A stretch of DNA of 64,000 bases from the NCBI GenBank assembly GCA_005881275.1, contig VBEF01000042.1, positions 1 through 64,000 on the forward strand, read 5' to 3'. The notes beneath the pieces are model-generated. The model worked only from the letters and a program-made list of their open reading frames with translations, searched no databases and was not told the origin of the DNA. A program made the position numbers and the translations under genes. This DNA comes from Chloroflexota bacterium. Its GTDB lineage: Bacteria; Chloroflexota; Dormibacteria; Dormibacterales; Dormibacteraceae. Shown piece after piece: positions 1 through 64,000 of the stretch. How positions within the stretch are numbered: the stretch's first letter is position 1; the number at the start of each line of letters is the position of its first letter.

Positions 1-18
1 GGCGACCTCGAGACTCCC

Positions 19-80
19 GGATAGTCCGGACGAAGCGACCCGATGTCGCAGCGATTCCCCGGATAGTCCGGACTATCCGG
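19..80. repeat. 42-bp-spaced palindromic repeat, locus 1
   Basis: A perfect 18-bp palindrome GGATAGTCCGGACTATCC lies at 61-78 and extends to 22 bp with flanking CC/GG. A partial copy (GGATAGTCCGGA) starts 42 bp upstream at 19. The spacer between them can fold a small hairpin (GCGA...TCGC). The same arrangement with the same 42-bp offset recurs near 22.0 kb and 30.1 kb, always between genes. Here it sits just before pheT. Function unknown. Confidence 0.85.
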
Positions 81-98
81 ATAGGGGTCGCATAGGAG

Positions 99-2492
99 GT
101 GCGCATCTCGTACGAGTGGCTCGGAGAGTTCGTCGACCTCGATGGCGTCACGCCGAAGGACGCCGCCGACGTCCTGACGCGGCTCGGGGTCGAGGTCGAG
201 TCGCTGGTCCTCGTTGATCTCTCGCAGATCGTCATCGGCAAGGTCCTTGAGCAGATCAAGCACCCGACATCGCGCGACGACCTGTGGGTGCACCAAGTAG
301 ACATCGGTGGGAAGACGCTGCAGGTCATCGCCGGCGCGCCGAACGCGGTTCCCGGGTCGCTGGTCCCCGTCGCGCTGCCCGGGACCACGGTGCCCAACGG
401 CACGCCGGTCAAGGACACGAAGATCGCCGGCTACGACGCGAAAGGAATGCTGTGCTCCTCGGACGAGCTGCTCCTCGGTGGCGATCACTCGGAAAGAAAG
501 ATCCTCATTCTGGACACCGGCACGCCCGGCGCTCCGCTGACGTCCGTGATCCCGAGCCAGGCGATCATGGAGGCCGAGATCACATCCAACCGCCCGGACG
601 AGATGGGCCATCTCGGCGTGGCGCGCGAGCTCGGGGCGGGACTCGACCGGCCGGTGCAGCGCGACTTCATGCCCGCGTTCACGGGCACCGCGGACCCGCC
701 CGGCCGGGATCTGGTCAAGGTCGCGATCGACGACCCGGACCTGTGCAGCCGGTACATCGGTGGCGTGATCAAGGGCGTCAAGGTAGGGCCGAGCCCCGAA
801 TGGATGCAGCGGAGACTGCGGGCGTGCGGTGTGCGGCCCATCAACAACATCGTCGACACAACCAACTACGTGTTGCTGGAGTACGCGCAGCCGCTGCACG
901 CGTTCGACCTGAATAAGCTGACCGGCCCCGAGATCCACGTCAGGCGAGCCCGCGCGCAAGAAAAGCTGCTCTGCCTCGATGGTGTGGAGCGAGAGCTCAC
1001 GCCTGAAATGCTCGTCATCGCGGACTCGAAGCGCCCTGTCGCCATCGCCGGCGTGATCGGAGGCGAGGAGTCTGCCGTCACCGGGGAGACGACCGACATC
1101 TTGCTCGAGTCGGCGAACTTCAACGGACCGAGCGTCCGCCAGACGTCGCGATCGCTGGGCCTGCGCACCGAGGCCTCCGCTCGCTTCGAGCGCGCCCTGC
1201 CGCCCGAGCTGGCGCTGGCCGGCGCGAGGCGTGCCGCGTCGCTGATAGCCGAGCTGGCCGGCGGCAACGTGCATCGGGAGTGGGCTGACATCTACCCCCG
1301 GCCACAGGAGCCGGTTCGGGTCAACCTGAAGCCTGCTCTCATCGATGATCTTCTCGGCACGCATGTGCCGCTCGAGGAGGCGGAGTCGATTCTCAAACGC
1401 CTGAACTTTCACGTGAAGGTGCAGGGCGATGGGGAGTGGGATGTGTTGCCGCCGGTGTTCAGGCTCGACGTCACCATCCCCGAAGACCTGGTCGAGGAGG
1501 TTGGTCGGGTATACGGCTACGACCGCGTTCCGCCCACGCTGCCCGGCCGCAGGCACGAGAAGTGGACGCCTTCGTCACCGAGCATCGACCGCCGGCTCGA
1601 CACGGCCCGCGAGGTGCTGGCCGGAGCCGGCTTCACGGAGACGTGGAATCCGGCCCTTGTGTCGGGCAAGAAGCTCGAGGACCTGCGCATCGCCGCCCAC
1701 GCGATGCGAGTGATGAACGCGCTGAGCGACGACATGGACACGCTGCGCACATCGCTCCTCCCGTCGCTCATCGACGCCGCGGCGTTGAACCGCGATCGCG
1801 GCCGTCTCGACATCCGCGTCTACGAGATCGCGGCGGCCTACCTCGCGCCTGTTGGGGAACACAAGGCAGGACAGCCTGAAGAGCCCCTCCGTCTGGCGGC
1901 CGCGGCATCAGCGGGCGCGTCGGCGGACGACGGGCGGATCGCGTTCTACCGCCTCAAGGCCGTCCTCGACGAGTGCGTGGGCTCCCTTTCCGCATCTTCG
2001 GTCGCCTATCAGCGCGCGGCCGCCCAGCTGTTTCACCCGGGACGCTGCGCAGCGGTGGTCATGGACGGCCGCCAGCTCGGCTACATCGGTGAGGTGCACC
2101 CCTCAGTCAGCGCGGGCGCAAAGCTCGACGGCAGGTACGTGGCATTCGAGATCGATGTCGAGCCGCTGCTCGCCGCGGCCCGCATCCCTCGCGCCCAGCC
2201 CCTTCCACGCTTTCCGGCCGTGGAGCGCGACCTTGCCGTCGTGGTCGAGGAAACCGTCGCAGCGGCGGCCATCCTGGCCGCGATCAAGGAGTCCGCGGGT
2301 GACTTGCTCGAGCATGTTCGCGCGTTCGACGAATACCGAGGAGCGCAAGTTCAGGACGGCCACAAGAGCATCGCGTTTACCTTGACTTTCCGAAGCCCGG
2401 GGCGCACCCTGACGGACGCCGAAGTGGACAGGGTCATGTCAGAGATCAAGCTGGGGCTGGAAAAAAGACACCGCGCCAGGTTCAGAGAGTGA
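99..2492 (+). CDS. pheT: Phenylalanine--tRNA ligase beta subunit
   Basis: Large subunit of the heterotetrameric PheRS that charges tRNA-Phe. The 797-residue length is normal for the long bacterial form. The N-terminus (MRISYEWLGEFVDL) matches the family start, so GTG at 99 is chosen even though AGGAGG overlaps the start codon rather than preceding it at normal spacing. Domains in order: N-terminal tRNA-binding OB fold (about 40-150), B3/B4 editing region (about 200-370), B5 domain (about 400-470), catalytic-like core (about 490-680) and C-terminal FDX-ACB anticodon-binding domain (about 700-797, with FPAVERDLAVVV). pheS would be expected immediately upstream, outside the window; a 42-bp-spaced repeat occupies that gap. 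Confidence 0.97.
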   Translation: MRISYEWLGEFVDLDGVTPKDAADVLTRLGVEVESLVLVDLSQIVIGKVLEQIKHPTSRDDLWVHQVDIGGKTLQVIAGAPNAVPGSLVPVALPGTTVPNGTPVKDTKIAGYDAKGMLCSSDELLLGGDHSERKILILDTGTPGAPLTSVIPSQAIMEAEITSNRPDEMGHLGVARELGAGLDRPVQRDFMPAFTGTADPPGRDLVKVAIDDPDLCSRYIGGVIKGVKVGPSPEWMQRRLRACGVRPINNIVDTTNYVLLEYAQPLHAFDLNKLTGPEIHVRRARAQEKLLCLDGVERELTPEMLVIADSKRPVAIAGVIGGEESAVTGETTDILLESANFNGPSVRQTSRSLGLRTEASARFERALPPELALAGARRAASLIAELAGGNVHREWADIYPRPQEPVRVNLKPALIDDLLGTHVPLEEAESILKRLNFHVKVQGDGEWDVLPPVFRLDVTIPEDLVEEVGRVYGYDRVPPTLPGRRHEKWTPSSPSIDRRLDTAREVLAGAGFTETWNPALVSGKKLEDLRIAAHAMRVMNALSDDMDTLRTSLLPSLIDAAALNRDRGRLDIRVYEIAAAYLAPVGEHKAGQPEEPLRLAAAASAGASADDGRIAFYRLKAVLDECVGSLSASSVAYQRAAAQLFHPGRCAAVVMDGRQLGYIGEVHPSVSAGAKLDGRYVAFEIDVEPLLAAARIPRAQPLPRFPAVERDLAVVVEETVAAAAILAAIKESAGDLLEHVRAFDEYRGAQVQDGHKSIAFTLTFRSPGRTLTDAEVDRVMSEIKLGLEKRHRARFRE

Positions 2493-2509
2493 GATCCGGC
2501 GCGAATTTC

Positions 2510-2531
2510 GCACGCATTCGCGTGCCGTTTT
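2510..2531 (+). terminator. Weak intrinsic terminator after pheT
   Basis: GCACGC-ATTC-GCGTGC forms a perfect 6-bp stem with a 4-nt loop and is followed by CGTTTTG. It begins 18 bp after the pheT stop. The T-run is short, so termination may be partial. Confidence 0.4.
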
Positions 2532-2537
2532 GTAGGG

Positions 2538-2580
2538 ATCCCCGCGAAATCACGGGCTTGCGCTCTGAATTCGTGGGGAT
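2538..2580 (+). promoter_or_regulatory. Hairpin in the leader of the cvpA-like gene
   Basis: ATCCCCGCGAAAT at 2538-2550 pairs with AATTCGTGGGGAT at 2568-2580 (12 of 13 positions, one G-U). It lies between the pheT terminator and the GGGGG ribosome-binding stretch of the next gene, so it could gate translation or stabilise the mRNA. Function is inferred from position only. Confidence 0.35.
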
Positions 2581-2600
2581 ATTTCGGGGGAAGCAGTAAT

Positions 2601-3155
2601 TTGACCTGGATCGATATCTTTCCGATCGTGCTCATCGCCGCGTACGGCGTGGGCGGGTTCTTCAGCGGGTTGATCCGGCGGTTCATAGGTCTGATCGCGC
2701 TGTTCATCGGCCTCTGGGCGGGGACGAACTTGGGCATTCAGGCGGGCGCCATCCTGCAGCAAACGTCGAGCTTCGCAACGCCGGATTCGCGCATCTATGG
2801 GTTCTTCGGGCTCATCGCCTCGGTGCTCATAATCGTCGAGGTCGCGACGCAGCTGGCGCACTCGCAGATCCAGATCCAAGCGGTCGTCTTGAACCGGACC
2901 CTTGGCACGTTGCTTGGTGTTGCGACCGCGTTCCTGCTGTCCGTTGTGGTGGTCTACGAACTCGGGGCTGCCGCGAATCCGATCGGTGGGGCGGAGCTTG
3001 ATCCAATGCAGCTGGGCCTCCGTGATGCGGTTCACCGCTCCCTGTTCATGGTCAAGCTGGTCAACGCAATCGACAGGCCGATCATCGCGCTGTTCCAGCC
3101 GCTTCTGCCTGGAGAACCGCAGATCTACTTCGGTCCAGGGCAGATCACTCCCTAG
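2601..3155 (+). CDS. CvpA-like integral membrane protein
   Basis: 184-residue protein with about four hydrophobic segments (about 5-20, 25-45, 65-85, 100-122) and a polar C-terminal tail. The opening WIDIFPIVLIAAYGVGGFFSGLIRR resembles the CvpA/colicin V production family, where the first helix is followed by a glycine-rich turn and a basic patch. Start is TTG at 2601, preceded by GGGGGAAG at good spacing. The molecular role of CvpA proteins is poorly defined. It lies alone between pheT and tyrS. The family call rests on topology and general pattern, not on a catalytic motif. Confidence 0.6.
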   Translation: MTWIDIFPIVLIAAYGVGGFFSGLIRRFIGLIALFIGLWAGTNLGIQAGAILQQTSSFATPDSRIYGFFGLIASVLIIVEVATQLAHSQIQIQAVVLNRTLGTLLGVATAFLLSVVVVYELGAAANPIGGAELDPMQLGLRDAVHRSLFMVKLVNAIDRPIIALFQPLLPGEPQIYFGPGQITP

Positions 3156-3169
3156 CGCGTAATGGTGAT

Positions 3170-4330
3170 GTGAGTCGCGAGCTCTTCCAGCGCCTCCGCC
3201 AGCGGGCGGTGCAGATCCATGTCGAGGATCACCTTCGCGCACGTCTCGAGCGCGGCGACCGGGTGCGTGTGAAGCTGGGACTGGACCCAACCGCCCCGGA
3301 CCTCCACGTCGGGCATCTCGTGGTCCTCGACGTGCTGCGCGACTTTCAGGACGACGGACACACGGTCGTGCTGATCATCGGCGACTACACAGCGCTGATC
3401 GGCGACCCGAGCGGTCGCTCGGAAACGCGGCCGATGCTGACGCAGGATCAGGTCGCGGCGAACGCGGAAACGTACTTCCAACAGGTGTCACTCGTCCTCG
3501 ACCGAAGCAAGATCGAGGTGAGGCACAACTCGGAGTGGCTTGCCACGATGACCGCGGCGGACATCCTCCGCCTCATGGCCAAGGCGACCCTGCAGCAGGT
3601 GCTGCAGCGCGAGGACTTCGCGGACCGCATGAAAGCCGGCACCGCCATCGGCGCGCACGAGATCCTCTACCCGTTCAGCCAGGCCTACGACTCCGTCGCG
3701 ATCAAGGCGGACCTCGAGGTTGGTGGCACGGACCAGCTGTTCAACCTGCTGTTCGGCCGCGAGATCCAGAAGGCTTACGACCAGGACCCGCAGGACATCG
3801 CCGTGTTCCCACTGCTCGAGGGCACCGACGGCGAACAGAAGATGTCGAAGTCGCTCGGCAACTACATCGGCCTGGCCGAGCCCCCGCAAGAGATCTACGG
3901 CAAGACGATGTCCATCCCCGACAGGCTGATCGAGAAGTACGTGAAGCTCGTCTCAGGCCTGGACCCTGCGGGGCAGGGTGCGGTGCTGGCGATGAAGCCG
4001 CGCGACGCCAAGGCCGCGCTGGCAGGTCAGCTGGTGAAGCGGCTGCATGGCGAGGAGGCGGCTCGTCGGGCGGAGGAAGACTTCGACCTGAAGTTTCGCA
4101 GGCACGAGATCCCGGGCGAGATCGAGGAGCGCGCTGTTTCCAACCCGAAGGACCTCGTCGCCGTGCTGGTGGAGAGCGGGCTTCGCGAGAGTCGGGGCGA
4201 CGCGCGCCGCCTCATCGAGCAGGGCGGGGTTCGGATCAACGGAGAGAAAGCGGCTCCTGACGCCGTGTTGAAGGATGGCGATGTGCTGCAGGCCGGTAAA
4301 CGAAGTTTCGTTCGAATCCGCGTGGGCTAA
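3170..4330 (+). CDS. tyrS: Tyrosine--tRNA ligase
   Basis: Class I aminoacyl-tRNA synthetase of 386 residues. The HIGH-type signature is HVGH (about residue 46) within KLGLDPTAPDLHVGHL, and the KMSKS loop is intact (KMSKSLGNY, about residue 224). A C-terminal S4 RNA-binding domain occupies about 320-386 (ESGLRESRGDARRLIEQGGV). The layout and length fit the TyrZ-like (type 2) enzymes. Start is GTG at 3170, 15 bp after the upstream stop. Confidence 0.95.
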   Translation: MSRELFQRLRQRAVQIHVEDHLRARLERGDRVRVKLGLDPTAPDLHVGHLVVLDVLRDFQDDGHTVVLIIGDYTALIGDPSGRSETRPMLTQDQVAANAETYFQQVSLVLDRSKIEVRHNSEWLATMTAADILRLMAKATLQQVLQREDFADRMKAGTAIGAHEILYPFSQAYDSVAIKADLEVGGTDQLFNLLFGREIQKAYDQDPQDIAVFPLLEGTDGEQKMSKSLGNYIGLAEPPQEIYGKTMSIPDRLIEKYVKLVSGLDPAGQGAVLAMKPRDAKAALAGQLVKRLHGEEAARRAEEDFDLKFRRHEIPGEIEERAVSNPKDLVAVLVESGLRESRGDARRLIEQGGVRINGEKAAPDAVLKDGDVLQAGKRSFVRIRVG

Positions 4331-4363
4331 AATTATCGAAACTATGTTCGGAGGCTCCAGCTG

Positions 4364-5119
4364 ATGTCGGGTCATTCCAAATGGGCCGGGATCAAGCACA
4401 AGAAGGCCATCGTCGACGCCAAGCGCGGCCAGGCGTTCACGCGCGCCAGCCGCGAGATCACGATCGCCGCGAAAGAGGGCGGCGGCAACCTGGAGGGCAA
4501 CTTCCGGCTGCGGCTGGCGATGCAGAAGGCGCGCGAGATCAACATGCCCACCGACAAGATCCAGAACGCGATCAAGCGGGGAACGGGGGAGCTGGCCGGG
4601 GAAAGGCTGGAAGAGGTCCGCTACGAGGGGTACGGCCCCGCCGGCGTTGCGGTCATGGTCGACGCGCTCACCGACAACCGCAACCGCACCTCGGCGTCGA
4701 TCCGCCACCGCTTTTCCAAGCTGGGCGGAAACCTCGCCGAGAGCAACGCGGTGGGGTGGATGTTCGAGCGGAAAGGCGTCATCGCGGCCAACGCGGGCAA
4801 GAACGACCCGGAGGAGGTCGGTCTCGCCGCGATCGAGGCCGGCGCCGATGACGTGCAGGTCGAGGGCAAATCGGTCGAGATCACGGTGCCGCCCAACGCT
4901 TTCGAGAAGGTGAAGTCGGCGGTCGAGTCGCTTGGCGTCAACGTCGAGAACGCCGAGATCACGATGCAGCCAAAGCAGACCGTGGCCGTGGGCGAGGACA
5001 AGGCCGCGGCGGTGTTGAGGCTGATGGAGTCACTGGAGGAGGACGACGACGTCCAGCAGGTCTACGCCAACTTCGATATCCCATCCGACGTCCTGGAACG
5101 CGTCTCAGCACAGGTATAG
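4364..5119 (+). CDS. YebC/PmpR family transcriptional regulator
   Basis: 251 residues, the normal family length. The start MSGHSKWAGIKHKKAIVDAK and the following block KAREINMPTDKIQNAIKRGTG are hallmarks of the TACO1/YebC family. Members act as DNA-binding regulators (PmpR) or as ribosome-associated factors easing translation of polyproline stretches; sequence alone does not say which. ATG at 4364 is preceded by GGAGG. It lies directly upstream of ruvC, as in many bacteria (yebC-ruvCAB). Confidence 0.95.
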   Translation: MSGHSKWAGIKHKKAIVDAKRGQAFTRASREITIAAKEGGGNLEGNFRLRLAMQKAREINMPTDKIQNAIKRGTGELAGERLEEVRYEGYGPAGVAVMVDALTDNRNRTSASIRHRFSKLGGNLAESNAVGWMFERKGVIAANAGKNDPEEVGLAAIEAGADDVQVEGKSVEITVPPNAFEKVKSAVESLGVNVENAEITMQPKQTVAVGEDKAAAVLRLMESLEEDDDVQQVYANFDIPSDVLERVSAQV

Positions 5120-5134
5120 AACGATGTTGGACCG

Positions 5135-5632
5135 ATGCCTGGCAAGCGCGACGGACTGATCCTCGGCATCGACCCAGGCCTGGCCGGCACCGGCTTCGCG
5201 CTGTTCGCCGAGCCGAACCTCGTCCTTTCTTGTAGCACCGTCGTCACCATCCCTGGTCGTGACGGCGCGCGCCTCCTCACGATCACCAACCACCTTCGGG
5301 CGCTGCTCGCGCAGCACCCACCGGCGGAGGCTTCGATCGAGGAGCTCTTCATGGGCCGCAATGCCACGAGCGCGGTCGGCGTCGCGCAGGCGCGCGGCGC
5401 GATCCTCATGGTGCTCGAGGAATGCGGAGTGCCGGTGTTCGAGTACAAGCCAAGCCAGGTGAAGGTGATCCTCACCGGCTACGGCAACGCCGACAAGTCG
5501 CAGATCTCGCGCATGCTCTCCGCGCAGGTCAAGCTGCCAGAGGGCCGGCTGGACGATCACGCGCGCGACGCGGTGGCGATCGCGCTTTGCCACGCACGCA
5601 GCCGGCGCTTCACCCAGGCCGCCTACAGGTGA
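5135..5632 (+). CDS. ruvC: Crossover junction endodeoxyribonuclease RuvC
   Basis: 165 residues, the standard size. RuvC resolves Holliday junctions with the RuvAB motor. The RNase H-like fold motifs are visible: ILGIDPGLAGTGFALF carrying the first catalytic Asp, IEELFMGRN with the catalytic Glu (about residue 70), and DDHARDAVAIALCH near the C-terminus with the last acidic residues. The TGA stop overlaps the GTG start of ruvA (GTGA), so the two are translationally coupled. Confidence 0.96.
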   Translation: MPGKRDGLILGIDPGLAGTGFALFAEPNLVLSCSTVVTIPGRDGARLLTITNHLRALLAQHPPAEASIEELFMGRNATSAVGVAQARGAILMVLEECGVPVFEYKPSQVKVILTGYGNADKSQISRMLSAQVKLPEGRLDDHARDAVAIALCHARSRRFTQAAYR

Positions 5633-6246
5633 TCGCTCACCTCAGTGGGGTCGTGCGGAGGGCAGGTCCGGATTTCGTGGTTGTCGATGTAGGCGGCGTC
5701 GGCTACCTGGTTGCGGTGGCGACTCAAACTCGGCAGCAGCTGCCGCCGCCGGGCGGCGATGTCGAGCTGCACATCCACACGCAGGTCCGCGAGGATCAGC
5801 TCGCGCTCTACGGTTTCGCGTCCGTCGAGGAGCTCGACATGTTCGAGATGCTCATCCAGGTCGACGGTGTTGGACCGAAGGTGGGCCTCAACATCCTGAG
5901 CGCGTCCAGCCTCGAGGTCTTGAAGCGCGCCATCATGAGCGAGGATGCGGCTCCCATCAGGCGCGCGAGCGGCGTTGGGGCGCGAACGGCCGCGAAGGTG
6001 ATCATCGAGCTCAAGCCGCGACTCGACGCGGTCGCCACGCTCGATGCGGTGCCGCGCGCGGCCGCGATCGCGGGTGACGGGGCCGTGCCGAAGGCGGTGG
6101 AGTCGGCACTGCGAAATCTTGGGTTCTCGTCCCAGGAGGCTCGCACCGGCATCGAGTCGGTCGACTGGAAGACCTCGCCCTCGACCCAGGAGGCGCTGGC
6201 GGTGGCGCTGAAAGCGCTGGGTCAGGGAGGTCGACCCCGCCCGTGA
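5629..6246 (+). CDS. ruvA: Holliday junction branch migration protein RuvA
   Basis: 205 residues from GTG at 5629, which gives MIAHLSGVV, the canonical RuvA start; the longer track ORF from 5422 is an artefact running over ruvC. The N-terminal OB fold is followed by helix-hairpin-helix motifs (FEMLIQVDGVGPKVGLNIL and IRRASGVGARTAAKVIIELK) and a C-terminal RuvB-interacting helical domain (about 155-200). It starts in a 4-bp overlap with ruvC. The last codons (GGRPRP) are encoded by the left arm of an inverted repeat spanning the ruvA-ruvB gap, so the C-terminus may have been altered by an insertion. Confidence 0.95.
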   Translation: MIAHLSGVVRRAGPDFVVVDVGGVGYLVAVATQTRQQLPPPGGDVELHIHTQVREDQLALYGFASVEELDMFEMLIQVDGVGPKVGLNILSASSLEVLKRAIMSEDAAPIRRASGVGARTAAKVIIELKPRLDAVATLDAVPRAAAIAGDGAVPKAVESALRNLGFSSQEARTGIESVDWKTSPSTQEALAVALKALGQGGRPRP

Positions 6247-6402
6247 CCGCGGATCTTCGGCGCCCATGCGGCCCATCTCCGTCGTTGCGCCCTGTGCTGC
6301 TCGCTTACGCATACGGATGCCCGCGCTGCGCTGCTCGGGCGCGCCTAGGATCTGAACCACCTGTGCACCGAATCTCTCGCCGCCCCGGCGGGGTCGACCT
6401 CC
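6226..6402. repeat. Inverted-repeat-bounded element between ruvA and ruvB
   Basis: GGAGGTCGACCCCGCC at 6226-6241 is repeated in perfect inversion at 6387-6402 (16 of 16). The 145-bp interior has no ORF of note, holds a further imperfect inverted pair near its ends (ggatcttcggcgccc against gggcgcgcctaggatc) and a direct repeat (ctgtgctgctcg / ctgcgctgctcg). The form resembles a small MITE-like or repeat element. The left arm overlaps the ruvA stop region and the right arm ends one base before ruvB. No clear target-site duplication was seen. Confidence 0.6.
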
Positions 6403-6403
6403 G

Positions 6404-7426
6404 GTGACAGAAGAGAAGGTCCTCGACACGAAGTCTGACGACGAGCAGTACGACCTCACGCTGCGACCGAGGCTTCTTTCCGAGTACGTCGGTCAGGAGC
6501 AGGTCCGCGGAAACCTGAGCATCCTTCTCGAGGCGGCGCGCCGGCGCGACGAGCCGGTGGAGCACGTGCTCCTTTGCGGGCCTCCGGGCCTCGGCAAGAC
6601 CACCCTGGCGCACATCATCGCGAACGAGCTAGGCGTGGCGATCAAGGTCAGCTCGGGACCGGCGATCGACCACCAGGGCGCCCTCGGCTCGATCCTCCTC
6701 AACCTCACCACGCGGGACGTGTTCTTCATCGACGAGATCCACCGCCTCAACACGGTGGTGGAGGAGTCCCTCTACCCGGCCCTCGAGGACTTCCGCTTCG
6801 ACGCCGTGCTCGGCAAAGGTGTAGGGGCGAGCGCCGCCACTCTGCCGCTACCGCACTTCACGTGCGTAGGAGCTACGACGCGACAGGGCCTGCTGAGCGG
6901 GCCTTTGCGCGACAGATTCGGCGCGGTCTACCGCCTCGACTTCTACACGAAGCCGGAGCTGGAGAAAATCGTCGCTCGCTCGGCGCGGATCCTGGACATC
7001 GAGATCCACGCCGACGCGGTGTCCGAGATCGCACGCCGTGCCAGGGGCACGCCCCGCATAGCCAACCGCCTGCTCCGCCGGGTACGCGACTACGCGCAGG
7101 TGCGCAGCGACGGGCGCGCGACCGTCGACGTCACGCGGCACGCACTCAACATGCTGGAGGTCGACGAGATCGGCCTGGAGCCCCTCGACCGCCAGCTCCT
7201 CGAAACCGTGATCCTGAAGTTCAAGGGAGGGCCCGTCGGGCTCGACACCCTGGCTACATCCCTGTCCGAGGAGACCGAGACGATCGAGGACGTGCACGAG
7301 CCCTTTTTGATCCAGATCGGCTTCCTCGCCAGGACGGCCAGGGGACGGGTCGCCACCGAGCTCGCCTACCGGCATCTGGGCATCACCCCGCCGGCGTCCT
7401 CTTCCGAACAAACCCGCCTACTGTAG
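6404..7426 (+). CDS. ruvB: Holliday junction branch migration helicase RuvB
   Basis: AAA+ ATPase of 340 residues that drives branch migration with RuvA. Walker A is GPPGLGKTT (about residue 60), Walker B is FFIDEIHRL (about 105), sensor I is the CVGATTR block (about 150) and the arginine finger/sensor II region lies in RGTPRIANRLLRRVRDYA (about 200-220). A C-terminal winged helix (GPVGLDTLATSLSEE) follows. GTG at 6404 gives MTEEKVLDTKS. Unlike ruvC-ruvA, it is separated from ruvA by 157 bp occupied by an inverted-repeat element. Confidence 0.97.
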   Translation: MTEEKVLDTKSDDEQYDLTLRPRLLSEYVGQEQVRGNLSILLEAARRRDEPVEHVLLCGPPGLGKTTLAHIIANELGVAIKVSSGPAIDHQGALGSILLNLTTRDVFFIDEIHRLNTVVEESLYPALEDFRFDAVLGKGVGASAATLPLPHFTCVGATTRQGLLSGPLRDRFGAVYRLDFYTKPELEKIVARSARILDIEIHADAVSEIARRARGTPRIANRLLRRVRDYAQVRSDGRATVDVTRHALNMLEVDEIGLEPLDRQLLETVILKFKGGPVGLDTLATSLSEETETIEDVHEPFLIQIGFLARTARGRVATELAYRHLGITPPASSSEQTRLL

Positions 7427-7432
7427 GCAGCA

Positions 7433-7639
7433 ATGGCTGACGTCGGGAAGCTTCTCCTGGTGTTCGGCGTGCTCCTCGTCGTCATCGGCGGGGCGCTGAT
7501 GCTTTTCGGCCGCTTTCACCTACCAGGCGATTTCACCTTTCGGAGCGGCAGCGTGACGGTGTACATACCGCTCGCCACGAGCATCATCCTGTCGATCGTC
7601 GCGACGATCGTGCTGAACCTGGTGTTCCGGCAGCGGTGA
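7433..7639 (+). CDS. DUF2905 small membrane protein
   Basis: 68 residues with two transmembrane helices (about 6-27 and 43-65) joined by a short loop FHLPGDFTFRSGSVTVYIPL. The pattern GKxLLxxGxxLxxxG...LPGDxxxxxGxxxxYxPLxTSI is the DUF2905 family signature. Function unknown in the family, which often sits next to ruvB or queA. Starts 6 bp after ruvB, so probably co-transcribed. Confidence 0.85.
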   Translation: MADVGKLLLVFGVLLVVIGGALMLFGRFHLPGDFTFRSGSVTVYIPLATSIILSIVATIVLNLVFRQR

Positions 7640-7668
7640 TGCGTCCGACCGTACACTGATCGGCTGCC

Positions 7669-9174
7669 GTGCAGTTAGTCCTCAGCTGGCCAATCCGACT
7701 GTTCGTCGTCGGTGTTTTGGTGTTCTCGCTGTTCGTCGATGGCGCCGGCTACGTCTACCGCATCGCCAATCACTACCCGCTGACCGGCAACGTGGCCGGG
7801 CTGCCGCCGAACTTCGGCGGCTGGCAGCTCTACTTCCATCGCGGCCTCGACCTGGCTGGTGGAACGCACATCGACTACCAGCTCACAAACTTCCCGGCGG
7901 GCCAGAACCGGGCGGACGTGCAGCAGCGGACGATCGCGGTGATCAACAAGCGCGTCAACTCGTTGGGCGTCAGCGAACCCGAGATCCGCGGCGCGGGCTC
8001 CAGCAACGACCGGATCACGGTCGACCTGGCCGGGGTCAACGCCGCGCAGGCCCAGAAGACGATCGGCGCGGTGTCGAAGCTGGTCTATACGAAGTGGGTG
8101 CCTGACAGCAAGGTCACGAACGGCCCCGAGGCGGGGTACAAACCCGCGCTTACCGGGTTGACGGGCGACGACATCTCGAGCGCGACGGCGACCATCGACT
8201 CCACCGGCACATCGTGGGTGGTCAACATCCAGTTCACCTCCGCCGGCGCGACGAAGTTCGACAACCTGACCCGCGAGAACGTCAATGCGTGCCCGGGCGA
8301 CACAACCACCAGCCTCACGGCGAACTGCGCGCAGCGCCACCTCGCGATATGGCTGGACATGACGCAGGCTGACATCGACCACTGGGATGACGCGTCATAT
8401 GTGGCCAAGGTCTCGTCGCCCTACGACGCCGCCTGCCTCGCGTCGCAGACGCCGGACAAGGTCTGCGGCAAGCTCCTGACCGACCCCATCACACGCGAGG
8501 AGATCGCGGGGGGCCAGGCGCAGATAAGCGGCTCGTTCACTCAGCAGAGCGCCAACGACCTCGCGACCGGCATCAACTCCGGCTCGCTCCCGGTGGACCT
8601 CGTGGCCCTGGACGTCACCCAGGTCAGCGCCACGCTCGGCGCCGAGTCGGTAAAGCTCAGCCTCGCAGCAGGGCTGCTTGGTCTGGCGATCGTGGTGTTG
8701 TTCATGATCATCTACTACCGCGTGCCGGGCCTCCTGGCGAGCCTCGCCCTGCTTTTCTACGCGGGCGCGGTGCTCGCGGTGTTCAAGGTGTTGCCCGTCA
8801 CGCTCACCCTCGCCGGCATCACGGGCTTCATCCTTTCGGTCGGCATGGCGGTCGACGCCAACGTCCTGATCTTCGAACGCTTCAAAGAAGAGGTGAGGGC
8901 GGGCCGCACCATAACCGCCGCGGTCGACGCGGCGGTGCGCCGCGCCTGGCCCGCGATCCGCGACTCCAACACGTCGACATTCATCACCTGCGTCATCCTC
9001 GGCTTCATCGGCCCGTCGGCGGTGAAGGGGTTCGCCATCACACTGGGCATCGGAGTCGCGGCGAGCCTGATCTCTTCGATCATCGTCACGCACAACCTGC
9101 TTGCGATCGTGCTGACCGCCGGCGGTTTCCGCCGCCCAGCGCTACTCGGAGTAGACCGTGTCAGAAGTGTCTGA
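7669..9174 (+). CDS. secD: Protein translocase subunit SecD
   Basis: 501-residue RND-superfamily subunit of the SecDF complex, which uses proton-motive force to pull secreted proteins outward. An N-terminal membrane helix (about 8-27) is followed by the P1 head region with the family motif GLDLAGGTHIDY (about 62-75), a large extracytoplasmic domain with AVINKRVNSLGVSEPEI, and five C-terminal helices containing GFILSVGMAVDANVLIFERF, the SecD TM4 signature. GTG at 7669. Its 3' end overlaps secF by 17 bp. Confidence 0.95.
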   Translation: MQLVLSWPIRLFVVGVLVFSLFVDGAGYVYRIANHYPLTGNVAGLPPNFGGWQLYFHRGLDLAGGTHIDYQLTNFPAGQNRADVQQRTIAVINKRVNSLGVSEPEIRGAGSSNDRITVDLAGVNAAQAQKTIGAVSKLVYTKWVPDSKVTNGPEAGYKPALTGLTGDDISSATATIDSTGTSWVVNIQFTSAGATKFDNLTRENVNACPGDTTTSLTANCAQRHLAIWLDMTQADIDHWDDASYVAKVSSPYDAACLASQTPDKVCGKLLTDPITREEIAGGQAQISGSFTQQSANDLATGINSGSLPVDLVALDVTQVSATLGAESVKLSLAAGLLGLAIVVLFMIIYYRVPGLLASLALLFYAGAVLAVFKVLPVTLTLAGITGFILSVGMAVDANVLIFERFKEEVRAGRTITAAVDAAVRRAWPAIRDSNTSTFITCVILGFIGPSAVKGFAITLGIGVAASLISSIIVTHNLLAIVLTAGGFRRPALLGVDRVRSV

Positions 9175-10180
9175 CGTCAGGGCTGAAGAGCAGGGGGCGG
9201 ACATCGCCCCCGATGGTGGCGCTGCGGCGCAGCCAGACGCCGGGGCAGCTGCGCAGCCGGTCCCCGAGCCACGCGTCCGCCGGCTCAACATCATCGGCCG
9301 GCGCAACCTCTTCTTCGCGCTTTCCTTGATCATCATCATCCCCGGCATCGTCTCGATGGCCACACGACATTTCGCTCTGGGCATCGATTTTGCCGGCGGC
9401 ACAGAGATCACCGCGAGCTTCGCCAGCCACCCATCACTCGCCGAGGTGCAGCGGGCCGTAGACGCGGAGAACCTCAACGGAACTGTCATCGAGACCAGCG
9501 GAGGCAGCTACATCGTTCGCTACCCGCCCCTCAACGCTGCGCAGGTCACCGGCGTCCAGAACGACCTGCAAAGCAGACTTGGGTCGACCAACGTCCAGCA
9601 GATCCTGGTTGTAGGGGCCACGATCGCAGGCGAAACGATTCTGCTCTCGCTGCTCGCCGTGGTGGCCGCGGCGGTCGCCATCCTGGCACTCCTCGCCTGG
9701 CGGTTTCACAACGTGCCCGGTGGATGGCGCGCAGGCTTTCAGTTCGGCGGTTCGGCCCTCCTCGCACTGCTGCACGACGTCTTCATCCTGACCGGGGTCT
9801 TTTCGATCCTGGGCAAGGTGTTCGACCTCCGGATCGGAGAGATCGATGCCTTCTTCGTGACCGCCGTGCTCACGGTGGTTGGCTTCTCGGTCCATGACAC
9901 GATCGTCGTCTTCGACCGAATCCGCGAAAACCTCCGGGTCAGCCAGCGGCTTTCTTTCGAACAAATCGTGAACCTGAGCATCATGCAGACGGCCGCGCGG
10001 TCGATCATCACCAGCTTCACCGTCGTTCTGGTCCTGGCCGCCATCTTCATCTCGGGCGGTGAGACGCTCAGAGGCCTCTCCCTGGCGCTGCTGATCGGAA
10101 TCATCTCAGGCACCTACAGCTCGATCTTCAACGCGGCTCCGCTGCTGGTGGTGTGGCGGAGGCTTCAACCGCTGCGGTAG
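9158..10180 (+). CDS. secF: Protein translocase subunit SecF
   Basis: 340 residues. A long acidic/alanine-rich N-terminal tail (about 1-42) precedes the first helix (about 48-66), then GIDFAGGTEITASF, the SecF counterpart of the SecD motif, and a C-terminal bundle with VLTVVGFSVHDTIVVFDRIREN, the signature of SecF TM4. Start GTG lies within the end of secD; the pair forms the SecDF accessory complex of SecYEG. Confidence 0.95.
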   Translation: MSEVSDVRAEEQGADIAPDGGAAAQPDAGAAAQPVPEPRVRRLNIIGRRNLFFALSLIIIIPGIVSMATRHFALGIDFAGGTEITASFASHPSLAEVQRAVDAENLNGTVIETSGGSYIVRYPPLNAAQVTGVQNDLQSRLGSTNVQQILVVGATIAGETILLSLLAVVAAAVAILALLAWRFHNVPGGWRAGFQFGGSALLALLHDVFILTGVFSILGKVFDLRIGEIDAFFVTAVLTVVGFSVHDTIVVFDRIRENLRVSQRLSFEQIVNLSIMQTAARSIITSFTVVLVLAAIFISGGETLRGLSLALLIGIISGTYSSIFNAAPLLVVWRRLQPLR

Positions 10181-10200
10181 GGTTTGGTTAAGTACCGGAC

Positions 10201-10671
10201 ATGCCGACCTGGCCAATATCGTCAATCAAAGAGCTGCTCGAACCAACGCTCAACCATATGGGCTACGAGCTATATGCCCTCGACCAGTCAGGCCAGTCCG
10301 GACGCACGCTGCGGATTTCCATCGACCACAGCGCACCGATCACGATCGAGGACTGCGAGCGAGTGAGCAGGGTCGCGGGTCCGCTGCTCGACCGATCCAA
10401 CCTCATTGCTGGTCCATATGACCTCGAGGTCTCCTCGCCCGGTGCGGAGCGACCGCTGCGAACGCCTGAGGAATACGATCGGTTCAACGGCAACCGCGTC
10501 AACGTCCGTTACCGGAGCGGAGACTCGGAGACCGTGGTGGAGGGACAATTGGTCGCTGTGGATACGGCGGGCATCGCCGTGCAGGCGCCCGGTGCGCGTC
10601 GACGCGCGCCGGTGATCATTCACATCGCATGGGAAGACGTTGTCGCGGGCAGGCTCGCGGTCGCAATCTGA
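10201..10671 (+). CDS. rimP: Ribosome maturation factor RimP
   Basis: 156 residues. RimP assists 30S subunit maturation. The N-terminal domain motif GYELYALDQSGQ...LRISIDH and the central block SRVAGPLLDRSNLIAGPYDLEVSSPGAERPL are diagnostic. It opens the conserved rimP-nusA-ylxR-infB operon and overlaps nusA by 32 bp. A TTCAAC-N18-TTAAGT promoter-like pair ends 7 bp before the ATG, which would give a nearly leaderless transcript; this is weak evidence. Confidence 0.94.
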   Translation: MPTWPISSIKELLEPTLNHMGYELYALDQSGQSGRTLRISIDHSAPITIEDCERVSRVAGPLLDRSNLIAGPYDLEVSSPGAERPLRTPEEYDRFNGNRVNVRYRSGDSETVVEGQLVAVDTAGIAVQAPGARRRAPVIIHIAWEDVVAGRLAVAI

Positions 10672-11662
10672 GCCGTCCACGGAGAGCCTGGCCGAAGCGC
10701 TGACCGCGCTTTGCGCCGAGCTGGGCATTCCTTTCGAGGAGATGCTGCACACGGTCGAAATCGCGCTCGCGGCCGCGTACAAGCGCGCGTTCACCCCTGA
10801 GGGCGAAGTCGTGGTCGAGCTCGACACAAAGACCGGCGCGCTCGACGTGCGGAGCCGGATCGTGAGGCACGACGGCACCATGGAAGTCCGCGAGCTGCCC
10901 GCCGAAGAGTTCAAGCGGATGGCGGCCCAGACCGCGAAGCACGCCGTCCTTCGCCATATCCACGACCTCGAGCGCGACAAGGTGTTGCGCGACGTGGCCG
11001 AGCATAAAGGCGAGCTGGCCAGCGGAGTTGTCGACCGCATCGAGTCGGGCACCGTCTACGTCGATCTTGGGCGGGCCGAGGGCGTGATGCCTCCCGAGGA
11101 GCAGATCCCGGGAGAGCAGTTGCACCCGGGCCGCCCGGTGTTGGTGGTCATCCTCGAACCCCAGCACAACCGCAAGCAGGCGCAGGTCAGGGTCTCGCGC
11201 GCTTCCCGCGCTTTCGTTCACCGGCTGCTGGAAGCTGAGGTGCCGGAGATCAAGGCGGGCACGGTCCAGATTCGCGCGATCGCGCGCGAGCCCGGCCTGC
11301 GGACGAAGATCGCGGTGTCTTCGAGCGAGCGTGGTCTCGACCCTGTCGGCGCTTGCGTGGGTCCGAAGGGCGTGCGGCACCGCGCGATCCTGAGCGAGCT
11401 CGCCAGCGAGCACGTCGACATCGTCCCCTGGTCGGAGGACGCTGAAGCGTTCGTCGCGGCCGCCCTGGGGCCGGCCAAAGCCGACAGGGTGACGATCGAT
11501 CGCATGACCCGAACCGCGACCGTGCTCGTCCCCCGCAACCAGCTCTCGCTCGCGATCGGCCGCGATGGGCAAAACGCGCGCCTGGCCGCGAAGCTCACCG
11601 GCTTCCGGATCGACATCAAGCCCAGCGACAGCGATGGCCAGGCGATTGGCGAAGGTACATGA
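10640..11662 (+). CDS. nusA: Transcription termination/antitermination protein NusA
   Basis: 340 residues, the Gram-positive-type length without the C-terminal acidic repeats of E. coli NusA. Regions: N-terminal RNA-polymerase-binding domain (about 15-120), S1 domain (about 125-195, GELASGVVDRIESGTVYVDLG), KH1 (about 225-290, with GLDPVGACVGPKGVRHRAI) and KH2 (about 295-335, with NQLSLAIGRDGQNARLAAKLTG). The start is TTG at 10640, inside rimP; a later start near TESLAEAL cannot be excluded. Confidence 0.94.
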   Translation: MSRAGSRSQSEPSTESLAEALTALCAELGIPFEEMLHTVEIALAAAYKRAFTPEGEVVVELDTKTGALDVRSRIVRHDGTMEVRELPAEEFKRMAAQTAKHAVLRHIHDLERDKVLRDVAEHKGELASGVVDRIESGTVYVDLGRAEGVMPPEEQIPGEQLHPGRPVLVVILEPQHNRKQAQVRVSRASRAFVHRLLEAEVPEIKAGTVQIRAIAREPGLRTKIAVSSSERGLDPVGACVGPKGVRHRAILSELASEHVDIVPWSEDAEAFVAAALGPAKADRVTIDRMTRTATVLVPRNQLSLAIGRDGQNARLAAKLTGFRIDIKPSDSDGQAIGEGT

Positions 11663-11954
11663 TCCCTCCCGATTCAGGGGGAAGTCCCGGCCCAAGGCCG
11701 GGGATGGGGCCGGCCCGGTCAGGACGTGCGTCGCGTGCCGGCAGGAGGCGGGCAAGCGCGAGCTGATCCGGGTCGTTCGCCGTCCGGAGGGCGGGGTCGC
11801 GCTCGACCCGACGGGCCGAGCGTCTGGTCGCGGCGCGTACTTGCACGCCACCGCGGAATGCATCGAGCTGGCCCGCAAACGGAGGGCCCTGGACCGCGCC
11901 CTGGGCACCGCCGTAGAGCCTGCGGTCTGGTCTGAGCTGACCCGCCGCCCGTAG
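11634..11954 (+). CDS. ylxR: YlxR family (DUF448) RNA-binding protein
   Basis: 106 residues from ATG 11634 (MARRLAKVHD); the track ORF from 11565 is extended into nusA. The DUF448 fold motif is clear: RTCVACRQEAGKRELIRVVR, then DPTGRASGRGAYLHATAECIELA. The family sits between nusA and infB in most Gram-positive genomes; the B. subtilis homologue affects transcription of many genes and other members bind RNA. Overlaps nusA by 29 bp. Confidence 0.9.
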   Translation: MARRLAKVHDPSRFRGKSRPKAGDGAGPVRTCVACRQEAGKRELIRVVRRPEGGVALDPTGRASGRGAYLHATAECIELARKRRALDRALGTAVEPAVWSELTRRP

Positions 11955-12002
11955 GGGCCCAGGTTTCGAATTCGCCCCGAACGGCATAATCAATAGCTCT
12001 AG

Positions 12003-12833
12003 ATGAAGGCACACGAACTCGCGCGCGAACTTGGCATCAGCCAAAAGGAGCTGGTCAACTTCCTCCAGCAGAGGCGGCTGACCCGCAACGCCGCCGCGCC
12101 CCTGGCGCCCGGCGCGATCGAGGCCGCTCGCTCCGCCTTCAAGCCAACCTCGGTTGCGGTCAAGATCGAAACCAACGGCGACCGGCGTGCCGTCCTCCCC
12201 CCGACGCTGTCCGTCAAAGACCTGGCGGAAAAGCTGGGGGTCAGCCCGGTCGAGGTGATCAAGAAGCTCATGGCCTCGAAGATCCTGGCCACGATCAACC
12301 AGGTCATCGACTTCGCCACCGCCGAGATCGTGGCCGACGAGTTCGGCTTCACGGTCGAGCCGGTCGCAAGCGAGGACGTGGTGGCGGTCGAGTCGGCCGA
12401 AGGCCAGGGCGACGTGGTGACGACCTCCCGCGAGGAGCTGTTCAGCCTCGCCAACGAGGACCCCGCCAAGCTCAAGGCACGGCCGCCCATCGTGACCGTG
12501 CTCGGCCACGTCGACCACGGCAAGACGTCGATCCTCGACGCGATCCGCAAGACGCGCGTCGCCGCCGGCGAGGCGGGTGGCATCACGCAGCGGATTGGCG
12601 CCTACAAGATCGAGACCGCCGACGGGCACCCGGTCGTGTTCATCGACACGCCAGGCCACGAAGCGTTCACCGCCATGCGGGCTCGCGGCGCGCAGGTCAC
12701 TGACCTGGTGGTGCTGGTCGTCGCCGCGGACGACGGCGTGATGCCCCAGACTGTCGAGGCGATCCACCACGCGCGGGCCGCGAGGGTGCCGATCGGAGCG
12801 CGAGAACCGGCAAGGGCATCGACGACCTGCTGA
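12003..12833 (+). CDS. infB: Translation initiation factor IF-2, N-terminal fragment (interrupted gene)
   Basis: 276-residue frame holding the IF2_N helical domain ([20 protein letters not shown], and again [22 protein letters not shown]) and the first half of the G domain: G1 [10 protein letters not shown]2 [11 protein letters not shown]3 DTPGHEAF. After [21 protein letters not shown] the frame leaves IF-2 sequence and runs into an unrelated tail ending at 12833. The expected NKxD (G4) segment, about 40 residues, is absent and the downstream sequence resumes in another frame. Start ATG at 12003, a CATAAT -10-like box 12 bp upstream. infB is normally essential, so an assembly deletion is the first suspicion. 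Confidence 0.9.
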
Positions 12834-12904
12834 CGACCATCGTCCTGTCGTCCGATATCCTCGAGCTGAAGGCGAACCCCGACCGCAACGCGATCGGAAC
12901 GATT

Positions 12905-13867
12905 GTGGATGCCCACCTCGAGCGCGGCCGTGGCCCGGTCGCGACGGTGCTCGTGCAGGCCGGGACGCTGAAGGTCGGCGACGACTTCGTCTGCGGACAC
13001 ATCTATGGCCGCGTGCGCGCACTGGCTGACGACCGCGGACAGAGCGTGAACGAGGCGGCGCCCGCGACCCCTGTCGTGGTCTCCGGTATGAGCGAGGTCC
13101 CCCAGGCGGGTGACATCTTCCAGGTCGTCGGGTCGGAAAAGGCCGCGCGCCAGATCGCCCTGACCAAGCTCATCGAGAGGCGCGCACAGGAAGCCGCGCG
13201 CGACGTCACCCCGCGCATCACGCTCGAGGATTTGGCTCGGCGCGCCAAGGAAGGAGAGGTCAAAGAGCTCAGCCTGGTCGTCAAGGCCGACGCGCAGGGC
13301 ACGCTCGAAGCCCTGCTCGCGGCGCTGCAGAAGATCGAGGATCCCGTGGTAGCGATCAAGATCGTGGGCCAGGGGGTGGGCGCCGTAAGCGACTCGGACC
13401 TGCTGCTCGCGAGCGTCTCGAGCGCGATCATCGTCTGCTTCAACCTCAAGCCGACGCCGGCCAGCACGGCCGCCGCCGAGCGGGCGAAGGTCGAGGTCCG
13501 CTACTACGACGTCATCTACAAGCTGACCGAGGACGTCGAGCGCGCCGCCAAGGGCTTGCGCGAGCCGACGTATCGTCAGATCCGGGAGGGTCGAGTCGAG
13601 GTCATCACCCCGATCAAGATTCCGCGCCTTGGCATCATCGCCGGATCCCGCGTCGTGGAGGGCAAGGTCAGCCGTGGAGGCTGGGTCAAGCTTTTCCGTG
13701 CCAGAGAGCAGGTCTTCGAGGGCCGGGTCACCTCCCTCAAGCACTTCAAAGAGGACGTGCGGGAGATGCCGGCCGGGCAGGAGTGCGGTATCGGGCTCGA
13801 GGGCTGGGAAGACTTTCTGGCCGGCGACACCATGGAGACGTATCGACTCGAGCGGGAAGAAATATAG
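12905..13867 (+). CDS. infB: Translation initiation factor IF-2, C-terminal fragment (interrupted gene)
   Basis: 320 residues from an in-frame GTG, but IF-2 homology in this frame already begins at 12797 ([12 protein letters not shown], the G5 region). Contains domain II ([21 protein letters not shown]), domain III (about 120-215, [20 protein letters not shown]) and the fMet-tRNA-binding C2 domain (about 235-320, with [16 protein letters not shown]). With the upstream fragment it makes one IF-2 lacking about 40 residues around the G4 motif and shifted in frame near 12795. Whether 12905 is ever a real start is unknown. Confidence 0.88.
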
Positions 13868-13899
13868 GCAAGCCTGTGCTTGCTGATGCGGAGGTCATC

Positions 13900-14289
13900 A
13901 TGACCAGCTACCGCGCGGACCAGGTCGGGGAGCAGGTGCGCGAAGAGATCATGTCCATCATCCGGCGGGATCTCAAGGACCCGCGCATCGGGTTTGTCAG
14001 CATCACCGCTGTGCGCATGTCGCCTGACCTGCGCCAGGCGCGTGTACGTGTGAGTGTGCTCGGCAACCCTGAGGAGAAGAAGGCGTCGATCAAAGGTCTT
14101 GTCTCAGCCAAGGGCTTGATCAGGCATGAGCTCGGCCGGCGGCTGCAGAACTTGAAGTTCTCGCCCGAGCTTCGCTTCGAGCTCGACCCTTCGATCGAGT
14201 ACAGCGTGCACATCGCGGAGCTGTTGAAAGAGGTTCTGCCGCAGGGCAACGGATCCGACGGCGGCTCGGACCAGGAGCGAACGTCATAG
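13900..14289 (+). CDS. rbfA: Ribosome-binding factor A
   Basis: 129 residues from ATG 13900, which has GGAGG at proper spacing; the longer track ORF from 13783 overlaps infB in another frame. RbfA is a KH-like cold-shock factor for 30S maturation. Diagnostic segments: QVREEIMSIIRRDLKDPRIGFVSIT and the C-terminal LKFSPELRFELDPSIEYSVHIAELL. Ends in TAG at 14287-14289, one base after an in-frame ATA of the next gene (ATAG). Confidence 0.94.
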   Translation: MTSYRADQVGEQVREEIMSIIRRDLKDPRIGFVSITAVRMSPDLRQARVRVSVLGNPEEKKASIKGLVSAKGLIRHELGRRLQNLKFSPELRFELDPSIEYSVHIAELLKEVLPQGNGSDGGSDQERTS

Positions 14290-14321
14290 CAACCGCACAG
14301 CGCGACAAGCCGCTTCTCTAT

Positions 14322-15290
14322 GTGGAGATCAAGGACCTGATCGACGCGAACCAGGAGATCCTGATCTTCGGACACAAGGACGCCGACGGCGACACCCTCG
14401 GCTGCAGCCTGGCTTTCGCTGAAGCGCTCCGCTCGGAGGGCAAGGACGTGTGGGTCCTGGTGCCGCCGCCCCTGCCCCCGATGTACGGGTTCCTGCCCGG
14501 CTTCGACGACATCCTGGCCGAACCTCCGCACGGCGTCGATCCGCATCTGGTGTTCTTCTTCGACTCGGGCAACCTCGAGCGTTCCGGGAATGCGGTGCGG
14601 CGAATCGCAACGCACGCGACGATCGTCAATGTCGATCACCATCCGTCGAACAGTCGCTTCGGCGACATCAACGTGATCGACCCCAATGCTTCGGCGGTGG
14701 GCCAGATGGTCATGGAGATGGTCGACCACTTCGGCTACCCGATCACGCCGACGATGGCCGTGAATCTCTACGTTGCGCTGCTCACCGACACCGGAGGGTT
14801 CCGACACGAAAACACGACGCCGCGAGCCCTCGAGGATGCCGCCCGGCTCGCGCATCTGGGCGCGGACCCAGGACATATCGCCACACAGGTTTACAAGATG
14901 AGGCCGGAAACGACGTTGAAGCTCAGCGGCCTCGCGCTCGCCACGATGCGGGTGGAGATGGACGGACGTCTCGCGTGGGCGAAGGTCACTCGGCGAATGC
15001 TCAAGGAGGCAAACGCAGCGATGGCCGAGTCGGAGGGCATCATCGATACGTTGAACAGCATCGCGGGGCTGGAGCTGGCGATTCTGTTCAAGGAGGTTTC
15101 GGGCGACCTGACCAAAATCAGCGTGCGCAGCCGTGGCGCGGTCGACGCCGCCGCCATGTGCGCATCGTTCGGAGGTGGGGGACACATCCGTGCCGCCGGC
15201 GCCGAGATCGAACGTCCGATGGACGAGACAGTGAAGATGGTGCTGGCGACCGCCAAGGAGGCGATCCTTGCCGCCTCAGCGCAGCAGTGA
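14322..15290 (+). CDS. nrnA: DHH/DHHA1 phosphoesterase, NrnA-like (nanoRNase / pAp phosphatase)
   Basis: 322 residues. N-terminal DHH domain with metal-binding motifs GHKDADGDTLGC (about 17-28), FDSGN (about 82) and VDHHPSN (about 105), plus DTGG (about 150); C-terminal DHHA1 domain with SFGGGGHIRAAG (about 285-296). NrnA degrades short oligoribonucleotides and dephosphorylates pAp. GTG 14322 is used here, but the frame is open back to ATA 14286, which overlaps the rbfA stop in the minus-one phase seen elsewhere. Classic position between rbfA and truB. Confidence 0.92.
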   Translation: MEIKDLIDANQEILIFGHKDADGDTLGCSLAFAEALRSEGKDVWVLVPPPLPPMYGFLPGFDDILAEPPHGVDPHLVFFFDSGNLERSGNAVRRIATHATIVNVDHHPSNSRFGDINVIDPNASAVGQMVMEMVDHFGYPITPTMAVNLYVALLTDTGGFRHENTTPRALEDAARLAHLGADPGHIATQVYKMRPETTLKLSGLALATMRVEMDGRLAWAKVTRRMLKEANAAMAESEGIIDTLNSIAGLELAILFKEVSGDLTKISVRSRGAVDAAAMCASFGGGGHIRAAGAEIERPMDETVKMVLATAKEAILAASAQQ

Positions 15291-16182
15291 CGCCTCGCGC
15301 TTTGCCACCGGGGTACTAAATGTCGACAAGAGCGCAGGCGAGACATCGTTCTCGGTCGTCAACCGACTTCGGCGACTGACCGGCGCGCACCGCGTCGGGC
15401 ACGCCGGAACCCTCGATCCCCTGGCCACAGGTGTCCTTCCAGTCCTTTTCGAGTCGGCGACCCGGCTCGCCGAGTTCGCGTTGAAGCTCTCGAAGACATA
15501 CGTCGCTGACATCCACCTTGGCTTCGTCACCGCGACCGACGATGCGGAAGCCGAGCCCGAGCCCGTCGCCGACCCGAGCGATCTTGTCGCTCGCGACGTC
15601 GTGGCCGGCCTGGCCGGCTTCTCGGGGCGGATCCTCCAGCAGCCTCCCGCTTTCTCGGCGGTCAAGGTCGACGGCAAGAGGGCATACGCGCTGGCGCGAG
15701 GAGGTGACCTGTCGCGGCCGGCACCTCGCGAGGTGGAGGTTTACTCCGCCAGCCTCCTTGACTTTCATCCCGGGACCCACGCCGTGGCGCGGGTTGAGGT
15801 GCGATGCGGCAGCGGCACATACCTGCGCTCGATCGCCCGGGATCTGGGCGATCACCTGGGAGTCGGCGGGTATCTTGGGCGCCTCGTGCGGACCGCCTAC
15901 GGACCGCTGGCGATCGAAAAGGCGGTGCGCCTGGACGGGCTGACCACGCCCGAATCAGTTCGGGATCGGCTGCTTCCGGCGGAAGTCATACTGCCGGAGA
16001 TGGAACGGGTAAGGCTCAATGTCGAGCAAGAGGCGCAGGTGCGCCAGGGTCGCGCGGTTCGCGTCCTGCCCGAGCCAGGACCTGGGCTGGTCCGCGCGCA
16101 TGACGCTGACGGACGGCTCATCGCGCTCGGCCACACCGATCCCCTACGGCGGACCTTCGTGCCGGAGAAGGTGCTGAGCTGA
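15268..16182 (+). CDS. truB: tRNA pseudouridine(55) synthase TruB
   Basis: 304 residues; makes pseudouridine-55 in tRNA. The catalytic motif is GHAGTLDPLATGVLPV, with the catalytic Asp. The N-terminus GVLNVDKSAGETSFSVV and the block PPAFSAVKVDGKRAYALAR are typical; a C-terminal PUA-like region covers about 240-300. TTG 15268 overlaps nrnA by 23 bp. The TGA stop overlaps an in-frame CTG that appears to start ribF (CTGA). Confidence 0.95.
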   Translation: MPPQRSSDASRFATGVLNVDKSAGETSFSVVNRLRRLTGAHRVGHAGTLDPLATGVLPVLFESATRLAEFALKLSKTYVADIHLGFVTATDDAEAEPEPVADPSDLVARDVVAGLAGFSGRILQQPPAFSAVKVDGKRAYALARGGDLSRPAPREVEVYSASLLDFHPGTHAVARVEVRCGSGTYLRSIARDLGDHLGVGGYLGRLVRTAYGPLAIEKAVRLDGLTTPESVRDRLLPAEVILPEMERVRLNVEQEAQVRQGRAVRVLPEPGPGLVRAHDADGRLIALGHTDPLRRTFVPEKVLS

Positions 16183-17084
16183 AGGTCCATTTTGGACTGC
16201 CAACAGGTCCGATCGGCCGGGTGGCGTTGACGGTTGGCAGCTTCGACGGAGTGCATCTCGGCCACCTCGACGTGATCGAACACGCGGTGCGGGCCGCGGC
16301 GGAGCTGAAGGCTGCTCCGGCGCTCATCACCTTCGAACCGCATCCGCGCTGCGTTCTCGACCCTGCCAACTGCCCGCAGTCGATCACGACGCTGCAGGAA
16401 AAGCTCGCGCTGATCGAGAAAGCCGGCATCGAGCACGCGATCGTGCTTCGCTTCGATCGCGAGCTCGCGGCGCTGTCGCCGCATGAGTTCATCGAGCGTC
16501 TGGCCGCGGCGATGGACATCCGGCGCTGGGTGATCGGCTTTGATTTTGCATTCGGCCGCGGACGCACAGGCAACGCCGACTGGCTGCGCAGCCACGGACA
16601 CGCCGTCGATGTCATTCCTCCATTCAAGATCGACGGCCGCGAGCTGCACAGCTCGGAGGTCCGGCGTCTCATCACGACCGGCGAGATGGAGGACGCGAAT
16701 CGCCTGCTGGGCCGCGAATACTCCATGTCAGGACCGGTGGAGGCGGGCGACCGCGTCGGGAGGCGGCTCGGGTTTCCGACTGCGAACATCGGCATCGAGC
16801 CCAACAAGCTGGTCCCCGCGCTTGGCGCTTACGCTGGACGTGCTCGCGCGCCCGAGGGAGATTTTGTAGCGGCGCTCTCCGTCGGCTACCGCCCGACCTT
16901 TGGAGGCACGCAGCTTCGCGTGGAGGCTTTCCTGCTCGACTTCGAAGGCGACCTCTATCAAAAGAGACTCGAGCTCCGCTTCGTTCGCTACCTGCACCCC
17001 GACATCAAGTTCGCGACGCCGGACGACCTGGTCCGCCAGCTGAAGCAGGATGTCGTGGACACGCGTCGCATCATCTCCCGGTGA
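16179..17084 (+). CDS. ribF: Bifunctional riboflavin kinase / FAD synthetase RibF
   Basis: Makes FMN and FAD. N-terminal nucleotidyltransferase motif TVGSFDGVHLGHLDVI, then ITFEPHPRCVL and FGFDFAFGRGRTGN; C-terminal riboflavin kinase domain with GRRLGFPTANIGI and YRPTFGGTQLRVEAFLLDF. The first canonical start is GTG 16221, but the frame is open to CTG 16179, giving LKVHFGLPTG, which matches the usual RibF N-terminus (MKV..GL). That CTG overlaps the truB TGA (CTGA), so I place the start there; 301 residues. The stop overlaps the next GTG (GTGA). Confidence 0.93.
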   Translation: MKVHFGLPTGPIGRVALTVGSFDGVHLGHLDVIEHAVRAAAELKAAPALITFEPHPRCVLDPANCPQSITTLQEKLALIEKAGIEHAIVLRFDRELAALSPHEFIERLAAAMDIRRWVIGFDFAFGRGRTGNADWLRSHGHAVDVIPPFKIDGRELHSSEVRRLITTGEMEDANRLLGREYSMSGPVEAGDRVGRRLGFPTANIGIEPNKLVPALGAYAGRARAPEGDFVAALSVGYRPTFGGTQLRVEAFLLDFEGDLYQKRLELRFVRYLHPDIKFATPDDLVRQLKQDVVDTRRIISR

Positions 17085-18238
17085 CCAGGGTCCTGGTGCT
17101 CGGCGGCGGGATCGCGGGTTACTGCGCCGCGCTCGCGGCTCGCCGCGACGGAGCAGACGTGACCGTGGTTGCGCGTGCGCCGGGTGCGACGGCCCTTTAC
17201 GCGGGCGGGATGGAGATCGTGGACGACATCGCGGCGGTTCTTCGCTTGCCGCATCACCCGCTGGCGCGTCTCGGGATGGACGCGGTGGGGCTGGCCACCG
17301 AGCTGGACGCCGCGATCTCGACGCTGCAGCTCGCATTGGGCAAGGAAGGTCTCAGGTTCCAGGGTGGCTGGCGGAGTCGGGGGCTGTACGCGGACATCCA
17401 CGGCCTCGCTCACGCGGCGAACGTGGTGCCGGAGTCCGTCGCGCCGGGCGAGCTCGGCGCGCTCAGCGGCAAACGTGTTGCCGTCATCGGAGTTCCTGAA
17501 GTGGGCGATTACGACGCGGCATCCACCGCGCAAGCGCTCAAAGAGCTGCACGGTGTGGAAGCGTTCGCCGAGGACGTGTCGATCCCCGACCTGCCGGAGG
17601 GCGCCGCGCTCACCGACCTGTACGGCCGGCGCGCACCATCTCCGCGGGCACGCGGCGCGGCCATCGCCTATCCGCCGGGCTTCGTCAACCTTCCGCCCGA
17701 TGGATTCGAGCTGCTCGCGTCGCCGCCGTCGCCGCACGGCTGGCGGCTCCAGCAGGCGATCTCGCTCGGCGCGGTCGCGACGGAGATCAAGGCGTTGGAG
17801 ACGACTCGCGACCGTGTCATCGCGGCGCGCGCGGCGTCTAGAACCTTCCGCGCGGACGCGTTCGTGCTGGCCACGGGACGGCACATCGGGGGCGGTCTCC
17901 GCGCCGGTCGAGTCACGAGCGAGCCGCTCCTCGGACTCGGCGTGTTCTACGAGGGTGTTCCTGTCGCGAGCCTGGGAACTCGCCTGCATCACCTCGAATA
18001 CCTCGACGCCGGTGAAGAGATGCGCCTGGGCGCGATGACGGACAAGCGTTTGCACCCGCTGAATGAGGACGGCACGGTGCCCTACATGAACCTTTACGCC
18101 GCCGGCGCGATGCTGGGCGGCTACGAGTACGGCGGGGATTCCGGTTTCGGCGTTCCGATCCTCACCGGGTGGCTTGCGGGCCGGTTCGCGGCCAAACAGG
18201 ACGGCGCCCCTCAGGCGCCTCGCGCCGGCTCCCCATAG
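17081..18238 (+). CDS. GlpB-like FAD-dependent glycerol-3-phosphate dehydrogenase subunit
   Basis: 385-residue flavoprotein. N-terminal Rossmann dinucleotide-binding motif VLVLGGGIAGYCAALAARRDGADV; the following GATALYAGGMEIVDD resembles the 'GALHFSSGSIDLLG' region of anaerobic G3P dehydrogenase subunit B, and the C-terminus has GYEYGGDSGFGVPILTGWLAG, a typical flavoprotein FAD-contact end. GlpB normally works with GlpA and GlpC, which are not adjacent; here the partner may be the downstream FAD-linked oxidase. Starts in a GTGA overlap with ribF. Family placement is moderately sure, substrate is inference. Confidence 0.7.
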   Translation: MTRVLVLGGGIAGYCAALAARRDGADVTVVARAPGATALYAGGMEIVDDIAAVLRLPHHPLARLGMDAVGLATELDAAISTLQLALGKEGLRFQGGWRSRGLYADIHGLAHAANVVPESVAPGELGALSGKRVAVIGVPEVGDYDAASTAQALKELHGVEAFAEDVSIPDLPEGAALTDLYGRRAPSPRARGAAIAYPPGFVNLPPDGFELLASPPSPHGWRLQQAISLGAVATEIKALETTRDRVIAARAASRTFRADAFVLATGRHIGGGLRAGRVTSEPLLGLGVFYEGVPVASLGTRLHHLEYLDAGEEMRLGAMTDKRLHPLNEDGTVPYMNLYAAGAMLGGYEYGGDSGFGVPILTGWLAGRFAAKQDGAPQAPRAGSP

Positions 18239-19606
18239 ATGGGGAGCAGAGAAGAGCTGGAGAAGATCGTCGGTCCGACCGCGGTCGACGAGCGCCCGGT
18301 CCGCGACCTGTGGCCGCTGGCGATCATGCAGGAACGCGCCGGCAACGTCCCGCCGCAGGTTCTGGTCGTCCGCCCTGCGGGGCGCGAACAGGTCGCCGCC
18401 CTGCTGCGGTGGGCGACCTCGAACAGGGTCGCTGTCACACCGATGGGCGGTGGGAGCGGCGTTTGCGGTGCGCTTGCGCCGGCCGCCGGCGAGCTAGTGA
18501 TGGACATGGGCGCGTTCGACCGCGTATTCGAGATCGACGAGACCAACCTCACATGCAAATGCGAAGCCGGGGTGAACGGCTACGCCCTCGAGCAGCAGCT
18601 CAACTCACGGGGCGTGACCCTCGGCCATTACCCGAGCTCGCTGCCGGGGACGACAGTCGGCGGGCTGATCGCGACGCGCTCGTCGGGCCAGGAATCGAGC
18701 CGTTACGGGAGCATCGAAGACATGGTCCTTGGACTCGCCGTGGTTCTGGCCGACGGTACGTTCGCGGCGCCGCGGCCCGGTCCGCGGTCTGCAGCAGGCC
18801 CCGCGCTGCACCAGCTCTTCCTCGGCGCGGAAGGGGGGCTTGGGGTGGTGGTCGGCGCCGTCCTTCGACTCCACCGCCTGCCCGAAACGACTTTTGGCCG
18901 CGGCTACGCGTTTCGCGAGCTTCGGGCAGGACTCGAATGCATGCGATCGGTGATGCAGGCGGGCATCAGGCCGCTCGTGATGCGCCTCTATGACGCAGAG
19001 GACACCTTGTTCAGCGGCTATGACGTCCACGACGGGGAATGCGCGCTGGTGATTGCGACAGCCGGCCTGCACGACGTCGCGGAGGCCGAGTCGAGGGCGG
19101 TTGAACGATTCGCGGGCGACGCGCGCCAACTTGGCGAAGAACCATGGCAGCGCTGGCAGAAGCACCGTTTCGACCTCTCCGCGGAACGCCTCAAAGCCTT
19201 TCTTGCACCGCCCGGCTCCTATCTCGACACGATCGAGCTGGCGGGCTCGTGGACGGTGCTGGCCGACCTTCACGCGAGAGTGAAGCCCGCAATAGCGGTG
19301 GGCGGCCTCGCGTTATGCCATTTCAGTCATGCCTATCAGCAGGGCTGCTGCGCCTATTTCACGTTCGGCGGCTCTGGCGGCGATGAAGCGGAAGCGAGGG
19401 CCGCGTACGGTCGCGCCTGGGAAGGAGCGATGAGCGCGGCCCTCGAGCTCGGTGCGACGATCAGCCACCACCATGGCGTCGGCCAGGCGCGGGCCAGATG
19501 GGTCGCCGATGAGCTGGGAGGATGGATGAACGTCTGGCGAGCGGTGAAGAATGGAATCGACCCTGAGCGGATCATGAACCCGCGCGCGGTGGGAGGCTCC
19601 CAATAG
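18239..19606 (+). CDS. FAD-binding oxidase, alkyldihydroxyacetonephosphate synthase-like
   Basis: 455 residues of the PCMH/FAD_binding_4 class. FAD-binding blocks VTPMGGGSGVCGAL (about 73-86) and LGHYPSSLPGTTVGGLIAT (about 123-141), then ESSRYGSIEDMVLGL, follow the order seen in alkyl-DHAP synthase (AGPS). Near the C-terminus ATISHHHGVGQARARW carries the His triplet characteristic of AGPS. AGPS swaps an acyl chain of acyl-DHAP for a fatty alcohol, the ether-forming step of ether lipids. A glycolate-oxidase-like function is the alternative. The ATG directly abuts the upstream TAG. Confidence 0.75.
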   Translation: MGSREELEKIVGPTAVDERPVRDLWPLAIMQERAGNVPPQVLVVRPAGREQVAALLRWATSNRVAVTPMGGGSGVCGALAPAAGELVMDMGAFDRVFEIDETNLTCKCEAGVNGYALEQQLNSRGVTLGHYPSSLPGTTVGGLIATRSSGQESSRYGSIEDMVLGLAVVLADGTFAAPRPGPRSAAGPALHQLFLGAEGGLGVVVGAVLRLHRLPETTFGRGYAFRELRAGLECMRSVMQAGIRPLVMRLYDAEDTLFSGYDVHDGECALVIATAGLHDVAEAESRAVERFAGDARQLGEEPWQRWQKHRFDLSAERLKAFLAPPGSYLDTIELAGSWTVLADLHARVKPAIAVGGLALCHFSHAYQQGCCAYFTFGGSGGDEAEARAAYGRAWEGAMSAALELGATISHHHGVGQARARWVADELGGWMNVWRAVKNGIDPERIMNPRAVGGSQ

Positions 19607-20547
19607 GCGCCCGCCCCGGCGCCGCGATCCTGTTCATCGTCAATCCCTCGTCGGGCGGGGGCAAGGCGGGACGCGAGTGGGCCGGGGTTGAGTCGTGGCT
19701 GCCCTCGAGCGGTCTGCCGTACGAGGTGGCGTTCACGACGCGGCCCTTCGAGGCGACGGAGATGGCTCAGAAGGCGGTGCTCGAATCGCGGCCGGTCATC
19801 GTCGCAGTCGGCGGTGACGGCACCCTCAACGAGGTGGTCAACGGCTTCTTCCGCAACGGTGCGCCTATCCCGACGACCAGCAAGCTAGCGATGGTTCCGC
19901 TTGGCACCGGGGGCGACTTCCGGCGCACCTTGCGCATACCGATCGATCCGAAGCAGGCGATCGAGGTCTTGCGCAGCGGAATGGTCAGGCGGCTCGACGC
20001 CGGCTGCGTCACGTACCAGACGTCAGACGGAGCCACGGCCGTGCGCCACTTCATCAACATCGCCGACGCGGGACTCGGAGGCGATGTCGTCTACAAGGTG
20101 AATCGAGGCAGCAAGCGTCTGGGCGCGCTGACGTACAAGGTCGGCAGCGGGCTGGCTTTGCTGACATACAAGAACAAGCCGATGACGATGGTCATCGACG
20201 GCTCGACGCACGAGCTGGCCAAGGCGCAGCAGGTCGTCGTCGCGAACTGTCAGTTCTTCGGCGGCGGGATGCAGATGGCACCGTCGGCATCGCCGACCGA
20301 CGGCGTGTTCGATGTGATCGTGATCAAGGATGCGGGCAAGATCGAAACCATGCGCGGAATCAACGACTTCTTGAACGGCAAGCATCTGGACAACGGCAAC
20401 CCGAAAATTGAGCTCATGTATGGCAAGCGGATCACAGTCACGTCGCCGGAGCCGGTGCGCATCGACCTGGACGGCGAAGACGTCGGCTTCCTGCCGGCGC
20501 TCTTCGAGATCCAGCCCGGCGCGATCGAGTTCATAACCCCTCGATGA
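19603..20547 (+). CDS. Diacylglycerol kinase-family lipid kinase
   Basis: YegS/DagK-type lipid kinase, about 314 residues. The ATP-binding elements are ILFIVNPSSGGGKAG (N-terminal), AVGGDGTLNEVVNG and PLGTGGDFRRTL; the C-terminal beta-sandwich ends in IDLDGEDVGFLPALFEIQPGAIEFI. The first canonical start is GTG 19726, but NPSSGGGK is encoded at 19642-19665, upstream of it. No ATG/GTG/TTG occurs between the in-frame TGA at 19564 and 19726, so the start must be non-canonical: ATA 19603, overlapping the upstream TAG (ATAG), or CTG 19630. The stop overlaps the next ATG (ATGA). Confidence 0.88.
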   Translation: MGARPGAAILFIVNPSSGGGKAGREWAGVESWLPSSGLPYEVAFTTRPFEATEMAQKAVLESRPVIVAVGGDGTLNEVVNGFFRNGAPIPTTSKLAMVPLGTGGDFRRTLRIPIDPKQAIEVLRSGMVRRLDAGCVTYQTSDGATAVRHFINIADAGLGGDVVYKVNRGSKRLGALTYKVGSGLALLTYKNKPMTMVIDGSTHELAKAQQVVVANCQFFGGGMQMAPSASPTDGVFDVIVIKDAGKIETMRGINDFLNGKHLDNGNPKIELMYGKRITVTSPEPVRIDLDGEDVGFLPALFEIQPGAIEFITPR

Positions 20548-22010
20548 CGAGGGGGGTCATAGCGACCCCACATCACCTCGCTTCGGAGGTTGGGGCTCAG
20601 GTCCTGCGGGACGGCGGAAACGCGATCGACGCGGTGGTCGCCGCCGACGCGGTCCTGTGCGTCGTATACCCGCACATGACGTCGGTTGCCGGCGACCTGA
20701 TGGCGATCGTGTGGCCGGCCGGCGCGACCTCTCCCGTGGGACTCATCGGGGCCGGCCGTTCGGGCGAGCTCGCGAGCGTAGAAGCCGTCCGCGCCCGCGG
20801 ACACGAAACGATGCCCGCCCGAGGACCGCTGACCGTGACGGTCCCAGGCACGGTCGAGGCGTGGGGGAGGCTGCTCGAGCGCTTTGGCAGCTTCGGATTC
20901 GGGGCCGTGCTCGAAGCCGCCGCCGGATTGGCCCAGGACGGCTACATCATCACGCCTCAGCTGTCGCGCGCCCTGCAGTCGGCCGCCGGGTGGCTCGGCC
21001 GCGAGCCGGGCACTTTCGCGCTGTATCCGCCCATGGAAGCCGGAATGGTGCTTCGCAATCCCGACCTCGCGTCGGTCCTGCATGAGATCGGGCACAGCGG
21101 ACTCAACGGCTTCTACCGGGGAGAGGTCGCGGCCTCGCTTGCGTCAGCGATCGAGCGTCGCGACGGTTTCGTGACGAGACAAGATCTCGCGACCCACCGC
21201 TCGCATTGGGTCGATCCGATCAGCTTTGCCTATCGCGACCTGATCCTGTACGAGCTGCCACCTCCCACCCAGGGGCTTGCGGCCGCCGCGATGATGGTCC
21301 GGCTCGCGGCGGGAATGGAGTTCCGAACGGCTCGCGACGCGGCCTACGCGCTGCGCGAGCGGTACATCACCGACCCGGATTTCTCGGTTGCTCCGGTCGA
21401 GCCTTTCCTGAACCCTGACCACGTCCCCGCCGGACATGCGCGAGCCCACGATTTCGGCGACACGGTCTACCTCTGCACAGCCGACGAGCATGGAAACGTC
21501 GTCTCCCTGATCCAGAGCGTCGCCTACGACTTCGGATCGGGGATCGTCGCCGAAGGCACGGGAATGCTCCTCCAGAACCGCGGCGCCTACTTCAGCCTCG
21601 ACGAAAAGCACGTCAACAAGCTGGAGGCGAGGAAGCGCACCATGCACACGCTCATCCCCGCGATGGCGGCGCGCGACGGGCGGCCGTGGGCGGCCTTCGG
21701 GTCGATGGGCGCGGATCTCCAGCCGCAGCTGCAGGCACAGCTCCTGAGCTTTCTCGCCGACGAGGGCCTCGATCCGGCCGAGGCCACGGCGCGGCCGCGG
21801 ATGGCGATCCTGCCGGACGGTGTCACGCTCGCGATGGAAGCCGACTACCCGAACGCGGCCCAACTCTCGCGATCCGACCGCAATGTGCGCCTGATGCCCG
21901 CTCAGCACCCCTCGTTCGGCCACGGGCACGCGATCGTGATCGACGGGCCCGACGCCTGGCGCGCGGGCGCCGACCCGCGCTCCGACGGCTCCGTAGAACA
22001 CGTCGGATAG
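20544..22010 (+). CDS. Gamma-glutamyltransferase family protein
   Basis: 488 residues, Ntn-hydrolase fold. N-terminal GVIATPHHLASEVGAQVLRDGGNAIDAVVAADAVLCVVYPH is the gamma-glutamyltranspeptidase opening. The self-processing Thr lies in FGDTVYLCTADEHGNVVSLIQS, followed by FGSGIVAEGTGMLLQNRG, the small-subunit signature. No clear signal peptide, so probably cytoplasmic (glutathione or gamma-glutamyl amide turnover). It ends the glpB-like/AGPS-like/DagK cluster, starting in an ATGA overlap. The TAG stop codon is supplied by the first palindrome of the 42-bp-spaced repeat. Confidence 0.88.
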   Translation: MTRGVIATPHHLASEVGAQVLRDGGNAIDAVVAADAVLCVVYPHMTSVAGDLMAIVWPAGATSPVGLIGAGRSGELASVEAVRARGHETMPARGPLTVTVPGTVEAWGRLLERFGSFGFGAVLEAAAGLAQDGYIITPQLSRALQSAAGWLGREPGTFALYPPMEAGMVLRNPDLASVLHEIGHSGLNGFYRGEVAASLASAIERRDGFVTRQDLATHRSHWVDPISFAYRDLILYELPPPTQGLAAAAMMVRLAAGMEFRTARDAAYALRERYITDPDFSVAPVEPFLNPDHVPAGHARAHDFGDTVYLCTADEHGNVVSLIQSVAYDFGSGIVAEGTGMLLQNRGAYFSLDEKHVNKLEARKRTMHTLIPAMAARDGRPWAAFGSMGADLQPQLQAQLLSFLADEGLDPAEATARPRMAILPDGVTLAMEADYPNAAQLSRSDRNVRLMPAQHPSFGHGHAIVIDGPDAWRAGADPRSDGSVEHVG

Positions 22011-22088
22011 TCCGGACTATCCGGGCTTCTCGTCGAGGCCAACCCAGGATAGTCCGGACTAACAGGCATGTTGGCGTCGAAAACGCCC
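22005..22088. repeat. 42-bp-spaced palindromic repeat, locus 2
   Basis: Full palindrome GGATAGTCCGGACTATCC at 22005-22022 and partial copy GGATAGTCCGGACTAA at 22047-22062, start-to-start distance 42 bp. After the partial copy, the tail AACAGGCATGTTGGC...AACGCC matches the tail at locus 3 with small changes, suggesting a degenerate third unit. The spacer contains the palindrome CTCG-T-CGAG. The ggt stop lies in the first copy; rpsO follows. Confidence 0.85.
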
Positions 22089-22104
22089 CGGGCAGGCGCC
22101 CCCG

Positions 22105-22110
22105 TATACT
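22105..22110 (+). promoter_or_regulatory. Candidate -10 box for rpsO
   Basis: TATACT lies 11 bp before the TTG start of rpsO, which would give a leader of about 5 nt. No convincing -35 hexamer is seen at 16-18 bp. Confidence 0.4.
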
Positions 22111-22121
22111 GGCCAGCGAGT

Positions 22122-22391
22122 TTGGCAGTCGAGAACGAAGTCAAAGGCAAGCTGATCGCGGACCACAGGCGCGCAGACAAGGACACGGGATCGCCCGAGG
22201 TCCAGATCGCGCTTCACACCGCAAGGATCCGGGAGCTCACCGAGCACCTGAAGACGCACGCCAAGGACCACCACTCGCGCCGCGGCCTTCTTCTCCTGGT
22301 CGGCAAGCAAAGGCGTCTGCTGAACTACCTGAGGGACACCGACATCGAGCGCTATCGCGCGCTCGTCGCCAAGCTCGGCATCAGGAGATAG
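22122..22391 (+). CDS. rpsO: 30S ribosomal protein S15
   Basis: 89 residues from TTG 22122, exactly the standard S15 length; the track start at 22068 would add an 18-residue tail overlapping the repeat. Motifs: [55 protein letters not shown] and the ending [15 protein letters not shown]15 binds 16S rRNA early in 30S assembly. Upstream of pnp as in most bacteria; normally follows ribF directly, but here a four-gene cluster and a repeat locus intervene. Confidence 0.95.
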
Positions 22392-22409
22392 TTCGGCCAA
22401 TTTAATTTC

Positions 22410-22520
22410 GGGAGGACCCTAGCCGGTAGCGCGGGTCAGCTCTTAGAAGCCCCCACTCAGCGTCAGTTAAGTGGCAGCTGCTAGGAATCTGACCCACAGT
22501 CGCACCGCCGGGTTCCTCCC
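22410..22520 (+). promoter_or_regulatory. Nested stem structure in the pnp leader
   Basis: Concentric complementary segments: GGGAGGACCC (22410-22419) with GGGTTCCTCCC (22510-22520); GGGTCAG (22433-22439) with CTGACCC (22489-22495); CAGCT (22438-22442) with AGCTG (22476-22480); CCACT with AGTGG at the centre. Together they form one long interrupted stem just ahead of the pnp ribosome-binding site. In E. coli and other species pnp is autoregulated through RNase III cleavage of a leader stem; the same role is inferred here. Confidence 0.6.
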
Positions 22521-22541
22521 ACATTCATGGAGGTATTTGGC

Positions 22542-24782
22542 GTGGCAGTAGTCACGAAAAACGTAGAAATCGCCGGCCGGCGCATCTCGCTGGAGACGGG
22601 TCGGGTGGCGGAGCAGGCGAACGGGGCGGTGATCATCCGCCAGGGCGACACGGTGGTCCTGAGCACCGCGGTGATGGCCAAGGAGCCGCGCGAGGGGATC
22701 GACTGGTTTCCGCTCACGTGCGATTACGAAGAGAAGTTGTACGCCGCGGGCAAGATCCCTGGCGCGTTCATGCGGCGTGAGGGCAGGCCCAGCGAGACGG
22801 CGATCCTCGCGTCCCGGCTGACCGACCGGCCCCTGCGGCCTCTGTTCCCGGAGGGATTCCGGCTCGACGTCCAGGTCATCTCGACCGTACTGTCAGTCGA
22901 CCAGGAGAGCGACCCGACGATCCTCAGCATCAACGGCGCCTCGACGGCGCTGGTGATCTCCGACATCCCGTTCCAGGGACCGGTCGGCGCCGTGCGCATG
23001 GGCTACATCGACGGCAAGGTCGTCGTGAACCCGCCGATGTCGCAGATGGGCGACTCAGGGCTCGACCTCGTGGTCGCCGGCACGGCCGACGCGATCCTGA
23101 TGGTCGAGGCCGGCGCCAAGGGCGTCAGCGAGCAGGTCGTGCTCGACGCACTGGCCGCGGCGCATGAGGAGATCAAGCGGATCTGCGCCGCGCAGCTCGA
23201 GCTGCAGGAGCAGGTCGGGCTGGAGAAGCGGGAATGGATCCCCAACACGTACCCGGAGCAGATGCTCGAGATCGTGGGCGAGTACCTTGCCCTGCGCCTG
23301 GACCAGGTTCTCTACAGCCCGGACAAGGCATCTCGGGAGAACGCCCTCGACGACCTTCGCACCAAGACGATCGTTGAGCTCGGCGAGCGTTTCCCCGAGC
23401 ACATCGACATCCTCGGCAAGCTGTACGACAAGGCAGTCAAGGACCGCGTCCGCCAGCGCATCGTCGACGAGGGCATCCGCGTCGACGGTCGCGGCCTGAA
23501 TGACGTCCGCCAGATCACCGTCGAAGTAGGCGTGCTGCCCCGCACGCACGGCTCGGGCCTGTTCACCCGCGGCCAGACGCAGGCTTTGACGATCGCGACC
23601 CTCGGCTCGATGTCCGACCAGCAGAAGCTCGACGGGCTGACGGCTGAGGAATTCAAGCGGTTCATGCACCATTACAACTTCCCGCCGTACTCCGTGGGCG
23701 AGGCGCGACCCCAGCGCGGCCCGGGCCGGCGCGAGATCGGGCATGGCGCGCTCGCCGAGCGGGCGCTGCTGGCGGTCGTCCCACCGGTCGAGGACTGGCC
23801 TTACACGATCCGGCTCGTGTCCGAGATCCTGAGCTCGAACGGATCGACGTCGATGGCGTCCGTGTGTGGCTCGACGCTTGCGTTGATGGACGCGGGCGTC
23901 CCGATCAAGTCCCCGGTCGCCGGCATCGCGATGGGTCTGGTGACGCGCGAAGGCAAGTTCGCGGTGCTGACCGACATCCAGGGAGTCGAAGACGCGCTCG
24001 GCGACATGGACTTCAAGGTGGCGGGCACGCGCGACGGAATCACCGCGCTGCAGATGGACATCAAGATCAAAGGCCTGACCCACGAGATCCTGGCCCAGGC
24101 ACTGGAGCAGGCGCGCGAAGCGCGACTCTTCGTGCTCGACAAGATGCTCGCGGTGCTGCCTCGTCCGCGCACTGAGATGAGCCACTACGCGCCGCGCATC
24201 ACCACGATCCTGATCAACCCCGACAAGATCCGCGACATCATCGGCCCAGGAGGCAAGATGATCCGCAAGATCACCGAGGAGACCGGGGCGCAGATCGACG
24301 TCGAGGACGACGGTCGCGTCTTCATCGCGGCGGTCGACCAGGAAGCCGGCCGCAAGGCGATCGACTGGATCAAGAGCCTGACCGACGAGGTCGAGGTCGG
24401 CAGGATCTACCAGGGCAAGGTCGTGCGCATCATGCCCTTTGGCGCGTTCGTCGAGGTCCTGCCGAACCAGGACGGGCTCGTGCACATCTCAAAGCTCACC
24501 GACCATCGCGTCGAGCGGGTCGAAGAGGTGTGCAACATCGGCGACGAGATCGTGGTCAAGGCGGTCGAGATCGACAGCCAGGGCCGCCTGAACCTGAGCC
24601 GCCAGGCCGCGATCGAAGAGCTGACTGCGAAGGGCCTGCCCATCGAGGAGAAGATCAGCCAGGAGGCCATGGCTCTGGCCCTGGCATCACCTCCGCCCGC
24701 ACCGCGCGAGGGTGGTTTCGGTGGTCGGGATCGGGGTGGGCGAAACGGCGGCGGGCGGGGCCGGGGGCCCCGACGGGACTGA
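22542..24782 (+). CDS. pnp: Polyribonucleotide nucleotidyltransferase (PNPase)
   Basis: 746 residues from GTG 22542 (MAVVTKNVEIAGR). This start has GGAGG 8 bp upstream, whereas the track ATG at 22527 overlaps that Shine-Dalgarno. Two RNase PH-like domains (about 10-140 and about 310-540, with RGPGRREIGHGALAERAL and SMASVCGSTLALMDAGVP), then KH (INPDKIRDIIGPGGKMIRKITEETG) and S1 (GRIYQGKVVRIMPFGAFVEV) domains and a Gly/Arg-rich tail. 3'-5' phosphorolytic exoribonuclease. The leader is strongly structured. Confidence 0.97.
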   Translation: MAVVTKNVEIAGRRISLETGRVAEQANGAVIIRQGDTVVLSTAVMAKEPREGIDWFPLTCDYEEKLYAAGKIPGAFMRREGRPSETAILASRLTDRPLRPLFPEGFRLDVQVISTVLSVDQESDPTILSINGASTALVISDIPFQGPVGAVRMGYIDGKVVVNPPMSQMGDSGLDLVVAGTADAILMVEAGAKGVSEQVVLDALAAAHEEIKRICAAQLELQEQVGLEKREWIPNTYPEQMLEIVGEYLALRLDQVLYSPDKASRENALDDLRTKTIVELGERFPEHIDILGKLYDKAVKDRVRQRIVDEGIRVDGRGLNDVRQITVEVGVLPRTHGSGLFTRGQTQALTIATLGSMSDQQKLDGLTAEEFKRFMHHYNFPPYSVGEARPQRGPGRREIGHGALAERALLAVVPPVEDWPYTIRLVSEILSSNGSTSMASVCGSTLALMDAGVPIKSPVAGIAMGLVTREGKFAVLTDIQGVEDALGDMDFKVAGTRDGITALQMDIKIKGLTHEILAQALEQAREARLFVLDKMLAVLPRPRTEMSHYAPRITTILINPDKIRDIIGPGGKMIRKITEETGAQIDVEDDGRVFIAAVDQEAGRKAIDWIKSLTDEVEVGRIYQGKVVRIMPFGAFVEVLPNQDGLVHISKLTDHRVERVEEVCNIGDEIVVKAVEIDSQGRLNLSRQAAIEELTAKGLPIEEKISQEAMALALASPPPAPREGGFGGRDRGGRNGGGRGRGPRRD

Positions 24783-24794
24783 CACCCGACTGAG

Positions 24795-25553
24795 ATGACC
24801 GAGCGGATTAAGGTCGCGGTGGCGGGACATCGCGGCAGGGTCGGCTCGGTCCTCGTTGCGGCCTTCCAGTCCGAGCCGAACATCGATTTCGTCGGCGGTA
24901 TTGGGCGCGGTGACGACCTGGCCGCGTTCCTGCATGAGAAGCGACCGCAGGCGCTGGTCGACTTCACACGCCCATCGGAAGCGGTGCACAACGCGCTGGC
25001 GGGGGTCGCCGCGGGGGCTTCTCCCGTGATCGGCACCACGGGGCTGTCGGCGTCGGACATCGACAAGCTGGAAACCGCGTGCCAGGCTAAGAGGCTCGGC
25101 GGCATCGTCGCGCCGAATTTTGCGGTCGGCGCCGTGCTGATGATGCACCTGGCGGACATCGCGGCACCGCATTTCGACGCGGTCGAGATCATCGAGATGC
25201 ATCACGCCGCGAAGCTCGACGCGCCATCGGGGACGGCGTTGTCGACGGCGCGCCGCGTGGCGGCGCGGCGTAAGGGCAAGAGCTTCGAGTACAGGAAGTC
25301 GGAAAAGGAAACGCTGCCTGGCACCCGAGGTGGGGAGGAGGGTGGCGTCGCCGTGCACAGCGTGCGCCTGCCCGGCTTCGTCGCGGACCAGGAGGTCATC
25401 TTCGGCCTGCCCGGCCAGACCTTGACGATCGCGCACCGGACCACGAGCCGCGAGGCTTACGTCCCGGGCGTCCTACTCGCGATCCGCAAGGTCACGAGCG
25501 AGCCCCGGTTCTATCGCGGACTCGACCAGCTGCTCGGCCTCAGTGTTGATTAG
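24795..25553 (+). CDS. dapB: 4-hydroxy-tetrahydrodipicolinate reductase
   Basis: 252 residues. NAD(P)H-dependent step of the lysine/diaminopimelate pathway. N-terminal nucleotide-binding motif VAVAGHRGRVGSVLV, the GTTGLS loop, APNFAVGAVLMM, and the catalytic/substrate block EMHHAAKLDAPSGTAL. Starts 12 bp after pnp and heads dapB-asd-dapA. Its TAG stop overlaps the -35 hexamer of the asd promoter. Confidence 0.95.
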   Translation: MTERIKVAVAGHRGRVGSVLVAAFQSEPNIDFVGGIGRGDDLAAFLHEKRPQALVDFTRPSEAVHNALAGVAAGASPVIGTTGLSASDIDKLETACQAKRLGGIVAPNFAVGAVLMMHLADIAAPHFDAVEIIEMHHAAKLDAPSGTALSTARRVAARRKGKSFEYRKSEKETLPGTRGGEEGGVAVHSVRLPGFVADQEVIFGLPGQTLTIAHRTTSREAYVPGVLLAIRKVTSEPRFYRGLDQLLGLSVD

Positions 25554-25574
25554 TCCGCCCGACAAAAGTAAACT
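25546..25574 (+). promoter_or_regulatory. Promoter for asd-dapA (leaderless)
   Basis: TTGATT at 25546-25551, 17-bp spacer, TAAACT at 25569-25574. The expected transcription start, seven bases past the -10, is the G of the asd GTG at 25581, predicting a leaderless mRNA; there is no Shine-Dalgarno before that GTG. Confidence 0.6.
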
Positions 25575-25580
25575 GGCCCC

Positions 25581-26609
25581 GTGCCCACCTCCAAGCGATT
25601 AAACGTTGCTGTCGTCGGCGCGACCGGCATGGTCGGCAACGAAATGCTGCGCGTACTGTCGCAGCGCGAATTCCCGAGCGAGCGCGTCATCGCGCTTGCG
25701 TCCGAGCGATCGAAGGGCATGACGGTGCCGTACAACGGAAGCTCGATTCAGGTCGAGGAGCTCAACGAGTCCGCGTTCAAAGGCATCGACGTCGCGCTGT
25801 TCGCGGCAAGCGGTGACATCGCATTGATGTACGGTCCGCAGGCGGCGGAATCGGGGGCCCTGGTCATCGACAACAGCTCGGCGTGGCGGATGAAGCAAAA
25901 CGTGCCGCTCGTCGTCCCCGAGGTGAACAGCGACGACATACGCGACAACGAAGGCATCATCGCCAACCCGAACTGCTGCGCCATTCCGCTGACGGTGATC
26001 CTGAACCCGCTGAAAAAGAAGGCGGGGCTGGAGAGGGTGCTGGTCGCCACGTACCAGTCAGCGTCGGGTGCGGGGCGGGCCCTGGTCGATGAGCTCGAGG
26101 AGCAGACGAAGGCCATCGCGGCCGGCGAGGAACCATCCGCATCGGTGTACCCGTACCAGCTTGCCTACAACGTCGTCCCGGGTGGATGGCGTCCGGAGGC
26201 TGACGGCTACAACGAAGAGGAGGTCAAGATCGTCAACGAGACGCGCAAGATCCTTCACGAGCCGGAGCTTCGCATCACAGCGGCCTGCGTACGTGTGCCC
26301 GTGCCGGTTGGACACGGCGAGTCAGTGTTCATCGAGACGACCGAGAAGATCACCGCCGACGAGGTGCGCGAGCTGCTCTCGACCTCGCCCGGAATTGCGG
26401 TCCAGGACGACCCGCACGCAAGGCTGTATCCGACACCGCACGGGGTTGCCGGGAAGGACGAGGTCTACGTCGGCCGGATCCGCGACGACGCCTCGTCACG
26501 ACACGGTCTCGTCTTGTGGATCGTGTCCGACAACCTGCGCAAGGGTGCCGCGCTGAACGCCGTGCAGATCGCGGAAAAAGCCATCGAGATGGGAGTCATA
26601 GGAAAGTGA
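25581..26609 (+). CDS. asd: Aspartate-semialdehyde dehydrogenase
   Basis: 342 residues. Reduces aspartyl phosphate to aspartate semialdehyde, feeding lysine/DAP and threonine/methionine. Rossmann motif VAVVGATGMVGNEMLRVL; catalytic Cys in IANPNCCAIPLTVIL (about 130); substrate-binding region TYQSASGAGRALVDEL; VPVGHGESVFIET in the C-terminal half. GTG 25581 probably begins a leaderless transcript. The stop overlaps dapA (GTGA). Confidence 0.95.
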   Translation: MPTSKRLNVAVVGATGMVGNEMLRVLSQREFPSERVIALASERSKGMTVPYNGSSIQVEELNESAFKGIDVALFAASGDIALMYGPQAAESGALVIDNSSAWRMKQNVPLVVPEVNSDDIRDNEGIIANPNCCAIPLTVILNPLKKKAGLERVLVATYQSASGAGRALVDELEEQTKAIAAGEEPSASVYPYQLAYNVVPGGWRPEADGYNEEEVKIVNETRKILHEPELRITAACVRVPVPVGHGESVFIETTEKITADEVRELLSTSPGIAVQDDPHARLYPTPHGVAGKDEVYVGRIRDDASSRHGLVLWIVSDNLRKGAALNAVQIAEKAIEMGVIGK

Positions 26610-27517
26610 GTAAAGAGATAGGACGCCTTCTGACCGCGATGATCACTCCGTTCAAGGCCGATGGGGCGGTCGACTATGCGGCGGCGGAAAAGCTCGCCGT
26701 GCTGCTGGTCAACGACGGGTCCGACGGTGTCGTCGTCTCGGGCACGACCGGTGAGTCGCCGAGCCTGAGCGACGCGGAGAAGATCGAGCTGTTGCGAGCG
26801 GTCAAGGGCGCGATTCCCGGCAAGAACATCGTCGCCGGCACCGGAAGCAACAACACCCATCACTCAGTCGAGCTTTCGGAGCTCGCCATGAAGGCCGGCG
26901 CGGACGCCCTGCTCGCGGTCGTCCCTTACTACAACAAGCCGCCTCAGGACGGCATGTACCAGCACTTCAAGGCGATCTCCGAGGTCGGCCCGACGATCAT
27001 GTACAACATCCAGGGCCGCACGGCCGTGAACATGACTGCCGCGACGACGCTGCGCTGCGCCGAGCTGCCCGGAATCATCGGAGTCAAAGAGGCAAGCGGC
27101 GACCTGGACCAGATCGGCCTCGTGTGCGCGAGCAAGCCTGACGGATTCAAGGTGTGGAGCGGCGACGACAGCTGGACCCTTCCGATCATGGCGGTGGGCG
27201 GCCACGGCGTTATCTGTGTCGTGTCGCACATTGCGGGACGATCGATGGCTCGCCTGATCGAGGCTTACCGCAAGGGCGAGAACGATGTGGCGCGCGACAT
27301 CCACCACGGGCTGCTTCCCGTGATCAAGACCCTGATGACCACGGCCGCCAACCCGGTTCCGATCAAGTCGGCGCTGAACGCGATGGGTTTCAACGCGGGA
27401 CCGTTCCGCCTTCCGCTCGTTCCCCTCACCGATGATCAGCTCAAGTCGGTGTTGAAGACGATTTCTGAAGCGGGCGAGTACATCACCTTTGCCAAGCCCG
27501 GGGTGAAAGTCGCTTAG
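26606..27517 (+). CDS. dapA: 4-hydroxy-tetrahydrodipicolinate synthase
   Basis: 303 residues from GTG 26606, which overlaps the asd TGA and gives MSKEIGRLLTAMITPF; the track start at 26516 is an artefact inside asd. Class I aldolase TIM barrel condensing pyruvate with aspartate semialdehyde. Motifs: GTTGESPSLSDAEK, VPYYNKPPQDGMYQHF, IMYNIQGRTAVN (Tyr of the proton relay) and IIGVKEASGD with the Schiff-base Lys. Confidence 0.95.
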   Translation: MSKEIGRLLTAMITPFKADGAVDYAAAEKLAVLLVNDGSDGVVVSGTTGESPSLSDAEKIELLRAVKGAIPGKNIVAGTGSNNTHHSVELSELAMKAGADALLAVVPYYNKPPQDGMYQHFKAISEVGPTIMYNIQGRTAVNMTAATTLRCAELPGIIGVKEASGDLDQIGLVCASKPDGFKVWSGDDSWTLPIMAVGGHGVICVVSHIAGRSMARLIEAYRKGENDVARDIHHGLLPVIKTLMTTAANPVPIKSALNAMGFNAGPFRLPLVPLTDDQLKSVLKTISEAGEYITFAKPGVKVA

Positions 27518-27530
27518 CGCCCCCACGGAG

Positions 27531-28142
27531 CTGATCCGGCTCCACGAAGTCATCCGGTCGTGCAAGAACTGCGGGCTCCATGCCACTCGCACTCAGGCGG
27601 TGCCAGGCGCCGGCCCATGTCCCAGCAACATCCTGATCGTCGGCGAAGCTCCAGGCTTCAACGAGGACCGTCAGGGCGAACCGTTCGTCGGCGCGGCGGG
27701 AAAGCTGCTCGACACCCTGCTCAACCGCATCGGCCTGAGCCGAGCCGACGTCTACATCACCAATGTGCTCAAATGCCGGCCGCCGATGAACCGCGACCCG
27801 ATGCCGAATGAGGCTGAGGCGTGCTCGCCATACCTGAAGCAGCAGCTCGACCTCGTCAGACCGAAGGTGGTGCTGATTTTGGGCCGGCACGCGCTCGAGC
27901 GCCTGATGCCGGGCCAGGGCTCGATCTCGCGCATCCACGGCAGCCTGATCCGGCGTGGCGACGTCGCGTACGTGCCGCTGTACCACCCGGCCGCCGCGCT
28001 GCACAACGGCTCGCTCGTCGCGGACCTGGAGCATGACTTCGACCAGGTGAAGCGGTACCTCGACCAGGTGCTGGCGCCGCCGCCGCCTCCGGTCGCGGTC
28101 GCTTCGCCGAAACAGGAATCAGAGCAACTGCGACTCTTGTGA
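27531..28142 (+). CDS. Uracil-DNA glycosylase, Fe-S type (family 4/5)
   Basis: Removes uracil from DNA. Motif 1 ILIVGEAPGFNEDRQGEPFVGAAG, Cys in TNVLKCRPP, LGRHAL and the C-terminal PLYHPAAALHN are all present. The first canonical start is GTG 27600, but in-frame upstream sequence encodes RSCKNCGLHATRTQAVPG, the Cys-X2-Cys half of the 4Fe-4S site required in this family. No ATG/GTG/TTG precedes it in the open frame, so a non-canonical start is inferred (CTG 27531 favoured; ACG 27525 possible). About 203 residues. Stop overlaps RNase J (GTGA). Confidence 0.88.
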   Translation: MIRLHEVIRSCKNCGLHATRTQAVPGAGPCPSNILIVGEAPGFNEDRQGEPFVGAAGKLLDTLLNRIGLSRADVYITNVLKCRPPMNRDPMPNEAEACSPYLKQQLDLVRPKVVLILGRHALERLMPGQGSISRIHGSLIRRGDVAYVPLYHPAAALHNGSLVADLEHDFDQVKRYLDQVLAPPPPPVAVASPKQESEQLRLL

Positions 28143-29794
28143 AATCTCGGCTGCGGTATATCCCGCTTGGCGGCCTCGGCGAGGTCGGCATCAACATGTG
28201 GGCGCTGGAGTGGGAGGGCAAGGTCGTCGTCGTCGACGCGGGCCTCATGTTTCCGCAGGAGGACATGCTCGGCATCGACCTCGTCCTTCCGGACATCTCC
28301 TACCTGCTGCACGGCGGCCGCGAAGTGCTGGGCATCTTCCTCACCCACGGCCACGAAGATCACATCGGCGGCCTGCCGTTTGCGCTGAAGAAGCTGAACG
28401 TCCCAGTCTTCGGCACGCGGCTGACCCTGGGCCTGCTCAAGCCGAAGCTGAAAGAGCACCGCATCCTGCGCGAATCAGACTTGCGCGAGGTGAGGGTGGG
28501 CGACTCGGTGCAGCTCGGCCCGTTTCGCCTCGAGACGGTCTCGGTCTGCCACTCGATACCCGACGCGGTGGCCCTCGCGATCGACACGCCCGTTGGACGT
28601 GTCGTCTACACGAGCGATTTCAAGCTCGACTCCGCTCCACCGGACGGCCTTCCGACCGACATGGCGCGCTTTCGCCGTCTGGGCGACGCCGGCGTGCTGC
28701 TCCTGCTCAGCGACTCCACGAACGCGGAGCGCGAGGGCCACTCGGGCTCCGAGCGCGACCTTCATGCCGCATTCGAGCGGATCTTCACCAATGCGCCATC
28801 ACGCATCGTCGTCGCCAACTTCGCGTCGAACATCCACCGCATCCAGCACCTCGTGCGCATGGCGACGCAGTTCGAACGTCGCGTGGCTGTCGTCGGACGC
28901 AGTCTCCGCGAGAACTTCCGGACCGCGCGAGAGCTCGGTTTCCTCAGCGTTCCTGACGGTGTTGTCGTCCCACTTGCGGACGTCGACAGGATTCCGCCCT
29001 CGAAGCTCTTGCTGCTCACGGCGGGCAGCCAGGGCGAGCCGATGTCAGCGCTTACCCGCTTTGCCGCGCAGCGCCACCCGTTCCTCAACGTGCGCAAGGA
29101 CGACTGGGTGGTGATCTCAGCGCGGCCAATCCCCGGCAACGAGCGAATGGTCCTGCAGACTGTGAACAACCTCTATCGACATGGCGCTCGCGTCTTTTAC
29201 TCAGAGGTCGGCAACGTGCACGTCACGGGCCACGCCCAGCGCGATGAGCTCCGGGAGATGCTGGATGCGGTCCGGCCTCGTTTCTTCATCCCGGTCCACG
29301 GCGAGTATCGCCAGCTTCTTCTTCACTCCGAGCTCGCGAAAGAGGCGGGAGTGGCCGCGGATCACATGGTGGTGGTGGAGGATGGCGAAACGGTCGAGCT
29401 CGACGCGGATTCGATGACGCGCGGAGAGAAGATCGGAACGGGGCTGGTCTATGTCGACGGCCTCGGCGTGGGTGACGTAGAGCAGGTGGTGCTGCGCGAC
29501 CGGCGGCATCTGGCCGAGGACGGGATCCTGGTCGTCACCCTGACGCTTGACCGGGATACTGGAGCTCTGCGCGCGGGTCCTGAGCTCGTGTCCCGCGGCG
29601 TGATCGAGCCGGAGCTGTCCACCACGCTGATGGCGGATGCGCGGGCGGCTGTGCTGGAAAGCATCGCGCGCTTCAGCGACTCGCACGCCGAGGTCAGCCT
29701 GCTCCAGGAAGTGGTCCACGACGCCGTGTCGAAGACGATCTACAAGCAGACGCGCCGGCGTCCTATGGTCATTCCCGTCGTGACGGAGATATGA
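28139..29794 (+). CDS. rnj: Ribonuclease J
   Basis: 551 residues; metallo-beta-lactamase/beta-CASP RNase with endo- and 5'-3' exonuclease activity. Start PLGGLGEVGINMWALEWEGK, metal-binding motif LTHGHEDHIGGLPFAL, DSTNAEREGHSGSE, and the beta-CASP HTH region (STGHAQRDEL-like VTGHAQRDELREML, then FFIPVHGEYRQLLLH). A C-terminal domain covers about 450-551. Sits between dapA/udg and ftsK, the same context as B. subtilis rnjB. Confidence 0.96.
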   Translation: MKSRLRYIPLGGLGEVGINMWALEWEGKVVVVDAGLMFPQEDMLGIDLVLPDISYLLHGGREVLGIFLTHGHEDHIGGLPFALKKLNVPVFGTRLTLGLLKPKLKEHRILRESDLREVRVGDSVQLGPFRLETVSVCHSIPDAVALAIDTPVGRVVYTSDFKLDSAPPDGLPTDMARFRRLGDAGVLLLLSDSTNAEREGHSGSERDLHAAFERIFTNAPSRIVVANFASNIHRIQHLVRMATQFERRVAVVGRSLRENFRTARELGFLSVPDGVVVPLADVDRIPPSKLLLLTAGSQGEPMSALTRFAAQRHPFLNVRKDDWVVISARPIPGNERMVLQTVNNLYRHGARVFYSEVGNVHVTGHAQRDELREMLDAVRPRFFIPVHGEYRQLLLHSELAKEAGVAADHMVVVEDGETVELDADSMTRGEKIGTGLVYVDGLGVGDVEQVVLRDRRHLAEDGILVVTLTLDRDTGALRAGPELVSRGVIEPELSTTLMADARAAVLESIARFSDSHAEVSLLQEVVHDAVSKTIYKQTRRRPMVIPVVTEI

Positions 29795-30090
29795 AGCTTC
29801 CGCCGCTTGCGCTGGTTGCGCCGAGCCTGTGTCCGCGTTGCGATCAGCCCGCGATGATGCTCGACCATTCAGAGGAGGCGCGCTGCGCCCATTGCGGGTT
29901 GCAGATTCATCAATGCGCGAACTGTCGCGGCATCGCAGGTCCGTTCGACCGCTACTGCGGGTTTTGTGGCTTTGAGATGGTGCAGGGGGAGAAGAGGCCG
30001 CTGTGGTGGCGGCTGTGGTTCCTGGCCGCGCTGCTGCCGGTCGCGCTGGGACTTGCGTACGGGATCGCGCAAGCGCAGGTGCACCGCTAG
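29791..30090 (+). CDS. Double zinc-ribbon protein with C-terminal membrane helix
   Basis: 99 residues. Four CxxC knuckles: CPRC, CAHC, CANC and CGFC, arranged as two zinc ribbons (residues about 14-70), followed by a basic stretch and one hydrophobic helix (WLWFLAALLPVALGLAYGIA-like, about 73-93), so probably membrane-anchored with the ribbons in the cytoplasm. No known function. ATG overlaps the RNase J stop (ATGA). It converges on a second zinc-ribbon gene across the repeat at 30.1 kb. Confidence 0.8.
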   Translation: MKLPPLALVAPSLCPRCDQPAMMLDHSEEARCAHCGLQIHQCANCRGIAGPFDRYCGFCGFEMVQGEKRPLWWRLWFLAALLPVALGLAYGIAQAQVHR

Positions 30091-30112
30091 CGCACCGTAA
30101 CGCGTCAGGCCC

Positions 30113-30172
30113 GGATAGTCCGGACTAACCAGGCATCTGGCTTCGGACAACGCCGGATAGTCCGGACTATCC
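30113..30172. repeat. 42-bp-spaced palindromic repeat, locus 3
   Basis: Partial copy GGATAGTCCGGACTAA at 30113-30128 and full palindrome GGATAGTCCGGACTATCC at 30155-30172, 42 bp apart start to start. The spacer folds CCAG-GCAT-CTGG and shares its sequence with the tail of locus 2. Lies between two convergent zinc-ribbon genes. Confidence 0.85.
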
Positions 30173-30183
30173 GAAAGTGTCGC

Positions 30184-30615
30184 CTAGCGGTCCAGCCGCT
30201 GACCACACTCCACGCAGAAGCTGTGCCGCCCGAGGTTGTGGTGCCCGCACGACGAACAGACCAGCCGCCGCGGCGGATCCGCCTGCAGCCACCGCTCGTT
30301 CTCCCGCCGGTACCAGATGCCGTCCTCTGGCCCCAGCATCCAGCGCCTGCCCTCGTTGTCGAGCACAGCCAGATCTCGTACCGCGACGCGAAAGGCACGC
30401 GGCGGCAGGGTTCCGGTCCGACGCTCATCGACCAGATACCTGTATCGGATCTCGGCTTCAGCGAATGGATCGACCGCCACGCACGAGAGTATGCGGCCCG
30501 CGAAAGGGTAGAATCCAATCGGCTCAAGGGCCCGCAGCATGCGTCGCACCACATCCCGAAGCTCATCTCGATCTGGCGCCCGTCGCGCATCCGCCTCGCG
30601 TTCCAAAAGGAGCAA
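30184..30615 (-). CDS. Hypothetical protein with C-terminal zinc ribbon
   Basis: 143 residues. The C-terminus CSSCGHHNLGRHSFCVECG is a clear zinc ribbon; the middle (about 40-100) is a mixed hydrophobic/charged domain with FRVAVRDLAVLDNEGRRWMLG that I do not recognise. The long start (TTG 30615) gives an amphipathic helix ELRDVVRRMLRALEPIG; an ATG at 30540 is the alternative. That ATG shares the palindrome GCATGC with the ftsK ATG on the other strand, so the two genes overlap head to head. Confidence 0.65.
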   Translation of the reverse strand: MLLLEREADARRAPDRDELRDVVRRMLRALEPIGFYPFAGRILSCVAVDPFAEAEIRYRYLVDERRTGTLPPRAFRVAVRDLAVLDNEGRRWMLGPEDGIWYRRENERWLQADPPRRLVCSSCGHHNLGRHSFCVECGQRLDR

Positions 30616-32836
30616 GCGCGTCGCGCGGCCGCGCCTGACATCCCGTCAGGTTCGGGAGATCCTCGGCGTCCTGCTCATGCTCGCCGCCCTCCTCGGTTTG
30701 CTGGCGATCGCAAGCCGCGCGCCCTCGATCCTGCAGGGCGTTCGCGACGGCATGGTCTTCGAGTTCGGCGTCGCATGGTTCGTTCCCGTGGCGGCTGCTC
30801 TCGCCCTCGGCGGCTATCTCCTCTGGCCCAAAGCGCCCCGGCCGCGCACGGTCGACCTGGTCGCGGGCCTCGTCGCCGTGCTCTCCCTCGTCGGACTGTT
30901 CGGCCTCGCGGGTGGCGGGGGAGGTTCGCTCGGTCGCGGGATCGACAGTTCGCTGGACGGACTGGTCGGTTCGGTTGGGTCATGGGCGCTGCTCATCGCG
31001 GGCCTGGTCATAGGGCTCATCGTGACCATCCATTTCAGTCCCGGCGCCTTGCTCGCGACCGCGGTCGGCGCGGCTCGCGCCGCCTACGCCGAACGGGCGA
31101 GGATTCGCGGCCTCGTCGCCGTGCCCGCATCGGAGAAGGCCAAACCGGGCAGGACCGCGCCCGCGTCGTCTGATCTCCTGACCCGCTCGGCTGCGAGCTT
31201 CGCCACCGCGCCGGCCTCGCCGGATCAGCCGAGATTGTGGGATGTCGACGAGCCGGAGGAGCGGGCCGAGAGAAAACACCAGCCCGAGCCGGTGGCGGTC
31301 CGCGGGGATGAACCGCTCGCCGCACCCGCACACCCGACCGCGCCTGCGCCGGTGCTGCACGTCATCGCCGAGCCCGAGGACGACGTGCCCCAGATCGACT
31401 GGAAGCTGCCCTCGATTGCGCTCCTCGACACCGTGACCGCCCGGCGCGAGCGGATGGCGGATGAGATCAAGCGCAACGTCAGGGTCATCGAGAGCACCCT
31501 TCAGACGTTCGGCGTCGAGTGCAAGATCGTTGGTGTCAACCCGGGCCCGGCTGTCACGCAGTACGAGGTGCAGCCTGGGCCGGGCGTGCAGGTCAAGCGC
31601 ATAACGGCGCTGCAGAACGACCTGTCGCTGGCCCTCGCAGCGGCGCCCCTTCGAATCGAAGCGCCGATACCTGGCAAGTCAGCGGTCGGCATCGAGGTGC
31701 CGAACAAGTCGGCAAGCCTCGTCACGATCCGCGAGGTGATCGAGACCGCGGCCTTCCGCGAGGGCACCAACAAGCTGGCGCTCGGGCTGGGCAACGATGT
31801 GTCGGGTCAGTCGATCGTGGCTGACCTGACGCGCATGCCGCATCTGCTCATCGCCGGGGCGACCGGGCAGGGCAAGAGCGTGTGCATCAATGCGCTCATC
31901 ACAAGCCTGCTGTTCCAGGTCACACCCGACCACCTGCGCTTGCTTCTCATCGACCCCAAGCGGGTGGAGCTGACCGGCTACAACGGCCTGCCACACCTCG
32001 CGTTGCCGGTGCTCGTCGAGTCGCACCAGGCGGCGGCAGCATTGCGCTGGGCGGTCGCCGAGATGGACCGACGCTACAAGCTGTTCTCGGCCGAAGGCGT
32101 CCGCAACATCGCGGCGTACAACGAGAGGGCCACGCAGAAGCTCGCACGCACGCTCCCGTACATCGTGATCGTGATCGACGAGCTGGCGGACCTGATGATG
32201 GTCGCCGCGGGCGAGATCGAAGAGCTCATCTGCCGCATCGCGCAGCTCGCACGCGCGGTCGGCATCCACCTGATCATCGCCACACAGCGACCGTCTACCG
32301 ACATCATCACGGGCCTCATCAAGGCCAACATCCCGTCGCGTATCGCGTTTGCAGTCGGCTCGCAGGTCGACAGCCGCGTCATTCTCGACACGGGTGGCGC
32401 CGAGAAGCTGCTGGGTCGCGGCGACATGCTGTACCAGCCGGTGGACGCGGGCAAGCCGACCCGCATCCAGGGCGCTTTCGTCAGCGACCCGGAGGTCGAA
32501 GGCGTGGTCAACTACTGGAAGTCGCAGGGCCCGCCGCGATACATGGAAGAGATCCTGGAAGAGGGCGCAACCTCCGAGTGGGAGGGGGAGAAGAGGGAGG
32601 AGCGCAAGCTCGACCCGCTTTTTGCGCGTTCGGCGCGCGCGGTCGCCGCCGAGGGTGCTGCTTCCGTCTCGCTCGTGCAGCGCAAGTTCAACGTCGGATA
32701 CTCGCGCGCTGGCCGGATCGTCGACCAGCTCGCCGAGCACCGGGTGGTCGGCGGCTATCAGGGCTCGAAGTCGCGTGAGGTCTTGATGACCCTTCCCGAC
32801 GTCGACGAGCTGTTGGAGCGCCTCGGTATCGAATGA
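30539..32836 (+). CDS. ftsK: DNA translocase FtsK/SpoIIIE
   Basis: 765 residues. A Ser/Arg-rich basic N-terminus (about 1-35) precedes four membrane helices (about 40-170), a variable linker (to about 280), and the RecA-like motor with Walker A LLIAGATGQGKSVCINALI and Walker B IVIVIDELADLMM. The C-terminal gamma winged helix (about 700-765, VSLVQRKFNVGYSRAGRIVDQL) reads DNA polarity sequences. Segregates chromosomes at the septum. A TAGAAT -10 at 30509-30514 and AAGGG before the ATG support the start, though it overlaps a minus-strand gene. Confidence 0.95.
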   Translation: MRRTTSRSSSRSGARRASASRSKRSKRVARPRLTSRQVREILGVLLMLAALLGLLAIASRAPSILQGVRDGMVFEFGVAWFVPVAAALALGGYLLWPKAPRPRTVDLVAGLVAVLSLVGLFGLAGGGGGSLGRGIDSSLDGLVGSVGSWALLIAGLVIGLIVTIHFSPGALLATAVGAARAAYAERARIRGLVAVPASEKAKPGRTAPASSDLLTRSAASFATAPASPDQPRLWDVDEPEERAERKHQPEPVAVRGDEPLAAPAHPTAPAPVLHVIAEPEDDVPQIDWKLPSIALLDTVTARRERMADEIKRNVRVIESTLQTFGVECKIVGVNPGPAVTQYEVQPGPGVQVKRITALQNDLSLALAAAPLRIEAPIPGKSAVGIEVPNKSASLVTIREVIETAAFREGTNKLALGLGNDVSGQSIVADLTRMPHLLIAGATGQGKSVCINALITSLLFQVTPDHLRLLLIDPKRVELTGYNGLPHLALPVLVESHQAAAALRWAVAEMDRRYKLFSAEGVRNIAAYNERATQKLARTLPYIVIVIDELADLMMVAAGEIEELICRIAQLARAVGIHLIIATQRPSTDIITGLIKANIPSRIAFAVGSQVDSRVILDTGGAEKLLGRGDMLYQPVDAGKPTRIQGAFVSDPEVEGVVNYWKSQGPPRYMEEILEEGATSEWEGEKREERKLDPLFARSARAVAAEGAASVSLVQRKFNVGYSRAGRIVDQLAEHRVVGGYQGSKSREVLMTLPDVDELLERLGIE

Positions 32837-32900
32837 CGCAGGGTCCCGGTCGCGGATCCTCGCCCGCGAACCGTCGACGGCCGCAGTCTCGGGCCGATGG

Positions 32901-33950
32901 GTGCGCGCCAACGCGGGAATTCTCGGCATCCCGGTGCTCATGGCGCTCCTGCTCGTTCGTTTTCCCGGGCACGATCAGGTCGCGGCCGCGCTTTTCATCG
33001 CCTTCTCGCTGACCGACACGGTCGACGGTCAGCTGGCCCGCCGCAGCGGGACCGTCAGCGACCTCGGAAAGTTCCTCGATCCGCTCGCTGACAAGCTTTT
33101 CGTGCTCGCCGTGCTGATCGTCCTGGTCCAGGAAGGCCTGGTTGCCGCGTGGGTCGTCGTCGTGATCTTTTCCCGCGAGCTCATCATCACGATTCTTCGT
33201 TCCGTCGGCGCCAGCCAGGGGCGCGTCATCTCGGCCGCGCCGCTGGGCAAGACGAAAACGGTGATGCAGATGGCTGCGGTCACGCTGCTCATCCTCCAGC
33301 GGCCTTACCCGGTGCTGGTTCCGCTCGCGGACGTGGCGGTTGCGGTGGCCGTCGTGTTCACCTTGGGGAGCGGTCTGGACTACCTCTGGCGGTTCCGCTA
33401 CCTGCTCGGCCCATTCGATACATCGCGCCTGCGCCCAGGACCGGCCGGCGGGGCGCCTGAAGCATCGCCGGCCGCCGAGCTGGGTCAAGTCTTGCGTGCC
33501 AACGGTCTAACCGTCTCCGTGGCCGAGTCATCGACCGGGGGCATGGTCGGCGCGTTGATCACCGACGAGGCCGGAAGCTCGATTTATTTCCTGGGCGGGG
33601 TGATCGCCTACTCGAACCAGGCCAAGGAGCGTGAGCTGGGCGTTTCACGCGAGCTTCTGGACAGCGTCGGGGCGGTGAGCCGTGAGGTCGCCGAGGCGAT
33701 GGCGACCGGGGTGCGCCAGCGTTTCGGCACGAACCTGGCCGTGTCGGTGACGGGCATCGCCGGACCGGCGGCAGACGCGTCGAGCAAGCCGGTCGGTCTG
33801 ACCTATATCGCTGTGGCGACCGAGACGCGCTGCTCGTCACGCCAGTTCAACTTCACGGGCGACCGCGCGTCCAACCGCCGTCAGGCGGCGAACGAGGCTT
33901 TGCGGATGCTGAGCGCCGAGGTCCGCAGCATCCGCCAGGCGAGCCCTTGA
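32901..33950 (+). CDS. PgsA-CinA fusion: CDP-diacylglycerol-glycerol-3-phosphate phosphatidyltransferase fused to nicotinamide-nucleotide amidase
   Basis: 349 residues in one frame. Residues about 1-175 are a CDP-alcohol phosphatidyltransferase with an intact catalytic motif DGQLARRSGTVSDLGKFLDP...D and several helices (phosphatidylglycerol-phosphate synthesis). Residues about 190-349 are the CinA C-terminal/PncC amidase domain (VAESSTGGMVGALITDEAGSS, SVTGIAGPAADASSKPVGL). Usually these are separate neighbours, pgsA-cinA-recA. The N-terminus is short and lacks the usual NxxTxxR start of PgsA. An ATGA overlap with ftsK exists at 32833 but in another frame. Confidence 0.88.
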   Translation: MRANAGILGIPVLMALLLVRFPGHDQVAAALFIAFSLTDTVDGQLARRSGTVSDLGKFLDPLADKLFVLAVLIVLVQEGLVAAWVVVVIFSRELIITILRSVGASQGRVISAAPLGKTKTVMQMAAVTLLILQRPYPVLVPLADVAVAVAVVFTLGSGLDYLWRFRYLLGPFDTSRLRPGPAGGAPEASPAAELGQVLRANGLTVSVAESSTGGMVGALITDEAGSSIYFLGGVIAYSNQAKERELGVSRELLDSVGAVSREVAEAMATGVRQRFGTNLAVSVTGIAGPAADASSKPVGLTYIAVATETRCSSRQFNFTGDRASNRRQAANEALRMLSAEVRSIRQASP

Positions 33951-33975
33951 CCGCCAAACACATGTTCGCTAGACT
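33947..33975 (+). promoter_or_regulatory. recA promoter with LexA (SOS) operator
   Basis: TTGACC at 33947-33952, 17-bp spacer, TAGACT at 33970-33975. The operator CAAACACATGTTCG (33955-33968) fills the spacer; it matches the Gram-positive SOS consensus CGAAC-N4-GTTCG at 9 of 10 fixed positions. The -35 overlaps the stop codon of the pgsA-cinA gene. The recA leader would be about 80 nt. Confidence 0.75.
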
Positions 33976-34060
33976 CTCCCAAACCGGCCTGTAAAGAACG
34001 TTGCTTCCCAACCTTCGACGTAGAACACTCGCCGCAACGACCTAGGAGGATTGACTGCAA

Positions 34061-35161
34061 GTGGACAAAGACAAAGACAAGGACAAGGACAAGGAACGGG
34101 ATAAGGCCCTTGAGGAGAAAGGCAGAGCCCTCGATTCGGCCATGTCCCAGATCACGAAGAGCTATGGCAAAGGCGCGATCATGAAGTTGGGGGAGCACTT
34201 TGCGCAGCGCAGCGAGGTAACCGCCATCTCCACAGGTGCGCTGCCTCTGGACCTGGCGCTCGGAGTGGGGGGTATCCCGCGCGGCCGGGTGACCGAGATC
34301 TACGGTCCGGAGTCGGCCGGCAAGACCACCCTTGCCCTGCATGTCATCGCGGAGGCGCAGAAGGCTGGCGGCGTCGCGGCGTTCGTCGACGCGGAGCATG
34401 CCCTCGACCCGCTCTACGCGTCGCGGATCGGCGTCAAGATCGACGACCTCTTGATCAGCCAGCCGGACACCGGCGAGCAGGCGTTGGAGATCGTCGAGGT
34501 GCTGGTCCGCTCGAACGCCGTCGACGTGATCGTCATCGACTCGGTGGCGGCTCTGGTGCCGAAGGCTGAGATCGAGGGGGAGATGGGCGACTCGCACATG
34601 GGCCTCCAGGCGCGCCTCATGTCCCAGGCGCTGCGCAAGCTCACCGCGGCGATCTCCAAGTCGAACTGCGCCGTGATCTTCCTCAACCAGCTGCGCGAGA
34701 AGGTCGGGATCATGTTCGGCAACCCGGAGACACAACCCGGGGGCCGGGCGCTGAAGTTCTACTCCTCCGTTCGCCTCGACATCCGCAAGGTCGAGGTCAT
34801 CAAGAACGGCCTCGACTCGGTCGGCAACAGGGTGAAAGTCAAAGTCGTCAAGAACAAGGTGGCGCCGCCGTTTCGCTCCGCCGAGTTCGACATCCTGTTC
34901 AACGAAGGAATCTCGCACGAGGGAGCGTTGATCGACGCGTCGATCGAGTACGGGATCCTCGAAAAGAGCGGCACCTGGATGTCCTACGGCGACCAGCGGC
35001 TCGGCCAGGGTCGGGACAACGTCCGCAACTATCTGCGCGAGAACCCGACGCTGTGCGCTGAGATCGAGTCGAAGGTGCGCGAGAAGGCGGCTCTGGCGGC
35101 CGCGCCGCTGCGGACCGCTGCACCCCTCAGGTCGCCGGCAGGTGCATCTGAGGAGTTCTAA
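34061..35161 (+). CDS. recA: Recombinase RecA
   Basis: 366 residues. Strand-exchange ATPase and LexA co-protease. Walker [14 protein letters not shown], Walker [15 protein letters not shown]1/L2 region [26 protein letters not shown], followed by the C-terminal domain. GTG 34061 has AGGAGG upstream. The N-terminus carries an unusual Asp-Lys repeat ([14 protein letters not shown]) encoded by GACAAR hexamers before the conserved [19 protein letters not shown]. Controlled by an SOS-type promoter; overlaps recX by 20 bp. Confidence 0.97.
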
Positions 35162-35636
35162 GAAACCAGTGGCCGGGGCCCTCGATGCAGGGCTCCGGCT
35201 CGTCGCTCAGCGAAGCCACTCTCGGTTCGAGTTGCGCCGCAAGCTGGGACGCCGCGGGTATGCCGAGGCGGAAGTCGACGCCGCCGTCGCCCGGCTGGTC
35301 GAGCTCCGGTACCTGGACGACCGGCTGTTTGCCGAGGGGCACGTGAGGCGGCGCTCCGCAACCCGTGGCCCACTGGCGCTGTCCGCCGAGCTGGCGGCAC
35401 GCGGTATCGACCGCTCCCTGGCCGACGGAGCAGTCCAGGGTTTCGACCCCGAGGCCCAGCTGGCCGCCGCGACCCGCCTGGTGGAGAGGCTGGCAGGCCG
35501 GAAGTCGTTCGCAGGCTACAGAGAGTTGCTTGATTCGGCCGGCGCGAAGGTGCTCCGCCGCGGATTCTCACCCGGGACCGTTCGGACCGCCTGCCGGGCG
35601 GTCTGGGAGAGGACGACCACCACCCGAGAAGCCTAG
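35142..35636 (+). CDS. recX: Regulatory protein RecX
   Basis: 164 residues of three-helix repeats typical of RecX, which modulates RecA filaments. Motifs: [23 protein letters not shown] and [23 protein letters not shown] 35142 lies within recA. GTG 35169 ([14 protein letters not shown]) is an in-frame alternative with AGGAG 13 bp upstream. Downstream of recA as in most Gram-positive genomes. Confidence 0.88.
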
Positions 35637-35648
35637 AATTTGCTGCAC

Positions 35649-35715
35649 GCGGGCCCACTCTGAGGCCCGCAAGTCATAGAGCCAACCCCAGGCGGGACCC
35701 CCTCTGAGTCCTGCC
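35649..35715 (+). promoter_or_regulatory. Tandem hairpins upstream of RNase Y
   Basis: Hairpin 1: GCGGGCC (35649-35655) with GGCCCGC (35664-35670). Hairpin 2: GGCGGGAC (35691-35698) with GTCCTGCC (35708-35715). Both loops contain CTCTGAG. There is no T-run after either, so they look like a structured leader rather than terminators. Confidence 0.5.
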
Positions 35716-35757
35716 GTGGTCACGCACTTTGACAATCGAATTAACGAGGTGCATGTC

Positions 35758-37290
35758 ATGTACGTCTACGTATTGCTAGTGGTGGTGGCAGCGGCGGCCC
35801 TCGCAGCCGGTTTCGGAGTGGCTTATCTGCTCCTCAAGCGCCGGCAGAGCGACGGGAGTCACGTCATGGAGCTCAAGGCTCAGCAAACGTTGTCCGAGGC
35901 CGAAACTCAGGCCAAGGAAAGGCTGCTGGAGGCCAAAGAGGAAGCCGTCAAAATCCGCACCGCCGCCGAACAGGAAGCCCGTGAGTATCGGGCACAGTCG
36001 CAACAGATCGAAAAGCGTCTTCTTCAGAAGGAGGAGAACCTCGACCGCAAGGGCGAGGACCTCAATCACCGCGAACGCGACATCTCCAACCAGCAGAAGG
36101 CGCTGGACGAGGTCAAGGCTCAGCTGGAAGACAGCTACCGCCAGCAGGAGAAGGAGCTCCAGCGCGTCGCCAACATGACGCGTCAGGAGGCCCAGGGCAT
36201 CTTGATGGCCCAGGTGGAGCAGGACCTGCGCAACGAAGTCGCGCGCAAGGTCCGCGAATCCGAGCTTGCAGCCCGTGACGAAAGCGAGCGTCGGGCTCGG
36301 GAAATCGTGACCGAGTCGATTCAGCGCGTCGCCGCCGACCAGACCGCCGAGATCTCAGTCTCGGTGCTTCCGTTACCGACCGATGAGCTGAAGGGCCGGA
36401 TCATCGGCAAGGAAGGGCGCAACATCCGCGCACTCCAGCAGGCCACGGGGATCGACCTCATCGTGGACGACACCCCCGAGGCGGTGATCATCAGCGGCTT
36501 CGACCCGGTCCGCCGCGAGGTGGCCAGGGTCGCGCTCAACAAGCTCATAGTGGATGGACGCATCCATCCGGCGCGCATCGAAGAGATCGTCGCCAAGTCC
36601 CGCCAGGAGGTCCTGCAAAGGGTCAAGGAGGAGGGTGAGGCGGCGGTCCTGGAGCTAGGCCTCCAGGGTCTGCACCCCGAGGTGGTTCGCCACCTCGGAA
36701 TCCTGCGTTTCCGCACCAGCTACGGACAGCAGGTGCTGAACCACTCCAAAGAAGTGGCGCATCTCGCCGCCATGATGGCGTCCGAGATCGGCGCCGACGT
36801 TCGCATCGCGAAGCTGTCGGGCCTCCTCCACGACATCGGCAAGGCCATCGACCACGAGGTCGAAGGGTCACACGCCGTGATCGGGGCGGACCTGCTCCAG
36901 CGACACGGGGTTCCCGCCCAGGTCGTTCACGCAGTGCGCGCGCACCACTACGACGAGGAACCGCACAGCATCGAGGCGCTTCTTCTCATCGCCGCCGACG
37001 CGATTTCAGCGGCGCGCCCCGGGGCGCGCAGGGAGTCGCTCGAGGCTTACGTCAAGCGGCTCGAAAAGCTGGAGGAGATCGCCAACTCGTTCCAGGGCGT
37101 CCAGCAGTCCTACGCCATCCAGGCCGGCCGCGAGGTTCGGATCCTGGTCAAGCCGGAGCAGATCGACGATACGGCTGCCCAGCTGATGGCAAGGGACATC
37201 GCCAAGCGCATCGAATCGGAGCTCAGCTTCCCGGGCCAGATCCGCGTCACTGTGGTGCGCGAGACGAGGGCCGTGGAATACGCGAAATAG
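35758..37290 (+). CDS. rny: Ribonuclease Y
   Basis: 510 residues from ATG 35758 ([10 protein letters not shown]), which has GAGGTG upstream; the track start GTG 35716 adds an atypical tail before the membrane helix. Layout: N-terminal helix (about 3-24), long coiled coil (about 45-190), KH domain (about 205-270, [22 protein letters not shown]) and HD phosphohydrolase domain (about 325-430, [28 protein letters not shown]). Membrane-anchored endoribonuclease that starts mRNA decay, complementing RNase J and PNPase encoded nearby. Followed by a strong terminator. Confidence 0.95.
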
Positions 37291-37297
37291 TGACAAA

Positions 37298-37329
37298 GGG
37301 AGTCCCGCTGCGGGCTCCCTTTTTCTTTT
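37298..37329 (+). terminator. Intrinsic terminator after rny
   Basis: GGGAGTCCCGC pairs with GCGGGCTCCC (one bulged base) and is followed by TTTTTCTTTTG. It is the clearest rho-independent terminator in the window. Confidence 0.85.
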
Positions 37330-37342
37330 GCCTGAAAATCAG

Positions 37343-38137
37343 GTGGTGAGCGACGTCGACTTCAAGATCCTGTTCGTCGCGGATGTCGTCGGTCACCCCG
37401 GCCGGGACGCGGTCAAAGCCCTGCTTCCAGGCCTCAAGAACGAGCTGCGGCCCAACCTCACCATCGTCAACGGCGAGAACGCTGCAGGGGGCTTCGGGCT
37501 CACCGCCAAGATCGCGGCGGAGCTGAAGGGCGCCGGCGCTGACGTGATCACCAGCGGAAACCATGTCTTCGCCCAGAAGGATTTTGTCGGAGAGCTGCCT
37601 GGTCTGGATCGTGTGCTGCGACCGGCCAACTACCCGCCGGCCGCGCCGGGCCAGGGCTGGTGCGTCGTCGACGCCGGCGGGCACAAGGTCCTGGTGATGA
37701 ACTTGATCGGGCGCATCTTCCTCGAGCCCACGGACGACCCTTTTCGGGCGGCCGACGGGATTCTTGCCGAGCATGCGGAGGCGCACATCGTGTTCTGTGA
37801 CATGCACGCCGAGGCCACCTCGGAGAAGACGGCCATGGGGTGGTACCTGGACGGCCGGGCCAGCGCCGTGGTCGGCACGCACACCCACATCCCGACCGCC
37901 GACGCGAGGATATTGCCTGGAGGGACCGCCTACGTGACCGACGTTGGGATGGTCGGGCCCAGGGACAGCTGCATCGGGATGGACAAGGCCGTGGTCATCC
38001 AGCGCTTCTTGACCGGGGTTCCCAACCGCTTCGTGGTGGCTTCTGGACCAGTGACATTCAATTCGGTACTGGTTACCATTAACCCTTCTACCGGACGAGC
38101 AACGACGATCCAGCGAGTCGATCGAGAACATGTTTGA
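37343..38137 (+). CDS. YmdB family metallophosphoesterase (2',3'-cyclic nucleotide phosphodiesterase)
   Basis: 264 residues from GTG 37343/37346; the track TTG 37328 lies in the T-run of the terminator. The core starts FKILFVADVVGHPGRDAV. Metal ligands are seen in NGENAAGGFGLT, SGNHVFAQKD, CDMHAEATSEK and GTHTHIPTADARI. YmdB hydrolyses 2',3'-cyclic nucleotides and in B. subtilis affects biofilm gene expression. The rny-ymdB-spoVS order is the Bacillus order. Expression presumably depends on readthrough of the upstream terminator or a local promoter I could not identify. Confidence 0.92.
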   Translation: MVSDVDFKILFVADVVGHPGRDAVKALLPGLKNELRPNLTIVNGENAAGGFGLTAKIAAELKGAGADVITSGNHVFAQKDFVGELPGLDRVLRPANYPPAAPGQGWCVVDAGGHKVLVMNLIGRIFLEPTDDPFRAADGILAEHAEAHIVFCDMHAEATSEKTAMGWYLDGRASAVVGTHTHIPTADARILPGGTAYVTDVGMVGPRDSCIGMDKAVVIQRFLTGVPNRFVVASGPVTFNSVLVTINPSTGRATTIQRVDREHV

Positions 38138-38150
38138 AGGGGTTCCAGCA

Positions 38151-38432
38151 ATGTCAGCGGAGCGCGCTCCAGTTGAGGTGCTCAAGGTTTCGGCTACCTC
38201 GAAACCGGTTGCGGTGGCGGGCGCCATCGCGGGCGTGATCCGGAGCAAAGGGCGCGTCGAGGTCCAGGCTATCGGCGCCGGGGCGATCAACCAGGCGGTC
38301 AAGGCCATCGCCATCTCCCGAGGCTACGTGGCGCCCGGCGGGCTCGACCTCGTCTGCATCCCGGCCTTCATCGACATCTCGATCGACGGCGAGGAAAGGA
38401 CAGGAATCCGGTTGCTCGTGGAGAGCCGATAA
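38151..38432 (+). CDS. spoVS: Stage V sporulation protein S (SpoVS)
   Basis: 93 residues from ATG 38151, preceded by AAGGGG at good spacing; the track ATG 38130 lies before it. VEVLKVSATSKPVAVAGAIAGVIR and VQAIGAGAINQAVKAIAISRGYVAPGG are the Alba-like SpoVS signature. In Bacillus it affects sporulation stage V; it also occurs in non-sporulating bacteria, so it does not prove sporulation. The TAA stop overlaps an in-frame ATA of miaB (ATAA). Confidence 0.95.
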   Translation: MSAERAPVEVLKVSATSKPVAVAGAIAGVIRSKGRVEVQAIGAGAINQAVKAIAISRGYVAPGGLDLVCIPAFIDISIDGEERTGIRLLVESR

Positions 38433-39709
38433 CGGTAGTCCAGACCAGGTCGTTCCACATCTGGACGATCGGATGCCAGATGAACTCGGCGGATTCCGAG
38501 AGCCTCGCGAGAAGGCTCCTCGCTGCGGGTTACGTCGAAGACTCGCTCGAGCGAGCTGACGTCGCGATTCTCAACACCTGCGTCGTGCGCCAGGCGTCGG
38601 AGGATCGCGTGTACTCCAAGCTCCACGAGCTGAAGCAGTGGAAGACGCCAGAGCGCACGATCGCCGTGACCGGCTGCATCGTCGCGAAAGAAGGCGGAGA
38701 GCTGACGCGCCGCTTTCCGCACCTCGATGCGGTCGTGCCTATCGGAGAGTACGAAGACTTCGTCGCCGGCCTCGAGGCCCGATACGACTACTCCAACGGC
38801 GAAGCGCTCCCGCTTGCGGGTCGAACTGGCATCAGCCACTACGTCAGGGTCATCCAGGGCTGCGACCACAACTGCACGTTCTGCATAGTCCCGAGGGTCC
38901 GAGGCCGCGAGAAGCACGTGCCGCTTCAAGCCGTCGTCGCCGAGTGCCGGACGGCGGTGGCGGAGGGTGCGAGAGAGGTCGTGCTGCTAGGCCAGAACGT
39001 GGACGACTACCACGACCCCGACGGCCGCGGCGGCCTGGCCGCTCTGGTCCGTGAGGTCGAGCAGATCCCGGGCCTCAAGCGATTGCGCTTCATGACCTCA
39101 CATCCTCAGGACCTCGAGGGTGAGCTGCTGGAGGTCATGGCGCGCAGCGAGGTGGTGTGTCGCGAGCTGCAGCTGCCGGTGCAGTCGGGGGATGACACGG
39201 TTCTCAAGCGCATGGCGCGTGGCTATCAGACCCGTCATTACCGCACGATCGTGGAGAACGCGCGGCGTTTGATGCCGGATCTGGGGCTCGTCACGGACGT
39301 CATCGTGGGATTTCCAGGCGAGTCGGAAGCCGCATACCTCAACACGCGCGCGCTGGTCGAAGAGATCGAATTCGATGTCGTCCACATCGCGATGTACTCG
39401 CCGCGTCCGGGAACTTTCGCGGCGACGAAGATGGACGATGATGTGCCGCAGGAAGAGAAGCTGCGCCGTCTGAATGACCTGCTGGCGCTCCAGCGCGGCA
39501 TCGCCGCCCGCAAGACGGCGCGCTGGATCGGCCGCAACGCCGAGGTCCTGATCGAGGGCCATGACGAGTTGAACCGTCCGTACGGCCGCATCCGGCAAGG
39601 CAAGCGCGCGATCGTGCTGCGAGGCGGCGACATACAGGCGGGCACGGTGGTCAACGTTCGAGTCCTGCAGGCGACCGCAGGACAGCTCCTGGGATTGCCG
39701 GCCGCGTGA
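38429..39709 (+). CDS. miaB: tRNA-2-methylthio-N6-dimethylallyladenosine synthase MiaB
   Basis: Radical-SAM methylthiotransferase acting at A37. N-terminal UPF0004 domain needs three Cys; the first lies in FHIWTIGCQMNSADSE, upstream of the first canonical start ATG 38480, so that ATG cannot be the start. The in-frame sequence is open to ATA 38429, which overlaps the spoVS TAA (ATAA), with no ATG/GTG/TTG between. Other Cys: ILNTCVV and VTGCIV; radical SAM CDHNCTFCIVP; C-terminal TRAM domain (about 360-420). About 426 residues. Stop overlaps mutS (GTGA). Confidence 0.93.
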   Translation: MTVVQTRSFHIWTIGCQMNSADSESLARRLLAAGYVEDSLERADVAILNTCVVRQASEDRVYSKLHELKQWKTPERTIAVTGCIVAKEGGELTRRFPHLDAVVPIGEYEDFVAGLEARYDYSNGEALPLAGRTGISHYVRVIQGCDHNCTFCIVPRVRGREKHVPLQAVVAECRTAVAEGAREVVLLGQNVDDYHDPDGRGGLAALVREVEQIPGLKRLRFMTSHPQDLEGELLEVMARSEVVCRELQLPVQSGDDTVLKRMARGYQTRHYRTIVENARRLMPDLGLVTDVIVGFPGESEAAYLNTRALVEEIEFDVVHIAMYSPRPGTFAATKMDDDVPQEEKLRRLNDLLALQRGIAARKTARWIGRNAEVLIEGHDELNRPYGRIRQGKRAIVLRGGDIQAGTVVNVRVLQATAGQLLGLPAA

Positions 39710-42186
39710 ATCCCCCAGCCACACCGGTCATGAGGCAGTACCGGGAGGCGAAAGAGAAGCACCCCGGCGGAATTCTTCTCTTCAGGCTCGGCGACTTCTA
39801 CGAGATCTTCTTCGACGACGCCAAGATCGCAGCTCCGATCATGGGCGTGCTTCTGACGTCGCGCCCTCTGGGCAAGACAGGACGTGCACCGATGTGCGGG
39901 GTCCCGCACCACGCGTGGCAGGCGTACGTCGGCAAATTGCTTCGCGCGGGTCACAAGGTCGTCATCTGCGACCAGGTTGAGGCCGCAAGCAAGAACAAGC
40001 TCGTCCGCCGCGACGTGACGCGAGTGCTCACGCCCGGGACCGTCGTCGAGGATGCGTACCTCGAACCATCGCGACCGAACTACCTCGTCGCGGCGTGGAG
40101 CAAGGGCCTCGAAGCGGGGATTGCCGCGTGCGAGGTCTCCACAGGTGAGCTCTTGCTGTGCCAGCTGCCCAAGGACCGGCTGATGAACGAGCTCGAACGC
40201 CTTGCGCCGGCAGAGCTCCTGACCCCGCCGGATATCGAGGAGTATCGGTTCGACCCCGTGCGCGGCCAGCAGAGGCTGAAGGACATGCTCGGGATCGCCT
40301 ATCCGGCCTCGATCGGCGCTGTGGACGCGCCTCTGGCGGTCGGCGCGGCGGGCGTCGTACTCGACTACCTCAAGCAGAACCAGACGAGAGTGCTTCCCGG
40401 CTCGTTCACGGTGACGACTTACTCACCCGACGCGACCATGCCCCTCGACGCGGCGACCGTCCGCAACCTGGAGCTCCCGGCGCTGGTCCAGCTCATCGAC
40501 CGGACCTCGACGCCCGTCGGCGCCCGACAGCTCCGCTCCTGGCTTGGCGCGCCGCTGCGTGACGCCGAGTCGATCGAGCTTCGTCTGGCAGCGGTCGACG
40601 AGCTGGTCAACGACCCCGGTTTGCGGGATCGCCTGCATGGGGTGCTCAAGCCGGTCGGGGATCTCGAGCGCCTTCTCTCGCGGGCCGCCTCGGGCCACGC
40701 GACGCCCCGCGAGCTGGTTGGTCTGCGACGCTCCCTGGAAGCCATCCCGGCCGTGGTCGAGGCGCTTGGTTCGTGCTCAGCGCTGGTCACGCGGGAGCTC
40801 GCCGGCCGGATCACCGCGGCGCCTGAGCTTGCGAACACGCTGGCTCGGGCGCTGGTCGAGGATCCCCCGGCGACCATCCGGGAAGGCGGCGCCGTCCGTC
40901 CGGGCTTTGACGCGGATCTGGATGCGATCTCCGACGGATCGCGCAGCGCGCGTGACTGGATCGGCAAGCTGGAGACGGCCGAGAGAAGGCGCAGCGGCAT
41001 CCGATCGCTGAAGGTCGGGTTCAACAGGGTCTTCGGCTACTACATCGAGGTCAGCCACGCCAACACCGCAAGCCTCCCTGACGACTATGTCCGCAAGCAG
41101 ACGCTCACCGGAGGCGAGCGCTACATCACGCCAGAGCTAAAGGAAAAGGAGGCGGTGGTGCTCAGCGCGCAGGAGCGAATCGCAGCACGAGAGCTCGAGA
41201 TCCTTCGGGATCTGGGTCTTGCGGTCGCCGCAGCTGGTCCACCGCTGAGGGAGACCGCCCAGGCGACGGGCACGGTCGACGCGCTCCTGAGCTTTGCCGT
41301 CGCGGCCTCAGAGCATGCCTGGCATCGCCCCGAGGTGAACGCGGGGACGCAGCTGAGCATCAAGGGAGGCCGGCATCCGCTGGTCGAGACGAGCCTGCCG
41401 GCGGGCGTGTTCGTCGCCAATGACCTCGAGCTCGATCCGGACCGGGCGCAGATCGTGATCCTCACGGGGCCGAACATGGCCGGTAAGTCAACGTATCTGC
41501 GGCAAGCGGCAATGATCGTCCTGCTCGCGCAATGCGGCAGCTTCGTGCCGGCGGACCGCGCGGTGATCGGGCTGGCGGATCGAGTCTTCACACGCGTTGG
41601 CGCGCACGACGACATCAGCGCGGGAATGTCGACGTTCATGGTCGAGATGACCGAAACCGCCTACATCCTCAATCACGCGACGCGATCTTCCTTGGTGATC
41701 TTCGACGAGGTGGGAAGGGGGACGTCGACCTACGACGGCGTTTCGATCGCGCAGGCCGTGGTCGAGCACCTGCACGACGCGCCGAAGCTTGGCTGCCGCA
41801 CGCTTTTCGCCACTCACTACCACGAGCTCACCGCGCTCGCCGAAAGGTTGCCGCGCGTCCGAAACCAACGCGTCGAGGTTCTGGAGGAAGGCGACACGGT
41901 TCGGTTTCTGCATCGCGTCGTACCCGGAGGTGCAGACCGCTCGTACGGAATCCATGTCGCCGCCGTGGCGGGTCTGCCATCAGGCGTGATCGCTCGTGCC
42001 CGCGACGTGCTCGGCGAGCTCGAGCGCCAGCGGCCGCTTGAACCGCCGGAGCTGCAGCTCGGCCTGCCGATCGAGGTCGCGCCCGACGCGGTGCGCCAGG
42101 AGCTCGAGGCGATCGACCCGGCGTCACTGAGCCCGCTGGAGGCGTTGCAGAAGCTGTATCAGCTGCGGGCCAAGCTGACCCAATGA
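39706..42186 (+). CDS. mutS: DNA mismatch repair protein MutS
   Basis: 826 residues. Mismatch-recognition Phe-X-Glu in RLGDFYEIFFDD, connector and lever domains, clamp (about 430-530), then the ATPase with Walker A LTGPNMAGKSTYLRQAAM, Walker B VIFDEVGRGTSTYDG and the signature FATHYHELTALA. GTG start in an overlap with miaB; stop overlaps mutL (ATGA). Confidence 0.97.
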   Translation: MNPPATPVMRQYREAKEKHPGGILLFRLGDFYEIFFDDAKIAAPIMGVLLTSRPLGKTGRAPMCGVPHHAWQAYVGKLLRAGHKVVICDQVEAASKNKLVRRDVTRVLTPGTVVEDAYLEPSRPNYLVAAWSKGLEAGIAACEVSTGELLLCQLPKDRLMNELERLAPAELLTPPDIEEYRFDPVRGQQRLKDMLGIAYPASIGAVDAPLAVGAAGVVLDYLKQNQTRVLPGSFTVTTYSPDATMPLDAATVRNLELPALVQLIDRTSTPVGARQLRSWLGAPLRDAESIELRLAAVDELVNDPGLRDRLHGVLKPVGDLERLLSRAASGHATPRELVGLRRSLEAIPAVVEALGSCSALVTRELAGRITAAPELANTLARALVEDPPATIREGGAVRPGFDADLDAISDGSRSARDWIGKLETAERRRSGIRSLKVGFNRVFGYYIEVSHANTASLPDDYVRKQTLTGGERYITPELKEKEAVVLSAQERIAARELEILRDLGLAVAAAGPPLRETAQATGTVDALLSFAVAASEHAWHRPEVNAGTQLSIKGGRHPLVETSLPAGVFVANDLELDPDRAQIVILTGPNMAGKSTYLRQAAMIVLLAQCGSFVPADRAVIGLADRVFTRVGAHDDISAGMSTFMVEMTETAYILNHATRSSLVIFDEVGRGTSTYDGVSIAQAVVEHLHDAPKLGCRTLFATHYHELTALAERLPRVRNQRVEVLEEGDTVRFLHRVVPGGADRSYGIHVAAVAGLPSGVIARARDVLGELERQRPLEPPELQLGLPIEVAPDAVRQELEAIDPASLSPLEALQKLYQLRAKLTQ

Positions 42187-43832
42187 TCCAGATGCTGCCC
42201 CCAGAGGTCGCGGACGCGATAGCCGCGGGCGAGGTGATCGAGCGCCCGGCCTCGGTCGTCAAAGAGCTCGTCGAGAACGCGATCGACGCGGGTGCACGGC
42301 GGATCAGCATCGACGTCCGGGGAGCGGGGAAGACGTCGATCCGCGTCAGCGACGATGGCGCAGGCATACCCGCCGACGAGCTCCCGCTGGCGTTCGTGCG
42401 CCATACCACAAGCAAGCTGACCAGGCTGGCCGACCTCATCGCGATCCAGTCGTTCGGCTTTCGCGGTGAGGCTCTCGCCAGCATCGCCGCGGTCGCAGAC
42501 GTCGAGTGCTCCAGCGCTGGCGCCACCCTGCGCATCCGCGCAGGCGAGCTCATCGAGCAGGGAGCGGGACCGCTCCTACCGGGCGTCGTGGTGGAGGTGC
42601 GCGACCTCTTCGCGAACGTGCCGGCGCGTTTGAAGTTTCTCAAGAGCGACGCGACCGAGGTGGCGGTCATCAAAGACGTGGTCAGCGCGTTCGCCCTGCT
42701 GCATCCTCACATCCGCTTCCACCTCACCGTCGACAGCCGCGCCGCGGTCAGCAGCAGCGGAGATGGCGACCGCCGGCGCGCGGTGGCAGCCGTTTTCGGG
42801 CCTCCCGTCGCGTCGGAGATGCTCGAGATGGTCGGGATGCCCCTGGTCACCGGCCTGGTCAGCCAACCCCGCCTCAGCCGAGGCAACCGCGACGGAATGG
42901 TGCTGGCGGTCAATGGCCGCCCCATCAGCGCGCGATCGCTGGTCTACGCGCTCGAGGAGTGCTACCAGGGGAGGCTCGAGCGGGGCCGCCACCCGGTCGC
43001 GGTGGTCGACATCGGGATCGACCCCGAGCTCGTCGACGTCAACGTGCATCCGGCGAAGAAGGAAGTTCGCTTTCGCGATGAGGGCGCGGTGTTTGCCGCG
43101 CTGCAGCGCGCGGTCCGATCAGCCCTCGATGGAAGTGATCCGTTCCGCTATCGACCCGTAGAAACCGGAGCGGCCTCGTCCACGTTCGTGGCGGGACCTC
43201 AGCTCACCTTGCACGAGGCCCCGGCTGCGGTCGCGGACGCGGAGACCAACGGTCACGCGACGAATGCTGTCCTGCGTCCCATCGGCCAGGCGGGACCGGG
43301 CTACCTTGTTGCCGAAGGCCCGCACGGGCTGGTCCTCGTCGACCAGCACGCCGCGCATGAGCGCGTTCTGTACAACCGCCTGCTCGAGCGCCTGCGCTCG
43401 GGCCGCGGCGCCAGCCAGCCTTTGCTCATCCCACAAGCGGTGGACGTCGAGCCCGCGCTGATCGCCGCCGCGGCCGACCATCGGGCGGAGCTGGCCAACA
43501 TGGGCCTCGAGTACGAAGAGTTCGGGCCGCGGAGCTTGCGCATCACGGCGGTGCCAACCGAGCTGCCGTCGGGCCGGGCCACCGCGGCGATCCAGGAAAC
43601 GCTTGCGGCGCTGACAGAAAACCGCGGCGACGGCGCTATCCAGAAAGCGGCCGCCGCGCTTGCCTGCCATTCAGCGGTGCGGTTCGGCGACACGCTCGAT
43701 GTGGCGGAGCAGCGCCGCCTGCTGGCCGACCTCGAGGCCGCCGAAGAATCGATCACCTGCCCACACGGACGTCCCACGCGGCTCCTGGTGGAGTGGCAGG
43801 AGCTGACCCGGCACTTCCGCCGAAACTACTGA
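42183..43832 (+). CDS. mutL: DNA mismatch repair protein MutL
   Basis: 549 residues. GHKL ATPase N-terminus: VIERPASVVKELVENAIDAGA, DDGAGIP, HTTSKLTRLADL, FGFRGEALASIAAVADV. The C-terminal dimerisation domain has DQHAAHERVLYN, ACHSAVRFGD and CPHGRP. The endonuclease metal motif is normally DQHA-X2-E-X4-E; here the final Glu position is Asn, so nuclease activity is uncertain. Stop TGA overlaps a CTG that best starts miaA. Confidence 0.95.
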   Translation: MIQMLPPEVADAIAAGEVIERPASVVKELVENAIDAGARRISIDVRGAGKTSIRVSDDGAGIPADELPLAFVRHTTSKLTRLADLIAIQSFGFRGEALASIAAVADVECSSAGATLRIRAGELIEQGAGPLLPGVVVEVRDLFANVPARLKFLKSDATEVAVIKDVVSAFALLHPHIRFHLTVDSRAAVSSSGDGDRRRAVAAVFGPPVASEMLEMVGMPLVTGLVSQPRLSRGNRDGMVLAVNGRPISARSLVYALEECYQGRLERGRHPVAVVDIGIDPELVDVNVHPAKKEVRFRDEGAVFAALQRAVRSALDGSDPFRYRPVETGAASSTFVAGPQLTLHEAPAAVADAETNGHATNAVLRPIGQAGPGYLVAEGPHGLVLVDQHAAHERVLYNRLLERLRSGRGASQPLLIPQAVDVEPALIAAAADHRAELANMGLEYEEFGPRSLRITAVPTELPSGRATAAIQETLAALTENRGDGAIQKAAAALACHSAVRFGDTLDVAEQRRLLADLEAAEESITCPHGRPTRLLVEWQELTRHFRRNY

Positions 43833-44722
43833 AGTCCATACCCGTCATCGTCGGTCCGACCGGCATCGGGAAATCGCAACTCGCTTTCGACCTCGCGCTG
43901 CGGCTCGACGGCGAGATCGTGGTCGCCGACTCGCGCCAGGTATATCAGCGACTGGACATAGCGACCAACAAGCCCAGTCACGAGCACCGAGAGCGGGTTC
44001 GCTATCACATGATCGACTTCGTCGACCCTGCCCAGAGCTTCAACGTGGCGGAGTACGTCCAGGGCGCGCGGGCGGCGATCGACGACATTTCATCGAGAGG
44101 GCGACAACCGATCGTTGAGGGCGGGACGATGCTTTACGTCGACGCGCTCTGCGACGGCTTCAGCCTCACAGGCATCCCGCCCAACGCCGAGCTGCGCGCG
44201 GAGCTTGAGGCGAACACCGTCGAAGCCTTGCGCGAAAGGCTCCTCGCCCTGGATCCAGACCCCGGGGTCGACCTCAACAATCCGGTGCGCATGATCCGCG
44301 CGGTTGAGATCCTCGAGGCCGCGGGACCTCCGCTGCGCGCGCTGCGCACGAGGACGCCGCCCGACTGGCAGGCGATTCGTATCGGCCTTGCAGCAAGCCT
44401 CGACGTGATCGACGACCGGCTCGCAGAGCGCAGCCGGCGTCAGGTCGAGCGCGGCCTGGTCGAGGAAACGCGCGCGGCGCTCGAAGCGGGCGTGCCGTCC
44501 ACAGCTCCGGTGTTGACCGGCATCGGCTATGCGGAAGCCCTCGCGCATCTGCGCGGCGGGCTCACGCGGGACGAGCTTCCGATCGCCATGGCCCGGTCCA
44601 ACCGTCGCTACGCACGCCGGCAATTGCGCTGGTGGCGCCAAGACGACCGCGTCCGCTGGTTCTCGATCGAGCCGGATCCGCTGCCGGGTATCCTCACCTA
44701 CGTGAGCGAGCATCTTGAATAA
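43829..44722 (+). CDS. miaA: tRNA dimethylallyltransferase MiaA
   Basis: Prenylates A37 of tRNA, making the substrate of MiaB encoded nearby. P-loop VIVGPTGIGKSQLAFDLAL, then DSRQVYQRLDIATNKP, YHMIDFVDP and VEGGTMLYVDAL (usual GGTGLY altered to GGTMLY). GTG 43793 is an available start but overlaps mutL by 40 bp and adds residues before the conserved strand. CTG 43829, overlapping the mutL TGA (CTGA), gives MKSIPVIVGPTG, the typical MiaA N-terminus; 297 residues. Confidence 0.92.
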   Translation: MKSIPVIVGPTGIGKSQLAFDLALRLDGEIVVADSRQVYQRLDIATNKPSHEHRERVRYHMIDFVDPAQSFNVAEYVQGARAAIDDISSRGRQPIVEGGTMLYVDALCDGFSLTGIPPNAELRAELEANTVEALRERLLALDPDPGVDLNNPVRMIRAVEILEAAGPPLRALRTRTPPDWQAIRIGLAASLDVIDDRLAERSRRQVERGLVEETRAALEAGVPSTAPVLTGIGYAEALAHLRGGLTRDELPIAMARSNRRYARRQLRWWRQDDRVRWFSIEPDPLPGILTYVSEHLE

Positions 44723-45887
44723 GACCGTGGCCGGGGCGAAGCGACTCGGGCGCATCCCGCCCTATCTCTTTGCCGAGATCGATCGTAAGGTGCAGGAAAA
44801 GAAGAGGGCCGGCGTCGACGTCATCTCGCTCGGCATCGGTGATCCGGATCTGCCCACTCCAGGGCGCATCGTCAGCGTGCTGCAGGAAACGGCCGCGGAT
44901 CCTTCCAACCATCGCTATCCGTCCTACTTCGGCCTCGCCGACCTCAGAGAATCCATCGCCCGCTGGTACAGCGACCGCTCCGGCGTGGAGCTGGATCCAA
45001 GCACCGAGATCCTGCCGACCCTCGGCTCGAAGGACGGAATCAGTCACGCGCCTCTTGCGCTGGTCGATCCCGGCGACATCGTGCTCGCGCCAGACCCCGG
45101 CTACACGGTCTACATGACCGGGGCGATCATGGCCGGCGCCGACCCATTCGTGATGCCGCTGACGGAAGCGAACCACTGGCTGCCTGACCTTGACGCGATC
45201 CCGGCCGATGTCGCGCAGCGCGCAAGGCTCATGTGGCTCAACTACCCCAACAATCCGACGGCGGCGACGGCCGATCGCCAGTTTCTCGAGCGCGCGGTGG
45301 AGTTCTGCGCGCGCCACGACATCGTGCTCTGCCACGACGCGCCGTACTCTGAGATCGCGTTCGACGGTTACCGGCCGCTGACTCTGTTCGAAATCCCAGG
45401 GGCGAAAGAGATCGGCCTCGAGTTCCACTCTCTGTCCAAGACGTACAACATGACCGGCTGGCGGATCGGATGGGTTTGCGGCCGCGCCGACCTGGTCAAG
45501 GTGATCGGTCAGTTGAAAACGAACATCGACTCAGGCATCTTCCAGGCCGTGCAGTGGGCGGCGATCGAGGCGCTGAATGGGGGGGAGGAGGAGACGCGCG
45601 CGGCCAACGCCGTCTACCTTCGACGGCACCGCCTGGTCGCCGACACGCTGAACAAGATCGGCTGGAATGTCAAACCCCCGCGTGCGACGTTTTATGTGTG
45701 GGCGCCGGTGCCCGAAGGGTATGACTCGATCCGGTTTGCCGGTCACGTGCTCGATGAGGTCGGCGTGAACATCACGCCGGGTGTTGGCTTCGGTCCTCAT
45801 GGCGAGGGTTACTTTCGGCTGTCGGTGACCGCGCCCGACGCCCGCCTGCAAGAAGCCATGACGCGGATGGGGACGCTCAAGCTCTGA
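44715..45887 (+). CDS. dapL: LL-diaminopimelate aminotransferase (DapL-like)
   Basis: 390-residue fold-type I PLP aminotransferase. Motifs: IPPYLFAEIDRK, SLGIGDPDLPTP, LNYPNNPTAA, and SLSKTYNMTGWRIGW with the PLP Lys. The N-terminal signature and length match LL-DAP aminotransferase, which makes LL-DAP directly from tetrahydrodipicolinate, the product of DapA/DapB encoded at 24.8-27.5 kb; a general aspartate-type aminotransferase is the alternative. TTG start overlaps miaA by 8 bp. Confidence 0.82.
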   Translation: MNKTVAGAKRLGRIPPYLFAEIDRKVQEKKRAGVDVISLGIGDPDLPTPGRIVSVLQETAADPSNHRYPSYFGLADLRESIARWYSDRSGVELDPSTEILPTLGSKDGISHAPLALVDPGDIVLAPDPGYTVYMTGAIMAGADPFVMPLTEANHWLPDLDAIPADVAQRARLMWLNYPNNPTAATADRQFLERAVEFCARHDIVLCHDAPYSEIAFDGYRPLTLFEIPGAKEIGLEFHSLSKTYNMTGWRIGWVCGRADLVKVIGQLKTNIDSGIFQAVQWAAIEALNGGEEETRAANAVYLRRHRLVADTLNKIGWNVKPPRATFYVWAPVPEGYDSIRFAGHVLDEVGVNITPGVGFGPHGEGYFRLSVTAPDARLQEAMTRMGTLKL

Positions 45888-47179
45888 TCACGACCAAGAG
45901 TCCGCGCGAGCGGGCGTTTCTCGTCGGGATCCTGCTGCCCGGCACGCCTCCCGAGACGGTTCGCGACCAGATGACCGAGCTGGCCGACCTTGCTCGCACC
46001 GCCGGCGCCGAGGTCGTCGGGTCGGACGTGCAGCGCCGCTCCGAGGTCGACCCCGCGCACTTCATCGGCATGGGCAAGGTCGAGTCCATGCGCGACATGA
46101 AGCTCGAGGGCGGCTTCGACCTGATCATATGCAACGACGATCTCAGCCCGCGCCAGCAGCGAAATCTGGAGCTGCAGGTCAAGGCGCGGGTGCTCGACCG
46201 GACGGAGATCATCCTCGAGATCTTTGCCCAGCACGCGCGCACCCATGAAGGCCGGCTCCAGGTCGAGGCTGCTCGCCTGCACCACCTGCTGCCGCGCCTG
46301 ATCGGCGCATACGCGTACGACCGGCAGGTCGGTGGCCGGCGGGGGGGAGTGGGGGCCCGCGGCGGTTTCGGCGAGCAGCAGATCGAGGTCGAACGGCGCC
46401 GGATTCGCAAACGCATCCGCGACCTCGACCGCGAGATCGAGCAGGTGCGCACCCAGCGCCACCAGCAGCGCACCGGTCGCAGGCGCGCCGAGCTGGACAC
46501 TGCGGCGATCGTCGGCTACACGAACGCGGGTAAGTCGACGCTGCTCAACGCCTTGACGGGGGCGGGCGTGCGCGCTGAGCAGAAATTGTTTGCGACGCTC
46601 GACCCGACAACGCGAAAGCTGGAGCTGCCGGCAGGTCGCGAGTTCCTTCTGACCGACACAGTTGGTTTCATCCAGAAGCTGCCGACCGATCTGGTCGCAG
46701 CGTTCCGCGCCACGCTCGAGGAGGTCACGGAGGCAGATCTGATCCTCCAGGTCCTCGACCTCAGCTCTCCGGCGGTGGAGGAGCAGGCTCAGACCGTGGA
46801 GGAGGTGTTGACGGACCTGGGCGCCGCAGACAAGCCGCGCGTCGTCGTGCTGAACAAGGTCGACCTGCTCGGCCCGGCAAGCCGGCGTCGAGCCATCGCC
46901 GCGCTGTCCGATCGCTATCCCGGCGCGGTCGCCATCTCGGCCACCAACCGGGCCGGGCTCAAGGAGCTGCTGGGTGCGCTTGACCAGGCCAGCCGGGGCG
47001 ACTCAGTGCCGCTCGAGATTCTGGTTCCGTACGGGCGGGAGGGCGTGCTGGCCGAGCTACGCAAGGTGGGCGGGGTGGAGCGGACCGAATATGTCGAGGG
47101 CGGCACCAAGGCCTGGGGTTGGGCGCCCCGCCATGCCGCCCGAAGATTCGAGAACTTCGCGGCTAACGGAAGAGCCTGA
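45884..47179 (+). CDS. hflX: GTPase HflX
   Basis: Ribosome-associated GTPase that splits or rescues stalled ribosomes. N-terminal nucleotide-binding domain (GADVQ-like region, GMGKVESMRD), long helical hairpin (ARTHEGRLQVEAARLHHLLPRL), GTPase G1 GYTNAGKSTLLNAL, G3 DTVGFIQKLP, G4 NKVDLL. The first canonical start is ATG 45971, yet ERAFLVGILLPG, the conserved family opening, is encoded upstream. The frame is open to CTG 45884, which overlaps the dapL TGA (CTGA), with no ATG/GTG/TTG between. About 431 residues. Converges on lexA with a 17-bp tail overlap. Confidence 0.93.
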   Translation: MITTKSPRERAFLVGILLPGTPPETVRDQMTELADLARTAGAEVVGSDVQRRSEVDPAHFIGMGKVESMRDMKLEGGFDLIICNDDLSPRQQRNLELQVKARVLDRTEIILEIFAQHARTHEGRLQVEAARLHHLLPRLIGAYAYDRQVGGRRGGVGARGGFGEQQIEVERRRIRKRIRDLDREIEQVRTQRHQQRTGRRRAELDTAAIVGYTNAGKSTLLNALTGAGVRAEQKLFATLDPTTRKLELPAGREFLLTDTVGFIQKLPTDLVAAFRATLEEVTEADLILQVLDLSSPAVEEQAQTVEEVLTDLGAADKPRVVVLNKVDLLGPASRRRAIAALSDRYPGAVAISATNRAGLKELLGALDQASRGDSVPLEILVPYGREGVLAELRKVGGVERTEYVEGGTKAWGWAPRHAARRFENFAANGRA

Positions 47180-47789
47180 TCACACCTCGGACCACGCCGA
47201 CAAGGCTCACGTTGTTGCTCACGATCGGCTGGTAGGCCGGATTCTCGGCGATCAGCTTGACGCGGCCGTCGCTGCGCTCGAACCGCTTCACCGTGGCCTC
47301 GCCTTCGACCAGCGCCACCACGATCGAGCCGTTGCTCGCCTCCTGCTGCGGCCGGATGAGGACCAGGTCGCCCTCGAGGATGCCCGCGTTGATCATGCTG
47401 TCGCCGCGCACGCGGAGCATGAAGTACCCGTCCTTGGCCAGATCGGAAGAGAGCAGGACGTGGTCTTCGATGTTCTGTTCGGCCAGGATCGGCGAGCCGG
47501 CCGCCACGTGGCCCACGATGGGCACCGAGACGGCGTTCCGGCGCTGCTGGTCGACCTCCGCGTCCTGGACCAGCTGCACGGTCCGGGATTTGCTCGGGTC
47601 GCGCTTGATCAGGCCGCGGCGCTCCAGCTGGTTGAGGTGGTTGTGGACGGTCGAGCTGGAGCTCAGGCCAACCGCCTCCCCGATCTCCCGGACGCTGGGC
47701 GGGTAGTTGCGGACCTTGGTCACGTACCTGATGTAGTCGAGGATCTTGTTCTGGCGTTCAGTCAGTTGGTCGGTCAATTTTGTATTCAT
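47163..47789 (-). CDS. lexA: SOS repressor LexA
   Basis: 208 residues. Winged-helix DNA-binding domain (LTERQNKILDYIRYVTKVRNYPPSVREIGEAVGL), Ala-Gly cleavage site in HVAAGSPI, catalytic Ser in VRGDSMINAGILEGD and catalytic Lys in EGEATVKRF. Represses the SOS regulon and cleaves itself when RecA is activated. Diverges from a LysM gene across three operator-like sites, so autoregulated. Tail-to-tail overlap with hflX. Confidence 0.97.
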   Translation of the reverse strand: MNTKLTDQLTERQNKILDYIRYVTKVRNYPPSVREIGEAVGLSSSSTVHNHLNQLERRGLIKRDPSKSRTVQLVQDAEVDQQRRNAVSVPIVGHVAAGSPILAEQNIEDHVLLSSDLAKDGYFMLRVRGDSMINAGILEGDLVLIRPQQEASNGSIVVALVEGEATVKRFERSDGRVKLIAENPAYQPIVSNNVSLVGVVRGVIRLFR

Positions 47790-47819
47790 CTCCAGTTCGT
47801 GATGAGGGACGCTGAGGCC

Positions 47820-47859
47820 ATGCTAGCACTTCGAGCCGCCGGCCGCAAACCTTTGTTCG
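47820..47859 (-). promoter_or_regulatory. lexA promoter with LexA operator 1
   Basis: On the minus strand TTGCGG (47848-47843), 17-bp spacer, TAGCAT (47825-47820). Operator CAAACCTTTGTTCG at 47846-47859 overlaps the -35 region. Confidence 0.65.
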
Positions 47860-47864
47860 TCATC

Positions 47865-47893
47865 TTGACAGGCAAACGCGCGTTCGCTATCCT
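47865..47893 (+). promoter_or_regulatory. LysM gene promoter with LexA operator 2
   Basis: Perfect -35 TTGACA (47865-47870), 17-bp spacer, TATCCT (47888-47893). Operator CAAACGCGCGTTCG (47873-47886) occupies the spacer, as in recA. Transcription would start about 3 nt before the ATG, giving a near-leaderless message. Confidence 0.75.
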
Positions 47894-47895
47894 GC

Positions 47896-47909
47896 CAAAC
47901 GTATGTACG
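47896..47909 (+). promoter_or_regulatory. LexA operator 3 over the LysM start codon
   Basis: CAAACGTATGTACG differs from the other operators at one fixed base (GTACG for GTTCG) and spans the ATG at 47903, so a bound repressor would block the start site. Confidence 0.55.
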
Positions 47910-48214
47910 CCGCTAGGCCCGGAATCAAACCTTGGCGGGCAAACCGTGCCGGCGGCAACGGCTCATGGCGGCGGCTGCTGGCGGCAGTCGCCGCTGTGGC
48001 TGCGCTCAGCATCGCGTTCTCCCTGGGCGCCCGGGGCGGCGGGGACACGCACTACACGACGGTCGAGGTGGAGCCAGGCGACACGCTGTGGTCGATCGCC
48101 TCGGCGCACTATCCGGCGGATGATGTGCGGGTCCGTGTCGATGACATCGAGCAGGCCAACGGGCTGTCGGGGCCGGCGATCCAGGTGGGGCAGAGCCTGC
48201 GCCTGCCGGCTTAG
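47903..48214 (+). CDS. LysM domain protein, probable SOS-induced cell-division suppressor (YneA-like)
   Basis: 103 residues: basic N-terminus, one membrane helix or signal anchor (LLAAVAAVAALSIAFSLGA, about 25-43), then a LysM peptidoglycan-binding domain (TVEVEPGDTLWSIASAHYP...IQVGQSLRLP). A LysM/membrane protein divergent from lexA is the arrangement of B. subtilis yneA and actinobacterial equivalents, which delay division during SOS. The predicted promoter and two operators support the same role; function is inferred from context. Confidence 0.82.
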   Translation: MYAARPGIKPWRANRAGGNGSWRRLLAAVAAVAALSIAFSLGARGGGDTHYTTVEVEPGDTLWSIASAHYPADDVRVRVDDIEQANGLSGPAIQVGQSLRLPA

Positions 48215-48340
48215 CCGGCCACCCTCCCCGGGCTTGACAGCCCTTGCTGGGGGTGCTGGAGCCGAGGACTGCTGCAAAAAGGACCTATCCCACCTGTTCG
48301 AAAGGCCCCAAACCGCACAGTCGTCGACCGCGGTGGACGC

Positions 48341-48568
48341 GTGAGGCTGGTCCTGGTCACCCGGCTGGGCTGCCACCTCTGCGACCAGGCGCTGAGCCTC
48401 CTCCGGTCCCTCGGTCATGAGCCCGAGCTGGTCGATGTCGACGCCGACGACCGCCTGCACGACCTCTATGACTGGCGCGTGCCGGTGGTGCTTGTCGATG
48501 ACCGCGTCGTCGCCGAGGGCCGGATCACCCTCGAACAGCTGTCTAGAGCGGTGGGCAAGGGAGTCTGA
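48341..48568 (+). CDS. Glutaredoxin-like protein
   Basis: 75 residues with the thioredoxin-fold redox motif CHLC in LVTRLGCHLCDQALSLL and a cis-Pro region VPVVLVDDRVVAEGRIT. Fits the short glutaredoxin/DUF836 group. GTG 48341 is not preceded by an obvious Shine-Dalgarno. The 126-bp gap before it contains a GGGCT-TGAC-AGCCC hairpin but no recognisable gene. Confidence 0.82.
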   Translation: MRLVLVTRLGCHLCDQALSLLRSLGHEPELVDVDADDRLHDLYDWRVPVVLVDDRVVAEGRITLEQLSRAVGKGV

Positions 48569-48621
48569 GCGAGGGCCAGCTACCCGTGAGTATGCTTGCG
48601 GTAATAGTCCTTTAAAATAGC

Positions 48622-49143
48622 CTAAGCTCCGGATAACCTGAGCCTATGGATCTTTCGGGACGAGTGCATCGCCTTCCGAACGAAGTCATCTGAACCGCGG
48701 TGATTCAGTTCTCGCTGTTTCCAGTAGAGGGCTTCCTGTACGTCAAGCCAGGCCTTCGGGAGCGTCTGCCGACCTAACGTCCGGCGGCTCCTTCGCGAAA
48801 GCTCGATCATCGCAAGAGCGTTATCGCACTGAGGGATCTTGAGTCGCAGATACGGGCGGATCCCGGTCAAGAATGGTCGGGCACTTTGGCCTGTTTGAGT
48901 CCGCCAGTTCCAAGCCTGGCGAGCTTTCAGTCCGCGAAGCGGCGAAGATGCTGAGACGATCCATCCGCCCCAATTGATCTGCATCCAGTCCAGAACACCG
49001 CGATCACGATTGCTCACGACGATATGGACGCTGTAATAGAACCGACCGCGTCTGGGCTTGAATGAGCGAGCAATCGCGATGCAGCCTTCGCCGTCGACAA
49101 AGCCGGCCGCGTAGGCCCAGTCCGTGTCTTTGATCTCGGTCAT
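48622..49143 (-). CDS. Freestanding LAGLIDADG homing endonuclease
   Basis: 173 residues. WAYAAGFVDGEGCIAIARS is a LAGLIDADG-family motif (the AGFVDGEG form); the following HIVVSNRDRGVLDWMQ and the C-terminal EALYWKQRELNHRG fit single-motif family members, which act as homodimers. It lies two bases after the stop of the SOS-promoter gene and so should be co-transcribed with it. By eye its base composition is clearly less GC-rich than its neighbours, suggesting horizontal arrival. No intron or intein context is visible. Confidence 0.85.
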   Translation of the reverse strand: MTEIKDTDWAYAAGFVDGEGCIAIARSFKPRRGRFYYSVHIVVSNRDRGVLDWMQINWGGWIVSASSPLRGLKARQAWNWRTQTGQSARPFLTGIRPYLRLKIPQCDNALAMIELSRRSRRTLGRQTLPKAWLDVQEALYWKQRELNHRGSDDFVRKAMHSSRKIHRLRLSGA

Positions 49144-49145
49144 GG

Positions 49146-49511
49146 CTAGGCGGAGCGCTGCAGGGCCGGCTCGGCGTCCAGGCCGCGCAGGAAGACTTCC
49201 AGCGGGAGCGCTGCCGCCTCGAAGTCACCGTGCAGCAGCTCCAGGTCGGCCCCCGCCTGGCCAAGCCCGGCGATGGCCAGGTCGACCCAGCGCAGAGACT
49301 CCTTGACGTAACGGTCCAGGGCCGGGTCCAGCGGTCGCGCCAGGCTTTCCCGGCGCCAGGACTCGCGCAGGTCGTCGGCGAGCTCCTGGAGCCTGTCCAC
49401 GCGCGATCCGGCCTCGCCGCGCTCGAGCGGCTCCGACGCAAGCCGGATCCGGGCCTCCGCGAAGGCGCGGATGAGCCGCCGAAGCTTGACCTGGATTGCC
49501 AGCGTACGCAT
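49146..49511 (-). CDS. Unknown 121-residue protein under a predicted SOS promoter
   Basis: I do not recognise the family. The protein is mostly helical and strongly charged, with LRRLIRAFAEARIRLASEPL and RVDRLQELADDLRESWRRES as likely long helices and a less charged C-terminal third (LAIAGLGQAGADLELLHGDF). No signal peptide, membrane helix or Cys. The promoter is TTGCGG-N17-TACAAT with a perfect LexA-type palindrome in the spacer and a second site over the ATG. The gene is followed immediately by a LAGLIDADG endonuclease. Likely damage-induced; biochemical role unknown. Confidence 0.75.
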   Translation of the reverse strand: MRTLAIQVKLRRLIRAFAEARIRLASEPLERGEAGSRVDRLQELADDLRESWRRESLARPLDPALDRYVKESLRWVDLAIAGLGQAGADLELLHGDFEAAALPLEVFLRGLDAEPALQRSA

Positions 49512-49552
49512 GTTCGTGATCGCATTGTACCGAACGAGCGTTCGGGCCGCAA
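49503..49552 (-). promoter_or_regulatory. SOS promoter with two LexA operators
   Basis: Minus strand: TTGCGG (49552-49547), 17-bp spacer, TACAAT (49529-49524), ATG at 49511. A perfect palindromic operator CGAACGAGCGTTCG lies at 49531-49544 inside the spacer. A second site CGTACGCATGTTCG (49503-49516, one mismatch) spans the start codon. The layout copies the LysM promoter and might also touch the -35 region of mntP on the other strand. Confidence 0.72.
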
Positions 49553-49576
49553 CCCGCGGTTGTTAAGCTCTCGTCG

Positions 49577-50146
49577 GTGCGCCAGCTGCTCCTGACCGCC
49601 GGCCTCCTCCTCCCCCTCGCCCTCGACACCTTCGCGCTCGCCGCCGCCCTGGGCGTGGCCGGCCTCGAGAAGCAAGACCGGCTGCGCGTCGCCCTCGTGT
49701 TCACGGTCTTTGAAGCGGGCATGCCAATCGCCGGCATCCTCGTCGGGCGGATTGCCGGCAACCTGATCGGCGCCTGGGCCGGCTACGGCGGGATCGTGTT
49801 CCTCTTCATCGCAGGGTTCCTCCTCCTTCGGCCGGGCCAGGACGACGCGAAGGAGCAGAAGCGCCTCCGCCTGCTGGCCCATGCCCGCGGCCTGGCCATC
49901 CTCGACCTGGGTCTGAGCATCAGCGTCGACGAGCTGACCGTCGGCTTGAGCGCCGGGCTGCTCGGCCTGCCCATCGCCCTGACCGTGGTCTGGATCGCGA
50001 TCCAGGCGTTCGCCGCGGCCCAGGTCGGGCTCAGGTTTGGCGCCAGGTTGGGCGAGAAGATACGAGAGCGGTCGGAGCAGGTTGCCGGCGTGGCTCTGAT
50101 CGCTGTAGCGCTAGTTCTCCTCGGACTGAAACTCCTGAACATCTAG
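49577..50146 (+). CDS. MntP-family manganese efflux pump
   Basis: 189 residues with six predicted membrane helices. The repeated motifs LLPLALDTFALAAALGVAGL and DLGLSISVDELTVGLSAGLLG match the two-fold MntP/LysE-like pattern with the conserved Asp in each half. GTG 49577; a LexA-type site lies 33 bp upstream but belongs more clearly to the divergent gene. Confidence 0.82.
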   Translation: MRQLLLTAGLLLPLALDTFALAAALGVAGLEKQDRLRVALVFTVFEAGMPIAGILVGRIAGNLIGAWAGYGGIVFLFIAGFLLLRPGQDDAKEQKRLRLLAHARGLAILDLGLSISVDELTVGLSAGLLGLPIALTVVWIAIQAFAAAQVGLRFGARLGEKIRERSEQVAGVALIAVALVLLGLKLLNI

Positions 50147-50165
50147 GGAGCAAGATGGCAGATCG

Positions 50166-50744
50166 ATGCCCGTGCTGACGGTCCGATTCCTCGCCATCGC
50201 CGGCGGAGCGGCGTTTGTGTTGGCCGCGCTACAGGTCGCGTGTGGCGCGCCGCCCGAGCACGACATTCACCTGCCGGGGGGCGCTCCCGTGGCGGCTGTG
50301 AGCCTTCCAGTCGGCAGCGGTTTCAACGGAGCGATCACGCCCACTGTCTCGGTAGCGGATGTCCGGTGCCAGATCTATCGCCGGACCGTGTCGCCAACCT
50401 GCCCTGATGACGCGAGCCTTGCAAGGGCCTACTGGCCAGAGCTGCAGCGGACCCGAGATGTCGTGTTTGTGGGCCTACGGACGAGGCCCTCGTGCTTCCA
50501 CATGAATGTCGAATACCTGGCCGAAGAGCACAAGGTGCTCTTTCACTGCCACCACGCGGGTGCTTGGCTTGGCATCAACCCGGTGGTCGGCGCAGCTCAG
50601 CCGGCGGATGTGACGGATGTCGTGATGGCATCGACTCGAGGCATCGCCGCCGGCCGGCTATCGCTCGCGCGAGAGGATCGCATCGAGCACTGGATTATCG
50701 ATCTGACGAGCGAGTCGGGGCTCGGGACCGTGACGATCCCCTGA
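50166..50744 (+). CDS. Hypothetical lipoprotein
   Basis: 192 residues. N-terminus has a basic start, a hydrophobic core and a lipobox-like LQVACG (Cys about 26), so probably membrane-anchored outside the cell. The mature part has four further Cys (RCQIY, TCPDD, SCFHM, HCHHAG), possibly two disulfides. Fold and function not recognised. Confidence 0.65.
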   Translation: MPVLTVRFLAIAGGAAFVLAALQVACGAPPEHDIHLPGGAPVAAVSLPVGSGFNGAITPTVSVADVRCQIYRRTVSPTCPDDASLARAYWPELQRTRDVVFVGLRTRPSCFHMNVEYLAEEHKVLFHCHHAGAWLGINPVVGAAQPADVTDVVMASTRGIAAGRLSLAREDRIEHWIIDLTSESGLGTVTIP

Positions 50745-50751
50745 ATGCGCT

Positions 50752-51348
50752 TCAGGGCGCGAAGATGACGCACAGGCTCTCGGCCAGAGAGTCTGCGTCG
50801 ACCCCCGGATGGGTCAGGAAGTAGCCCACCGCGTCGCTCACCGCCCCCACCACCGCCCGGCCGAACACCGCCGGGTCCTTGTCGGCGTAGAAAACGTCAT
50901 GGCCCATGGCGTGGCGGACCTCCTCCGCGACCGCGTCGGCGAACTTGGCCTGCAGCTCGTGGCGCAGCGCCTCGACCCCGGCGCTCAAACCGACCGACTC
51001 GACGATCAACAACCGCGCCACGTCGGAGCGCTCGAAGCACGACACCACGAACCGCGTGATGCCCCGGCGCAGCCGCTCGTGATGGTTGTGCCCGGTCGCC
51101 GCGGCGGCCAGGACGTCGTGGATGAGCGCCCCGCCCTCCTCGGCCAACAGCTCTCGGAAGCAATGCTCCTTCGACTCGAAGAACTCATAGAAAGCAGACT
51201 TGGAGACGCGGGCCCGCGTCACCACATCGTCGACTGAAGTCACCGTGTAACCGCGACTCGCGAAAAGGGGCAGCGCGGCGTCCACGATCCGCTTGCGGCG
51301 CCGTTCGACCCTCGCGTCCCGCCGCAGCTGGGTCGACGGGACCGCCAT
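50752..51348 (-). CDS. TetR/AcrR family transcriptional regulator
   Basis: 198 residues from ATG 51348; the track ORF from 51573 extends into the upstream gene. N-terminal helix-turn-helix RIVDAALPLFASRGYTVTSVDDVVTRARVSKSAFYEFFESKEHCF is a textbook TetR domain; the ligand-binding part is divergent. It starts 5 bp after the acyl-CoA dehydrogenase gene, so it probably senses a fatty acyl ligand and controls that operon (FadR-like role, inferred). Confidence 0.9.
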   Translation of the reverse strand: MAVPSTQLRRDARVERRRKRIVDAALPLFASRGYTVTSVDDVVTRARVSKSAFYEFFESKEHCFRELLAEEGGALIHDVLAAAATGHNHHERLRRGITRFVVSCFERSDVARLLIVESVGLSAGVEALRHELQAKFADAVAEEVRHAMGHDVFYADKDPAVFGRAVVGAVSDAVGYFLTHPGVDADSLAESLCVIFAP

Positions 51349-51352
51349 CGAT

Positions 51353-52546
51353 CTAGCCGGCCGCGAGCGCCCGCGAGATGACCAGGCGCTGGATCTCGCT
51401 GGTGCCTTCGAAGAGGGTGTAGATCTTGGCGTCGCGATGCCACTTCTCGACCGGGAAGTCGCGGATGTAGCCGTAGCCGCCGCAGATCTGGATCGCTTGA
51501 TCGGTGACCTTGACCGCGACCTCGCCCGCCTTGAGCTTCGCCATCGAGCCTTCGGCCTTGGTGAACTCGCCACCGTTGCGGCCTTCCCAGAGAGCCCGCC
51601 AGATCAGAGCCCGTGTGGCTTCGATCTCGGTCGCCATGTCGGCGAGCATGAAGGCGATCGCCTCGTTCTCGATCAGCGTGCGCCCGAACTGCTTGCGCTC
51701 CTTGGCGTACTGGAGGGCGAATTCGAATGCGGCGCGGGCGATACCCAGCGCCATGGCGCCGACGATGGGCCGGGAGAGCTCGAAGGTCTTCAGCGCGACC
51801 GAGGACCGCGAGTGCTTCCCCTCACGTGCCCGGGCAAGTCTCGCCTCCAGCTTCTCCATGCCACCGAGCACGTTTTCGACCGGAATCGTGCAGTCTTCCA
51901 GCAGCACCTCCGCGGTGTGCGAGGCGCGGATGCCCATCTTCTTTTCCTTCTTGCCCATGCGGATGCCCTTGGTGCCCGGCGGCACCACAAAGCTCGCCTG
52001 GCCGCGGGTCCCCAGCTCGGGCTCGACCGCCGCCACCACGACGTGGACGTCGGCGATGCCGCCGTTCGTGATGAAGACTTTCTGCCCGTTGATGACCCAG
52101 TCGCCGTTCTGGCGGATCGCTCGTGTCTTCATGGAGGAGACGTCAGAGCCGGCGTCGGGCTCGGTGACCGCGAAGGCGCCCAGGGCCGGCTTGTCGGGGG
52201 TGCCGAAACAGACCGGGATCCAGGTCGCGATCTGCTCGGGAGTGCCCTGGGAGAAGATCGCCGCGACCGGCAGGCCGGTGCCCTGGATGGCCAGCGCGAT
52301 GCCGGCGCAGCCCCAGGTCAGCTCCTCGGCGACGAGCGCCGGCATGATCCCGGTGCCGTCGCCGTACGTCTGCTGCAGAAACTCGGTGCCGTAGAGGCCT
52401 ACCTCGGCCGCCTTCTTGACGATCGGCCAGGGAAACTCCTCAGATTCGTCGTACTGGTGGGCCACCGGGCGGATTTCCTTCTCCGCGAAGCTGTGGACCC
52501 AGTCCCGGATCTCCTTCTGCTCGTCGCTGAGTTCGAACGAAATCAT
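51353..52546 (-). CDS. Acyl-CoA dehydrogenase
   Basis: 397 residues. N-terminal SDEQKEIRDWVHSFAEKEIRP, FAD/substrate loops AVTEPDAGSDVSSMKT and VFITNGGIADV, and C-terminal QICGGYGYIRDFPVEKWHRDAKIYTLFEGTSEIQ with the catalytic Glu of short/medium-chain enzymes. First step of beta-oxidation or branched-chain acyl breakdown. TTAGGAG precedes the ATG. Confidence 0.93.
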   Translation of the reverse strand: MISFELSDEQKEIRDWVHSFAEKEIRPVAHQYDESEEFPWPIVKKAAEVGLYGTEFLQQTYGDGTGIMPALVAEELTWGCAGIALAIQGTGLPVAAIFSQGTPEQIATWIPVCFGTPDKPALGAFAVTEPDAGSDVSSMKTRAIRQNGDWVINGQKVFITNGGIADVHVVVAAVEPELGTRGQASFVVPPGTKGIRMGKKEKKMGIRASHTAEVLLEDCTIPVENVLGGMEKLEARLARAREGKHSRSSVALKTFELSRPIVGAMALGIARAAFEFALQYAKERKQFGRTLIENEAIAFMLADMATEIEATRALIWRALWEGRNGGEFTKAEGSMAKLKAGEVAVKVTDQAIQICGGYGYIRDFPVEKWHRDAKIYTLFEGTSEIQRLVISRALAAG

Positions 52547-52596
52547 GTATTTGCTAGCGCTCCTAAGGTGAATAACGCATCAGTACTCGTACGTAC

Positions 52597-52613
52597 CGTT
52601 TCTACATGAAACG
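52597..52613. promoter_or_regulatory. Candidate TetR operator upstream of the acyl-CoA dehydrogenase gene
   Basis: CGTTTC-TACAT-GAAACG, a perfect 6-bp inverted repeat with a 5-bp spacer, about 50 bp upstream of the start. TetR-type regulators bind palindromes of this size; no second copy was seen. Confidence 0.4.
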
Positions 52614-52644
52614 CTACCGGCGCCGAGTCCTGGTGTCAATCGCC

Positions 52645-53034
52645 TTAAGCGGCTTTGCTGGGGACGGCCCGGATCGCCTGGAGGCCGAGCCGGTAGGCGC
52701 TGATGACAAGGAACGCGCCCCAGATCCGGGCCAGGATCGGGCCTGGAACCTCCACCGCCACCAGGGCGCCGAGCACCGCTCCGCCCACTCCCCCACCTCC
52801 CATCCACATCGCCGGCCCGAGCAGCACGTTGCCCTCGCGCATATGCGTGATGCCGCCGACGATGGCGGTCGGCACGATGGCGACCAGCGAGGTCCCCTGG
52901 GCCACAGCCTGGGAGATGCGGAACCCGACGGTCATGGTGGGCACGAAGAGCAGCCCGCCGCCGATCCCGATCGTTCCGCTGAGAAAGCCGGCGCCCAGGC
53001 CACCCGCGATCAGCAGCGCGTCGCCCCAGGTCAC
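52645..53034 (-). CDS. TSUP (TauE/SafE) half-protein 1
   Basis: 129 residues from GTG 53034, which overlaps the stop of the preceding half-gene (GTGA); the 342-residue track ORF is a shadow extended upstream. About four membrane helices with GFLSGTIGIGGGLLFVPTM, the TSUP glycine motif. TSUP permeases are usually one protein with two such halves; here they are separate genes that presumably assemble. Substrate (sulfite, sulfonate or other anion) unknown. Confidence 0.85.
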   Translation of the reverse strand: MTWGDALLIAGGLGAGFLSGTIGIGGGLLFVPTMTVGFRISQAVAQGTSLVAIVPTAIVGGITHMREGNVLLGPAMWMGGGGVGGAVLGALVAVEVPGPILARIWGAFLVISAYRLGLQAIRAVPSKAA

Positions 53035-53399
53035 GGGATCACCAGCTCCTTCAGACCGACGACGCCGAGGATCAACGCCACGCCGATCTTCAGCTCCCGG
53101 TCCGGAATCCGGCGCAGCACCCTCGCGCCGACGTACGCGCCGACCACGCTGCCGATGATCAGGAAGAGCGCCGCGTGCAGGTCGACCTGCGGCGACCCCT
53201 TGCGGAAGTAATAGATAGGTAGTGCGGCGACGGCGATCGGGATGATCGCAACCAGCGAGTTCGCGTTGGCGAAGCGCTGCGGGACACCCGCCCACAGGGC
53301 CTGAAGGGGGACGAGGACAAACCCGCCGCCGACGCCCAGCAACCCGCCGAGCAAGCCGCCCAGAAAGCCGATCCCGGCGAAAACGGCGCGGCGGTCTAC
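53031..53399 (-). CDS. TSUP (TauE/SafE) half-protein 2
   Basis: Hydrophobic, about 122 residues with GFLGGLLGGLLGVGGGFVLVPLQ, the same glycine motif as its partner. The first canonical start (TTG 53354) falls inside the first helix. The frame is open to GTA 53399, which overlaps the upstream TAG (GTAG) and gives the sensible N-terminus DRRAVFAGIGFLGG. This is another apparent non-canonical start in the minus-one phase. Confidence 0.8.
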   Translation of the reverse strand, partial: VDRRAVFAGIGFLGGLLGGLLGVGGGFVLVPLQALWAGVPQRFANANSLVAIIPIAVAALPIYYFRKGSPQVDLHAALFLIIGSVVGAYVGARVLRRIPDRELKIGVALILGVVGLKELVIP

Positions 53400-53545
53400 T
53401 CGGTTGTCTGGCGTGGGGTCTCGGGCTGGCTCGTGACCACGGAGTGGTGCCGGAACTGGACGTTCGACGGCACCGCGGCCCCGGGTTGCTTCGCCTTTTT
53501 CTTCTTCTTCGCCTCGCGGCCCTGCTTGTCGCGTCCTTTACCCAT
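53396..53545 (-). CDS. Small lysine-rich protein
   Basis: 49 residues, not in the ORF track. MGKGRDKQGREAKKKKKAKQ is followed by a polar tail. Short proteins opening MGKGRDK with a Lys run occur in several high-GC bacteria and are uncharacterised. It overlaps the preceding gene by 8 bp and the following TSUP half by 4 bp, so the position is consistent with a real operon member. Confidence 0.6.
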   Translation of the reverse strand: MGKGRDKQGREAKKKKKAKQPGAAVPSNVQFRHHSVVTSQPETPRQTTE

Positions 53546-54776
53546 GGCGCCCAGTTTCCATGACCAGGGCCAGTTCGCGCAAGAAGGATTCCACGTCGGT
53601 GACCAGGCCGACCGACTGCCAGCTGCCCCGGTCCGCCAGCTTGGTCACGACCGCCGGGTTGATATCCACGCACACGGTGCGCACCCCCGCCGGCAGCATG
53701 TTGCCCGTGGCGATCGAATGCAGCATGGTCGACAGCATCAGCGCGATGCGCACGTCCGTCAGGGCGGCGCGCATGCGTCGCTGCGCCTCGACCATCTCCG
53801 TGATGACGTCCGGCAGCGGACCGTCGTCGCGGACGGAGCCGGCGAGCACGATCTCCACGCCATGTTCGATCGCGGACTTCATCACGCCCGATTTCAGCTG
53901 GCCGCTCTGAACCATCTGGCGCAGACCGCCCGCCCCGCGCACGCGGTTGATGGCGCGCATGTGGTGCTCATGGCCGTGCTCGATCGCAAGACCGCTTTCG
54001 ATGTTGACCCCAAGCGCGGTGCCGAAGAGTGCCGATTCGACGTCGTGCACGGCCAGCGCGTTGCCGGCGAACAGCACCTGGACGAAACCGAGCTCGATCA
54101 GCCGTGAGAGGTAGACCCCCGCACCGGTGTGGACCACCGCCGGACCCGCGACGACGAGGATCCGACCACCGGCCTCTCGTACCTGGCGCATCTCGTCGGC
54201 GATGCCGGCGATGAGAACCTTCTTTGGTTTCTCGGCGGAAACCTCGCTGCCCATGAAGCTGAAGATCTCGGTGTGCCGGGAGCGCTCCAGCGGCGTGACG
54301 CGAACACCGCCGTGCCCGACGACGACGTCCATTCCTGGTTCGGCGTCCTGGAACACGATGCACCACGCGCGGCCTGCCTGACGGTCGACAGCGATCGCCG
54401 CGTCCATCTCGATTTTTTCGACGCGGACCCACCGGCCGTTGAGGAGGACCTCCGTCGGCAGGTTGCTCGTGGAGTAGAACCCCTCGGGGAATACGCCTTC
54501 CTTCGCCACCTTGTCGAGGCGCGCCGGCTGTTCGTGCTCGGCCGTGGCGCCAAGAGCCCGAGCCCGCTGCACGATCCGGTCGAGCACCTCCGCGGTGTCG
54601 GCGTAGACCTCCATGCGGCAGATCGACGGGTCCGTCTTGTGCTGACCGACCTTCAGCTCCTCGATCGTGAAGTTGCCGCCCAGGTCCATGACCAGGTCCA
54701 TCACCTGCGGCAGCATCATCGAGTCGATGATGTGGCCCTGCAGGACCAGGCGGGCGCTGTGCCTACCCTCGGTCAC
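53538..54776 (-). CDS. LOR/SDH-domain protein (TIGR00300 type), possible ornithine cyclodeaminase-like enzyme
   Basis: 412 residues from GTG 54776, overlapping the pyrF stop (GTGA); the 603-residue track ORF runs backward over pyrF. N-terminal RLVLQGHIIDSMMLPQVMDLVMDLGG and C-terminal NAD-binding region KVLIAGIADEMRQVREAGGRILVVAGPAVVHTGAG fit the conserved lysine-oxoglutarate reductase/saccharopine dehydrogenase region family. Related archaeal and cyanobacterial proteins have ornithine cyclodeaminase or arginine-catabolic roles; activity here is not proven. Confidence 0.75.
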   Translation of the reverse strand: MTEGRHSARLVLQGHIIDSMMLPQVMDLVMDLGGNFTIEELKVGQHKTDPSICRMEVYADTAEVLDRIVQRARALGATAEHEQPARLDKVAKEGVFPEGFYSTSNLPTEVLLNGRWVRVEKIEMDAAIAVDRQAGRAWCIVFQDAEPGMDVVVGHGGVRVTPLERSRHTEIFSFMGSEVSAEKPKKVLIAGIADEMRQVREAGGRILVVAGPAVVHTGAGVYLSRLIELGFVQVLFAGNALAVHDVESALFGTALGVNIESGLAIEHGHEHHMRAINRVRGAGGLRQMVQSGQLKSGVMKSAIEHGVEIVLAGSVRDDGPLPDVITEMVEAQRRMRAALTDVRIALMLSTMLHSIATGNMLPAGVRTVCVDINPAVVTKLADRGSWQSVGLVTDVESFLRELALVMETGRHG

Positions 54777-55558
54777 GCGCGGACACCGGTCGCCAGGTTG
54801 ATCTGCGCCTTCAGCGCCTCCGCCTCGCGGGCGGGCTTGCTCGCGTAGATGACGCTGCGGCTCGCCGCCACCAGGCACGAGGCGGGATCGCCGTTCCAGG
54901 CCGCGCGCACGGCTGACTCGACGTCGCCGCCCTGAGCCCCGACCCCGGGCAGCAGAAAAGGAAGCGCGGTGAGGTGCCGGATCGCGGCGACCTCGGCCGG
55001 CGCGGTCGCTCCCACCACCAATCCGACGTTGCCCGCGCCGTTCAAGCCTTCCGCCAGGACGGCCACGTGCTCGAAGACCGGCTTGCCGCCCGACTCGAGA
55101 TGCTGCACGTCCCTGGCCCCGGGATTCGAGGTGCGGCACAAGACGTACACGCCGCGCTCTTCGTAACGCGTGAACTCGCGCAGCGAATCCGAGCCGAGAT
55201 AAGGGCTCACGGTCGCCGCGTCCATCGCCAGGGTGCCGAAGACCGCGCGTGCGTAAGCCCGCATCGTGTTGTCCATATCGCCGCGCTTGGCGTCGAGCAG
55301 GAACGGCGTATCGGGCGCTTCGTCCCGCAGCTCGAGGAGCGCCGCCCACCCGTCCGGTCCGTACTGCTCCCAGAACGCGCTGTTGGGCTTGAAGCAGCAG
55401 ACGTGCTCCTCGGTCTGCCGAACCACGTCGCGGCAGTGACGCAGGGCGCCGGCGGCGCCGCCCTCGATGCGGTCCGGATCAGGATCGAGACCAACGCAGA
55501 GCAGCGTGTGGCGCTCGCGCGAGAGCGTGCGCAAACGATCGAAGTAGGCCACTGGCAC
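54773..55558 (-). CDS. pyrF: Orotidine 5'-phosphate decarboxylase (type 2)
   Basis: 261 residues from GTG 55558; the track TTG 55591 coincides with a -35 hexamer, so the shorter start is preferred. Last step of UMP synthesis. Catalytic block FLLDAKRGDMDNTMRAYA, with FKPNSAFWEQYG and LLPGVGAQGGD as in the long type 2 enzymes. Followed by an overlapping LOR/SDH gene. Confidence 0.92.
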   Translation of the reverse strand: MPVAYFDRLRTLSRERHTLLCVGLDPDPDRIEGGAAGALRHCRDVVRQTEEHVCCFKPNSAFWEQYGPDGWAALLELRDEAPDTPFLLDAKRGDMDNTMRAYARAVFGTLAMDAATVSPYLGSDSLREFTRYEERGVYVLCRTSNPGARDVQHLESGGKPVFEHVAVLAEGLNGAGNVGLVVGATAPAEVAAIRHLTALPFLLPGVGAQGGDVESAVRAAWNGDPASCLVAASRSVIYASKPAREAEALKAQINLATGVRA

Positions 55559-55563
55559 GACCA

Positions 55564-55591
55564 ATCCTAGCGGTGGGCTTGGTGCGGTCAA
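55564..55591 (-). promoter_or_regulatory. pyrF promoter (leaderless)
   Basis: Minus strand TTGACC (55591-55586), 16-bp spacer, TAGGAT (55569-55564), then five bases to the GTG at 55558. Transcription would start at or next to the start codon. Confidence 0.55.
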
Positions 55592-55600
55592 AATTGAGTT

Positions 55601-57253
55601 GTGAGGATTGCTCTCGCCCAGATCAACCCAACCGTCGGTGACCTGGCCGGAAATTCACGGCTGATCATCAGCTGGATGGACAAGGCGCGCGCCGCGGGCG
55701 CCGACATCGTCTGCTTTCCGGAGCTGGCGATCACCGGCTATCCGCCCGAGGACCTCGTCCTCAAGCCGGCATTCGTCCGCGACAACCTCGCGCAGCTCAG
55801 CGTGATCGCAAGGTCCGCCACGGACATCGCCGCCGTGGTCGGCTTTGTCGACGAGGACGGTGATCTCTTCAACGCCGCCGCGTTCCTTCACCACAGCGAG
55901 ATCACGGCCATCTATCACTAGGTCTTCCTGCCGAACTACGGCGTCTTCGACGAGAAGCGCTACTTCGAGCCCGGCCACACCAGCCCGATCATCGAGCTGG
56001 ACGGGGTTCGGGTCGGGCTGTCCGTATGCGAAGACTGCTGGTTCCCCGCGGGCCCGATGGCGTGGGAAGCCCATCACGGTGCGCAGGTGCTCATCAACAT
56101 CAACGGTTCGCCGTACCACTACGGAAAGCGCGCGCCGCGAGAGGCGATGATCGGCGGACGGGCGGCCGACTATGGAGCATTCGTGGCCTGGGTCAACACG
56201 GTCGGCGGGCAGGACGAGCTCGTGTTCGACGGCAACAGCGTGGTCTTCGACCCGCACGGTCGCCTTCTCGCTCGAGCCGCCTCCTTCGAGCAAGAGCTGC
56301 TCATCTGCGATATCGACGCGGCCACGCCGGTCCACCGGCCGCTGGAGAAGATCCGGCATGAAGCTGAGGGCGCTGAGCGACTCGAGCTCATCGTGTCGGA
56401 GATCAGCACGGACGGCGCAGCCGCGCCGGCAGCCAGGACACCAATCGCTCCGCGCGTCGCGCAGCCGCTGATGTCCGGCGGAGTCGACTCGGCGCTCACG
56501 GCCGCAATCGCTTGCGATGCGCTCGGCGCGCAAAACGTCATAGGTGTGCGCATGCCGTCGCGCCACACCTCGACCGAAAGCCTCGATGACGCGGGAGCGA
56601 CAGCCGAGAACCTCGGCATGCAGCTCATGGACTTCTCCATCGAGCCGCCTCACAAGGGCTTTGAAGAGATCCTCAGCCCGGTGTTCAAAGGCACCGAGCC
56701 GGGTGTCGCGGAGGAGAACCTGCAGCCGCGGATACGCTCGACGATCCTCCACGCCCTGTCGAACAAGTTCGGCTACATCGTGCTCAGCACCGGCAACAAG
56801 TCAGAGCTCGCGACCGGCTACGGGACACTGTATGGAGACATCGCCGGCGGCTACGCGGTGCTGAAGGACATCACCAAGACGACCGTCTACGAGCTCTGCC
56901 GGTATCGCAACTCGCTTGGGGCGGCGATTCCCGAGCGCGTGATGACAAAGCCTCCGTCCGCCGAGCTCAAGCCAGACCAGAAGGATACCGACAGCCTGCC
57001 CCCTTACGAAGAGCTCGACCCGATCCTGCGCGGCTACATCGAGGATGACCTCAGCCCGGAGGAGCTGGTCGCCGCCGGGCACAAGCCGGAGACCGTGGCC
57101 CGGGTGATCCAGCTCGTCGACCGGAGCGAGTACAAGCGCCGCCAGGCGCCGCCCGGCGTGAAGATCACGCCGCGTGCCTTTGGACGGGACCGCCGGATGC
57201 CGATCGTCAACCGCTACAGCCCAAACGGCCTTGGGGGGCCCGGCCCGAACTAG
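55601..57253 (+). pseudogene. nadE: Glutamine-dependent NAD+ synthetase, interrupted by an amber codon and an internal deletion
   Basis: One frame: nitrilase (glutaminase) domain, then NAD synthetase domain. Glutaminase Glu is in FPELAITGYPPEDL and Cys in SVCEDCWFP. The catalytic Lys expected in IYHK-VFLPNYGVFDE is replaced by TAG (55919-55921; AAG to TAG). Past the stop the frame continues, with the PPi-loop SGGVDSALTAAIA, but about 25-30 residues that normally lead into SGG (including the DYVxKNGF block) are missing. Synthetase motifs LSTGNKSELATGYGTLYGD are intact. Either a real pseudogene or assembly error. The track splits it at 55601-55921 and 56057-57253. Confidence 0.85.
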
Positions 57254-57297
57254 GCTCGCGGCATAATTTCTATTGATGGGAGATATAGACAGGAGCT

Positions 57298-59808
57298 ATG
57301 GGCGCTGGGTTTGATGTCGTAGTGATCGGGGGCGGGCCGGGTGGCTACGTCGCCGCTCTGCGCGCCGCCCAGCTCGGCGCCCGGACCGCGATCGTCGAGA
57401 AGGACCGGATGGGCGGCACCTGCCTGGTGCGCGGCTGCATCCCGACGAAGGCGCTCCTTCAGTCGTCCGAGCTCTACACGCTGGCCAAGGACGGTGCGTC
57501 GTTCGGCGTGGTCGCCGACAAGATCGGCTTCGACTGGTCCAAGGCCCAGACCCGAAAGGGCGCGGTGGTCGACCAGCTGGTCAAGGGCGTCGAGGGCCTG
57601 CTCAAGGCAGGGGGCGTCAGCTCCTACAAGAGCAGCGCCCGCCTCACCGGCAAGGGCGGGGTGGCCGTCTCGGGCGACCAGCTGCAGGCGAAGAACATCA
57701 TCATCGCGACCGGTTCTGCGGTGGCCCGCATCCCGCTGCCGGGCGCGGAGCTGACGATCGACTCGGACCAGATCCTCGAGCTGAAAGAGGCGCCGCGCCG
57801 CCTGGCGGTGATCGGCGGTGGCGTGGTCGGGATGGAGTTCGCCGCCATGTTCGCCGCGTTGGGCAGCAAGGTCACCGTGCTGGAGATGCTGCCCCAGGTT
57901 CTCTCGATGGTCGACGCCGACCTCGTCACGGTCTACGCCAAGCACCTGGCCAAGCTCGGCGGCGAGATCCACACCAACAGCAAGGTCTCTGAGGTCGTCA
58001 AGCGAAACGGCGGCGTGCAGGTGCACTTCTCCACCGGCGGCGAGGGGGGCTCGGTGGACGCAGACCAGGTCCTGCTTGCCGTCGGACGGGTCCCTTACAC
58101 GCAGGGTCTTGAAGCCGAGAAGGCAGGCGTCGAGCTCGAGCGCGGGCGCGTTGTGGTAGACGACCACCTGCGCACCACGGCGGACGGCGTGTGGGCGATC
58201 GGCGACGTGATCGGCGGCATCATGCTCGCCCACGTCGCGTCATATGAGGGCGTGTGCGCGGTGGAGAACATCGCCGGCCACGCCGACCGCGTCCCCGACT
58301 ATCACGCGGCGCCCAACTGCATCTACACCGATCCCGAGATCGCGCACGTCGGACTCGGCGAAAACGAGGCGAAGGAAAAGGGAATCGCGGTCAAGATCGG
58401 GCGCTTCCCGTTCGCCGCCGCGGGTCGGGCGCTGACGCTCGGCCAGACCGAGGGTTTCGTCAAGGTCGTCGCCGACGCCGGGTCGGGGAAGCTGCTGGGG
58501 GCGCACATCATCGGACCTCGCGCCACCGACCTCATCGCCGAGGCGACGCTCGCGATCCAGAACGGCCTGACTCTGGAGCAGATCGATTTGACGATCCACG
58601 CGCACCCGACCCTGCCCGAGTCGTTCATGGAGGCGGCTCTGGCCGCGCAGGGTCGAGCGATCCACATCCCCAACAAGAGAAGTAGTCCCGCTCCACAGCC
58701 GGAGCAGTCCAACAATCAAAATCAGGAGAAGCAGATGGTCGCCCCGGTCAAGTCCTCCTCCCCACCCCCCACGCCGAGCGCGATCAACCCCAGATCCCTC
58801 GAGCTGACCAAGCAAAACCGCGACTTCCTGCTCGGCCTGCACCGCCAGATGCAGCTGATCCGAAGGTTCGAAGAGCGCGCGCAGGAGCAGTACACGAAGG
58901 CGAAGATCGGCGGCTACTGTCACCTCAACATCGGCGAGGAGGCGACGGTTGTCGGTGGCATCCTCGCCCTCAAGGCGAACGATTGGATCTTCACGAGCTA
59001 CCGGGAGCACGGCCACGCCATCGCGCGTGGAGTTGACCCGAAGGCGGTGATGGCGGAGCTGTTCGGCAAGGAAACCGGCACATCGCACGGCCGCGGCGGC
59101 TCGATGCACCTCGTCGACTACAGCCGGCGGTTCATGGGCGGCTACGGGATCGTCGGTGGGCATCTGCCACTTGCGGTTGGGGGCGCATGGGCCGTCAAGT
59201 ACCGCAAGCAGCCGGACGTCATCTTCTGCATGTTCGGCGACGGCGCCACGAACATCGGCGCATTTCACGAGTCGCTGAACATGGCGAAGGTTTTCGATCT
59301 TCCCGTGGTCTGGTTCTGCGTCAACAACCGCTACGGCATGGGCACGCCGGTCGAGAAGGCGTCGGCGGTGGCCGACATCTACAAGAGGGCGTGCGCGTAC
59401 GACATGGAGTCGATCCAGATCGACGGCATGAATCTGCGCGAGGTCATGCTGCGCACGAGCGAGATCGTCGAGAAGACCCGCAAAGACTCGGTGCCTCGCT
59501 TCATCGAGGCCCTGTGCTACCGCTTCAGGGGCCACTCGGTGGTCGACCCGGACAAGTACCGCTCGGCCGAGGACAAGGAGAAGTACCGCAAGGCGGACCC
59601 GATCGTCGCCTTCGAGCACGAGCTGGAAAAGGCCGGACTTGCCGACGAGGGCTACTTCAGGAACGTCCGGCAGGAGATCGACGCTGAGGTCCGCGACATC
59701 ATCGAGTACGCCGACCAGAGCCCGGATCCCAACCCGGAAGACCTGTACAAGTACACGTACGCGGGCCAGTGGGACAACCGGCCCGAGCTGCGGACGGAGA
59801 GGGTTTGA
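57298..59808 (+). CDS. Dihydrolipoamide dehydrogenase (E3) fused in frame to pyruvate dehydrogenase E1 alpha
   Basis: 836 residues. Residues 1-460 are E3: FAD motif VIGGGPGGYVAALRAAQLGA, redox disulfide GGTCLVRGCIP, NAD motif VIGGGVVGMEFAAMF and C-terminal HAHPTLPES. Residues about 500-836 are E1 alpha: ThDP motif GDGATNIGAFHESLNMAKVFDLPVVWFCVNN, phosphorylation-loop-like YRFRGHSVVDPDKYR. The 35-residue linker is Pro/Gln/Asn-rich. Internal ATG 58735 has its own AGGAG at good spacing, so a separate E1 alpha could also be made, and the linker looks like a former intergenic region. Confidence 0.9.
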   Translation: MGAGFDVVVIGGGPGGYVAALRAAQLGARTAIVEKDRMGGTCLVRGCIPTKALLQSSELYTLAKDGASFGVVADKIGFDWSKAQTRKGAVVDQLVKGVEGLLKAGGVSSYKSSARLTGKGGVAVSGDQLQAKNIIIATGSAVARIPLPGAELTIDSDQILELKEAPRRLAVIGGGVVGMEFAAMFAALGSKVTVLEMLPQVLSMVDADLVTVYAKHLAKLGGEIHTNSKVSEVVKRNGGVQVHFSTGGEGGSVDADQVLLAVGRVPYTQGLEAEKAGVELERGRVVVDDHLRTTADGVWAIGDVIGGIMLAHVASYEGVCAVENIAGHADRVPDYHAAPNCIYTDPEIAHVGLGENEAKEKGIAVKIGRFPFAAAGRALTLGQTEGFVKVVADAGSGKLLGAHIIGPRATDLIAEATLAIQNGLTLEQIDLTIHAHPTLPESFMEAALAAQGRAIHIPNKRSSPAPQPEQSNNQNQEKQMVAPVKSSSPPPTPSAINPRSLELTKQNRDFLLGLHRQMQLIRRFEERAQEQYTKAKIGGYCHLNIGEEATVVGGILALKANDWIFTSYREHGHAIARGVDPKAVMAELFGKETGTSHGRGGSMHLVDYSRRFMGGYGIVGGHLPLAVGGAWAVKYRKQPDVIFCMFGDGATNIGAFHESLNMAKVFDLPVVWFCVNNRYGMGTPVEKASAVADIYKRACAYDMESIQIDGMNLREVMLRTSEIVEKTRKDSVPRFIEALCYRFRGHSVVDPDKYRSAEDKEKYRKADPIVAFEHELEKAGLADEGYFRNVRQEIDAEVRDIIEYADQSPDPNPEDLYKYTYAGQWDNRPELRTERV

Positions 59809-60833
59809 TGGCGACCGCAACGCCCGCCAAGGCGCCGGCAGCAGTCGAGGACAAGCTCTACCGCGTCGCGTTGCGCGAGGCGCTCAACGAAGAGATGGAG
59901 CGCGACGACTCGATCTTCTTGATCGGCGAGGACATCGGCAAGTTCGGCGGCGCCTACCGCGTCACCGAGGGTCTGCTCGACAAGTACGGTCCGCAGCGCG
60001 TGGTCGACGCGCCGATCGCGGAAGAGGTGATCGTGGGCACGGCCATCGGCGCAGCGATGCTTGGGCTCCGACCGGTGGTCGAGATGATGACCATCAACTT
60101 CTCACTCATCGCCTACGACCAGATCGTCAACAACGCGGCGAAGATCCGTTACATGTTCGGCGGCGAGGTCAAGGTGCCGATGGTGATCCGCATGCCCGGC
60201 GGCGCGGGACACCAGCTTTCGGCCCAACACTCGCACAGCTTCGAGGTCCTCTACGGCCTGATCCCAGGTCTGCTCGTGGTCGCGCCCACGACGCCGGCGG
60301 ATGCGAAGGGCATGCTGAAATCAGCGATCCGCTCCGACAACCCGGTGATGTTCCTCGAGTCGATGAGCCTCTACAATGTGAAGGGCGAGGTTCCCCCCGG
60401 CGATTACACGACGCCCCTCGGCACGGCTGCCCTGCGACGCAGTGGCTCTGACGTGACGATCGTCGGCGTCTCCAGGATGGCCGTCCTCGCCAACGAAGCG
60501 GCGAAGCAGCTCGAGGAAGAGGACATCGACGCCGAGGTTGTCGACCTGCGCTCGATCCGTCCCATCGACTGGCAGCCCATCGTGGACTCGGTGCGCAAGA
60601 CGAGCCGCTGCGTGGTCGTCGAGGAGGGTTGGTCGACGTACGGCGTGACCGCCGAGCTCACCGCCGGCGTGCAGGAGCGGTGCTTCGACTACCTCGATGC
60701 GCCGATTCGCAGGCTGGGCGGCGCGCAGGTGCCGATGCCGTACAGCCTCGGCCTGGAGAAGGCTTCGATCCCGACAAGCGAGGACATCAAGCGCCTGGTC
60801 CGCGTAAGCCTCGGCAGGAAGCCCGATGCCTGA
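59808..60833 (+). CDS. pdhB: Pyruvate dehydrogenase E1 component subunit beta
   Basis: 341 residues from ATG 59808, which shares one base with the upstream TGA (TGATG); the track start 59769 lies in the previous gene. Motifs: LREALNEEMERDDSIFLIGEDIGKFGGAYRVT, DAPIAEEVIVGTAIGAAM, and RMPGGAGHQLSAQHSHSFEVL with the conserved His pair. Transketolase C-terminal domain about 210-330. Partner of the E1 alpha encoded upstream. Confidence 0.95.
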   Translation: MATATPAKAPAAVEDKLYRVALREALNEEMERDDSIFLIGEDIGKFGGAYRVTEGLLDKYGPQRVVDAPIAEEVIVGTAIGAAMLGLRPVVEMMTINFSLIAYDQIVNNAAKIRYMFGGEVKVPMVIRMPGGAGHQLSAQHSHSFEVLYGLIPGLLVVAPTTPADAKGMLKSAIRSDNPVMFLESMSLYNVKGEVPPGDYTTPLGTAALRRSGSDVTIVGVSRMAVLANEAAKQLEEEDIDAEVVDLRSIRPIDWQPIVDSVRKTSRCVVVEEGWSTYGVTAELTAGVQERCFDYLDAPIRRLGGAQVPMPYSLGLEKASIPTSEDIKRLVRVSLGRKPDA

Positions 60834-60843
60834 CCTCAAGAAT

Positions 60844-60937
60844 ATGAGAGGAAATCCAGATGGTTTCCTCTCATCGCGGCGTCGGCAAAGCCGACCCGGC
60901 CTGCGGCCGGGCAAGCGCCGCTGCTCTCCTTCCGGAG
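60844..60937 (+). promoter_or_regulatory. Structured RNA between pdhB and pdhC
   Basis: Hairpin A: ATGAGAGGAAA (60844-60854) with TTTCCTCTCAT (60864-60874), perfect 11 bp. Then a three-way-junction fold: GCGGCG (60876-60881) with CGCCGC (60916-60921), enclosing TCGGC-AAA-GCCGA and CCCGGCC-TGC-GGCCGGG. Finally CTCC-TTCC-GGAG (60926-60937) sequesters the GGAG of the pdhC ribosome-binding site. Looks like a cis-regulatory RNA, class unknown. Confidence 0.6.
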
Positions 60938-60945
60938 AAAGGTAA

Positions 60946-62244
60946 ATGCCAGACATAAATATGCCGAAGCTCTCCGACACGATGGAGGAGGGCACCATCG
61001 TCGAGTGGAAGAAGAAGAGCGGCGATGAGGTGAAGACCGGCGAGGTCCTGGCCGAGGTCGAGTCCGACAAGGCCACGTTCGACCTCGAGGCGGACGCGGA
61101 CGGCGTTCTGCAGATCCTCGTCGACCAGGGAGTGCCGGCCAAGATCGGCGCCCCCATCGCGCGCATCGGCGAGGCCGGGGCTGAGCCGGTGCCTCAACCG
61201 AAGGCGAAGCCCAAAGAGCCCGAAACCCCGCCCGCGGTCGCCGAGGAGCCCGCGCCGGCGCCCCCCAGCCCCTCGGGCGCGGCCCCTCCGTCCGCCTCCG
61301 CCGGACATCTCCCCACAGGTGGAGAGGAGTTGGCTACCGCGGATGGGCGGCAGGACGGTCGCGAGCTCAAGGCCTCCCCTCTGGCGCGACGCCTGGCCGA
61401 AGAGATGGGCGTCGATCTCGCCTCACTGAAGGGCAGCGGGCCGGAAGGCCGCATCGTCAAAGAGGACGTGATCGCGGCCGGCGGCTCGCGGCCGAAATCA
61501 GAGCGGCGGCGCCCTCAGCCCGCCACCGAAAGGCCCGCCGGACCTGACGTCGAGGTCATCGAGCCGTCGCGCATGCAGGCGACCATCGCGCGCCGCATGG
61601 CCGAGTCCAAGTCGACCATTCCCGAGTTCCAGGTCACAGTCGAAGCGCGCGTCGACCTGGCGGTCAGCCTGCGCCAGCAGCTCAAAGATTCCGTACCCGG
61701 CGCGGAGAAGGTGACCATGACCGACTTCCTGGTCCGGGCCTGTGCTCTCGCGCTGCGCAAGTTTCCTGAGGTCAACAGCTCGTGGGTCGACGGCAAGTTC
61801 CAGCGCAAGCGCGGAATCAACATCGGCCTGGCCGTGGCACCGAGTCAGGGCATGGGCCTGCTCGTCCCTGTCGTGCACGACGCTGACATCAAGGACCTGA
61901 TCCAGATCTCCATCGAATCGCGACAGGTGATCGAGCGCGCCCGGTCAGGCCGCCCCAACGAAGGGGACTTGAGCGGGGCGACGTTCTCGATCTCCAACCT
62001 CGGCATGTTCGGGGTCGACGAGTTCACAGCCATCATCAACCCGCCCGAGGCAGCCATCCTCGCGGTCGGCGCGATCAAAGACGTGCCTGTCGTGCAAGAC
62101 GGGAGAATCGTCCCGGGCAAGGTGATGCGCATGACGCTCTCTGTCGACCACCGCGTCTTCTACGGCGCGACCGCGGCGCAGTTCATGGCCCAGGTCAAGC
62201 GTCTGATCGAAAACCCGGTGACCCTGCTGGTCACGGTGCCGTGA
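60946..62244 (+). CDS. pdhC: Dihydrolipoamide acetyltransferase (E2)
   Basis: 432 residues: one lipoyl domain with the lipoylated Lys in EVESDKATFDLEA (about 42), a Pro/Ala-rich linker, peripheral-subunit-binding domain (ASPLARRLAEEMGVDLASLKGSGPEGRI), a second linker and the catalytic domain (about 205-432). The active-site motif, normally DHRxxDG, reads DHRVFYG, so the usual Asp is Tyr. Core of the pyruvate dehydrogenase complex with the upstream genes. ATG preceded by GGAGAAAGG. Confidence 0.93.
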   Translation: MPDINMPKLSDTMEEGTIVEWKKKSGDEVKTGEVLAEVESDKATFDLEADADGVLQILVDQGVPAKIGAPIARIGEAGAEPVPQPKAKPKEPETPPAVAEEPAPAPPSPSGAAPPSASAGHLPTGGEELATADGRQDGRELKASPLARRLAEEMGVDLASLKGSGPEGRIVKEDVIAAGGSRPKSERRRPQPATERPAGPDVEVIEPSRMQATIARRMAESKSTIPEFQVTVEARVDLAVSLRQQLKDSVPGAEKVTMTDFLVRACALALRKFPEVNSSWVDGKFQRKRGINIGLAVAPSQGMGLLVPVVHDADIKDLIQISIESRQVIERARSGRPNEGDLSGATFSISNLGMFGVDEFTAIINPPEAAILAVGAIKDVPVVQDGRIVPGKVMRMTLSVDHRVFYGATAAQFMAQVKRLIENPVTLLVTVP

Positions 62245-62747
62245 CCCCCGGCGAGGTCGCCGACGTCCTCGAGACGTCAGGTCAGGCTTTCGCCGGCTTG
62301 CTACGCGGTGTGACGCCAGAGGTCGCTTCGTGGCGGCCTGCGCCGGAGGAGTGGTGCATCAACGAATGCGTGGGGCACATCGTCGAGTCGGAGAACAGAG
62401 GTTTCGCAGGACGGATTCGGATCATCCTCAGCGCCGACGAGCCACAACTGGAAATCTGGGACCAGCCACATGTCGCGAAGGCGAGGGGTGACTGCGAAAA
62501 GACTCCCCAGCAGATGCTCGAAGAATTCGAACCTCTTCGCCGCGCAAGCCTCGCGTTGGTCCGTGCCTTGAAATCCGACCAGCTGCAGCGCGGTGGCGCC
62601 CATCCAAAGGTTGCTCGCCTCACCGTCGAGGACGTGCTCCACGAGTGGATTCACCACGACGCCAACCACTTGAAGCAGGCCTACGCAAACGTCCAGGCTT
62701 ACGTCTGGCCGCAAATGGGCAACGCCCAGAGGTTCAGCAGGCCCTAG
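62241..62747 (+). CDS. DinB-like (DUF664) superfamily protein
   Basis: 168 residues, four-helix-bundle pattern with spaced His: WCINECVGHIVESENRGF, then EWIHHDANHLKQ near the end, consistent with a three-His metal site. The family includes mycothiol/bacillithiol-dependent enzymes and many unknowns. GTG overlaps the pdhC TGA (GTGA). Its TAG shares CTAG with the stop of the convergent kinase gene. Confidence 0.78.
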   Translation: MTPGEVADVLETSGQAFAGLLRGVTPEVASWRPAPEEWCINECVGHIVESENRGFAGRIRIILSADEPQLEIWDQPHVAKARGDCEKTPQQMLEEFEPLRRASLALVRALKSDQLQRGGAHPKVARLTVEDVLHEWIHHDANHLKQAYANVQAYVWPQMGNAQRFSRP

Positions 62748-64000
62748 GCGACAGCCGCCGCCCCGGAGTCGGGCTCAACTTTGACGTCGCGGGACGCCGG
62801 CAGCATGAGGTGCATCCGAAGGTTGCCAGAGTCGTCGAAATCCGCCCACAGGCGTCCCTTCATCGCCGCCGCGAGCTCGCGTGAGATGGAGAGGCCGAGA
62901 CCGACACCCCCCGCGGCGGCGGAGCGCGAAGGATCAGCCCGGTAGAAGCGGTCAAACATGCGGTCGGGGTCGGGCCGGTGCTGGCCGGCGGAATTGGACA
63001 CGATCGTTTCGACCGCGCCTCCGCTCAGGCGGGCGGCGACGTTGACGGTCGATCCTGCAGGCGCGTACTTCACGGCGTTGTCCAGCAGGTTGTCGAGGAT
63101 CTGATGCAATCGCTCCGGGTCGGCCGCAACCGGCGGGATATCGTCCGGCACGCTGAGGTTGAACGACAGCCTGCGTGAGCCGGCGCGCGGTCGGACGATC
63201 TCGAGCTCTTGCTGCAGATGGCCGCCCAGGTCGACCGCGGTGATGTGCATCGAGATCGAGCCCGCTTCGACGCGTGCCAGGTCGAGCAGCTCCTGCGCCA
63301 TGCGCAGCACGCGCTCGGATTCCTCGTGCACGATCGTCGCCGCGCGGGTTCGCTCCACATCGCTCAGCAGGCTTCCATCGACCAGCGCTTGACTGAATCC
63401 GATCAGGCTCGTCAGCGGTGTCTTCAGCTCGTGCGAGACGTTGGCCAGAAAATCTCGCTGCGCCTTGCGCGCCCGCTCCACGGCTTCGCCCATGCGATTG
63501 AACGCGGCCCCGACCATCCCGATCTCGCCAGGGCCCTTGATGCTGACGCGGCGCGAGTAGTTGCCCGCGGCAATGTCTTCAGCCGCGGCACCGAGCTGCG
63601 TCAGCGGCCCGGTCATCGACTGGCTGATCAACAGCGTGAGCAGCATCGCCACCACGAGCGCCGCGCCTCCCGCCTCGAGCAGCCTGCTCGCCAGCTCGCC
63701 GGCGGCCGCCGACGCCGCGAACGTCTGCGGTTGGGCGAGCACCACGAAGCTCGCGTGGAGCGGATCTTGGCCCGGTGGTATCTGCTGCGCGGCGGTGAAA
63801 TATGGGTGACCGTCGAGCGAGTATCGACCCGGCGCGCCGGCTCCGACCGAGACCTGCCGGCCCAGCAAGGAATCCTGGCTGTCGAAGACGACCGAATGGT
63901 CGGAGCGCAGCAGCAGCAGCCGGTTCCCGCTCAACGTAGGTACGACGAGGCCGGTCAGGCGATCGACAAAATCGCTCGGCGTGTCCAGGCCAGGTCGCGG
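62744..64000 (-). CDS. Sensor histidine kinase (partial, runs off the window)
   Basis: The frame is open to the window end, so the N-terminus is missing; the track Met at 63934 is internal. Visible: extracytoplasmic sensor part, membrane helix (AALVVAMLLTLLISQS), HAMP (GPLTQLGAAAEDIAAGNYSRRV), HisKA with the phospho-acceptor in FLANVSHELKTPLTSL, and HATPase_c with LDNLLDNAVKYAP and GGVGLGLSISREL. A cognate response regulator would be expected just outside. Confidence 0.92.
   Translation of the reverse strand, partial: PRPGLDTPSDFVDRLTGLVVPTLSGNRLLLLRSDHSVVFDSQDSLLGRQVSVGAGAPGRYSLDGHPYFTAAQQIPPGQDPLHASFVVLAQPQTFAASAAAGELASRLLEAGGAALVVAMLLTLLISQSMTGPLTQLGAAAEDIAAGNYSRRVSIKGPGEIGMVGAAFNRMGEAVERARKAQRDFLANVSHELKTPLTSLIGFSQALVDGSLLSDVERTRAATIVHEESERVLRMAQELLDLARVEAGSISMHITAVDLGGHLQQELEIVRPRAGSRRLSFNLSVPDDIPPVAADPERLHQILDNLLDNAVKYAPAGSTVNVAARLSGGAVETIVSNSAGQHRPDPDRMFDRFYRADPSRSAAAGGVGLGLSISRELAAAMKGRLWADFDDSGNLRMHLMLPASRDVKVEPDSGAAAVA

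Follow-up and report, generated by a model that had tools for sequence, protein, structure and literature searches.

We analyzed a 64,000-nucleotide stretch of contig VBEF01000042.1 (herein the window), from a Dormibacterota MAG related most closely, among named genomes, to CF_ MAGs of soil 'Chloroflexi' and to Ca. Dormiibacterota palsa MAGs. A short open reading frame on its minus strand, herein orf121, lies close to lexA (Table 1). It belongs to a widely conserved gene order: acyl-CoA dehydrogenase, tetR, (mntP), orf121, (homing endonuclease), glutaredoxin, LysM, lexA, hflX, aminotransferase, miaA. Of these, mntP and the homing endonuclease, given in parentheses, are outside the conserved core, and mntP stands beside orf121 mainly within the window's genus. 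The LexA encoded here appears canonical in sequence. The LysM gene (47903-48214) has the attributes of the YneA/ChiZ type, namely a LysM domain, LexA sites, lexA as its neighbor and, judged by eye only, a membrane segment; the division-inhibitor mechanism of YneA and ChiZ has been described (PMC13396833).

Table 1. Genes and control elements in the lexA-orf121 region (window positions)
Feature	Position	Strand	Basis
lexA	47163..47789	-	TIGR00498, E 7e-67; Ala-Gly cleavage site and Ser/Lys dyad motifs located
Three predicted LexA sites, lexA/LysM intergenic	47846..47909	.	47846-47859, 47873-47886, 47896-47909; conserved in relatives
LysM protein gene, divergent from lexA, YneA/ChiZ-like by architecture	47903..48214	+	Pfam LysM, 2e-13
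Glutaredoxin-like gene, conserved neighbor	48341..48568	+	Pfam PF05768; synteny
LAGLIDADG-type homing endonuclease	48622..49143	-	phrog_5046, 3e-20; PADLOC HEase, 2.7e-6; 2 bases after orf121 stop
orf121 (predicted SOS gene)	49146..49511	-	121-aa ORF from ATG; codon-position test; orthologues; AF2 model
Probable LexA operator 2, CGAACATGCGTACG = CGAAC-ATGC-GTACG	49503..49516	.	One mismatch; covers orf121 ATG
-10 element TACAAT of orf121	49524..49529	-	Sequence; TAnnnT conserved in orthologues
Predicted LexA operator 1, CGAACGCTCGTTCG	49531..49544	.	Perfect CGAAC-N4-GTTCG between -35 and -10 of orf121
-35 element TTGCGG of orf121	49547..49552	-	Sequence; TTGC/TTGA at same place in orthologues
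MntP-like manganese exporter, divergent from orf121	49577..50146	+	Pfam Mntp, 6e-25

Because third codon positions change ∼2 to 4 times more than the others when near relatives are compared (9, 9, and 37 differences by codon position in one example), and because the orf121 frame is the sole frame open in all 10 of 10 relatives, orf121 is a genuine coding gene. Searching with a single sequence detected orthologues in 35 of the family's 42 genomes, and a profile of 28 rows recovered a further one in G018; orthologues stand beside lexA in at least 36 of the 42. For G031, which gave no match, the contig ends inside the endonuclease, short of the gene position, and this may account for the absence. 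The profile retrieved members of this family only from a 400-genome sample of the phylum, and a deeper search of 14 genomes from sister families returned no convincing relative. Viral contigs and phages yielded none and plasmids only a weak match under a DsbD annotation, and a mobile origin was rejected on these grounds. Two putative paralogues (G005:C80, opposite an RNA polymerase beta-prime-like gene, and G001:C1) were likewise discarded as weak matches with no credible tblastn match at either locus.

The original prediction described a promoter with a perfect palindrome in its spacer and a near-match across the start codon; both were located (Table 1). On the minus strand the promoter reads TTGCGG-N17-TACAAT-N12-ATG, with the ATG at 49511 and a 17-bp spacer of CCCGAACGCTCGTTCGG. 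The position of the -10 element implies a leader of only ∼5 to 6 nt, i.e., a near-leaderless mRNA with no Shine-Dalgarno sequence. The likeness that had been claimed to the layout of the LysM gene is also seen: in addition to the sites at 47846 and 47873, CAAACGTATGTACG at 47896-47909 covers the LysM ATG. Site counts alone are weak evidence for an operator. The window holds 9 sites at one mismatch or fewer vs. 4.4 expected, and the whole genome has four perfect sites vs. four for a reversed control pattern; shuffling the 66-bp intergenic region of orf121 gave a perfect site in 2 of 20,000 shuffles. It is conservation that decides.

The orthologous promoter could be read in 34 cases (33 tabulated together, with G018 as the 34th). 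Operator 1 is perfect in 31 of these, 28 to 34 bases upstream of the ATG, and carries one mismatch in another (G015), such that an operator was present beside the orthologue at 32 of 34 promoters. Between invariant half-sites, the N4 center takes at least 14 different forms among the orthologues. Near lexA, all 29 perfect sites found across 18 loci (148,609 bases) lie either in the promoter of orf121 or between lexA and LysM. The same motif precedes known SOS genes elsewhere in the genome: for recA, located at 34124 of the window, the site is CAAACACATGTTCG at 33955 (one mismatch), and perfect sites lie in the promoters of imuA-imuB (C113; a DnaE2-like gene starts further on) and of an mrfA/mrfB-like helicase-exonuclease pair (C99). 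The fourth perfect genomic site (C87) has no evident SOS gene beside it. Among relatives, the imuA box is present in 29 of 30 (27 perfect, two with one mismatch). Based on this conservation at orf121, lexA/LysM, and imuA, it is very probable that this motif represents the LexA box of the Dormibacterota family studied here, and orf121 carries it as consistently as imuA. The operator overlaps the orf121 promoter and is conserved upstream of orthologues, and both lexA, its cleavage and catalytic motifs recognized by sequence only, and RecA are present. LexA control of orf121 is thus strongly predicted from conservation of the operator, and we consider it very likely indeed. The SOS gene originally proposed finds support here as a predicted, lineage-specific one, given operator conservation and the occurrence of the same motif at neighboring SOS genes; orf121 would be a new member of LexA regulons, a known kind of system, that is limited to one family.

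Such control is not universal, since genus g2 keeps the gene without operator 1: the G017 promoter shows no recognizable operator 1 and that of G018 merely a 3-mismatch remnant. Genus g2 (G017, G018; L134, L135, L136, L165) combines degraded LexA sites at orf121 with weak ones at lexA, and no canonical imuA or mrfA match was found in either genome; together these observations suggest a rewired SOS regulon. G018 has a Y-family polymerase-like locus with a perfect box nearby.

Perfect LexA boxes also mark several other genes in the wider group. The mrfA-like DEXH helicase (MZB domain) and mrfB-like exonuclease have one in two genera, as does an mrfB-like gene on its own in a sister family (loci L050:3242 = G000:C99:21241, L101:1488, and L092:877); we know of no description of LexA control of MrfAB. 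In a sister family of the class, the promoter of a different, ∼100-aa protein contains a perfect box (L066/L094 G045; L067/L095 G430; L071 G436). This protein looks helix-hairpin-helix-like by eye, its N-terminal ELELPL/ELQLPL motif resembles a clamp-binding peptide, and the one member sampled had no Pfam match; its gene is a candidate for another new SOS gene. Finally, DUF222-like (13E12-like) genes have perfect boxes (L062, L068, L069/L096, L097), reminiscent of the SOS-linked 13E12 genes of mycobacteria; the single gene checked matched Pfam under the curated cut-off.

Of the two operators originally claimed, the spacer site is the conserved one and the start-codon site is less certain. The latter is nevertheless constrained at the DNA level, as the Arg2 codon of orf121 is CGT in 26 of 29 orthologues and such codons are rare elsewhere in the gene (26 of 495 arginine codons); at codons 2 to 5 of 43 long ORFs in the window, CGT makes up 3 of 19 arginine codons. 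What this constraint serves can be read in two ways. The site might be a translation-initiation element of a short-leader mRNA rather than a second LexA operator, a reading that is possible, if somewhat doubtful. It persists in genus g2, where operator 1 is gone, and some orthologues with an altered right half still have the left half (GAAC before the ATG); several distant orthologues have it degraded or absent, the most distant ones lacking it. Its survival in g2 and its absence from the most distant orthologues make it a less certain LexA operator than the spacer site. Against a purely translational role, a comparable site covers the ATG of the LysM gene, with the ATG elsewhere within the palindrome, and in another family of the class this LysM start-codon site is a perfect GAACN4GTTC (L138, L139). 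Moreover, the orf121 site fits the ChIP-derived Streptomyces consensus tCGAAC-N4-GNNCGa, which accepts GTACG (PMC9380542). A second LexA operator, possibly also serving translation of the near-leaderless mRNA, is the probable interpretation.

Two further readings concern the neighbors of orf121. The homing endonuclease was said to follow the gene directly; this holds in the window and fails in most relatives. It is a sporadic insertion, carried by a minority of relatives and mostly at this same position, and is not part of the orf121 unit, so that its place in an SOS candidate system is not borne out. Were orf121 a cargo or helper gene of the endonuclease, in a selfish element tracking DNA damage, one could point to the 2-base spacing, to the close downstream position in most other loci having an endonuclease, and to possible cotranscription. 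However, most loci have orf121 without it, no locus was encountered in which the endonuclease occupies the slot and orf121 is missing, and no orf121 relative was convincingly found in viral contigs, phages, or plasmids; the comparison of loci has already largely refuted this idea, which we regard as barely credible. Classification of orf121 itself as a homing-endonuclease element was likewise rejected, the linkage being inconstant. The endonuclease at 48622-49143 may be co-induced with orf121. On the other side, operator 1 lies within the intergenic region common to orf121 and mntP in the window's genus, where it may also overlap the divergent mntP promoter (49531-49600). It is very improbable, however, that the palindrome serves mntP or another repressor and leaves orf121 outside LexA control: loci without mntP, in which the upstream neighbor is tetR or some other gene, still have the operator at the orf121 promoter, and the operator half-sites match those of the lexA/LysM, imuA, and mrfA boxes exactly.

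The orf121 product had been called an unrecognized, helical protein, and our searches agree. No convincing family match was obtained in Pfam (single protein and 27 orthologues), NCBIfam, PHROGs, PADLOC, or PDB sequences; a PADLOC Csx15/20 match (E 0.005) and Pfam matches of single orthologues were taken as chance, and the family profile matched only designed helical repeats and flagellin in the PDB. AlphaFold2 predicts a confident, soluble four-helix bundle (pLDDT 88.6); the model of an orthologue of ∼41% identity (pLDDT 89.8) resembles it, apart from a short additional helix at the C terminus. Foldseek with both models found no significant match in the PDB (best E 0.13, generic bundles), nor with one model among viral structures (best E 0.2). 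Conservation is highest in the first helix (MRTLATQVKLRRLIR), at W52, and in the last helix (ALPLEVFLRGL); PALQRSA is the C-terminal sequence of most members. The first helix has six basic residues and one acidic, with R12, R15, and R23 invariant. The overall pI of the orthologues varies between 5.1 and 10.8; such a spread speaks against plain DNA binding and in favor of a protein partner. Features of the YneA/ChiZ type are missing from orf121, with no LysM match in Pfam and no transmembrane character (GRAVY -0.23). Assignment as an ImuA/ImuB mutasome protein was rejected, as Pfam and PDB-sequence searches gave no RecA-like or Y-polymerase domain, and so was a HEPN RNase toxin, the alignment containing no conserved histidine for an Rx4-6H motif.

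We propose that LexA dimers on operator 1, between the -35 and -10 elements, would block RNA polymerase at orf121, and that LexA would probably also sit on operator 2, over the start of transcription and translation. On DNA damage, activated RecA would cause LexA to cut itself and orf121 would be released, its near-leaderless mRNA giving a 121-aa soluble four-helix-bundle protein. This protein could act as a cytosolic, protein-binding effector of the SOS state via its conserved basic N-terminal helix, either as a partner of the LysM division inhibitor in a cell-cycle checkpoint or as a modulator of RecA or of the ImuA/ImuB polymerase. That orf121 is under LexA control and its product an intracellular protein effector seems likely; that it is specifically a cytosolic protein-binding SOS effector we put forward with low confidence. 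Small SOS genes linked to lexA in other bacteria mostly encode cell-division inhibitors (YneA, ChiZ, SosA), and for this reason a checkpoint role is favored, tentatively.

Nearly as likely is an accessory role with RecA or a polymerase. A function as a mutasome or RecA accessory factor, serving translesion synthesis or RecA instead of cell-cycle control, would agree with the regulator and phylogenetic range that orf121 has in common with imuA-imuB, with the loss of operator 1 in the sole genus without canonical imuA and mrfA, and with the invariant arginines of the basic helix. Yet G026 (92% complete) has no imuA match and still carries orf121 with a perfect operator, which contradicts a strict tie to ImuA. 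An ImuB-like gene remains in this genome, with a box at one mismatch close by. Genus g2, without canonical imuA, retains orf121 itself, orf121 was never seen adjoining imuA, and no similarity to a repair protein was found. Such a role is rather unlikely in our judgment. The most far-reaching reading would be an undescribed SOS effector family with a new mechanism, e.g., a soluble division or replication inhibitor that forms with the LysM protein a two-part checkpoint, inside and outside the membrane; this is speculative, and unlikelier still.

The SOS response of Dormibacterota, which are uncultured soil bacteria, appears undescribed, in that none of the papers searched names 'Dormibacter' together with 'LexA'. 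Together with the imuA, recA, lexA/LysM, and mrfA boxes, orf121 offers a testable first sketch of its regulon, and, as a gene kept beside lexA whose operator hardly varies across the family, it is clearly a candidate for a damage-response function specific to this lineage.

Compared with known systems, both orf121 sites fit the core of the Streptomyces venezuelae LexA consensus tCGAAC-N4-GNNCGa (PMC9380542), whereas the searches found homologues of orf121 in the Dormibacterota family only. PDB four-helix bundles (PcaY/Tsr ligand-binding domains, FAT and GIT1 PBD domains, FliS) have the same general shape as the orf121 model, but none matches it significantly (best E 0.13) and no function is inferred from them. 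Like the division inhibitors SosA (Staphylococcus aureus), SidA (Caulobacter), and SulA (Escherichia coli), the orf121 product is a small, lineage-specific SOS protein, here by prediction; family and structure searches found no similarity to these. Of the three, SulA has an alpha/beta fold, and the other two are membrane proteins. In setting, orf121 parallels yneA of Bacillus subtilis and chiZ (Rv2719c) of Mycobacterium, which are small, SOS-controlled (for orf121, by prediction), and encoded beside lexA. Unlike these, orf121 has no LysM domain or transmembrane segment, its product being predicted as soluble and all-helical, and the LysM and glutaredoxin genes intervene between it and lexA; the lexA-linked, LysM-bearing architecture of yneA and chiZ is that of the LysM gene of the window.
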